The position numbers were made by a program, and so were the translations under genes. The notes under the pieces were generated by a model. That model saw only the letters and a list, made by a program, of their open reading frames with translations. It searched no databases and was not told the DNA's origin. Below are positions 1 to 64,000 of a stretch of 64,000 bases of DNA, piece after piece (the stretch's first letter is position 1; every line of letters starts with the position of its first letter). The stretch comes from Undaria pinnatifida (lineage: Eukaryota; Sar; Phaeophyceae; Laminariales; Alariaceae), in NCBI GenBank assembly GCA_012845835.1, contig JABAKD010000029.1, forward strand, positions 11,680,524 through 11,744,523, written 5' to 3'.

Positions 1-747
1 GGGTATGCGAAGCACGTCGTTCTACTCCTGCTTTGGAAAGCGGTGCCTGCCATTGGCAGCCACAGGTTGACCACACTGGATTCGTATGGCAATCGTCAGT
101 GCGCTAGGGTGCTAGTCGAGCAAGCATCATTGGACGCGCCCTCCATGCAATAGCAGTGAATAGTGAACGATGTAAATAAGGACGTGGTTTATTGTCCGTT
201 ACGCAAAAGGCCAACGCACATGCTACCGAGCTGGAGCCGAGAAAGCTGCTTGTAGATGAATTGTTGGTCCGAAAACAATGCAGAGGTCCAATTTGATTCA
301 ATTGAATAACGTCAACTGCACTGCGTAAATTGTTACTGTCAGGAGCACTGTTGTGTCTGACGCCATAGCTGTGAGAAAAAGTTTACTTGCAGCTATGATT
401 CTCCCGGATTACCTGTATGGTGATTCTCCGCAGACCTGGGTATATCTGACTCTGGCCTATATATCGTGATACCTGGTATGTATCAGGAGTGGTTTTAGTA
501 CGCAAACGAGCGAATCTACTTGTAGTGCTGCGCATTTCGTTGCGTTTGAAGTGCACCTCGAATGGTTTCAATCTCACGCAGTAAATTAGAGATGAACAAC
601 CAGCAGAAGCAGACGCGCGATGGCGCCACTCCTCAATCGTATGTTTCGATACAATAACACCGAAGGAGCCTGTGATCCTGTCGTGCAACGCCTAACGCTC
701 GAAAACAAAGCTATTGCCACGGTAATCCCGCTCATCTGAACGATCAC
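1..747. other. No recognisable gene
   Basis: No ORF here has a familiar domain, codon-like composition or splice pattern. Short minus-strand open frames (104-301, 383-688) look random. I see no repeat shared with the rest of the window. Confidence 0.5.
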
Positions 748-899
748 ATGAAGAATCATCCCAGAGATAGACTATCCAAAATTGTCATTGTTGCTGGTAT
801 CGTTCTCGCATATACTGATCGCCATGCGTCATGTCGTATGTACGCACGCATGAACACGTATAGACAGACGGGAGAAAACGAGGGATGTACATTGTCTTT

Positions 900-1365
900 T
901 TGGCGGACCCCTGCGGCAGAAGCACCGCGGCAGTGTCCACGGACCTCCACGGCATTCCACGGCCATGTCCACGGCGTTCCACGGGTAACCGCGGACACTC
1001 CACGTGCTACCGCGGACCTTCCACGGGCTACCGCGGACCTTCCACGGGCTTCACGGACATTCCACGGACATTCCACGGGCTTCCACGGAATGCCGAGGCA
1101 AGTAGGGAACACCGTCGAGGCCCATGGCAGTAGCCATGGCAAGCTCCCCGGCGAGGTCCACGGCAATCTCCACGGCAACTTCCCCGGCAGCACCCACGGC
1201 AACGCCACTGCCACCCACGGAAACATCCACGGAAGCATCCACGGCAACGCCCACAGACACACCCACGGAAACACCCACGGACTGTCCACGGAAACGTCCG
1301 CGGATATCCACGGATAGGTCCACGGAAGCACCCACGGCAAGACCCACGGCCACGCCCGTGGACAC
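900..1365 (+). repeat. CCACGG-rich minisatellite
   Basis: The plus strand repeats CCACGG with short spacers. The first part has roughly 21-bp units joining CCGCGGAC to CCACGGGC. The second part drifts to a 12-bp period (CCCACGGAAACA-like). Open frames through it encode only repetitive His-Gly or Pro-Trp strings on either strand, as expected of a stop-poor repeat, so I do not call a gene. The same motif recurs in inverted orientation from 1511. Confidence 0.8.
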
Positions 1366-1404
1366 CAGGTGTCTTACATAATTGTGTTTTTCAAAACCAT
1401 GGAA

Positions 1405-1420
1405 CTAACCCTAACCCTAC
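1405..1420 (+). repeat. Short interstitial telomere-like motif
   Basis: CTAACCCTAACCCTAC is just over two copies of the complement of TTAGGG. It lies between the two inverted CCACGG/CCGTGG arrays. It is short enough to be chance, but its position at the centre of an inverted arrangement is notable. Confidence 0.4.
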
Positions 1421-1510
1421 CCCATACGAAATACCGGTCGAAGTGCCCCCTACTAACATCACTGAGGCAAAATGGTTGGAAATGTCAAATAATGTGTATC
1501 GCTATCGGAG

Positions 1511-1865
1511 GATTGCCGTGGCAGTGGCCGCGGACGGGCGCGGATGGCCGTGGAAATTGCTACGGTTGGACGTCCGCGGAAACTGCCGTGGCAATTGCTG
1601 CGGACTTCCGCGCAATTCCGTGGTGATTGCCGCGTTGCCGTGGCAATAGCTGCGGATGGCCGTGGAAATTGTGGCAATTGCCGCGGACTTCCGTGGGTTA
1701 CCATGGTTGGTACAACGGGGTGTGCCACGGACAGAACCGCGGCACGTGCCATAGCCACAACCGTGGCATTTTTCCGTGGAAGTGCCATGAGCTGTGGCAC
1801 TTGCCGTGGAAACCCGCGGATTTCCACGGTAGCCCGTGGCAACACCCACGGAAGTTCACGGAAGT
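1511..1865 (-). repeat. CCGTGG minisatellite, inverted relative to 900-1365
   Basis: The plus strand repeats CCGTGG/CCGCGG with GGCAATTGC spacers. This is the reverse complement of the CCACGG motif of the upstream array. Units are degenerate, about 9-24 bp. The two arrays face each other across roughly 145 bp and could form long imperfect hairpins. Open frames are repeat artefacts. Confidence 0.75.
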
Positions 1866-1869
1866 TTGG

Positions 1870-3110
1870 GGTTCATCCAGGTTGGGGATCGCTATGGGAC
1901 ATCCGGCGAACCGCAGTGGCATTGCTTTGGAGTCGTCTGTCTGTTTGCTGCGTGAGGCATGAGGGTGTCTTCGGTGCGGTATTGAGCTTGACCGCGGTTC
2001 GGATTTTGCAAAGTGCCGTATATCCAAATGAGATTCCACGCTTGAACGCTTGGGTGTGATGTACTAGGCTCATACGAACGGAGCGTTTTGAACCTGAAAA
2101 CAAAACCTACAAACAGAAACTGAGCTGAGATAATAGGATGAATCACTCCTTAGGGTTGCGCCCCGTCTATGTCACTACCGGGACCCCGGCACCTTTTCCC
2201 GGTACCGCTCAGTACCGGGACGAATCCGGTACCGACCCAAATTCCCGGGGGATTTTGAGGGCCGGATTCCCGGGAATCGATACACGACGCACCCATACCT
2301 GCTGAATATGCGCCACGATGCCCCCGTAAGCAATCTGCTCTGCACACCACACGCTGCGCAACAGACTCAAGGGGCCGAAGGTGGCCCAGTTTGTCGCCAT
2401 GAGTGTGGCAGTCGCCGCTGGTGTCCTCGACAACTTCTAGTTTCCTACGGAAGTGGTCGAGTTGCTTCTATTGCTTGTGGTAAATCTAGTGTACACCGCC
2501 GTGTACCGTGACGATCCCTCCAAACGTCGGCCATATTATTTCGGCCCTGCTGCATGAGGGTAGTGTGGTGCTGGAATGAATGCTGGGGTTCTTGCTGTTT
2601 TTTTTTTTTCACTGGAATGCGGGCTTCGTCTGTCTCGCTTTTTTCTGATGCGTTTCACACCAACGACAGAGCAGGTCATTCTCAGTCTGCGAGCTCAGTC
2701 TAATGAGTTATCGTTTTTGCTATTTTGTCATCACATTCATGTCCATACAACATGTCATTCTTTAGTTGTCACCGCAGGATCGACCAAAGTTTATCCACCG
2801 TTGTTGTCAACATGTTGGATTTTCGCTTCTTCGGTTTCGGTTTTGTTGTTCTTGGGAGGGGGTTACGTTTTTTTGTGCTGTAGACTAACTAACTGCTGTA
2901 GAGAGGGCTATTGGCAAGATTTTAGTCCTTTTTGTTCCCACAGCTGAATGGACGAAGCTTTGCCCAGCATAAATAAGAACGGATTCTCATGGGAAGACAA
3001 CGATTATAACATCAAAGTAACAAAAACAACAAAAAAAAATCGGCCTCGGTTGGGGTGTGTTATTCTACTACTACTAGTCTACTACTGCTGCTGCTGTTAT
3101 ATGTTACTTC
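1870..3110. other. No recognisable gene; CCGG/GGTACC-rich patch
   Basis: Positions 2155-2285 are dense in short palindromes (CCCGGG, GGTACC, CCCGGGAATC), reminiscent of the GGTACC minisatellites at 30-31 kb but without a regular period. The 123-residue frame at 2576-2947 is T-rich and hydrophobic without a recognised domain, and I treat it as chance. Confidence 0.4.
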
Positions 3111-3111
3111 G

Positions 3112-3535
3112 TATAAAAATAACAATACACTCCAGCTGTGAGATCGAAGATTTTGTCGAAACTCATCTTTGCAAGCTGTGTGTGATACTCCGATCGCGCG
3201 TATTACGGGTTGTGTGTCCTCACTAAGGATATAGGTCGGCGACTTCCTTTGCAACTACAGTGTAGCTATCAGGGTCAACAGGGTGATGTTAGTCAGTCTG
3301 TGCGCGGAAACTTTAAATCGACACACGACGCGTATGAAAATACGTGGAAGTGTGGTGAGCTAAAGCTTTATTTTGCCCCATCCGCCGGAGGATAGAAAAA
3401 AATATATATATAGTCTATATATATAAAACCCGTTTTTGAAGGAGACAAAATCTGACAGCTGTGGAAGGAAATGCATCAGTTTATCAAGTGAATCCCGTAA
3501 GTCGAATAACCGGTGAGGGGAGGGCGGAGTTTTTA
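3112..3535 (+). repeat. Dispersed repeat RepA, copy 1
   Basis: This copy begins near ACACTCCAGCTGTGAGATCG, continues through CTCATCTTTGCAAGCTGTGT and GATCGCGCGTATTACG, and ends near AATCCCGTAAGTCGAATAAC. The same order of motifs recurs at 9303-9600, 18662-18950 and, diverged, at 44340-44625. Fragments lie at 8245-8335, inverted at 28855-28915, and inverted and diverged near 43785-43830. It has no coding capacity. Its class is unknown; it could be a non-autonomous element or part of an LTR. Confidence 0.75.
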
Positions 3536-4065
3536 AGGACGTGGGGGCCTGGGTTTGATCAAGAGGGAGCGGGGGGGGGGGGGTGCGGGACGGGCGGGGC
3601 AGCTCAATCTGTGCGTGGAAACTAGAAATCCTTTAAGGGGATAAATCTGACGGTTTTGGAAAGAATGCACCAGTTTATCATGTATATCTTGTTAGTCGTA
3701 CAACCAGTGAGGAGAGGGCGGAGCGTTCGAGGGGGTGGGGGCGGGGGTGGGGGGGGAAAGGGTTTTCTAAACATCTTTAGTTCGCATAGATGTAGGGGTT
3801 CGCTATAAGCGTGGTGCTAGGTCTAGGCGATGGTGCGGGTGGTGGGGAAGGAGGGGGCGTTGGGGGGGAGGGGGGGGGGGGGGGGGTGAATTGCAGCAGC
3901 GGCATGGATGGCTTTAGAAAGATAATGAGGTGATATCAAGGGCGTGGAAGTGTTTATTACTCTGGCAGATTTCGATGTTAGGTGGGTCGTTTGAGCAAGA
4001 GGGAGCGGGAAAAAAAGGGGAGGGGGGGTTCGGGGGGGGGGGGGAAAGGGTTTTCAAGAGGTTTA
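3535..4065 (+). repeat. Poly-G-interrupted satellite, block 1
   Basis: Runs of 9-19 G (about 3572-3585, 3751-3760, 3863-3887, 4035-4046) are embedded in conserved spacers such as GTGGTGCTAGGTCTAGGCGA, GAAAGATAATGAGGTGATAT and AGGTGGGGCGTTTGAGCAAG. The same spacers return at 8.3-8.7 and 9.6-11.1 kb. All G runs are on the plus strand. Proline-rich minus-strand frames over such tracts are artefacts. Confidence 0.8.
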
Positions 4066-4125
4066 GGTCACATATATTTATAAAATCATTCTTTGGTTTC
4101 AGGGATTTAATCAGGAGTTTTTTTG

Positions 4126-4450
4126 TCTCGGCCTAAGTATGCGATTCGCGGAACTGGAATTCTCGGTCGAATAGCTTCGTTCGAGCGCCGCCTTCGGGGG
4201 ACGGCTCCAACGCCCCTTGCCCTGCCGTGTCCGTTCCGCACGTCGACGTGGACGCGGACGGATGCCGAGCGAGACAAGCGAGAAGTTGCAAAAATACCGC
4301 GTGTCGAGAAGGAATTTCGGAGATTTTGGTTGTGGTGATGTCTGCAGCGCCTGGATGATTTACAAAATTGGCATCATTTCCAAACGGTACTTGATAATGT
4401 TTGGAATTTTGCGGTGGCATACTCTCGAGCGTTTGTTTATTTGCTGTACT
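4126..4450 (+). repeat. Dispersed repeat RepB, copy 1
   Basis: It starts at TCTCGGCCTAAGTATGCGAT and runs through GGAACTGGAATTCTCGGTCG, a GCGAGACAAGCGAG motif and CAAAATTGGCATCATTTCCA to CATACTCTCGAGCGT. A second, closely similar copy is at 14742-15045. Both copies are followed by GTTCGTTTGGTTTCTTGCTC, so the duplicated unit may extend to about 4510. Frames through it are open on both strands but share no domain. Confidence 0.7.
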
Positions 4451-4509
4451 TCTTACTAGTTCGTTTGGTTTCTTGCTCGGCCTTTATTGTTTTTGTTTCT
4501 GCTCGTTTT

Positions 4510-5405
4510 GCCAGTTGTTTCTTGACCTTTCAGCTGCTTCCTGCAAATTTGGTTTTTCTGCCAACACGATTTAAAACTTATTCGTGACTTTTTTTTCCTT
4601 TTGGTCTAGGAGGTTGAACTTCCTATCATTTGCCGCTAATTTGCTGCCTGTGCATTAGTTGCGGAACGGTCCAGCTTTAGCATTTCTTTGATTTCCACCA
4701 TCTGTTTTTACTTGACGCGAAGTTTGACCAGCTGAGATCTGGGCTTGGCTCATCAGCTCCACACCGCCCAGCCCAGCACCCCATCGCAGCGCTATAGCTC
4801 ACAGCAACGAAGCGCCGTGCAGTGCCCTGCGATGCCCTGCAGCTCAGCTCAGCAGCGCACCGCAGCGCAGCGCTAGCTCAGCAGAGCGAAGCGCTGTGCT
4901 TTGCCGTGCTCTGCCGTCGCAGTCGTTTGTTATTCATGATATCTAAAACTCCGCGTACGCTGATATTTAGGTATTCGGCGCTTTATTATATACCGCGATA
5001 TTGGGCACTTTGTGCTATCTAAAACTGAATATGGCGTTTTTTTCACCCTGGAGTCATCAAGGGCCCAAGACTTGAGACGAGGCGAAGCAAGGTTATTTGC
5101 CCCGTCCCATCCGAGATCCAGAGCAGCGTACGGCACCAGCTGCCAGGGGTGTGAGACGAGGCATGCACGGCATGGGCCAGATAACGTTGCCTGCAACAAC
5201 TGCCCGCCACAGTATAAACGCGCGGACGGACGTTGAGCGAGACAAGCGAGAAGTGCAGTGCGTTTTTTTTGTATTTTGAGCGGTATACGCCCGAGCTATT
5301 CTTGGATCTTGGGCATATGTAAAGCTTGAACGAATAAATAAGGGACAACATTTCCAAATTGGCATCATTCCCAAATTGGAATCTATTTTTTTCCCGGCGT
5401 CGCTT
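4510..5405. other. No gene; CAGC-rich low-complexity patch and RepB fragment
   Basis: Positions 4770-4915 are rich in AGCGC/CAGC words without a strict period. Positions 5228-5260 (GGACGTTGAGCGAGACAAGC) match the middle of RepB, and 5350-5385 repeats its AATTGGCATCATT motif, so a decayed third RepB copy probably lies here. I see no supported ORF. Confidence 0.4.
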
Positions 5406-6505
5406 TTTTCATGGCGGCCTCGAAGCGCTTGCCTTATGTTTATAAACATAATTACCATTATCTAGGTCCGACCACTTTCGTTTTTTGGACTTTTGGGCTG
5501 TACAGACTTCCAAAGCTGCAGCTGCTGCTGGACCCTTCGAACAGCTCCCGCAGGTGCTGGGCCATTCGAATGGCTGTCCCAGAACGTCAAAACGTCAGCT
5601 ATGTTTTGTAATTTCAATGCTGGTGGTGGTGATTAAGGCTGCAAATGTTTCATCAGCTGCTGCTGCCGTTCGTTTTTTCCCCCCTATCCGCTGCTGCTCA
5701 CAACGTCAGCAGATTCCGTTTCGTACTTTGGTGCTGAATTTTTACCGCTATACCACAGCGCTGTCGACAAAGCTTCCAGCGCCACCGCCAACACCCCCGC
5801 GCCGCCGAGGCAGCCGCCGCTGCTGCTGCTGCTACTGCCGTTGGTGTCTATACTGCGTAAATTTTTGAAGGTAAAAAATCGGCTGTCTGTGGTCATGACT
5901 GCGCCTAGCCTATCTTCCTTGCCACATGCTCGTTTCATGGCGGAGTGCCTATGCGTGGGGAGCATGGGAGGGAGTAAGCTGGCTGTGATAATGGCACTAG
6001 TGCTATCTGTGACTGGGCACCTTAGGGGAAGGCGCTCAAGTGCTGGCTGCGGAGGTCGCCGTTGCTGCAGAAACGTGTTGCGCGAACTCGCATCGTTTGT
6101 TTCGGATCGCCCAACACAGCTGCAGCTTCGAGTATTTATTTACACCAAGACAGCAGCCAAATCGCACATACATCAAAAAGTACCCGCAAATTGTTGCACA
6201 TGGCCGGTCACCCGTCGACCAGTCAGAAGAAGATCCCGAAATACCTGGTACCAGGGTAGGCCACAACAGCATCAGATAACCATAATTTATCTGGGCCGTC
6301 CTTACAGCAGTAGTATCACAAATACATACCTTCCTTATTTCCGATACTACACCCGGATCAATTACATTGCAGTATGGCTGCATGCTCTATCTGCCGTAAG
6401 GATGCGGGCGAACGCACGGGGGTACAAAATGCAAAAAAAGCATCCGACTCTTGCGTCACCCTGCCTCCGAAGGGGAACCTTGTAGCTATTACCACTGCTG
6501 TGTCG
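5405..6505. other. No recognisable gene; CTG trinucleotide patches
   Basis: CTG-rich stretches occur at 5518-5531 and 5809-5838. A 214-residue plus frame (5841-6485) and a 127-residue frame (5485-5868) show no recognised domain and no coding-like continuity with neighbours. I do not call them as genes. Confidence 0.35.
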
Positions 6506-7000
6506 TTGCCTTTCGGCTCAGTGGGTATAATGCTACGTAACCAACGAAGGATGTGTAGTGAGTACGATTCTCACCGAGATCATATTTGGTATTCAGGAGC
6601 GCGCGCGCTGGAGACATTATGAATGGTTATGACAGCTGTTAGTGTTCTGCTGAGTACTACTAACTGTAGCACGTGGAGAGGGGAAAGCTCCGGAGATCCC
6701 TCTTACGAAGTCGGTGAGAACTAATGAACGAACTCGAAAACGTATTTGGTCGGTATTTTAGCATATCCCAACTGAGTTACTGAGTCACGTGACAGTGGGT
6801 AATGCTATGTGTCATGAGTTCGATTCTCACCGCCTTCATATTTGTCTTTTTCGAGCGTGCGCGCTGACATTATGAACCGTTATTTTGGTAGTTTAACATA
6901 TTATGTAGCACTACCCACTGAGCTACTGAGTCAAGTGATTAAGTAGCTTAGTGGGCAGTGCTGTAGGATTTCTCGGTCAAGTCATTTTCTTCGAAGAGCG
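6505..7000 (+). repeat. Cluster of tRNA-like fragments (second SINE-like type)
   Basis: Three segments look tRNA-derived. 6513-6580 has a box A-like GGCTCAGTGGGTATAATGC followed by a box B-like GAGTACGATTCTC. 6793-6835 has CAGTGGGTAATGC then GAGTTCGATTCTC. 6943-6965 has TAGCTTAGTGGGCAGTG. The first two are followed by CATATTTGTCTTTTTCGAGC-like tails and a GACATTATGAA motif. No segment can fold as a complete tRNA with a clear anticodon arm, so I call them SINE-like remnants. Confidence 0.5.
6909..6960. repeat. Imperfect inverted repeat made of tRNA-like sequence
   Basis: CACTACCCACTGAGCTACT and AGTAGCTTAGTGGGCAGTG are inverted copies of each other with two mismatches across a loop of about 14 bases. 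It looks like two tRNA-like box A regions joined head to head. Confidence 0.6.
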
Positions 7001-7456
7001 CTGGCCAACGCCTTCCTTATCCGTCCCCTATACCTGATCATGAAAGCGTACTACGTACGGGAGGTAAGAAACACATCCGAGAATAGCGGGGACGATTTGG
7101 ATTTTGAATTCCTGGGCAGTTCTTTTTCCGAGAACGGGTCAACGCGTGGCGTACTAATCGATGACGCAGCAGCAATCTATAGTAGAAGTAGCGTGCGCGA
7201 GCAATCGATGGTACAGCCGGGTAATAATCTGTAATAATAGTCGACGATATATACCTGGTACGCTGTTTTCCAAGTCCGAGCTTCGAGAGCAGCAGTTGCT
7301 GTTGTTGTTGTTCCCAATCAACTCGCAGAATCAAGTCCGCGGTCACAGGACAGGCTCCATCAGTAAATAATATTGTTGACTGACACCACAGGCAACACCT
7401 CTCTGGGTAACGCAGCGCCAACCCTCGTAATATCATACAATGGGGGAATGTAATCT

Positions 7457-7735
7457 CTATGCAAAGATCCTGCTTTGTTTTAATCAACTGTCAGCCGGCC
7501 GCCCCGGTGGTCTAGTGGTTTTACCCTCGAGTACTACTAACGTTTGTTTGTCCTTGAGTTCGATACCCACCACGATGAGATTTGACTTTATTTGCCAAAA
7601 CGCAAAAAAAGGGATCAACTGCTGAGAGCACCTAGTAGCGTGGGTAGGTACAATTCGACGCGAGTCGACGAGGGAAGAAAATGCTGTTTTTTTCTCGCGA
7701 TAAAAATGAAGGCACGTGCCGAAGTGCCCGTGACC
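7457..7735 (+). repeat. tRNA-derived SINE family, copy 1
   Basis: The head carries a box A (TGGTCTAGTGG, 7508-7518) and a box B (GAGTTCGATAC, 7556-7566) at the spacing expected of a tRNA-derived RNA polymerase III promoter. The body has the family motifs CTGAGAGCGCC, GACGAGGGAAGAAAATGC, CTCGCGATAAAAATGAAGGC. The A-rich 3' part seen in copies 2, 4 and 5 is absent; the copy runs straight into a duplicated segment. Confidence 0.75.
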
Positions 7736-8235
7736 ACGCAGACCAATCAATGCGACAGTCTTCAGGTAACAGACAAAGCTCTCTTCTTCCGAAACCTCGC
7801 CCGCTGACATGGCTCCATGTCGACGTTTGATGCAAACCGACTTTGCATCCTGTCGACTTCGAACCTCCATTGCCACGGGGAAAGCAGTGCAGTCTCTTCA
7901 TTGATGCCAAGTCCTCTTTCGTTTCGCCTAGAGGCGACGCAGGTTCTCAATACTCTTTTCGGTATTTTTGTTTGATATACACCAACTTTTACTTGACGGC
8001 GCATTTAACAACAGTGTGCTTCGCCTATCCTTGCCTTCTTTGTTTTATACGTTTTTGTTCTGTCAAAGTATGACCTTCATAATCTCATGTTCGTATTAAA
8101 CTCTCGGCAATACTTTAAAGTTCAATGAATGCCAAATCGGACAGCTACACCTTAACTTGTCGAAGTGCTGCCCTGCCCTACCCGAAGCATGGGCGCCGGC
8201 ATTCGCCGGCGCCCATGCGGAGCTCTTATATAATA
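7735..8235 (+). repeat. Segmental duplication D, copy 1
   Basis: This roughly 500-bp segment, starting near ACCAATCAATGCGACAG and ending at the GC-rich hairpin, is closely matched at 17632-18125. The flanking SINE is duplicated too, so the original unit was probably 7457-8235, with about 400 bp more in the other copy. Frames through it (for example minus 7484-7876) are open in both copies but resemble nothing known. Confidence 0.75.
8187..8218. repeat. Perfect GC-rich hairpin
   Basis: Two 14-base arms, GCATGGGCGCCGGC and its exact complement, enclose the loop ATTC. In the duplicated copy at 18092-18123 the arms are the same but the loop reads GAAT. Confidence 0.9.
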
Positions 8236-8244
8236 CTCCAGTAT

Positions 8245-8335
8245 AAAAGTACACTCCAGCTGTGCGATCGAAGATTTGGTCGAAACTCATCTTTGCAAGC
8301 TTGTGTGTGATACTCCAATCGCGCGCATTACGCAT
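8245..8335 (+). repeat. RepA fragment
   Basis: ACACTCCAGCTGTGCGATCG through GATACTCCAATCGCGCGCAT matches the 5' third of RepA with a few substitutions. It then switches directly into the poly-G satellite spacer. Confidence 0.7.
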
Positions 8336-8735
8336 ATATGTAGGGGCTTGCTATACGCGTGGTGCTAGATCTAGGCGATCGTGCGGATGGTGGGGAAGGA
8401 GGGGGCGTTGGGGTGGCGGGGGGGGGAATGAATGAAGCTACGTCATGGGTGGCTAGAAAGATAATGACGTGATATCATTTGCATAGAAGTGTTTATTACT
8501 CTGGCCGATTTCGGTTGTAGGTGGGGCGTTCGAGCAAAAGGGGGGGGGGGGGGAAAGGGGGGGGGGGGGGGGGCGGAAATGAATTGGAGCTACGGCATGG
8601 ATGGCTAGAAAGATAATGAGGTGATATCAGCTGGCTGGTACTGTTTACTACTCTGGCAGATTTTGATTTCAGGTGGGGCGTTTGAACAAGAGGGATCGGA
8701 GGAGGGGAGGGGGGGGCGGGACACTTCAATACGTG
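8335..8735 (+). repeat. Poly-G-interrupted satellite, block 2
   Basis: It has the same spacers as block 1 (GTGGTGCTAGATCTAGGCGA, AGATAATGACGTGATATCA, GGTGGGGCGTT) with plus-strand G runs near 8538-8573. There is no coding content. Confidence 0.8.
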
Positions 8736-8744
8736 CGCGGAAAC

Positions 8745-9300
8745 TATGAATCCTTAACGGGGACAAATCTGACGGTTGCAGCAAGAAGACATCCCTTTAT
8801 ATCACCTGCCTGGTATTGTTTATTATTCTAGAAAATTTAATGTTAGATGTGGTATGCAACACAATCTTTAGGTGTGGTAAACAACGAGTTAAAGCTTCAT
8901 AATTTGTTCTTGTACATGGATCGCAAGATAGAATATTTCAATCGATAGGTACAACCATGTAGTTACCATTATTTTCTGACATCGCTAATTATATGCAGAG
9001 GTTGTCAGGCGATCATGCAGACGGCAGCTAGGCACGAAATACCCTGCGTAATAGGTTGGTAGTGTGGTCTACCGCAGTGTTAACATATCTGTCTGTACTT
9101 CTTTTTCACATTATTATTATCTAGTGTACGATTATACGCCCTGTTTTCTCCCCACTGTCGTCGAAGATGTTGTGGTCCTGTAGATGTCGCGTCCATGTTT
9201 GGTGCTCTTGTTAGTGGTGCTCATGAAAACATGCCCTAGCGTGTAGTAGATTATCGCTGAGTGGTGTTCCTTTCCTTTACATCAAGCCAGGTAGTATTAT
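8745..9300 (+). repeat. Segmental duplication E, copy 1
   Basis: The part from ACAAATCTGACGGTTG to CTGACATCGCTAATTATA matches 11105-11340. The part from TTGTCAGGCGATCATGCAGA to ACATCAAGCCAGGTAGTAT matches 12358-12660. The second copy is therefore split by about 1 kb of related repeats. Confidence 0.7.
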
Positions 9301-9302
9301 AA

Positions 9303-9620
9303 AAAATGAAAATACACTCCAGCTGTGAGATCGAAGATTTCGTCGAAACTCATCTTTGCAAGCTGTGTGTGATACTCCGATCGCGCGTATTACGAGTTGT
9401 GTGTCCTCATTAAGGATATAGGTCGGCGACTCCCCTTACAACTACAGTGTAGCTATCAGGGTCAACAGGATGATTTTAGTCAGTCTGTGCGCGGAAACTA
9501 TAAAACCCGTTTCTGAGGGGGACAAAATCTGACAGCTGTGAAGGGAAATGTAACCTTTGATCAAGTGAATCTTGTAAGTCGAATAACCGGTGAGGGGGTG
9601 GGGCGGAGTTTTGAAGGACG
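9303..9620 (+). repeat. RepA, copy 2
   Basis: It matches copy 1 over its whole length with few substitutions, from ACACTCCAGCTGTGAGATCG to GTAAGTCGAATAACCGGTGA. Confidence 0.8.
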
Positions 9621-9783
9621 TGGGGGCCTGGTTTTGATCAAAAGCGAGCGGGTTTGGAGGAGGGGGGGGGGGGGGGGGGAAGGGGGCAATTTGTGCATGT
9701 AAGCTATAAATCCTTTCGAGGGGATCAATCTGACGGTTTTGGCATCAGTATATTATTGGGGGCGGGGGGGGGGGGGTTGGGGC

Positions 9784-9815
<32 letters not shown>

Positions 9816-11090
9816 CTCAATATGTGCCTGGAAACTATACATTATTTTGAGGGGATAAATGTGACGGTTTTGGAAATAATACATCAGTTTATCATGTATA
9901 TCCTGGGGTAAGTCGTACAATCAGTGAGTAAAGAGAGGGTGGAGTGTTCGAGGGGGTGGGGTTGGGATGGGTTGGGGGGGAGGTGGGGGGTGTGGGGGCG
10001 GGGGGGGGGCGGGGGGGGGAGGAAGGGCTTTAGGTGAGGGGTTTGTTATACGTGTGGTGCTAGGTCTAGGCGATGGTGCGGGTGATGGGGAAAAAGGGGG
10101 CGTTCGAGGCGGGGGGGGGGGGGGGGAACACAGCGGCATGGATGGCTCTCGAAAGATAATGAGGTGATATCCTGTGCGTGAAGTGTTTATTAATGTGGCG
10201 GATTTCGATATTTGGTGGGGCGTTTGAGTAAGGGAGAGCAAGAGGGGGGGGGGGGGGGGGGGGGGGGGATTTTTTAGGAGGTTTAGGTCACAAATAATAT
10301 TCAAATGCACTTCGGCTGTGAGATCAAAGATATGTAGCAGCTTGTTATACGCGTGGTGCTAGGTCTAGGCGATCGTGCAGGTGGTCGGAAAAGAGGGGGC
10401 GTTGGAGGGGGGGGGGGGGGGGGAGGAAGGGCTTTAGGTGAGGGGTTTGTTATACGTGTGGTGCTAGGTCTAGGCGATGGTGCGGGTGATGGGGAAGGAG
10501 GGGGCGTTCGAGGCGGGGGGGGGGGGGGGCACACCTCGGCATGGATGGCTCTCGAAAGATAATGAGGTGATATCCTGTGCGTGAAGTGTTTATTAATGTG
10601 GCGGATTTCGATATTTGGTGGGGCGTTTGAGTAAGGGAGAGCAAGAGGGGGGGGGGGGGGGGGGGGGGGAGATTTTTGGGAGGTTTAGGTCACAAATAAT
10701 ATTCAAATACACTTCGGCTGTGGGATCAAAGATATGTAGCAGCTTGTTTTACGCGTGGTGCTAGGTCTAGGCGATCGTGCAGGTGGTCGGAAAAGAGGGG
10801 GCGTTGGAGGGGGGGGGGAGGGGGGGGTTGGGGGCAAAATAATTGAAAACTACGTCATGGATGGTCAGAAAGATAATGACGTGATATCAACTGCGTATAG
10901 GTGTTTATTACTCAGGCCGATTTTGATTGTGAGTGGGGCGTTTGGACAAACTAGGCGGAAGGGGGGGGGAATCGGGGGACGGAGGGGCGGGGGGGAGGGT
11001 TGGGGTTTTTTTATGAACAAGAGGGGTCAGTGGAGGGGGAGGGGAGGGGGGGTGGGGCGGGGGGCGGGACATTTCAATATGTGCGCGGAA
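9620..11090 (+). repeat. Poly-G-interrupted satellite, block 3, with ~403-bp tandem unit
   Basis: It contains at least nine plus-strand G runs, the longest about 30 bases (near 9784-9812). Part of it is a tandem unit: AGCAGCTTGTTATACGCGTG at 10337 returns at about 10740, a period near 403 bp, with GAGGAAGGGCTTTAGGTGAG at the start of both copies. Proline-rich minus frames (9921-10310, 10301-10534) are artefacts of poly-C. Confidence 0.85.
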
Positions 11091-12660
11091 ACTATAAATC
11101 CTCAAAGGGGACAAACCTGACGATTGAAGCAATAAGACATCCCTTTATATCATCTGGCTTGTAATGTTTACTATTCTAGAAGGTTTGATGTTAGATGCAG
11201 CATGCAACCCAGTGTTTAAGTGTAGTAAATAACGTGTTAAATCTTCATAATTTGTTGTTGTATGATACATCGATCGAAAGCTAGAATATTTTATAGAATA
11301 TTTGTAGGTACCATTATTTTCTGACATCGCTAATTATAAGGAAGAGATACGTATTGTCAAATACAACAGGCGAGGTGACGTGGTCATGCACTGTTTGTCA
11401 CCATCATCATACAGTTACCATTATTTTCTGACATCGCTAATTATACGAAAGAGATACGTATTGCTAAATACAGCATGCAAGGTGATGTATGTGGCCATGT
11501 ACTGTCTCCGCCATTGAGCATTAGAGGGAGGGATGCGAATCGTCAGTTTTAAAGGAACGCTTGGTATACATGTGCTCAATTACGTTACCTCGTTAGTCAT
11601 ACTTGGTATACACGCGCTCAATTACGTTACCTCGTTAGTAATACTTCGCTTGGCATAGGTTGGGAGGCGATCATGCAGACGGTATGTACGAAATACCCTA
11701 CGTAATGGGTTGGTAAGGTTGTTTACCGCAATTTTAACACATCTGCCTGTGCTTCCTTTTCCAAATTATTTTTGTCTCAAATAAATGTACGATTTCACGC
11801 CTATGATTTTACCTTGTCGATGTGGGGCTCTGCGGTCGTCAATTTCAAGTCAGAGATACGTCCTACAAATACATCAGGCGAGGTGGGTATGTGATGTCAT
11901 ATATATGCGATGTCATCACTATTGATCGCGAGGGTGATTTTACTTCGTGAGGTAAATGGTACTGTGTTTCGTAGAGGTCGTCTCAGGAGGGTATGCGATG
12001 GGTCGGCAGTGTGGTTTATCGCAATTTTATCAGGTCTGCCTGTGCTTCCTTTTCAACTTATTATTGTCTCAAATGTACGATTTCACGTCCATGGTTTTTA
12101 CCGTGCCGCTGTGGGGCTCTGAGGTCGCCAATTCTAAGACAGAGATACATCTTACAAATACAGCAGTTGATGTGGGCATGCAACGTCATATATATGCGAT
12201 GTCACTACTATTGAACGCGAGGGTGACTTTACTTCGTCAGGCATATGCTACTGCGTTTCGTAAAGGTTGTCTCACGTGGACATGCGATGTTCCCACTATT
12301 GAACGCGAGGGTGACTTTACTTCGTTAGGCACATTCCACTGCGTTTGGAATGGTAGAGGTTGTCAGGCAATCATGTAAGCGGATGGAGGCACGAAATACC
12401 CTGCGTAATAGGTTGGTCGTGTGGTTTACCGCAGTGTTAACATCCCTGTCTGTACTTACTTTTCACATTATTATAGACTATATATAGTGTACGCTTATAC
12501 GTCCTGTTTTCTCCCCACTGTCGTCGAAGATGTTGTAGTCCTGTAGATGTCGCGTCCATGTCTGGTGCTCTTGTTAGTGGTGTTCATGAAAACATGCCCT
12601 AACATGTAGTAGATGATCGCTGAGTGGTGTTCCTTTCCTTTACATCAAGCCAGGTAGTAT
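11090..12660 (+). repeat. Segmental duplication E, second copy with internal repeats
   Basis: 11105-11340 and 12358-12660 match copy 1 at 8745-9300. Between them are further partial copies: ACCATTATTTTCTGACATCG recurs at about 11310 and 11417; GGCGATCATGCAGACGG recurs at about 11664; TACGTTACCTCGTTAGT occurs twice at 11581-11640; ACTATTGA(A/T)CGCGAGGGTGA occurs three times from 11919 to 12316. No gene is supported. Confidence 0.65.
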
Positions 12661-13095
12661 ATGCCAACGCAACCGCTTGCTTGAAAAACGACAAAGAAAT
12701 TCCTCACACACCTGACACAGAGAAGACGCGCCCGAAGATTATTCAGTATACCGACGGTCAGGAACAGGTTATCGAGCAGCGCACTTGATTTGTACTACCG
12801 CTCCTCACTCCACCTAAGACACTACGGGCATGCGTTGGACCCAGTTTGCTGATGCCCAAAACCAATTTCAAAGGAGGTGATGTGGTGGGCGAATGCTATA
12901 ATGATTTGCGCTGCTTCGATTACCCTGCCTCTCGTTCTGTTTGTTCTTGCGTTCTTGATGAACCTGTCATTTGGCAACGAGCAGTTGTGACGCATTTTTA
13001 GGTTTGTGGAAAGACTTTATGTGGACTATGTGATGTTTCTGACTCGTAGGGACCTCAATTTGGAACCCAGGGTACATGGGTTCCATCTTTTGACT
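12660..13095 (+). repeat. Segmental duplication F, copy 1
   Basis: This roughly 430-bp segment, from TATGCCAACGCAACCGCTTG to GGGTTCCATCTTTTGACTG, recurs at 13655-14095. A short hydrophobic frame around 12890-12990 is open in both copies, but too short and start-less to call. Confidence 0.75.
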
Positions 13096-13099
13096 GGTG

Positions 13100-13655
13100 T
13101 TCGTATGCGGACGTATATATGGTTTTAGTGTGTCGTGTGTCCGCATGGTTTTCGTTTCACGTATGTTTTGGTTGATATTCTAGACTTGGTTATCGTATTG
13201 TTTCAAAGTGGTGCTTTCCGCGTTTTTGACGCCACACGTATATGTTTTGGTTCATGTTCTAGACTTTGTTATCGTGTTGTTTCGGAGCGGTATTTTCGAA
13301 TACATGTTATTTTGTAACCACGTAGTTTTTGCTACACGTGTACGTTTTGGTTGATGTTCTAGGTTTCGTTATCGTATTGTATCAGGGTGGTGTTTTCGGA
13401 TACATATTATTTTGTTTTGTTTGTTTTGCAACCACGTGGTTTTTTCTACACGTACTTTTTGTTTGATGTTCTAGACTTCATTATCGTATTGTATCAGAAT
13501 CGTGTTTTCGAATATATATTGGTGTACAGTGGTTGGGGGGGGGGGGGGGGGGAAGGGGGGGAGGGGGGGAAAGGGGGGGGGGCTGTTGTATATATCTGCA
13601 AAACGTATTTTTGTACGCCGAGAAAACTGCTATCGGGGGGCCTAAAACGAAGTTA
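13100..13655 (+). repeat. Imperfect T/G-rich tandem repeat ending in a poly-G tract
   Basis: TTTGGTTGATGTTCTAG-like words recur at about 13167, 13247, 13346 and 13459, followed by GTTATCGTATTGTTTC-like sequence. Related units are at 14190-14330. Spacing is uneven (80-113 bp). Positions 13533-13580 are nearly pure G. Confidence 0.6.
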
Positions 13656-14095
13656 GTATATGTCAACCCAACCGATTGCTTGAAAACGACAAATAAAACT
13701 CCTCACACACCTGATACAGCGGAGACGCGGCCCGAAGATTGTTCAGTATACCGACGGTCAGGAACAGGTTATCGAGCAGCGCACTTGATTTTTACAACCG
13801 CTCCTCACTCCACCTAAGACACTACGGGCATGCGTTGGACCCAGTTCGCTTATCCTCAAAACCAATTGCAAAGGAGGTGATGTGGTGGGCGAATGCTGTA
13901 ATGATTTGCGCTGCTGTGATTACCCCGTCTCTCGTTCTGTTTGTTCTTGCGTTCTTGATGAATCTGTTATTGGGCAACGAGCAGTTTTGACGCATTTTAG
14001 GTTTGTGTAAATAATATAGGTGGACTATGTGATGTTTCTGGCTCGTAGGGACCTCAATTTGGAACCCAGGGTTTATGGGTTCCATCTTTTGACTG
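13655..14095 (+). repeat. Segmental duplication F, copy 2
   Basis: It matches 12660-13095 with scattered substitutions and small indels over the whole length. Confidence 0.75.
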
Positions 14096-14740
14096 GGTTT
14101 TGTATGTGAACGTATGTGGTTTTAGTGCGCGGACATCCTTAAGATTTGATAATTATGTGTCCGCGTGGTTGTTGCTACACGTGTATGTTTTGGTCGATGT
14201 TCTAGAATTCTTTATCGTGTTATTTCAGAGTGGTGTTTTCGAATACGTATTGGTTTACGTTGATGTTCTAGACTTCGTTATCGTGTTTCAGAGTGGTGTC
14301 TTCGAGTACATATTGGTTTACAGTGGTTGGGGGGGGCTGTTGTGCATATCTGCAAAACGTATTTGTGTACGCCGAGAAAACTGCTTCGGGGGGCTAAGAA
14401 CGAAGTTGCAAGGGACGTTTGGGAATTTCAACGTTCCCCCTCACGGCTTTTGTCAAGTATGGTTGAATGCATATGTATCCCTGAAGATAAACATTCAACA
14501 ACCAACCTTGACAACTATGGGTTATAACGGTATCATAATACTCTTGTAATGCCGTTACTGTTTATAGTTTGACTATGTGTGTATTCCTTTTTTTTCTAAA
14601 CGGTGTGGATTGAATACAAATACTGAGCGAGGCTAAGGTTAAAGCCTTAGAATGAAAGTTTACAAGAAGGTTTTATAAATATATAAAAAATCATTCCTTG
14701 AATATCGAGTCATTCCTTGGTGTCATGGACTTTGGTCAGG
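14095..14740. other. No gene; remnants of the T/G-rich repeat
   Basis: 14160-14330 carries two further units of the T/G repeat. The 149-residue frame 14100-14549 simply reads through it. The rest is AT-rich without recognisable features. Confidence 0.4.
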
Positions 14741-14741
14741 A

Positions 14742-15125
14742 GTTTTTTGTCTCGGCCTAAGTATGCGATTCGCGGAACTGGAATTCTCGGTCGAATATGG
14801 CTTGGTTCGAGCGCCGCCTTCGGGGGGGGGCTCCAACGCCCCTCGCCCTGCTGTGTCCGTTCCGCACATCGACGTGAACGCGGACGGGCGCCGAGCGAGA
14901 CGAGCGAGTGTCGAGGAGGAATTTTGGAAAAATTGTTGAATCTTAATGGCTGCAACGCCTGAATGATTTACAAAATTGGCATCATTTCCAAACGGTACGT
15001 GATAATGTTTGGAATTTTGCGGTGGCATACTCTCGAGCGTTAGTTTCTTTGCTGTACTTTTTTACTAGTTCGTTTGGTTTCTTGCTCGGCATTTTATTGC
15101 TTTTGTTTCTGCTCGTTTTGCCAGC
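14742..15125 (+). repeat. RepB, copy 2
   Basis: It aligns with 4126-4510 from TTTTGTCTCGGCCTAAGTAT through GTTCGTTTGGTTTCTTGCTC. It has a small deletion in the middle relative to copy 1 (the AAATACCG segment is missing). Confidence 0.75.
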
Positions 15126-15279
15126 TGGAAATTCAATTTTTTAGTGTGGGTTCACCTAAAACGTGACACAAGTTACCGACGATATCCAACAACATCGTGA
15201 CACAAATTACCGACGGCAAGACGTTTCGTGACAAAAAAACTCCCAAATCATGATACTTTCACGTAACAGAATTTCGAGA

Positions 15280-16180
15280 CAAAACTAAGCAGGTAGAGCC
15301 GTCTCTTCGGCCTTTGGCCCTGGCTTTAGCACGGCCGCTGACACTCCAGGCAGCCTCTGCTGTAGGCATGAACGAATGCGGTTGATTCGCAGCGAACTAT
15401 CCCGCTGTGCTGGCTTCTATGTGGCCATTGTCCATGCCATTTCATGTCACCTCCCTTCTGTTTTGAGCTCGTCGTCGTACGGTTGAGGTACGAGGAAACC
15501 CGTACGTACTGGGTGAGAACAGCAGTATGTACGACGAGCATGAACGCCAATTGACGACATTGGCAAACACAAAATAGCAGGTGTAGCAGCAGTAGCCGAA
15601 GGGCGAAACGTCTAGCACATAATGCAGCAACTAGTAGCAACCAGAACTACAGCAGATAGCTCAAAGTGCAGTGCGAGTGCCGTTGGCAAGTTTAGTCGTA
15701 CACGCATCACTCTGTCCAATATATATAACAGAATCTCGAGACAAAACCAAGCAGATAGAAGAGCCGTCTCTTCGGCCTTTGGCCCTGGCTTCAGCACGGC
15801 CGCTGACACTCCAGCCAGCCTCTGCTGTAGCCATGAACAAGTGCGGTTGATTCGCAGCGAACTATCCCGCTGTGCTCGCTTCTACGTGGCCATTGTCCAT
15901 GCCATTTCATGTCACCGCCCTTCTGTTTTGAGCTCGTCGTCGTGCGGTTGAGGTACGAGGAAACCCGCACGTACTCGGTGAGAACAGCAGTATGTACGAC
16001 GAGCATGAACGCCAACTGACGACATTGGCAAACACAACAGCAGGTGTACAGCAGTAGCCGAAGGGCGAAACATCTAGCACATAATGCAGCAACAAGTAGC
16101 AACCAGAACTACAGCAGATAGCTCAAAGTGCAGTGCGAGTGCCGTTCGTCGGCAAGTTTAGTCGTACACGCATCACTCTC
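15280..16180 (+). repeat. Tandem duplication, period ~463 bp
   Basis: The two units are about 15285-15705 and 15735-16180. GCAGCAACTAGTAGCAACC at 15621 returns as GCAGCAACAAGTAGCAACC at 16084. Both contain GAGCCGTCTCTTCGGCCTTT-type starts and end at TTTAGTCGTACACGCATCAC. Minus-strand frames of 103-104 residues are conserved between units only because the DNA is. Confidence 0.85.
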
Positions 16181-16189
16181 AAGAGCCAA

Positions 16190-16930
16190 CAAGAGGCAGG
16201 GCAGGGGCCCCCAACACAGAGACACGTGACAACCACGGCCAGCTGTCGATCGCGTAATTGGCCGGTAGTCCGTGCTTCGGTGGGTGTATCGGAAGTCGTT
16301 CGTAGTACTACTGCTGTGGACCGTCGAAAGACCACGTGACATGTGACATCCCGTTCTGGTGGCAGCCTCGCCGGTAGACCCCCCATTTTTTTTTTTTCTT
16401 TTCTTTTTCTTGGCCCCATGCACCCATTTCCTTTCCTTTCTCTTCTTTGTTCTTTGTTTCTTTTTTCCAATTGACTTGCGTCTGTTGTGCGTATGCGTAG
16501 TGATAGATACTACGTGTGATATATACGTGGTAGTCTTTCTTGGGTGGCAAGCGGTATAGTCGGATTTCCCAGGCGCGAGTAATGAGACGTATGCACCGGT
16601 ATAATGAGACGTATGCACCGGTATAATGAGACGTATGCACCGGTATGGACCTGGCACATCGTATGTATACTGACTCCTGATCTCACTTTTATATGTTTCT
16701 GGTGGAGGCATGAATTGCGTCAGCTGTGATTTATGCGTGTACCACCTTGGGTTGTTTGTGTTTTTCCCTAGGGTGTTCCTCTGCTCCAGAGTGACTGGAA
16801 CCAGTCCTGTGACCACGGACTGGATAGTGCGAGCTAATGTGAGAACAACAACAACTGAACTATTGCCTGTTTCTTGACCTTTCAGCTGCTTCCTGCAAAT
16901 TTGGTTTTTCAGCCAACACGATTTTGAACC
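16190..16930. other. No gene; polypyrimidine tract and a 22-bp triplet repeat
   Basis: 16381-16475 is a T/C-rich tract. 16579-16645 carries three copies of a 22-bp unit (AATGAGACGTATGCACCGGT core). A 235-residue minus frame spans the region, but it includes the poly-A/G complement as a Lys-rich run and has no recognised domain. Confidence 0.4.
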
Positions 16931-17300
16931 CTATGCAAAGATCCTGTTTCGTTTTAATCAATTGTCAGCCGGCCGCCCCGGTGGTCTAGTGGTTTTACCC
17001 TCGAATACCTCCAACGTTTGGTTGTCCTTGAGTTCGACACCCACCACGATGAATATGACCTAATTTGCAAAAATGCAATCAAAAAAAGAGATCAACTGCT
17101 GAGAGCGCCTGCTGGGTACAATTCGACGCGAGTCGACGAGGGAAGAAAATGCTCGATTCTCCTCGCGGTAAAAATGAAGGCACGTGCCGAAGTGGGGAGG
17201 GAGGAGGAGGGCCCGCTATGTGACCCCGGATCTGAGTTACTATTACTGGGAGGGAGCGCGAGAATAGTGCGGGGATGATAAATGGGATGAAGAAAAAAAA
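16931..17300 (+). repeat. tRNA-derived SINE family, copy 2
   Basis: Box A TGGTCTAGTGG is at 16982-16992 and box B GAGTTCGACAC at 17030-17040. The body keeps CTGAGAGCGCC, GACGAGGGAAGAAAATGC and AAAATGAAGGCACGTGCC. It continues through CCCCGGATCTGAG to an A-rich end (GGGATGAAGAAAAAAAA), which looks like the intact 3' end of the family. Confidence 0.8.
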
Positions 17301-18135
17301 ATGTTGCAAAGAAAGGTACATGATTATTTCTACAAGTAAATAATATGTCAGTCTCTGGGAAATACGCGCGGCACCATCAGCAGTCGTCATGGTAGAGACA
17401 CTCCGGATATTATGTATTGAGGGGACGCGTCCGATTTCGACAACGTGAAAGCAATCACGAAGCAAAGATAGCAGACACACATATCCTGCCTTCTCGAGAA
17501 AAAACAGAGAAGAAGCGCTACGCCAACCTCCCGTACGAGCAAAGCCACCCCCGCACCTATCTTAGACAACGCCGACGCAACGAGAGATCGCCCTCCTCTT
17601 CTTCGTTTTCCTCCTCGCCCGCAACCACGCAGACCAATCAATGCGACAGCCTTCACGTAACAAACAAAGCAATCTTCTTCCAAAACCTCGCCGGCTGACA
17701 TGGCCCCATGTCGACGTTTGATGCAAACCGACTTTGCATCCTGTCGACTTCGAACCTCCATTGCCACGGGGACAGCAGTGCAGTCTCTTCATTAATGCCA
17801 AGGCCTCTTTTGTTTCGCCTAGAGGCGACGCAGGTTCTCAATAATACTATTTTCGGTATTTTTGTTTGATAGACGCCAACTTTTACTTGACGGCGCATTT
17901 AACATAGTAATAGTGTGTTTCGCCTATCCTTGCCTTCTTTGTTGTATAATATTACGTTTTTTTTCTGTCAAATCATGACTTTCATAATCCCATGTTCGTA
18001 TTAAACTCTTGGCATTACTTTAAAGTTCAATGCATGCCAAATCGGACAGCTACACCTTAAGATGTCGAAGTGCTGCCCTGCCCTACCCGAAGCATGGGCG
18101 CCGGCGAATGCCGGCGCCCATGCGGAGCCCTTGTA
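17300..18135 (+). repeat. Segmental duplication D, copy 2, with extra 5' sequence
   Basis: 17632-18125 matches 7735-8220. The extra 17300-17630 has no counterpart in copy 1, so one of the two copies gained or lost it. It ends in the hairpin at 18092-18123 with the loop in the opposite sense. Confidence 0.7.
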
Positions 18136-18660
18136 TGTATATATAATTAATCTGCTTATTGAACACATTGATGTGGACGAAGTAGTTGGTGTTTCATCAG
18201 TGCCATCGCTGGATCCCGTCCTGTTTGCGGGTGACATGTGATGAGCTGTGGGAGGTTTTTAAAAAAGAAGGAGGGGGGGGGGGAAGGGGGGAAAATAAAT
18301 AAATAAAAAAGGGGGGGCGGGAAAGCGGGTTTCCCCCCGCCCCCCTTGGGTGGCTTGCCTTTATCGTTTTTATCTACTTGTTCCGAAACGTCTCATAATT
18401 TAATGACTTTGTCAGCCTTTTTGTAGCATTTCAATTCGTATATTGTAAGAAACCACTCTTCACACGTCACGATAGTATATCCGAAAGGGACTCGAACAAA
18501 TTCGAAGGGGGGCACAATAAAGCATACCCGGGTGGGTCGAAATCTACTGAGAGCCGACGTGTTCAGACAAGTCTACTTGCGTAAGTTGCCGTCAACCACC
18601 CAAATTTCTCGGGTCACTCAGGCTACCACGTGGGGCCGTCTCTGAGCGCTTGATATATTT
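18135..18660. other. No gene; short G/A simple sequence
   Basis: 18255-18345 holds G runs, AAATA repeats and a CCCCCC run. The remainder shows nothing recognisable. Confidence 0.4.
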
Positions 18661-18661
18661 T

Positions 18662-18950
18662 AAAAAATAACAATACACTCCACCTGTGAGATCGAAGATT
18701 TTGTCGAAACTCATATTTGCAAGCTGTGTGTGATACTCCGATCGCGCGTATTACGGGTTGTGTGTCCCCATTAAGGATATAGGTCGGCGACTCCCCTTGC
18801 AACTGCAGTGTAGCTTATCAGGGTCAACAGGGTGATGCTAGTCAGTCTGTGCGCGGAAACTATAAAACCCGTTTTTGAGGGGGACAAAATCTGACAGCTG
18901 TGGAAGGAAATACATCAGTTTATCAAGTGAATCCCGTAAGTCGAATAATA
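18662..18950 (+). repeat. RepA, copy 3
   Basis: It runs from ACACTCCACCTGTGAGATCG to AATCCCGTAAGTCGAATAA with a few differences from copies 1 and 2. The decayed Ty3/Gypsy-type sequence begins directly after it. Confidence 0.8.
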
Positions 18951-20008
18951 TAAAAATGCACGACCCTCCTGCAGGAGATTAAGCCAAGGGTGGTACTCGG
19001 CAACGTGGAACCGGGGGAAAGCGGGGTTGACATCGTGCAGGCCTTTGTAAGGTCGGAGCCCAGAAACCTCCTACTCGAATGTTCACCACAGCTACCGAAC
19101 TCAAAACTGTAGCGCACCAGCGTTCAACCCATATTGGACGCGTCTTACCAGACAGAGAAGGCGGAGCTTAAAGCGGCTAGCGTGGGAACATTTCATTCCG
19201 TCAACCGGGGCCGTACTCTTCCAAGTGCTGGAGGACCATACCAGACTTGAGGGGGTGTTATGGCGGCGGATGAAGTGGGACATAAAAGGTACGGTGAGCC
19301 GTGTCCGTGGCTTTATGGTCGTGGCTTAACCGGGCGCAGAACAGCGGCGGGTAGTTCTGTGAGTGTAGGAGTACCATCTGGGAAGAAACGAGCGTTTGTG
19401 GCCGCCACCAATACAGCGGGTATCCCTAAAGCTGAGGAGAAACTCCACGAGGAGGGGAGTGGAGAGGGCTACCGGCCCCAACACCTCCTTAGGAGGCATC
19501 TTAGGCCACAACGGAACGTACTTCATGAAAAGGGGAGCCGGCGAAAGGACTGCCTTTTCGTTTGAACACCATATGCTCTCCAAAACCAAGGCTCACGTTA
19601 CGGCGCGAGAAACCCTCCGCAGGCACGTACCAACCCCACGCGATAGACATAGAGACAGCCGAATAGCTATGATTTGAGGACTTCGTGAAGGTAATAACAG
19701 GACAGGAGGGGTATACGATCCCACCCACCGTTAGCCGAGGAGAAGCTGCCACCGTGATCACCAAATTCACCATACCACCCATGGCGAGGGAGACGCTCGG
19801 GGGGCTGACAGCCAGAGACTTGCTGACTACGCGAGGATCCGAGGATGTAACCGTCGGGGAATATACATGCTCGAGGGCCTACCCGCTCTACAGCTGGAGG
19901 ACGTGGAAACGGTCACACGTGCGGTCACGAGAGCGACCACCAGAGCGCTCACGGAGGCAGTGTCAACCCCGAAGTTGACGCTACCCACCGAGACCGAAGC
20001 AGGCACGC

Positions 20009-21253
20009 TTGCTAAAAGACCACGCATACTTGGCGGGTAGCCAGAAACGAGACGCGACGCTAGGGCCCATGTTCAAGGAGTCGGGCTCGGGGGAAGCCGA
20101 GTACCTGACAGACGACAACGGGGTCCTGTGGTACGCACCCAGGGAGGGGGGAAAACACTTTGGCCATACCGAGGACATTGATACCGGGGGTGTTGTCCCT
20201 GGTCGATAGCACCTTCGGCCACCCCGGCGTGGCTCGCACAACACTGTTGGTGAGAGATAAACACAGCTGGCCGTCGCTGCGAAAGGACGTGCGACACTAT
20301 GTGCTACATGCGGGTGCCGCCGACGGAAAAGGATGAACAGCCGCCAAGTATAGATGATGCCAGGTCAGGTTTCTACAACCGTGGGAAGTTCTAGAAATAG
20401 ACATTTAATCCTTCCACCAAGTATCGTCGGATGGCCACCGGTATTTGCTGGTGGCGTTCGACAGGGCCAGAAAGTTCCTCTTCAGGTATCCCCTCGCCTC
20501 CAAGGGATATCTGGAAGTCAGCCGGAAGTTGGTGAACCTGATGCTGACCTTTTGCGTGCCGCAATCAATCAGGAGCGACAGAGGGGGGGAGTTCACGGCG
20601 CAAGTGGTCGGCCACTTGTGTAGGTGGTTGAATATAGCCCCGAATCACGGTCCGGCGGACTTCGCGCGGAGCCAAGGGGCTGCGGAGCGGATGGGAGGGT
20701 GGCCACAGGAGGTCCTGCTGATACTGGGCAAGAAATGGCCGCTGTGGTGGAATCAGCATGTGCTCCCCGCTTGCTGGATCCAGCCGGTGACAACTGACCC
20801 GGCGTTACCATCCAACGCGACACCCTTCCGTGTCTAGTTCGGCCGCGACGCGCGCACGCAAATCGGCACAATGACTTTCAGCCTGGACGCACCTGAGTTC
20901 CGAGGAGGACTTGACAGTTTTGTGGCGGACAAACATTAATCATTTGTGGGGGTAAGGCCGTTCTGGAGAAGCAGCGGGCCGACAAAGACAAGGCACGAAA
21001 CGCATTGAACGCACACTTTGAGCGCGGCTCACCAGGAAGGCACACCAAGGTGGGGGACCTGGTGATGGTTAAGCAGCCAGACAGTTCCCTAGCCAGACAG
21101 GGAACACACCCCGAGTTGAGCCACGAACACTGGACAGCGTCCTGGAAAATAGTAAGTATTCCCAGACCTGGGTCACGCTTGGTGGTCAACCTCAGCGGAC
21201 TCAGAATCCGGAGGCGGACGGTGTCGGTGGCGAACGTAAACCCTGCCATCTAA
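20009..21253 (+). pseudogene. Ty3/Gypsy-like integrase, broken by stops and frameshifts
   Basis: In order I see an HHCC-like zinc-binding stretch (GHPGVARTTLL at about 20217-20249, with the CGC cysteines at about 20312 shifted by one base), then the catalytic core: WEVLEID near 20381-20402, SDRGGEF near 20572-20592 and QGAAER near 20674-20691, matching the D-D-E pattern. A GDLVMVKQ-like C-terminal strand is at about 21055-21078. The frame is closed by a TAA at 20406-20408 right after the first catalytic Asp and a TAG near 20835, with further shifts before 21000. Family-level identity is good. The copy cannot make a functional integrase as it stands. Confidence 0.7.
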
Positions 21254-21349
21254 AACCGGCCGACCTGCGTCATGAAATTGAAGTCGAGTTAGAGCACGCG
21301 TTCTCGGGACCAAACTTCGGGTTGGCAAAAGCGTCCACACCGGCGCCCC

Positions 21350-21883
21350 GTGTACACTGTGTGGGACCGCAAAGCAGTCCGGGGGAAGGGTGACGCATGG
21401 GCCTGGGAATGTCGATGCCGTTATCAGGACGAAGCTAAAGCTCACTGGTTAACAGAGGATGAAGCAAAGTATAGCTTTACGCCCCTTCAGCTGGACGTGT
21501 TCCATGAAATGTGGGGTGTTTACCAGGCGACGGACTGTGGTCCCAAGCCCGACGGCATCCGGTCCAAGGGAGAACGACGCGCTGCGTCCAGGGAGGAAGC
21601 GCTAACCCGACACCCGGTAGGTACTCAGGTGAAGAGGGAATTCGCGGACGACGTGGGCGAGTCGACGACGCTCACGGGGTTGCTCTACGGCTCCGGCGAA
21701 CCATTGTGGCGAATACGCTCTCCGGACGGGGATTGGGCGGAGCTGAATAGCCAGGAGATGAATAGGGGGAGGCAAACGTTAGCCGCACGTCACCCATTTC
21801 ACCAAATGGAGAATCTACCCGCAAACATAAGAAGAATACGTCCCGAGAATCGAGGGCATGCATTTCGGAGCAGAAGGCGTTAA
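21350..21883 (+). CDS. Possible 3' open frame of the decayed Ty3/Gypsy element
   Basis: This open frame of up to 177 residues starts at a non-ATG position. It contains acidic and aromatic stretches (HPVGTQVKREF; LWRIRSPDGDWAELNSQEMN) that look like a small Tudor/chromo-like beta-barrel fold, as often found C-terminal to integrases. It lies about 100 bp after the integrase C-terminus on the same strand. I infer that it is the tail of the same polyprotein rather than a host gene. No start codon is convincing. Confidence 0.35.
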   Translation: MYTVWDRKAVRGKGDAWAWECRCRYQDEAKAHWLTEDEAKYSFTPLQLDVFHEMWGVYQATDCGPKPDGIRSKGERRAASREEALTRHPVGTQVKREFADDVGESTTLTGLLYGSGEPLWRIRSPDGDWAELNSQEMNRGRQTLAARHPFHQMENLPANIRRIRPENRGHAFRSRRR

Positions 21884-22269
21884 ACAAAGAATGGACCGCA
21901 AGATCAACCAGGACCTTCGTCAACAGCATTACACGTTCCGGCGTGGTCCAACCTGGGGGGGTGCACACGAGTACTTGATCCATGTACTGGGTTATGGAAG
22001 AGAAGGGAAGGCTCAAGAACGTCCGTTTTCGGGAACCATTTGCGCATGCCGTTTCCTGGAAGAGAAGAGAAGTTTCAAGATCGTCGGTCTACCGTCGTCT
22101 ACGGGAAGCGTTCGCTGAAACGGAGGGGCGGTTTTGGGGGATGGAGGAGAGTATCCTGAGTCACAGACGCTGGGGCGCCTCGACTAGCATTTTCGCCTTG
22201 CGGCAATATGCTGGGGGGGTGTTACGGCGTCTTGGTTTCAGGATACTAGTAATACAATTATGTGCATAG

Positions 22270-22825
22270 CTGTCCGTACCAAGCTATATGCGGAGGGTCT
22301 AAAGTGCTAGTAGGGGTCAAGCTGTCGGGGGCTCCCTGCTGCATTCTCGTGGAAAAGCAGCGGCATTCAGCCGTTTGCTTAATAGGGTTTGCGGGGTTGT
22401 GAAAGGCCGTACCCTAACGGGTTCATAATCCTGCATACACCGGCCACCCAGCATGTGTTTACCTAAGCACGGCCAACGGAAAAACGAAAAGACTGAGTCA
22501 CTGCACACTGTCACGTATCATTCCTGTGCATGTATATCACCCGTATCGTACGCATACTGCATCCCATTGCACTGTATCGCTTGAACACCCGCTCCGCGCG
22601 TATGCCGAGCTTGGAATCGCCACATCCCGAGAACCGGAGTTTCCACCCCAATCCTGCTATACCAAGTTTAGGATACGGACTCCGAGGGCCCCGAAGACCA
22701 ATACGGTACGGAGGATCAGGCGAAGTGAGTGCCGCCACTGTAGGCCTACAAGAATTGTGAGAACGGACGCGGAGGTGAGTGATGAGTAGGCCACCCGTGA
22801 CCCGTTCGTAATAATAACTCATCCG
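22270..22825. other. No recognisable gene
   Basis: Overlapping short frames on both strands at 22511-22828 carry no recognised motif. No repeat shared with other parts of the window was seen. Confidence 0.4.
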
Positions 22826-23125
22826 CACATGTTTGCCCGGGATGAGCTATGCGAGCTACATAAACTAGCTCATTCGGCACTGGATGATAAGAGCTACGTA
22901 CAGGAGCTGCACATGTTTCCCCGGGTTGAGCTACAGAAGGTAGCTCATCTGCGCATGTTTTCAAAGGGTGAGCTATAGCCGATAGCTCATCTGCACATAT
23001 TTTCAAAGCTTGAGCTATAGATGATAGCCCATCTGCACATGTTTTCAACACCTGAGCTATAGAGGATAGCTCATCTGCACATGTTTTGAGGCCGTGAGCT
23101 ATAAGCGATGCATGAGCTAGCTCAC
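22826..23125 (+). repeat. 42-bp minisatellite with dyad, array 1
   Basis: About six units follow the pattern TGAGCTATAGNNGATAGCTC followed by ATCTGCACATGTTTTCAANN. Three clean units from about 22968 are each 42 bp. The core TGAGCTAT-(4-5 bases)-ATAGCTCA is an inverted repeat in most units. Confidence 0.85.
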
Positions 23126-23492
23126 GAGCTGCTGCCAATCACAGGTATGAGCACATACACACCACACCATGGCAACACGTGCCTGGACGACATCAACAAA
23201 AACGTCCACATACTTCTTATATACGAGATCGGAAAAATTTCGGCTTTTAATATACCAAATAGATAGACAGACAGTATCGGTGGATTTGTTCTTTCCGCAC
23301 AACCATGCCCATGCACCCGACCAAGTACAACTCAACTCAACTCAATCGAGACACCTGCCACCCACAAACAAGAGCTCGCACGCATACACATACAACACCA
23401 CACAACACGCCTAGCATGCCCACCACCCGGGGAAGCACAGCTCTAACGGTGCTTCGGCTGCCCGCAGTCGGCAAGAAGCGGACGGCGCGGAG

Positions 23493-23756
23493 ATGATCTC
23501 GTTCCTCAACGGAAACAAAGACCATATCCCGATTGAACTGCCAGCCCTGTCAACTGAGCAGGCGCTCCAGGCGGTACCTCGCCGGCTTCCCAACCCTATG
23601 GCAGAGATGGCCGCCCTTTTTGCAGGCGAGGCGGGGTCTGCGGGCGAAGAAGGCGTGGACGCCGCCTACGACGAGTACGCAGGAGAGGCGGAGTCTGCGG
23701 GCGAAGAGGGCGTTAACGCCCACTGCGGCAACTCCGCAGTGGAAGGCTCGGACTAG
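23493..23756 (+). CDS. Small hypothetical ORF between the two 42-bp arrays
   Basis: An ATG-started 87-residue frame follows another short frame that ends in an overlapping ATGA. It holds two imperfect copies of an acidic motif (AGEAGSAGEEGV, AGEAESAGEEGV) separated by AYDEY. It is GC-rich and amphipathic with no recognised family. It could be an exon fragment, a repeat artefact, or a real small gene; I favour doubt. Confidence 0.2.
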   Translation: MISFLNGNKDHIPIELPALSTEQALQAVPRRLPNPMAEMAALFAGEAGSAGEEGVDAAYDEYAGEAESAGEEGVNAHCGNSAVEGSD

Positions 23757-23759
23757 AAG

Positions 23760-24240
23760 CCTCGGGAATGACTGGGGGGCAGCCGCGGATCTTCTGTGCT
23801 ATCGTTATGTATTTGCTTGTTCATCTCTTGTTTGCTTATTTTTTGGGAGCGGCAGATGGTTTTTCTCTTCGCCTGTTTTATTTTTATTTTTGCACCTTGT
23901 GGTAAGCTAGGCGAAGCCGTCTTGGAGGGGTGGGGATGCACGGATTTCAAATGCTGCTGCGAGTCAATATAGCCGCATTTACTACTGCTGTCGTTGTGTG
24001 CTCAATGAAGTTAAATGCTATGATATGCGTAGGAAGTACGTCTTAATATCAATATACCAGGTATTAATATCAGCTACAGTATACCAGGCATAATTTTGTT
24101 GACGTTGAGAGGGAGTACGATGCTGTCGCACGTACCGACGTTGAATGTTTCGCCTGGATGATGAGCTGTATAGCCTACATTCGTACTCGTCCCGGAGGCC
24201 AGGTTTGTTAATCTACAAATCTCAGTACCTGCATGTTTTG
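23760..24240. other. No recognisable gene
   Basis: Poly-T-rich sequence near 23830-23890 and a short CAGGTATTAATATCAG-type duplication near 24057-24090. Nothing else stands out. Confidence 0.4.
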
Positions 24241-24860
24241 CCCTGAAGAGCTACAATGAGCTATGTACATGAGCTAGCTCGTTTGTCTCGGGATGAGCTA
24301 TCTATGGAGGATAGCTCATCTGCACGTGTTCTCAACGCTTGAGCTATAGAGGATAGCTCATCTGCACATATTTTACCGGCTTGAGCTGTAGACGATAGCT
24401 CACCTGCACATGTTTTCCCGACTTGAGCTATAGGCGGGAGCTCATCTGCACATATTTTCCTGATATTTTCAGAGCATGAGCTATACAGGATAGGTCATCC
24501 GCACATATTTGACATGGGTGAGCTTTAAGAGCTACATGAGCTAGCTCATATGTCCTGGAATGAGCTCCCGGAATGAGCTAGAAGAGCTACATGAGCTGCA
24601 CATGTTTTCAACGTTTGAGCTATAGGCGGTAGCTCATAGACACATGTTTTGAAAGGGTGAGCTATCATTGAAGGCTCATCTGCACATGTTTCCGAAACTT
24701 GAGCTACACGAGCTATGTGAGCTAGTTCATTTAACCCTGGATGAGCTATAAGAGCTACATGAGCTGCACATGCTTTCAACGCTTGAACTATAGGCGATAC
24801 CTCATCTGCACATGTTTTGAACGCGAGCTATACACGACGGACAAGCTAGCTCATGAGCTG
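24240..24860 (+). repeat. 42-bp minisatellite with dyad, array 2
   Basis: More than ten diverged units of the same family as 22826-23125 (TGAGCTATAG...GATAGCTCATCTGCACATGTTTT), with insertions of GAGCTACATGAGCTAGCTCA between some units. The two arrays have the same orientation and lie 1.1 kb apart. Confidence 0.85.
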
Positions 24861-25225
24861 TCCGGGGTGTGGAAAGGAGGAAACAAAGGAGAGGTATAGC
24901 CGGATACTATGAACTTCCAGGTAGCAAGGTGAGTCGGAACCAAGGTAGCTCGCCAAGCCACCGTATCAGTACAGCTATGCTGCACTATGTACGAGAGACG
25001 AATCATGAGCCGTGTGACGGTACAACACGGCTTACTTCTTCACGCTTGGCGCCCATCTTGGGCGGGGGGCTTCCAAGTTAGCAGGTAAAAGCATGCGGGG
25101 CTAAGTCAACAGCGAAAATCACAGGGACCTTCTGGCTATGAATACCAGGAGTCGCCTCATCATAACGCGGGATCGCCGGAGCGATGGCTCGGGATCGTTG
25201 CCACAAAAAGGCGCTTGAGATTGCC
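24860..25225. other. No recognisable gene
   Basis: No supported ORF or repeat beyond short AGCT-rich words carried over from the adjacent array. Confidence 0.4.
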
Positions 25226-25445
25226 GGAAACGATACCTTCCGGAATGGTCACTTCAGCACTGGTCGCTGGGACTGTCGGAGCTACCGGGTTGCCACGACA
25301 GCAATGTGGGGTCGCCGAAGAGGTGTCCTTCGGACGACACCTTCCGGAATAGTCACAGCAGCACTGTACGCTGGGACTGTCGGAGCTACCGTGTTGCCAC
25401 GACAGCAATGTGGGGTCGCCGAAGAGGTGTCTTTCGGAGAGGGCC
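25225..25445 (+). repeat. Two-unit tandem duplication, period ~107 bp
   Basis: CTGGGACTGTCGGAGCTACC with GTTGCCACGACAGCAATGTG and GGGTCGCCGAAGAGGTGTC occur twice, at about 25267 and 25374. The open frames over it (25184-25552, 25306-25572) repeat accordingly and match no family. Confidence 0.8.
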
Positions 25446-26160
25446 ACAGGCATCATCATTTACGTATTGGAATTGCCGGCGGAGAACGTCTGCTGGAATT
25501 GCCGCACCATGTAGCTTTGGACTGCTGCAACAACGCTTCTGGGAAAATCTGAAAAGCATTATCATCGTTTAGGACTGCTGAGGTAGGAATGCTGAGGTTG
25601 CTGGGTATCATCGTCGTTTGGGACTGGACGGGCATGTCCGCTTCCGGGATTGCTGCATCGTCACCATCTCGATTACTAGAAAGGACATCCACACCATCCG
25701 GGGTCGCACCCATATAACGGCAAGATTTGTTTCTTCACGTAGTACCACACGTCTTCCTTGTACGGGAGGGCGGTCATAAACGTGGCTAGGCTGCTAGACT
25801 ATTTGCGCAAGTTTATCAGTTGGTAGTAGCACCACGCACGTCTCCTTTGTACGAGGGGGGCGGTTAGAAACGTAGTCGGCGCTACAGTAGCTACTGTAGC
25901 ATTTTACTTTCTTCATAAACAGACTGATCATTGAAAAATTGTTGCACATTTTTTTTTGTAGTTGAAATGAGACGCAGTTACTGCGCAGTACGCACATGGG
26001 TTTCCACTTCGTTTTTAAAACAAACCACTAAATGGTACTTAACGGTGCTGAGTTCGTCTGAGATTCTTTCAGAACTGATGCACATAAAGCCAACATTGAC
26101 TGGCGTAGTATTAGTTGTAGTATACGGAGTAATACCGTACCAAGCATGTCTAGTACACCG
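25445..26160. other. No recognisable gene; diverged CGTCTCCTTGTACG duplication
   Basis: ACGTCTTCCTTGTACGGGAG near 25749 and ACGTCTCCTTTGTACGAGGG near 25838 are diverged copies about 90 bp apart. Otherwise featureless. Confidence 0.4.
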
Positions 26161-26162
26161 GT

Positions 26163-26416
26163 CACCCTGGTGGCGTATCAGGTTATCCTCGAGCTTTGTT
26201 TAGGTCAGTTTCGTGAGTTCGAGCCCCGCCGAGTGCATACTCGTATAAATTCGTTGGGACTTTTTCTTGTGCACAGATTGACTTGCGGAAAGCGCGAGAG
26301 CGTGAGTTAGCAACACTCGATGAAAAATCGACAAGCGATGGGATTGCTGAACCCTATGCGCGATAAAAAATGAAGGCAAGAACCGGGGGGGAGAAGGGAC
26401 GACACCTGTGACCACG
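26163..26416 (+). repeat. tRNA-derived SINE family, copy 3 (diverged)
   Basis: GGTGGCGTATCAGG followed by GAGTTCGAGCCCC (26218-26230) aligns with the box A/box B head of copies 1 and 2. The body keeps GCGCGATAAAAAATGAAGGC and GTGACCACGG. It is the most diverged head in the window and lacks the A-rich end. Confidence 0.6.
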
Positions 26417-26419
26417 GCT

Positions 26420-28325
26420 TGTCCAGAAGCTGGAAAGTAGAAGTGTGCGAAAAAAAAAAAAAAAGTACGCGTCTAGTGAGACCCGGACGGTTTCCAAGGT
26501 TCCGTATGAGATGTTTTTCGGTTTGCATGCTATTGAGAGCCCATGCGTCAAGCCCATACATCTCTGCAGTTATTTGCCTTTACGTTACCAGGTTTTACGC
26601 TGTTGTTGTTGTGTTGCTATAGTTGTAGAAGGATTGATTATCCGTCGAAAATGAATCACGGCGAAGGTTAGTGGTGTTTCGACGCGGCAAAGGAGTAATA
26701 AAACTTTGTTGCGGCATTTCGGTTTATTTTACTTCGTAAAAATGCAGACAAGTGCTTCAGACAAGTCCACTGATCACGTAGCGAGCGTCAGAACCTTCTG
26801 GAAAAAACTTGGAATAGGTTGATGACACCTGCAGCAAGTATCAAGCAAGCGTGCATTATATCCAAGCTATTGAATAATCCGATTTTATTGCTGAACAACA
26901 AGTTGACGTATCATGTGTCACTTCCATCGCAGGGTCATATTGAGAATAGCTACTTTGCTGCAGGTACAGCGGAGTACTAGGTAGTCCATCGTACCCTATC
27001 GATTGCGCTGTTGTTTGCATATCATAAGCATTCATCTGGTATACGTAGCTCGTACCTGGCAGGGCACAGCAGCATGACGTGCTGTTGTACACGACTGGTA
27101 TACACGAGTGCGTACGTAGTGGTGTTCAGGGTATCGGATTAGTGCCTTGTTAAGGATAGTTTCTAGCCTTTGATAAAGAGCAGCACGAGGCGCTTCAGCG
27201 ATACCAGCGCCAGGAATGATGCGTGCGTACGCATCAAACACACGTACCAGGCACAAAAGTACTTCACAGGATCGTAGTATTATGGGAAAAAAGTAGATCC
27301 GATATCGTAGATTGCGGCGGAACCCTCAAATGTCGATTCAAATTGATCCGAGGTTATTGCTTGTTCTTGGCGTAATCACACCGCTTGCTTTTTGCGTTGG
27401 TTCGTACGCCCTCATAGTGTCTTGAGCTGTGATCGATCGAGCATGCACCATACACGCTACACAACTCAGCAGCAGCACTCTTGCTTAATCATCTCTTCTT
27501 TAAGACCGCGCTATTAATAAAAACACCACTGCCCTTGGGGTATCTTTTTGTCATCAGCTCCGCGGAGCTTGAAACTTGATCGCAATGGCAGACGATACCT
27601 CCTTAGTGCCTACTCTCGTGCGAGACCTGCCACGGCCCATATCAACCGCGCACAGCCACAGGGGGGCGTATCCCATCATGACGGTCATTTTGTCAAGTCG
27701 ACAAAGAGAGCTCAGAAAGTAACTGCGCCTTCTGCGATTAGTAATGACGTGCCAATGGCCTTGGGAACGACTCCGCTCAGTCTTGTGCGTTCGCGAGTGG
27801 TGGCACAGCTCGAGCGGTGCAGTTGACCGATCCTCTACAATTTTGCCCCTAATTTTCTCGTTTTTCCATTGAAAACCTGGAAAACTTCATCTCCGTTTTT
27901 CAGCTATTTGAGTTTTTTGGGTTTCTCCCTAATTGTTTTGGCAAAAACCGAAATTTCCGTAAAAAAATCAAATAACCTCCTTGTTAAGATAACATACCCT
28001 AACGACGACTAATGACAAACCGTTAGAAAATAGCTCTAATACTGTATGCGTAGTAAGATAGTCTTCTTTGGGAAGAAAATTATAGCAGAGCCATGTTTGT
28101 ATGAGAGATTGGAGATTCGACCGCCGTATTCTGTTCACCGAAAACTCTCCGGACGCTTTGAATAGGCCAAGCTTGCCCCAAGAGTGGCGTTCACGAGACA
28201 ATTCTCTTGTCGGAGACGACGTGCATCTGTCTCTGGCGATAAACGTCACAGCGCGCATCGCCGCTCGAGACGACGACGTTGATGGCTGGCTACAGCCGTT
28301 TATCTCGAGGATAACGGGACGCTGC
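26420..28325. other. No recognisable gene
   Basis: Mostly AT-rich or mixed sequence. The minus frame 27968-28441 (157 residues) overlaps the plus frame 28101-28775 (224 residues); neither has a known domain. 27840-27965 resembles low-complexity T/A-rich intergenic DNA. Confidence 0.35.
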
Positions 28326-28595
28326 TTAGCACAGGCACCGGTGTCGTGGGGCCCCTGCCATGGGTGCATTACTGCTGGTTGGTTCAGCCAGCTTGGCATG
28401 CCGGCTAGGGCGGATCTCGGAGGGAGGCCCTCCGGTGGCAAACTGCATAGGCCGTGCCGCGCGGGCCGTCATGTTGATCACAGGTGGAGCGACAGGCTCA
28501 TCAAGGTCGAACTCATCATAGGAATCTTCCAGCTGGATAGGAAGAGGCAGGGGGTCGTGCTCGATCTCGAGGTCGTTGTAAAACGTCTTGCTCAA
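28326..28595 (-). CDS. Possible coding fragment, acidic then basic
   Basis: An 89-residue minus-strand frame without an ATG has a biased composition: acidic (YDEFDLDEP) followed by Pro/Ala/Arg-rich sequence. That bias is more protein-like than the competing plus frame. No family recognised. It may be the C-terminus of a decayed element ORF. Confidence 0.15.
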   Translation of the reverse strand: MSKTFYNDLEIEHDPLPLPIQLEDSYDEFDLDEPVAPPVINMTARAARPMQFATGGPPSEIRPSRHAKLAEPTSSNAPMAGAPRHRCLC

Positions 28596-28854
28596 GTTGT
28601 ATTGGTTTTAGCTTTGGCGTTGCGGGTCGCTCGGGGGTCGCTTCTCTGTTTAGACTCGGAAAGCTCGAGGCATGAGGGTGTCTCTCCTGACTTCTGTCTG
28701 CTGCCCACGTCCTTTTCCGAAATCGGGCGCATCCCCTCAAAATATATGTGGCGTGTCTCTATCATGACGACCTAAATATATGTGACGTGTCTCTACTGAC
28801 AGTGACGTGCATTATTTTCGACTAAGAACCCACTTTTCGTTTCTGACTACACAC

Positions 28855-28915
28855 ACAGCTTGCAAAGATGAGTTTCGACAAAATATTCGATCGCACAGCT
28901 GGAGTGTATTTGCAT
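28855..28915 (-). repeat. RepA fragment, inverted
   Basis: CAGCTTGCAAAGATGAGTTT through GATCGCACAGCTGGAGTGTA is the reverse complement of the RepA 5' part. Confidence 0.7.
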
Positions 28916-30005
28916 TCTTCATAGCATACCATACGGATAGCGGAAGGTCTTCAATTATGACCCTCTTTCCGACGGAAATCCTTTTAAGAAAACGTATTTT
29001 GCGCAGACACACTGTTTTGGGGATTAAAAGCATCGAGCAAGCCAGAGCCTAAAGCCACCAGCTCAAAAAAGAATTGAGTGCTGGTGTACAGCCTTAACTT
29101 GCGTGTTGTGACAAGTGATGATGCTGTTGGGCCGGCACCTGTATTTATCCAACCCCTACCTCGCTCTTCAGGGTACCGGTGCCCTTGCAGCAGCAGAATA
29201 TGGCCGGCTAATTGCGTGGGCACACTCCCCTCTTTTTTCAGGGCTGGGAGCCGCCTCTACGGCAGCTGGAGGGTGTATCAGTGTATCAGTGCCGTGCTCC
29301 ATCTCTCGACCATTGATTCGTTTCGGTTTTTGATTTTAACTAATGTGTGTCACAAGTTTCCTCGGTTTGGACGCCTTCTACCCCCCAAAAAACACCGAAG
29401 TCTGTTCGTTTTGATTGCCTTTAGGTTTTAGTTATCCTTGTTTGTACGTTTGGGCCCCAAATAATGAGAGAAAAAGGAGACATTTTCTGCAAAAAAAAAT
29501 ACAAAAAGTTGTCGACCCATGGTATCTTGCCCTCTTTAGCCAGTGCGACCGGTAATGCCCATGTACTTTGAAGTATGACATTATGACGAGTAAATGTTGT
29601 CCTGTAGCAGGTACTCCACCAACTGCTGTGCTGCCAAGGTATTAAGACGTTTTTCTCCTTCACTGCTCCCCCTCCCCCCTCCATTGAGCGTTAGGGTGGG
29701 ATGGTAGGAAAAAACGATCAAAACCTGCCTAAAGACTTCTCGTACTTGCTGGTCCTTTCTTGGCACTTTGTTGTTCGCGCCTGCTGATCGACTACCAGCT
29801 TCGTTGGTGCCGATTCTCTTACCGACAGCGAGTCCTTCTATCATACTCGTACCTTTTATTCAGTCCCGTCTGCCCTACAATTCTTACAACGCCTCTTCAC
29901 AAACTTCGCATTCAAACTGATCGTACTTGAATATTTCAATTCTCTCGAGTTGGCGTACTGCTATATCTTCAGCCGGAGATATGATGCGCGCGACAACACA
30001 AATCA
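28915..30005. other. No recognisable gene
   Basis: Short frames on both strands only; no shared repeat beyond the RepA fragment on its left. Confidence 0.35.
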
Positions 30006-30330
30006 CCAAGGGTGTGTCCGGTACGGTACCGGTATTCTCGATACCGGTGTGGATGTCGTACCGAACTTACCGAAGTGTCCGGTGCCGGTATTGACGTCGT
30101 AGCGAACTTACCGAAGTGTCCGGTACCCGTATTGGAGGTGTACCGAACTTACCGTAGTGTCCGGCACCGGTATTGATGTCATACCGAACTTACCGAAGTT
30201 TCCCGGTACCGGTATTAATGTCATACCGAACTTACCAAAGTTTCCGGTGCCGGTATTCATGTCGTACGGAACTTACCGAAGCGTCCGGTGCCGGTACGAA
30301 ACTCTGCACCGGTACCGGTACCGGTACCGG
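30005..30330 (+). repeat. 41-bp GGTACC minisatellite, array 1
   Basis: Units contain ACCGAACTTACCGAAGTGTC then CGGTACCGGTATTGATGTCG. Successive GAACTT words fall at 30063, 30104, 30145, 30186, 30228 and 30269, a period of 41 bp with one 42. The end is a run of GGTACC (30312-30329). Confidence 0.9.
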
Positions 30331-30784
30331 CACACACTCGAATACATATACCGGCAATACCGGCGGTATATACCGTCGGCAAGTACTGACGTACACTTGC
30401 GCTTAGGTACATAAACTGGACATAAACTGGCGGTACATGTACAGAACAAACCCGGTATTGGCCGGGGGTACCCGCGGAGGTACAAAATTGAAGTGAACTA
30501 TAATTGGTTCTCATATTTTCAATAAGTTTCTTTTGTTTGATCTTTGTCTTGATACGCTGTTCAAACGGTAAGGTACCCTTTGGATTATCAGCAGGGCGCC
30601 GTCTTCTCGTCGATCATTTCGACGTACACGCCAATCGAGTACGACATAAACCAGGCTTCACGCGTCCCTTCCCTCCGAAAACCGGCCGGCACCGGGAACC
30701 ATCGACGGCTTTGATCGTCTCCGCCGGCAACTCGTAGACGTCTCCCGTCAACGAGTTGTCCACAGGAGCAGGCAAAATCATCGG

Positions 30785-31105
30785 CACGGCTCTCTTTTCC
30801 ACGTCCACGTCGACAACTTCTGCCGCCGACGCTGGCCTGTGTGGGAGCTGGCAAACTTTAAAGATGACCTGCCACCAGAAGCGGTGGCATCACTGCCGGA
30901 GGCCACCGCATTCTGGAGAGATGCGCCCTTGCTCATGCGTGCTCAGAGTCTCGATATACCGAGCGTACTGGAAGATACTTGGGGACCGGGGTGTGTGTGG
31001 CTTGGAGTGCTGCCTAGAGCCAAAGCTCGAAGGGATGACGTCACAATGTGGTGGAATCGAGTTGATATCGAGCCAAACGTATCGAAGTGTCCGGTACCGG
31101 GTTGA
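30785..31105 (+). CDS. Coding-like fragment of unknown function between two minisatellite arrays
   Basis: The frame has protein-like composition: aromatic and acidic residues (RRRWPVWELANFKDDLPPEA, FWRDAPLLM, EDTWGPGCVWLGVLPRAKA) over about 95 residues. It ends in the second GGTACC array at a TGA near 31105. It has no obvious start; the first in-frame ATG is at about 30935. I do not recognise the family. It could be an exon of a decayed gene or transposon ORF. The minisatellite on both sides suggests that it was captured between arrays. Confidence 0.3.
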   Translation, partial: HGSLFHVHVDNFCRRRWPVWELANFKDDLPPEAVASLPEATAFWRDAPLLMRAQSLDIPSVLEDTWGPGCVWLGVLPRAKARRDDVTMWWNRVDIEPNVSKCPVPG

Positions 31106-31480
31106 TCTTGTGCCAATCTTACCGAAGTGTCCGGTACCGGTATCGGTGTGGTACCGATACCGATACCGGCTCCGGTACATACGTGCATACCGGTACCGCC
31201 GGTATAGGTATTGATGTCGTACCGAACTTACCGAAGTGTCCGGTACCGGTACTGACGTCGTACCCAACTTACCGAAGTGTCCGGTACCGGTATTGATGTC
31301 GTACCGAACTTACCGAAGTTTCCGGTACCGGTATTGATATCGTACCCAACTTACCGAAGCTTCCGATACCGGTATTGACGCCGTACCGAACTTACCGCAG
31401 TGTTCGGTACCGGTAATACCGGCGGTATACGTATACCGCCGGTACGCCTCGGTACGTACCGTACCGAATACACCCTTTCA
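31075..31480 (+). repeat. 41-bp GGTACC minisatellite, array 2
   Basis: Same unit and orientation as array 1 (CCGAACTTACCGAAGTGTCC with GGTACCGGTATTGATGTCG), about eight units, some truncated. Confidence 0.9.
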
Positions 31481-31574
31481 AATTTCCAAGGCTGTGTTCT
31501 GTAGGGTACGTACAAACCAAACCCGTGGTATTTACCCCGGGTATTACCCTATAGAGAACTTCTATAAGCTATGT

Positions 31575-31945
31575 AGGACATTCATACCCGTACCCGGGAC
31601 TTCTGGAAGTTCTGTACGACCTTCATATCCGTACCCGGAACTTCTGGAAGTTCTGTACGCCCGTGGCCACAATACCCGGGGTACGGATACAGCATGTGTT
31701 GTACCCGCTCGGAACTTCTGTGAGTTATGTACGCCTGTGCCACAATACCCGGAACTTCTGGAAGTTCTGTAAGACTTCCGTATCCGTACCCGGAACTTCT
31801 GGAAGTTCTGTAAAGATCCCCATACCCTTACCCGGAACTTCTGGAAGTTCTGCAAGATCCTCCTACTCTTACCCGGAACTTCTGTGACTCCTGTAAGACT
31901 GTGGCACAATACCTGGGGTACGGGTATACCTTCGTTACAATACCC
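31575..31945 (+). repeat. 41-bp AACTTCTGGAAGTT minisatellite, array 1
   Basis: Units carry CCCGTACCCGGAACTTCTGG then AAGTTCTGTAAGACTTTCAT, period about 41 bp (for example 31598 to 31638 at equivalent bases). AACTTCTGGAAGTT is a dyad. This unit looks related to the GGTACC unit (GAACTT..GAAGT, GTACC). A second array of the same unit lies at 40150-40610. Confidence 0.85.
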
Positions 31946-32185
31946 GGGGAGCTCAGTATTAATTCAGGCTTAATCCGAAACGTGTATTATGCATCAGGAT
32001 GTCGTCATGTTTCGTCGGTCACACAAACCGAACACCGTACAGCAGTACGTATCATGCAATAATAGCATCTATTGATGTTTCTTTCGTTTCAAACGGCACG
32101 TATTAACGAGGCACACTTTTGAATCGAAAATGTTTTTTCTGTATGAATCGAACTGAATTCGATCGATTCGATTTGGTGGAAACAT

Positions 32186-32377
32186 AATGTAGGATTCGGT
32201 ACGTATGGAATCCGTTGTTTGTGGAGGCGGTATTTAATTCGGGAAAAGGGGTTGGAAGTTCTCGAGGGGTAGCGAGAGCTTACGATTGCCAGAGAGAAGC
32301 TAGTACGAGGTCAGGGGCCGGTCTCAGCAGTATCTACGCATTGGAAGCAGGGGCATCGCCCTATACTTGATCGAATT
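32186..32377 (+). repeat. Split direct repeat A1 (left end of the element)
   Basis: This 192-bp repeat starts AATGTAGGATTCGGTACG and ends CTTGATCGAATT, five bases before the first ATG of the Gag-like ORF. It should carry the promoter or start of the element's transcript, by analogy with the order. Confidence 0.9.
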
Positions 32378-32381
32378 AGCC

Positions 32382-32552
32382 ATGGATGGGGAGTCCGCCT
32401 CGTCTGCTTCATCGGCAGCCGGCGGCAGCGGGGCCGGCTCGGCGGGACAGGTCGGGGCGCAAGCGTCGTCGCAACAGCTGCTCGATATGCTGCAGCAGGT
32501 CTCGCAACAGATCCAAGGCCAAGGAGCGCGGCTGGCGGCCATCGAGCAGAGG

Positions 32553-32599
<47 letters not shown>

Positions 32600-32606
32600 A
32601 CAACAG

Positions 32607-32644
<38 letters not shown>

Positions 32645-33923
32645 TCAGCAGCAGCAGCAATACCAGCACCAGCAACAGCACCAGCAGCAGCAGCAACCGC
32701 AGCAACATGTTCAGCAACCCCAGCAATTTCTGCCGCAGTACCCAATCCATCCACAACTGCAGCTCCCACCCTTCCAGGCCGGTGCTCACCTGGCGGGCGC
32801 CGTTCCGCCCTACCCACAGAACGCCAGTTTTGAGAGCATTTCGCAAGGATTGATGGCGAAAGACGCGGCCAAGCGAGGGTTAAAGCTCTGGAGCGAGGAA
32901 GGCGGAGCGGCGTTCTTCATCCTGCGGGGGGGGCACGCCGTAACTGCGGTCCTCACTGCGGCAACGCTTTCGAACTTGGTTCGCAAGGTGGCCGAGCCTA
33001 CTGCCAAAATGACAGGCATGTTGCTATCGCTCTCGGACATGGACGTGCTGGCATTCGGACCGCCGGTACCTGAGGGATGGTCGCAGTTCCCACGTCACCC
33101 GGCCAAGCATTTCGCCATCTTTATCAAGGTGCTGGGGATAGTCATCGGATACGGCACGGAGGCGTCGTCCGACATCTCCAAGGTGAGGAGGGCCGCGCTA
33201 CTGGGTGAGATACGCGCGGTGCAGGAGCGGCTGGAGGAGTTTACGGATCACCACGCATCCCAACTGCACCACTACAAGGAGGACGTGGAGAAGCGCATCA
33301 CGGACGCCATAAACGCCGGTATCAAGGATTTCTTCGGCGAGCTGAAGGACGAGGCCGACAAGCTGCGTCAGGAGCACGCCTTCGTGGCGCCGGTCAGTGG
33401 GTCGGGGCAACCCCCTAAGTCCCCGCGGTTCGAGCAGCTGTCTTGCCTGGTGGACAGAAGCCACACCCACAACCTAATCGGACGGTTGGACAACGGCATC
33501 GTGGCACCTCTGCAGAAGGCCGCGGGCAAGACGGGAGCGGGCAAGAGGAAATCGGTGGATACCGGCGACCTCACGGCACGAGCACGCCCGCGAAACCAGC
33601 CTGTAGGCGCGGCATCCTCCTCGGCTGCCTTCATACAGTCCATGTCAGACTGGAAAACGCCCGCCGGGGTTTGCGCTAGTGGCTGGAGAGGCCAAAAGTG
33701 CGAGAGGGCCTCATGCAAGTACGACCACGACAAGCGGCACCCGAACGTGCCACCCCCACCCCCGGGCCCACCACCCGCACCGGCGGCAGCACCTACAACA
33801 GCGGTTAGCAGCGCCACCCCTGTCCGTCACAACCCCCCTCCTCCCGCCGCACAGGCATCGGTCGCGCGCTTCAGCGGCAACCACGGGCGCAGGTCCAACG
33901 GCGCAGGAGGGAGCAGCAACTGA
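32382..33923 (+). CDS. Gag-like ORF1 of the tyrosine-recombinase retrotransposon
   Basis: 513 residues from the first ATG after repeat A1 to TGA at 33921-33923. A Ser/Ala/Gly-rich N-terminus leads into a CAG/CAA-encoded polyglutamine tract (about residues 57-112), then a folded middle region, a charged helical stretch (about 267-335, likely coiled coil) and a zinc finger of pattern C-x8-C-x4-C-x3-H near residue 431 (CASGWRGQKC, CKYDH). A Pro/Ala-rich tail follows. CCCH-type fingers bind RNA, so a nucleocapsid-like role is inferred. ORF1 has no sequence family I recognise beyond that. The next ORF is in the same frame with only the UGA between them. Confidence 0.85.
32551..32715 (+). repeat. 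CAG/CAA trinucleotide tract in ORF1
   Basis: Nearly uninterrupted CAG and CAA codons, with a few CAT (His) and TAC (Tyr) codons, encode the polyglutamine stretch. The mix of CAG and CAA would limit slippage. The minus-strand poly-Leu frame is an artefact. Confidence 0.9.
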
Positions 33924-36900
33924 TGGTGCGGGCCTCGTCTTTCGACGGGGCCGACAAGGGAGGGGGCAGGGGCGGTAGCACCGGCGGCGTTCGCGGACGC
34001 AAGCAAGACGGTAGGACTGCTCGCGGCTCCCCAACCCGGGTCGGTGGCACCGGAAGTGTTTCATGGTGAGAAAACGATCCCCGGTCCACGGCCGACAGAG
34101 CAGTCGAGAGGCACAGAAGTCGTTGCTGACACAGCAGGCAGACAGTATTTTTCTCGCGGGAAACATAGGCAAGAGACTTTCAGTGACACCACAGGCAGGC
34201 AAAAGTTCAACTATCTCACGCCACGCAGAATTTCATGCAGGAGAAAAACAGACAAGCAGGCAAGAATAAAATTCCTCACCAGAAAAACAGAAACGAGATC
34301 AGTGGCGATACATCACCCAGACAGAATTTTATTCAAGAAAAAAGCAGAAAAGAGATCCTCGTTGATCCATCAGGCAGACAGAATTTCCCTCACGGGAAAA
34401 ACAGAGAAGAGATCCTCGTTGATCCACCAGGCAGACAGAATTTCCCTCACGGAAAAAAACAGAGAAGAGATCCTCGTTGATCCATCAGGCAGACAGAATT
34501 TCCCTCACGGGAAAAACAGAAAAGAGATCACCATTGATCCATCAGGCAGACAGAATTTCCCTCACGGGAAAAACAGAAAAGAGATCCCAGTTGATCCAGC
34601 AGGCAGGCAGAATTTCTCTCACGGGAAAAACAGAAAAGAGATCCTCGTTGATCCATCAGGCAGACAGAATTTCCCTCACGGGAAAAACAGAAAAGAGATC
34701 CTAGTTGATCCATCAGGCAGGCAGAATTTCTCTCACGGAAAAATCAGAAAAGAGATCCTCGTTGATCCATCAGGCAGGCAGAATTTCCCTCACGGGAAAA
34801 ACAGAAAAGAGATCCTCGTCGATCCATCAGGCAGACAGAATTTCCCTCACGGGAAAAACAGAAAAGAGATCCCAGTTGATCCATCAGGCAGGCAGAATTT
34901 CTCTCACGGGAAAATCAGAAAAGAGATCCTCGTTGATCCATCAGGCAGGCAGAATTTCCCTCACGGGAAAAGCCGAAAAGAGATCCTCGTCGATCCATCA
35001 GGCAGGCAGAATTCCCCTCACGGAGAAATCAGAAAAGAGATCCTCGTTGATCCATCAGGCAGGCAGAATTTCCCTCACGGGAAAAACAGAAAAGAGATCC
35101 TTGATGATCCATCAGACAGGCAGAATTTCCCTCACGGGAAAAACAGACAAGAGATCCTCGTGGATCCAACAGGCAGGCAGAATTTCCCTCACGGGAAAAA
35201 CAGAAAAGAGATCCTTGATGATCCATCAGACAGGCAGAATTTCCCTCACGGGAAAAACAGACAACAGATCATTGATGATGATTCAACAGGCACACAAAAT
35301 AGCACGCACATGGCACGCGAAAGAAAAATAACTACAGCACTATCCCAGAATGGTATTCACGGTAGCGGGGTCGGAGAATCGACTGGCGGGTCGGCGTCGC
35401 TGACGCCTCCTGATGGAGGGGAAAATCTCAGACTCCATAACGAAAATATGAAACGGAAAGAAGGCAACAGACTAGAACAAGACATAATAGCGCTAACCTG
35501 TAAGTGGTCGAAGAAGAAAAATAGCATGTCGGACAGAGACTTTGGTATCGAAGACAAGAAACGAATTATTGGCGACCTCGCGAACACCTGTACGGAGCTC
35601 GTTAGGTTGCACGGAGGCAAGCTGGGGGACGTCGCAAAAGGAATCGGCGGCACCTTGGTGTCACCGCCGTTGGATGTGCGCGGCGTCGAACAGTACTTCG
35701 GGAACTTGAAACGCTTCCCAGCCATAGACGACCTACTCGAAATAGTAGCTAACGGAGTACCGGCCAGAACCACTCGCGAAGAAACAGATCTAGACAAAGC
35801 ACTGCAGTATGGCAACCATCGTAGCGTCGGGGAACATCTACCCAGAATTTGGGAGAAACTATTCGACGACGTAAGAAGGAACAGGTGCCTGGTACTAAAT
35901 AGGGCAGCCGCGGCAGAGGTAGCGGGTATTCGAATCGCCCCTCTGGCAGCGGTGGTCACCAATAAGGTGCGCATTATAAACGATTTCTCTTTCGACCCAA
36001 CCACCGCCCGAGGGGTGCAGGGAGGACTTAACCGCGACACGTTGAAAGACGAAATACCTCGATGCCTATGCGGGAAAGCCCTCCCCAAATTCCTGGCAGA
36101 AATTACCAGCCTGAGAGTCAAATATCCAGACAAGAGAATACTGATGTCGAAAGCAGATGTGTCGGACGCTTTCAGAAACGTACGGGTAGCCCCGGACCAA
36201 GCGCAAAATTTCTGTTATGTTTTGGACGATGTGTTAGTAGCAGACCTACGTCTTACCTTTGGGTGGGCTGGGTCACCCGGGTTTTGGGGGGTGATGTCGG
36301 CAGCGGCAGAGCACGCTCACTGCTACACCTCATTAACAGACGCGATAGTGTTGCCTGAAGGAGCGGAAATGATGTCCCATGTTAGAATCGCTGATCCCTG
36401 GGAAGTCGGCCAGCCCACTCGCGTACCACGCGCGGCAGGTGTCCGACCGGCAAAGGGAGGGGGGCGTTTGGACCCGTTCTTTACCACCGTATATGTGGAC
36501 GACTATATGCTAGTACGAGTTCAACAAGATTCGAATGATCAGTCCGCTCTGGTTGCATCCGCGTCGTTAGCCTCTGAACACGTTAGACTTTTCGGACAGG
36601 GGGAAATCGGCGAAACCCCTATTCTGGCGCCAAAGAAAAGCACCGATTGGGACACGACTATTGAAGCTTTAGGTTACACGATCGACTCACACCGCATGCG
36701 TATTTCAACAACCCAAGCAAAGATAGAGGCGATCAGATTGCTTCTAGAGCGAGAATGGCCACCTGTCCGGAAAATGGCGGACGCACAAGAAGTGTTAAGC
36801 ATTGCGGGAAAACTGTGGAATCTAACGTTTGTGGTCAGAGCCGGTAGATATTTTGTGTGGCAACTGCTACGCCTCACGGGCCTGCACAAGAAGGGCAGAT

Positions 36901-37631
36901 CTAAGTCGAGAATACAGAGGGTCGTGCGGTTGGGATGGGAGTTCCATGGTGACATTGCATTTTGGAAGTGGGCGATCGATCAACGGCTGATAAATCAGGG
37001 AGAATCTCTCAGCGCCCCCTTTTATGCGCACGTACTCAGAAGACCTGTAAGGCACTATTTTTCAGACGCCAGTTTCGACGCAATCGGAGGGTACTGCCCC
37101 GAGCTAAGGATATTTTGGCGTTATACCCTAGACCCGCAGTTGTCCTCAGAAATGAAGCGAAAGGCACAGGCGCGAGAGAGCTGTGCGATCACGATTAACT
37201 TACTAGAACTTTGTGGCATGGTCATTACTGCCTTCGTCGTACAGTTACTGTTAGGCGACCGACCAACCACCGAGGGGGAATCCATTATGATGCGGGGAGA
37301 CAACATGTCTGCCGTGTCGTGGGTGAACCGGTGCGGAGGCTCACGCGATAGACGCGCGGGGATCCTTATGAGACTTTTAGGCCGCATGGAGATTACAAGC
37401 GGTTGGTGTCACGTGGCCAAGCATATCCCCGGGGTGGATAACAGGTTGGCGGATGGTATTTCCAGATGGCCGGAAAAAGAGGTACAGAAAAACGTTTCTC
37501 GATTGACACAAGAGCAGGGTTGGACCCGACAAGAGATAGCGGGAGGGAATCTGGTACTTAATACAATATTGAACTTGAACCTCCCAAAAGAGAGACTAGA
37601 CGACGACTTGTGGGGTCAACTGATAGCTTGA
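33924..37631 (+). CDS. RT-RNase H ORF2, in frame with Gag across one UGA
   Basis: The frame is open from the codon after the ORF1 stop (UGA at 33921) to TGA at 37629-37631: 1,235 residues, with its first in-frame ATG only at 35310 (773-residue product). The N-terminal ~460 residues include the 57-bp repeat array. Reverse transcriptase motifs follow: VRIINDFSFD (~35970), ADVSDAFRNV with the first catalytic Asp (~36150), LTFGWAGSPGFW (~36253) and YVDD at 36492-36503. RNase H is visible as FSDASFDAIGGY (~37059), an INLLEL Glu (~37200), RGDNMSAV (~37297) and HIPGVDNRLAD (~37420), the DIRS-type arrangement. No protease, DDE integrase or methyltransferase was seen. Expression could be by stop readthrough, by reinitiation (the stop overlaps an out-of-frame ATG as TGATG), or from the internal ATG. 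Confidence 0.85.
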   Translation, partial: WCGPRLSTGPTREGAGAVAPAAFADASKTVGLLAAPQPGSVAPEVFHGEKTIPGPRPTEQSRGTEVVADTAGRQYFSRGKHRQETFSDTTGRQKFNYLTPRRISCRRKTDKQARIKFLTRKTETRSVAIHHPDRILFKKKAEKRSSLIHQADRISLTGKTEKRSSLIHQADRISLTEKNREEILVDPSGRQNFPHGKNRKEITIDPSGRQNFPHGKNRKEIPVDPAGRQNFSHGKNRKEILVDPSGRQNFPHGKNRKEILVDPSGRQNFSHGKIRKEILVDPSGRQNFPHGKNRKEILVDPSGRQNFPHGKNRKEIPVDPSGRQNFSHGKIRKEILVDPSGRQNFPHGKSRKEILVDPSGRQNSPHGEIRKEILVDPSGRQNFPHGKNRKEILDDPSDRQNFPHGKNRQEILVDPTGRQNFPHGKNRKEILDDPSDRQNFPHGKNRQQIIDDDSTGTQNSTHMARERKITTALSQNGIHGSGVGESTGGSASLTPPDGGENLRLHNENMKRKEGNRLEQDIIALTCKWSKKKNSMSDRDFGIEDKKRIIGDLANTCTELVRLHGGKLGDVAKGIGGTLVSPPLDVRGVEQYFGNLKRFPAIDDLLEIVANGVPARTTREETDLDKALQYGNHRSVGEHLPRIWEKLFDDVRRNRCLVLNRAAAAEVAGIRIAPLAAVVTNKVRIINDFSFDPTTARGVQGGLNRDTLKDEIPRCLCGKALPKFLAEITSLRVKYPDKRILMSKADVSDAFRNVRVAPDQAQNFCYVLDDVLVADLRLTFGWAGSPGFWGVMSAAAEHAHCYTSLTDAIVLPEGAEMMSHVRIADPWEVGQPTRVPRAAGVRPAKGGGRLDPFFTTVYVDDYMLVRVQQDSNDQSALVASASLASEHVRLFGQGEIGETPILAPKKSTDWDTTIEALGYTIDSHRMRISTTQAKIEAIRLLLEREWPPVRKMADAQEVLSIAGKLWNLTFVVRAGRYFVWQLLRLTGLHKKGRSKSRIQRVVRLGWEFHGDIAFWKWAIDQRLINQGESLSAPFYAHVLRRPVRHYFSDASFDAIGGYCPELRIFWRYTLDPQLSSEMKRKAQARESCAITINLLELCGMVITAFVVQLLLGDRPTTEGESIMMRGDNMSAVSWVNRCGGSRDRRAGILMRLLGRMEITSGWCHVAKHIPGVDNRLADGISRWPEKEVQKNVSRLTQEQGWTRQEIAGGNLVLNTILNLNLPKERLDDDLWGQLIA
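34120..35295 (+). repeat. 57-bp tandem array inside ORF2
   Basis: About 16.5 clear units from 34349 to 35290, plus three or four decayed units upstream, each with GGCAGACAGAATTTCCCTCA and CGGGAAAAACAGAAAAGAGA. A unit is 19 codons. In the ORF2 frame most units read as DPSGRQNFPHGKNRKEILV. The first two clear units, before an extra A near 34456, read as IHQADRISLTGKTEKRSSL instead. Both phases are very basic. The unit has no stop in at least two plus frames and part of the minus strand, so openness alone does not prove translation. Confidence 0.95.
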
Positions 37632-37774
37632 CCAAAAAGGACAGTTCGAGAAATAGCGAAAGTGTGAACGAAGACTCAGACTAAGAAAAATAAGAACGAA
37701 GGTGCGAAGGTCGAGGCTCAGTCGAGCGCGACACGATTCGGAACAACAGAAACACACAGTCTGTTCACACGGGC

Positions 37775-38956
37775 ATGCTCGAAGAACTTAAGAACGCCGA
37801 GATTCCAACAGGCCGGAATGAATGGCTAAAATTTTCGCTCGTATTCCTAATCTCAGGAACAGAAGGACGAACAGAAAGCGACGACGCGGAGGTGGCAAGA
37901 TTGATCGAGACCCTCGCGCTCGGGTCCGTAAGCGTAAGTACCAAGAAGGAGTATTTAAGCAAATGGAGGACGTGGGTGAAAGAGCGAGCGCGCAGAAATT
38001 TAGGCCCGTGGTTGTCGGAGGAGGACGGGATAGATAGCGCGGTTACCGAACTCACAAGGTTTATGGCGTCGAGGTGTTTTGTACACAAGAATCAGAGCGG
38101 AACAGTGCGTGGCTATCTAGCCGCGATCAAACATTTCCATAAGATGTTCGCGGGTTGGGAACTCCCCACCTCGCATTGCATGATCGTCGCGGTGGGCAAG
38201 GGAATCGATCGTGCTCACGGAAAGTCGGACGTTCGCCCCAAAGTCAGAAAACCACTAACGTGGGAGATGCTGATTGCAGGGCGGGAGGCGGTAGAACAGA
38301 TGGGGGAAACGGGAAGCCTCATGTGGAAAGGGTTGGCTCTGTCATACCTCCTGCTGTGTCGAGCCTCCGAAATCTGGGCGTACGGGAATGGGTTGGTTCA
38401 TTCGGAGTTCTGTTTGACTAGGGGAGACATAGCTTTTTGCAACGGTCCAACTCGCCTTGTCGGGTCAGATCGAAGGCGGGCGGACAGAGTTGAAGTTTTA
38501 TTCCGAGCGTCGAAAGCAGATCAGAAAAGAGTTGGAGCGACGATCACAAGGACGAGAGTAAGGACCAACGACACCGAACGGTGGGGTGGTGAGGACTGTG
38601 GAGCAGTAGAGATACTTCTTGATCTTTTTGAATCGCACTCAGAATTGGGGGAACACGCGCCACTAATGCAGGCCACGTGTGGTATCGGGTGGCAGGTCAT
38701 TTCTCGTGCGGCGGCGACGCGCGCTCTGAGGATATTAGTTGGAAGTCTGGGGAACGGCCCACAGCAATACGCACTTCACTCAGGTAGAATCGGAGGAACC
38801 ACGCACTTGGCGCGGTGCGGAGCAACGGCAATTCAGATCAAGCTCGCCGGACGCTGGAAATCAACAGCGTTCATGGTTTATGTCAGAGCGGGGGGGGAAG
38901 GGGCGGAGTTTGTGTCGAGAGCGCTCACCCGGAACGCCCGCGGGATTGAGGGGTAA
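37775..38956 (+). CDS. Tyrosine recombinase ORF3
   Basis: A 393-residue ATG-started frame 143 bp after ORF2, in another frame. The family's catalytic residues are visible: Arg at 196 (LLLCRASEIW), His-x-x-Arg at 335-338 (HSGRIGG), a Trp at 361 (LAGRWKS) and the nucleophilic Tyr at 369 (AFMVYVRAG). The N-terminal half (SVSTKKEYLSKWRTWVKE, residues 52-69; RGYLAAIKHFH, 112-122) fits the core-binding, SAM-like domain of phage-integrase-family enzymes. Length is typical for DIRS-order recombinases. It should insert the circular cDNA at the split repeats. All key residues are present, so it is likely active. Confidence 0.92.
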   Translation: MLEELKNAEIPTGRNEWLKFSLVFLISGTEGRTESDDAEVARLIETLALGSVSVSTKKEYLSKWRTWVKERARRNLGPWLSEEDGIDSAVTELTRFMASRCFVHKNQSGTVRGYLAAIKHFHKMFAGWELPTSHCMIVAVGKGIDRAHGKSDVRPKVRKPLTWEMLIAGREAVEQMGETGSLMWKGLALSYLLLCRASEIWAYGNGLVHSEFCLTRGDIAFCNGPTRLVGSDRRRADRVEVLFRASKADQKRVGATITRTRVRTNDTERWGGEDCGAVEILLDLFESHSELGEHAPLMQATCGIGWQVISRAAATRALRILVGSLGNGPQQYALHSGRIGGTTHLARCGATAIQIKLAGRWKSTAFMVYVRAGGEGAEFVSRALTRNARGIEG

Positions 38957-38987
38957 GATAGTATACTATGGTATCGGGCTGGCCTGA

Positions 38988-39209
38988 TGGGGTAGAGTTG
39001 CCCAGCTCGCAGAGGCAAGGGCATTAGTTATATAGTAAGTTGATGGCGGGTTAGCCCGATAGGAAGGGCCCACTGTGAAGAACGTAGAGTGGCGCGTTTT
39101 CACAGTGGGTGTGGGTACGAGGTATAGTAAGGGTCAGTGTTTAAGTTTTTGTATGCTTTTCATCACGTGGGGACATCTAATAATTCCAGAATTCTTGAGC
39201 CAAAACAAA
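38988..39209 (+). repeat. Split direct repeat B1
   Basis: This 222-bp repeat starts 32 bp after the recombinase stop (TGGGGTAGAGTTGCCCAGCT) and ends in CCAAAACAAA. It contains the inverted pair CCCACTGTGAA/TTCACAGTGGG around 39069-39108, a strong hairpin of 11-base arms. Confidence 0.9.
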
Positions 39210-39400
39210 ATGTAGGATTCGGTACGTATGGAATCCGTTGTTTGTGGAGGCGGTATTTAATTCGGGAAAAGGGGTTGGAAGTTCTCGAGGGGTAGCGAGA
39301 GCTTACGATTGCCAGAGAGAAGCTAGTACGAGGTCAGGGGCCGGTCTCAGCAGTATCTACGCATTGGAAGCAGGGGCATCGCCCTATACTTGATCGAATT
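39209..39400 (+). repeat. Split direct repeat A2
   Basis: Appears identical to A1 over 192 bp. It shares its first base with the last base of B1. Confidence 0.92.
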
Positions 39401-39466
39401 CCCACCCACCCGCCCTATCGCTCAAGAGAGGGGGGATATTTGGGTTCAGCGGAACCGAGAGAGTGT

Positions 39467-39688
39467 TGGGGTAGAGTTGCCCAGCTCGCAGAGGCAAGGG
39501 CATTAGTTATATAGTAAGTTGATGGCGGGTTAGCCCGATAGGAAGGGCCCACTGTGAAGAACGTAGAGTGGCGCGTTTTCACAGTGGGTGTGGGTACGAG
39601 GTATAGTAAGGGTCAGTGTTTAAGTTTTTGTATGCTTTTCATCACGTGGGGACATCTAATAATTCCAGAATTCTTGAGCCAAAACAAA
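39467..39688 (+). repeat. Split direct repeat B2 (right end of the element)
   Basis: Appears identical to B1 over 222 bp, including the CCCACTGTGAA hairpin. It is separated from A2 by 66 bp that do not occur elsewhere in the element. Confidence 0.92.
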
Positions 39689-40149
39689 CGTTTTTTTTTC
39701 CTCCTATCGGGAACCCACGTATTATTGCGTATTGTCAATATTTTTTTTTTCCGATCGGAATAATGCAGATCTCGCTGTCGTCGAAGTCTTGAACTATCCT
39801 CTCTCTGTGTTTTCGGTGGCTTCGCTCCTTTGTCGTGGCACTTGGCTTATCGAGCTAGTGCAAAAATTGGGCTTGCGACCGCCATTATTTTTTTTGCGGC
39901 GCCACAGCCGGGGTACGCTATGGTATGACCTGTGTTACAGAATAACAGTTCGTAGTAGTAGACGTGAGCGCCGCTGTTGCCCCGGTCGGCACTCGTTGAG
40001 GTTCACGATTTATGGCCTCAGTGGTTGTTGTCGATAGCTCTCAAAGCTACGACAGATTGCCTCGGGGACGTTGGCCTAGTGAGAGCATGCCATGCAAGCT
40101 CGATGGAATCCCCCACTCCAAATCAAACTTCTCCCCCGAGGCCGTGTAT
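39689..40149. other. No recognisable gene; two poly-T tracts
   Basis: T runs at 39690-39699 and 39740-39750 are each followed by a C/T-rich TCGGGA/TCGGAA word. Otherwise featureless right flank of the retrotransposon. Confidence 0.4.
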
Positions 40150-40610
40150 TTACCTGGGTTTTTACCCGTACCCGGAACTTCTGGAAGTTCTGTAGGATAT
40201 TCATACCCGTACCCGGAACTTCTGTAAGTTCTGTACGCCAGTGCCACAAATACCCGAGGTACGGCATTTTCATACCTGCCCGGAACTTCTGTAAGTTTGC
40301 ACACCCGTGCCACAATAGGAAGTTATGTAAGACTTTCATACCCGTACCCCAAACTTCTGGAAGTTCTGTAAGACTTTCATACCCGTACCCGGAATTCCTG
40401 TGAGTTCTGTACGACCCGTCCCACAATACCCGGGGTACGGGTACAACATGTTTTGTACCTGCCCGGAACTTGTGAGTTCTGTACGCCCGTGCCACAATAC
40501 CCGGAACTTCTGTGAGTTCTGAACACTTCCATACCGGTACCCGAAACTTCTGGAAGTTCTGTAAGACTCCCATACCCTTATTCGGAATCCACAAACCCTG
40601 CAGAACATAA
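40150..40610 (+). repeat. 41-bp AACTTCTGGAAGTT minisatellite, array 2
   Basis: Same unit and orientation as 31575-31945 (CCCGTACCCGGAACTTCTGG then AAGTTCTGTAAGACTTTCAT), about ten units with truncations. Together with that array it brackets the retrotransposon. Confidence 0.85.
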
Positions 40611-41524
40611 CCCTGCAAATTACAGTAGGTTCGATTACTTTGGTGTTGGGTTTTTATAGCCGTACCTCCATAAGCTCACATCAGGTCGGATGCCTTCCAC
40701 AGCCAGTCCATCCGTTTCCCTTCCAAAGAGATCTGGCTACTCAAGCCCTACTCTGTGCTTATCCTATGCCTCCTTAGCGCCTCCACCAGCCCCACCAATT
40801 TACACAGCAGCAGTAGAAGGCATACCCAGCTGCTGTGAATTGAATCAATGCATTTTACAGAGAGCAGTCAGCAGTCTGATTGCTGTCAGGCTCATCTCGC
40901 CTCGTCTCGTGCAACTGTCAATCTGACCTGTGCTCTCCTTTACGATCTCCTCGGCATGGCCAAAAACGTTTTTGGCGTCGAAGGCCGGCCGCATGGCAAC
41001 CGCAGCTAGCAGTTAGCAGGTAGATAGTAGTGCAGACGTTCAATGTGACAATGGTCAGATCGACCTCGCCCACTGGCAACCGCATCTTCAAGCTCCACCC
41101 ACTGCTGCATCATCATGCAATAGCATACCTGGCGCCGTTGTGCTGAAACCATGCCGGGTGATGACCTGTAATGTATCTTATCAAAACACGACGATGCGCT
41201 GTAATATAGCGCACGACGATGCGTTTCTCGCCCTCCTTCTCTTTTTTCGAGCAGCGTTCAACCACATGTAACAATCTTCCGCCGCCTGACTTGGTCCCTG
41301 CCTTGTCTCCAAACACGTCGGGTGCGCAGCATTCTCGACCCGCCAAGACACCTGCCTCCACACCCCCACCCCATGTCGTCTCGATGCCTCTATTTTGTTG
41401 CATGTGATGTGTGAAATCATGTGTGATCTCCAACAAATCTACGGTTGAGAACAAAACAATTTTATAAAATGGAGATGGGTTCAAAAAAAGAACCGGTTCT
41501 CCCTTCTCGTGTTACTTCCAGGGG
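40611..41524. other. Upstream region of the BEACH gene, no ORF supported
   Basis: A polypyrimidine stretch with TTACTTCCAG ends at 41521, just before the first ATG of the BEACH reading frame. That could be a splice acceptor, in which case upstream exons should exist. I find no convincing exon here; 41219-41407 (Ser/Pro-rich) has no support. No TATA-like or initiator motif can be assigned with confidence. Confidence 0.4.
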
Positions 41525-61368
<19,844 letters not shown>

Positions 61369-61695
61369 GTTCGTGTATGGTCTATCAATACTAGTGTATG
61401 ATAGCGGCGGACTGCCACTTAACGCCGAAGGTTAGGACTAGATTAACAGTGTTGCCGATACGGGGCTCACAAACTGCTAATGTGCATCGACGTAATCAGT
61501 CGATTGGGATGGTTGCAGTCCGAGGCCTAGACCACATAGATGTGGATTTGCCTTGACGAGTGCAGTAGGATTGCACGACAGGTGCTGGGCGGTCCCAAAG
61601 GAGAAGGACGGTCCAATCGAGGACAGTTAATATCAATAGCATGATCAAAAGATTCCACATTCAGGAATAAATCCGGTCCCAGGAATACGGTATAA
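61369..61695. other. Convergent intergenic region
   Basis: 327 bp separate the stop of the BEACH gene (plus) from the stop of the dehydrogenase gene (minus). Both 3' UTRs must lie or overlap here. ATTCAGGAATAAATCC near 61660-61675 holds an AATAAA on the plus strand. Confidence 0.5.
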
Positions 61696-62812
61696 CTATT
61701 CAATGTCGAACGCCACAAGTTCCCCAGCAGAGTCATGCTCGCTCGCGACATCTGGGTCGACTGCGGTGAGGATCTTCCTAATGGTTTTCGGCGAGCCCAA
61801 AGCTTTCACCGCCAGATCCGCGACATCCGCTCTATTAATAACCCCGGCAGCCTTGGTGTTTTCTGTGAGGATCGCTGTTCCAGTGGCGGCGTCACTCTTG
61901 AGCCCACCCGGGCGTATGATCGTCCACTCGGAATTGGTGTAGTACTTGAGCAGCATGTTTTCTGCCAAGGTTTTCGCTTTGAGCGCCTTCTCTAGCACCT
62001 ATTTAACGGCAAAACGCATAGAGAGCACAGGCGCAACCCCGACGGTTAGCGTACTGGTATGTAGCGTGAGCCTGAACTACCTCATTAACAAGCGACTAAG
62101 GCCAACAGTTGACGTACTGCAGTTATGCTTTCCGGCAAAAAAAACGACACGGAATTCAGGAGCATGCGGTGCAATGTTTCAGAAGATAAGCCTGTCTCGT
62201 CTTCGTTGTACAGTAACAGCCCCGGTGGTCTAGTGGTATGCTACAAGAGTTGGTCCTGGAGTAAAAATCCCACGTGGGTCGGACTTTCGAGTTTATTTGG
62301 AAAAAAAAAACTAACGAAAACGACTGCTGAGAGCGCCTATTAATAGCAGCGTGGGTAAGCGCAGTTCGATGCGCGTCGACGAGGGAAGAAAGTGCTGTGC
62401 CCTTCTCGAGATGGAAAATGAGGGCGCGTACCGCAGAGGGGAGGGGGGGAATGAGCCTGTTCAATAACCCCGGATCCGAGGTAAGCCTAGGAAGGGAGGA
62501 GAAAGAAAAAGTGCGATGGCAATAGATGGAATGAGCAAGGACAAACGGTAGCCTCGAAAATACTCACCTGGTATACTTGATCACTAATGGCCTCGCGGCT
62601 GCTGCCGCATCCCACGCTTGTGACCATGACTACCCGAGTGATACCCAGAATTCCTGCAGATTCAATGACGTTGCGGTTTCCCGCATAGTCGACTCGTTGC
62701 GACTCGTCTCCCTCTGGGGCTCCTCCCATAGTTGTGATGGCTGCGTCACAGCCGTCGAGAACAGCCTCCACGCCCTTCAGGTCTAGCGCGTCGCAAACCA
62801 CGGCAGACACAC
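61696..62812 (-). CDS. Atypical short-chain dehydrogenase / NAD(P)H-binding protein, 3' two exons
   Basis: Exon A 62812-62568 and exon B 61998-61696 (stop TAG 61698-61696), joined by CAG|GTGAGT and AATAG|GTG in phase 0 over a 569-bp intron. Exon A encodes VVCDALDLKGVEAVLDGCDA, AITTMGGAPEGDE, VDYAGNRNVIESA and ITRVVMVTSVGCG. Exon B begins VLEKALKAKTLAENMLLKYY and continues TIIRPGGLKSDAATGTAIL and INRADVADLAVKAL. These are the NNI-VTS-K-RPGGL hallmarks of atypical (NmrA-like, TIC62/At2g37660-type) SDRs, which use a Rossmann fold. The N-terminal GxxGxxG strand is missing, so at least one exon lies upstream, possibly outside the window. The intron carries SINE copy 5. The substrate cannot be inferred. 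Confidence 0.85.
62217..62540 (+). repeat. tRNA-derived SINE family, copy 5
   Basis: Box A TGGTCTAGTGG is at 62226-62236; box B is altered (GTCCTGGAGTAAAAATCC). The body keeps CTGAGAGCGCCTATTA, GACGAGGGAAGAAAGTGC, CCTTCTCGAGATGGAAAATG and ACCCCGGATCCGAG, ending GATGGAATGAGCAAGG. It lies antisense in the intron of the minus-strand dehydrogenase gene, ending close to the donor site of exon A. Confidence 0.8.
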
Positions 62813-64000
62813 CTAATTTGAACAGTAGGACGGCAAGGAGATAAAAAGTTGAAAAGTCCGTCCCCGGCAGGCATTGTGATCCAAGTCTATCAGACCTCTG
62901 GGCTTACTGGAGCTCTAGCTCTATGGCTCACCTGTCTAGATCTAGCTCACCTCACCAGTCTAAATCTAGACATCACCGGCCTAGAGGTCTGCCTAGCCTC
63001 TTGAGCGATGGGATCACTAATTCGTTTATAGGGAACGCAAGGAACAACTCCTGTATGTTTTACGGACGAGGAAATAATACCTTTTGTCACCCGATACTTT
63101 CGAATTTTCACGAAGTGCGTTCGTTGAAGACCGCCGCTGACGCCAACAAGAAATCTGCGCTGAGAACGCCTCTCGTTCTACACAGAACCTCCTACATGAC
63201 ATATTAGCAGGCGTAGTACCAGAACCAAGCCAGCTTGCGTTTGCCTACCCGTTCGACTTCCAACGGCGACCGGAACATTGAAAATACGGTTATACTGAAG
63301 CGCTGTACCAGATACTCTGTACAGGTGCGCTGTCGGATTTCAAGGACGAATGCCGGTACTGCTGTAACGTTGACCAATATCTCCGACAAGTGCAAAGGCC
63401 ACTTCACCGGAATCTACGATTAAGCGTCAATTCGGGCTACTGGGTAGTCGACTGCAGATTATCTGGTCCCAGGAACCTTGTATATAGTAGATTGTGACCT
63501 CAGAGCTCGTTGCTCGCTGCACGCAATTCAAGTCGAAATTATACTACACAGCAACAGTATCGCAAGCTTCCCACACAAGTGAGTATAAACTAGTCGTTAT
63601 GGTATTTGGTATTGCTGCGTCGAATGTTCCATCAAACCGTTATGTCCAACTACCCTATCCCTGTATGGTAATACGCCGTGAACCTGTAACATGTACGACA
63701 GTTCCAAATGGTTGTATTATATCAAAATGTTCATCACATAGATAGTCAGGCATGGTTGTTCGATATACGGCAGGTGTACCCAAAGGTCTACAAGGTCCCC
63801 AATGGTTGTCTACAGCTCAGATGACACCATCGTATATTCATCTAGACGGTCTTGAATTAATTCATCCCAGAGTATGTACGGACATAAAAAAACACTAACA
63901 TTAATGTAAAACCACCATGCAAAAACAACTTAGCTCCCATCCACCTCATAGTTCATCTTTGAAATTTTGGCATCTGCATTTAGCACGCAGGTAGAATATT
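62813..64000. other. No recognisable gene; CTAG-rich patch
   Basis: 62905-62995 is rich in CTAG and TCTAGATCTAGC words without a fixed period. I searched the minus strand for the missing nucleotide-binding exon of the dehydrogenase and found no GxxGxxG-like sequence. Nothing else is supported. Confidence 0.4.

Follow-up and report, generated by a model that had tools for sequence, protein, structure and literature searches.

The window analysed in this work is the whole 64,000-nucleotide stretch of Undaria pinnatifida DNA, and the element described here lies on its forward strand. Its split direct repeats are arranged as A1-ORFs-B1-A2-B2. The A1 copy (32180..32377) is 99% identical to the A2 copy (39203..39400) over 198 nt (repeat D4), and the B1 copy (38985..39209) is 100% identical to the B2 copy (39464..39688) over 225 nt (repeat D3). 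No inverted repeats were found in the element. The ORF list and the sequence give a Gag-like, Q-rich ORF1 of 513 aa that ends in TGA (32382..33923). It is followed by the RT-RNase H coding region (35340..37631, the proposed exon 2) and by a tyrosine recombinase-like ORF3 of 393 aa (37775..38956).

ORF1 has no Pfam match above the cut-off, and it is the conserved partner of the segment after its stop (the tail) in related families. A zinc-finger-like motif, C-x8-C-x4-C-x3-H, was recognised by eye in the translations near the Gag C-terminus (33672..33728); it has identical spacing in families B and C, and its Pfam match to zf-CCCH_12 is weak and below the cut-off (E 0.21). A tblastn search of the genome with the RT-RNase H gave 61 matches at 42-100% identity, and the protein contains what we take, by eye, to be the YVDD and RNase H motifs. 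The window RT-RNase H protein has no Pfam or PDB sequence match, and a scan of viral contigs with RT found no relative. ORF3 has no Pfam match, its top PDB sequence matches are Cre entries that align weakly with its catalytic end (E 0.33), and it presumably carries the R...HxxR...W...Y recombinase motif seen by eye. An AlphaFold model of ORF3 (pLDDT 36) and a second model (pLDDT 30) were both unusable. The best model for these features is a Ngaro-like tyrosine-recombinase retrotransposon, with a repeat order that is also found in PAT-like and VIPER-like elements. Ngaro-like elements (DIRS order) share the repeat arrangement and the Gag-like ORF, and also the putative RT-RNase H and YR-like ORF; as in those elements, a methyltransferase would not fit between Pol and YR, where 143 nt separate the Pol stop from the YR ATG.

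ORF1 begins at the ATG at 32382 and ends at the TGA at 33921-33923, in the context AGC-AAC-TGA-TGG-TGC. The Gag frame is then open from 33924 to 37628 (1,235 codons), up to the end of RT-RNase H, and its first ATG is at 35310. Direct reading of the sequence and a frame scan agree on these features, and a sequence-only reading had described the TGA, the 1,235 open codons and the first ATG. The TGATG overlap that it described is also present in the window copy, where the ATG at 33923-33925 opens 48 codons of another frame that stop at 34067. This overlap is special to family A, and 53 of the 59 aligned loci carry TGACA, TAACA or an altered stop, so stop-start reinitiation is not a conserved feature.

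The frame agreement across the linker had been called suggestive only. The open linker frame alone is not above chance because the 57-bp repeat unit is divisible by three and its majority form lacks stops in two of the three frames, and because the Gag-to-RT frame is unbroken in only part of the copies. An uninterrupted frame was found in 6/13 family A copies, 5/17 family B copies (4/16 scanned copies plus L052) and 0/9 more distant loci; it is interrupted in the other 7/13, 12/17 and 9/9. The conservation of frame identity among copies therefore holds in some of them, and frame changes lie in the linker of others. About 80 linker codons of the window copy are in a different frame from those of its relatives. 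Part of the frame differences in A runs could be assembly errors. What exceeds chance expectation is the stop together with the ~49 codons after it.

A stop codon is present at the Gag end in 56 of 60 related loci (51 TGA and 5 TAA), all from one genome and of common ancestry, and the remaining four carry CGA, TGG, TCT and AAA. A sense codon at 33921 in other copies would have spoken against readthrough, and none was found in family A, where TGA stands at each of the 14 sites whose flanks match exactly; TGA is also kept at 29 of the 30 family B sites. At the amino-acid level the stop is the most conserved codon from -6 to +6 (93%, the next being 92%), and the Gag codons from -6 to -2 are 38-53% conserved. 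The codon after the stop is CAR (CAG or CAA) in 50 of the 60 loci and TGG in the window copy. The type II viral motif (UGA-CGG or UGA-CUA) is thus not the prevailing context, with one locus each carrying CGG and CTA. The available excerpts of PMC3542737 describe UGAC as leaky and place the 3' structures of readthrough sites typically from ~8 nt past the stop. Family A and its nearest diverged relative, L059, do not have the UGAC context.

Folding prediction places a 9-bp hairpin with a 4-nt loop at 33931..33952, starting 7 nt after the UGA, which is the spacing of the known readthrough signals (~8 nt). The hairpin is kept across families, with all nine pairs in 35 of the 60 loci, eight in 21, seven in three and five in one. 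The hairpin cells are paired at 95% in a set of 7 sequences and at 94% in 50 distinct rows, and pairing falls to 27-56% and 25-53%, respectively, if one arm is shifted by 1-3 nt. Some compensatory changes are present across families. In shuffled data, however, 40 of 500 shuffles match the hairpin covariation score of the large set, and 72 of 500 reach the number of both-side-changed pairs in the small set. In the large set, shifted registers equal or exceed the true one in such changes; a shift of -3 gives 6 pairs and 7 cells changed on both sides, compared with 3 pairs and 5 cells in the true register. The single-sequence folding z-scores are unremarkable (-0.9, -1.1, +0.7, -2.2, -0.9, -0.2 and -0.5).

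The tail after the stop (33924..34065, ~49 codons), which would form the end of exon 1, has relatives at at least 150 places in the genome. The dN/dS of the tail in the Gag frame is between 0.23 and 0.59 in 20 of 21 pairs (A/B 0.57, A/B' 0.45, A/C and A/C' 0.25-0.35, B/B' 0.32). The outlier, at 2.83, is a close pair within family C that differs at 8 places. Of the 42 values from the two shifted frames, 36 are at least 1. These values indicate that the tail is under protein-level purifying selection in the Gag frame. The tails of families A and C contain no in-frame ATG, and family B has one at tail codon 7. No AG occurs from the stop to tail codon 12 in family A, which excludes splicing around the UGA as a candidate; the tail in family A is therefore explained neither by AUG restart nor by splicing around the stop. 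Selenocysteine at the UGA was rejected as well, as no SECIS match was obtained in 31900-39800 up to E 1. Since the stop is kept over diverged families, the codons after it are selected and a conserved hairpin lies at a known spacing, it is very probable from these comparisons that ribosomes read through the UGA at 33921-33923.

The tail ends at a proposed 5' splice site, GTGAGA (34066..34071), which is supported by glycine codon choice and by conservation of GTGAG. The codon at this position is GGT in all 46 loci that keep glycine there, whereas GGT accounts for 0 of 132 codons when three further conserved glycines are examined, and GTGAG is present in 40 of the 52 loci whose tail end could be recognised. 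In one set of 13 copies cut at the exact donor string, a single copy lacked that string, and the counts for the tail and middle segments of the set cover 12. Among six host chaperonin exons inspected by eye, two end in GTGAGC or GTGAGA. The identity between family A and L059 is 94% just before the donor and falls to 44-71% in the ~335 nt that follow. This drop is not unique, as the two are just 58-69% identical in the Gag end, from -144 to -49.

The proposed 3' splice site is tentatively placed at the AG at 35336..35337, within a phase-compatible ACAG|CA that is common to the window copy and L059. Of 14 loci in families C and C', 13 carry an analogous CGCAG|GA whose phase also matches; indels occur immediately before it, but none after it within the aligned stretch. 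The proposed acceptor is clear only in C and C', plausible in A and L059, ambiguous in B and B', and not clear in D and E; the family A acceptor is weak, being without a pyrimidine tract. The tail and RT are in compatible phase at the sites proposed for A, L059, C and C'. An intron at 34066-35337 (~1.27 kb, with the acceptor tentative) is probably present between the tail and RT on these grounds. No intronless copy was found among the matches listed for either junction query, and no contiguous high-identity match covers both sides. Some junction alignments extend up to ~20 residues past the junction or cover most of the query at 33-50%, and both kinds are read as chance extension.

The proposed intron would contain the tandem array (34274..35270), which has 17.5 copies of a 57-bp unit with 90% matches. 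Its 66 distinct units show clear selection in no frame: 17 synonymous and 49 nonsynonymous variants were observed, where 15.9 and 47.8 were expected. Variants that create a stop in the Pol frame numbered 0, with 2.3 expected. The repeat unit of family B is 498 bp, a multiple of three like the 57-bp unit of family A, and the linkers of families A, B and C look unrelated. Purifying selection, which the sequence-only reading had considered for the whole of 33924-35310, is therefore seen in the ~49-codon tail, with none shown for the array in the Pol frame. That reading had also named an intron as a finding that would oppose its account of the linker, and most of the linker is probably removed by splicing.

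The reading that we prefer, with a probability of about 0.57 on the sequence comparisons, is that the Ngaro-like element obtains Pol through both intron removal and UGA readthrough. Most ribosomes would end Gag at the UGA at 33921-33923. A fraction would read through, aided by the hairpin 7 nt on and by the 3' context, which is UGA-CAR in most loci and UGA-UGG in the window copy, and would add the ~49-codon tail. On RNA spliced at the GTGAG donor, with the array inside the intron, the tail would lead in frame into RT-RNase H and give a Gag-Pol of ~1,325 residues rather than 1,750. On unspliced RNA, presumably genomic, readthrough would enter the array. A stricter version of this scheme has close to an even chance. 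It would control Pol by two locks, in which Pol is made only from RNA without the array intron and only via the hairpin-assisted UGA ~142 nt before the exon junction, and the unspliced RNA serves as genome and Gag message. In that case the arrays, which change quickly and differ between families (57 bp, 498 bp and other repeats), would be free intron content and not protein.

The proposal of UGA readthrough is thus retained from the earlier reading; its ~1,750-residue product is not expected as the main product, since the array is neutral in that frame, many copies have the frame broken and the tail stops at a conserved 5' splice site. Continuous readthrough on unspliced RNA through the linker and the array, with the array as a repetitive spacer of the 1,750-residue Gag-Pol, is accordingly unlikely, although the copies with an open frame, the two repeat units that are multiples of three and the lack of stop-creating variants in the Pol frame are in its favour. 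The array variants are as expected without selection, the frame is broken in 7/13 A copies, 12/17 B copies and all nine distant loci, the window copy has its ~80 shifted codons and no relationship is apparent among the A, B and C linkers; the GGT-GAG codon choice would also be left unexplained. The neutral array and the frame breaks place this explanation below the intron model. A 5' splice site at the tail end would also suit a tail that is only a readthrough extension of Gag, with Pol translated from a separately spliced RNA without the Gag frame, as in foamy viruses. The acceptor near RT could then pair with other upstream donors, and families A, C and C' have in-frame ATGs close to RT. However, such an ATG is absent in all 12 scanned B copies and in L059, and the phase match between tail and RT noted above for A, L059, C and C' also speaks against this explanation, which we regard as improbable.

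Initiation of Pol at an AUG, either by reinitiation at TGATG or at the ATG at 35310 and the equivalent ATGs, the array then being a leader, is marginally less probable still. The family A overlap, the family B ATG at tail codon 7 and the in-frame ATGs in the 60 nt before the proposed exon 2 (11/12 scanned copies of A, 9/10 loci of C, 8/10 of C', and also L056) would allow it. However, the overlapping ATG is out of frame and opens 48 codons only, selection acts on the tail ahead of any ATG, and the ATGs near RT occupy a separate position in each of A, C and C', lie within an indel-bearing stretch in C and C', and are missing from B (0/12) and L059. A Pol start at 35310, as suggested earlier, is weakly placed by this lack of conservation across families. 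Lastly, it is hardly credible that the stop is a nonsense mutation of a dead master copy spread by amplification. Copies within a family do share ancestry, but the stop persists across families with 58% identical RTs and ~50% identical tails, and the Gag end beside it varies.

The combination of readthrough and splicing that we prefer can be compared with known systems. The available excerpts of the literature on Ngaro-like elements do not mention a readthrough stop, a hairpin or a Gag-Pol intron (PMC3783388, PMC8547959, PMC6681497, PMC9210276, PMC3266345). Tca2, an LTR retrotransposon of Candida albicans, has a UGA between gag and pol with a potential 3' RNA structure; it belongs to another element class, its junction sequence alone directed no readthrough in yeast, and the excerpt does not mention an intron (PMC2194720). 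The gammaretroviruses have a stop before reverse transcriptase and an RNA structure ~8 nt on, and the type II viral UGA signals have a structure at the same distance with the stop inside the replicase. The former are described with UAG-G and a pseudoknot and the latter with UGA-CGG or UGA-CUA and often an extended stem-loop, whereas the elements here have UGA-CAR, or UGA-UGG in the window, and a compact 9-bp hairpin (PMC3542737, in part). The RNAs of the plant retrotransposons Ogre and BARE are spliced, in Ogre between ORFs and in BARE1 near the gag end, but these are LTR and not tyrosine-recombinase elements, and an intron-coupled readthrough signal is unmentioned in the excerpt (PMC3735527).

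Control of the Gag:Pol ratio in tyrosine-recombinase retrotransposons appears to be little described, and the literature excerpts give separate, overlapping or frameshifted ORFs. Ngaro families have been reported to be diverse in the brown alga Ectocarpus (PMC12477816, in part). The several diverged families in the single genome studied here, which share the stop, hairpin, tail and splice site, form a natural series for readthrough and splicing. They also serve as a warning that long open frames across tandem arrays in retroelements can be intronic.

The element is most simply explained, on its sequence, by a Gag-like ORF1 that ends at a UGA (TGA at 33921-33923), hairpin-assisted readthrough of this UGA into a conserved tail (33924-34065), and the joining of this tail to RT-RNase H when a putative intron (34066-35337) is spliced out. 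The spliced readthrough product would have 513 + 1 + 47 + 1 + 763 residues (about 1,325). Readthrough of stop codons in retroviral and viral genes (PMC3542737), a UGA separating gag and pol (PMC2194720) and splicing of retrotransposon RNA (PMC3735527) are already known. Searches of openly licensed literature gave no example of all three together in a tyrosine-recombinase element, and within that literature the combination appears to be new.

The sequence-only reading had placed the stop at 33921-33923, an open frame continuing from it into RT-RNase H, and the first ATG of that frame at 35310, all of which were right when the sequence was re-read and the frames were scanned. It had also asked whether the UGA is kept in other copies. 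Family A, to which the window element belongs, has TGA at all 14 sites with exact flanks and no sense codon at these. Family B, with RT 58% identical to that of family A, has TGA at 29 of 30 sites and its sole sense codon, CGA, at G000:C2:3650419-3650440. When the tail of another family was used as tblastn query against the genome assembly (511 Mb, 68 contigs), at least 150 places matched. Sixty of these were fetched, and the 53 with an alignment reaching tail residue 1 or 2 were kept (seven were dropped) and combined with seven loci already in hand. The counts over these 60 loci, which are not independent because many loci are decayed or near-identical copies with common ancestry, are 51 TGA, five TAA and one each of CGA, TGG, TCT and AAA. 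AAC precedes the stop in 43/60 loci, and CAA or CAG follows it in 50/60. UGAC is described as leaky in a review (PMC3542737). At the amino-acid level, the stop is 93% conserved compared with 38-53% for Gag codons -6 to -2.

The tail, which spans 49-50 codons between the stop and GGTGAG, was compared among seven loci (families A, B, B', C and C'). The dN/dS in the Gag frame was 0.23-0.59 in 20 of the 21 pairs; the exception (2.83) is a close pair within family C with eight differences only. Each pair also gave one value for either shifted frame. Of these 42 values, 36 were at least 1, and the six lower ones (0.37-0.97) all came from one of the two frames, five of them from C against C or C'. 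Judged by this pattern, the tail is very probably translated as protein in the Gag frame. The purifying selection that the sequence-only reading proposed to look for is seen at the start of the linker. In families A and C the tail lacks an in-frame ATG, and in family A the first AG after the stop does not come before tail codon 12, so splicing around the stop does not account for the tail there.

Each family is predicted to form an 8- or 9-bp stem that starts 7 nt 3' of the stop; its arms differ among A, B and C with the pairing retained. Readthrough structures are placed about 8 nt after the stop in the same review (PMC3542737). Among the seven sequences, 95% of cells were paired and two pairs were changed on both sides. 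The larger set consisted of 59 sequences (52 fetched and the seven in hand; 50 distinct), with locus L100 excluded for an indel (5/9 pairs). In this set, the paired fraction was 94% of cells, compared with 25-53% for slid controls; both sides were changed in five cells, compared with 0.9 in shuffles. However, the slid controls matched or exceeded the hairpin in both-side changes (maximum 6 pairs and 7 cells, compared with 3 and 5), the covariation score was reached by 40 of 500 shuffles, and single-sequence free-energy z-scores were unremarkable.

The tail ends at G|GTGAG. Its last glycine, where kept, is GGT in 46/46 loci compared with 0/132 codons at three other conserved glycine positions. 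Of the 52 loci with a recognisable tail end, 40 have an intact GTGAG; the other eight of the 60 have no such end. Family A and L059, its nearest diverged relative, are 94% identical over the 96 nt before the donor site, 44-71% over the next ~335 nt and 83% within the 57-bp tandem array; identity is also just 58-69% at the end of Gag (-144 to -49). The candidate acceptors are a phase-compatible CGCAG|GA in 13/14 C and C' loci (where the aligned stretch has indels on the upstream side only), ACAG|CA common to A and L059 in the same phase, and TAG in B and B'. Alignment gave no clear acceptor in families D and E. Among host donors inspected by eye, two of six chaperonin exons end at GTGAGC or GTGAGA. 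Genome searches with junction queries gave no intronless copy among the matches listed.

The main rival to this spliced product is translation of the whole linker, one of two options that the sequence-only reading had offered from the frame identity, as suggestive only. The Gag-to-RT frame is uninterrupted in 6/13 family A copies with the upstream part in hand and in 5/17 family B copies (L052 included), but it is broken in the remaining copies and in all nine more distant loci (L051, L053-L060). Since two frames are open in the majority 57-bp unit, little weight can be put on an open linker frame by itself. The window copy has part of its linker in a different frame from its relatives. Repeat lengths that are multiples of three and the lack of stop-creating variants in the array (0 observed, 2.3 expected) agree with whole-linker translation; the splice-site signature and the neutrality of the array (17 synonymous variants against 15.9 expected, 49 nonsynonymous against 47.8) argue against it. 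The array portion of 33924-35310 thus shows no clear purifying selection in this frame. The family B linker contains a 498-bp repeat (two copies in L038 at 2413-3408; also in L030 and L052), and family B stop-to-RT distances of ~800 or ~1,300 are consistent with one copy or two, with L026 longer. The linker of L049, also family B (G000:C57:10013616-10017416), appears to contain an unrelated insertion.

A start of Pol at 35310 had also been proposed. An ATG in the frame of the proposed exon 2 and within 60 nt upstream of it is present in 11/12 scanned family A copies at -30 (position 35310 for the window element; a thirteenth copy lacks the exact motif), in 9/10 family C loci at -15, in 8/10 family C' loci at -45/-60 and in L056 at -60. 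Pol could in principle start there in families A and C. The same scan found no such ATG in L059 or in any of 12 family B copies, so family B needs a fusion or another start.

The Gag-like ORF, the RT-RNase H frame and the tyrosine recombinase (YR)-like ORF are enclosed by split direct repeats A1 (32180-32377), B1 (38985-39209), A2 (39203-39400) and B2 (39464-39688); no inverted repeats were found at the element. Ngaro, PAT-like and VIPER-like elements have the same repeat order according to published descriptions (PMC8547959, PMC6681497, PMC9210276). The RT, RNase H and YR motifs were identified by eye. Pfam and PDB sequence searches and two AlphaFold models gave no recognisable match for the element proteins, except a weak match of the YR end to Cre (PDB sequence search) and sub-threshold, uninformative Pfam matches. 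The length of the Gag ORF varies among copies, apparently via a CAG/CAA-rich tract (32552-32704). Minisatellite units of 41 bp are on both flanks (30042-31898 and 40169-40576), so the element lies in or next to a minisatellite region. At G000:C21:10635433-10643986 (L007/L013, L037, L046), two family A copies lie on opposite strands as an inverted pair, and their upstream sequences are nearly identical. Host gene pieces, neurobeachin/BEACH-like in look and with DUF4704 and WD40 matches, are on the + strand at 48922-60211.
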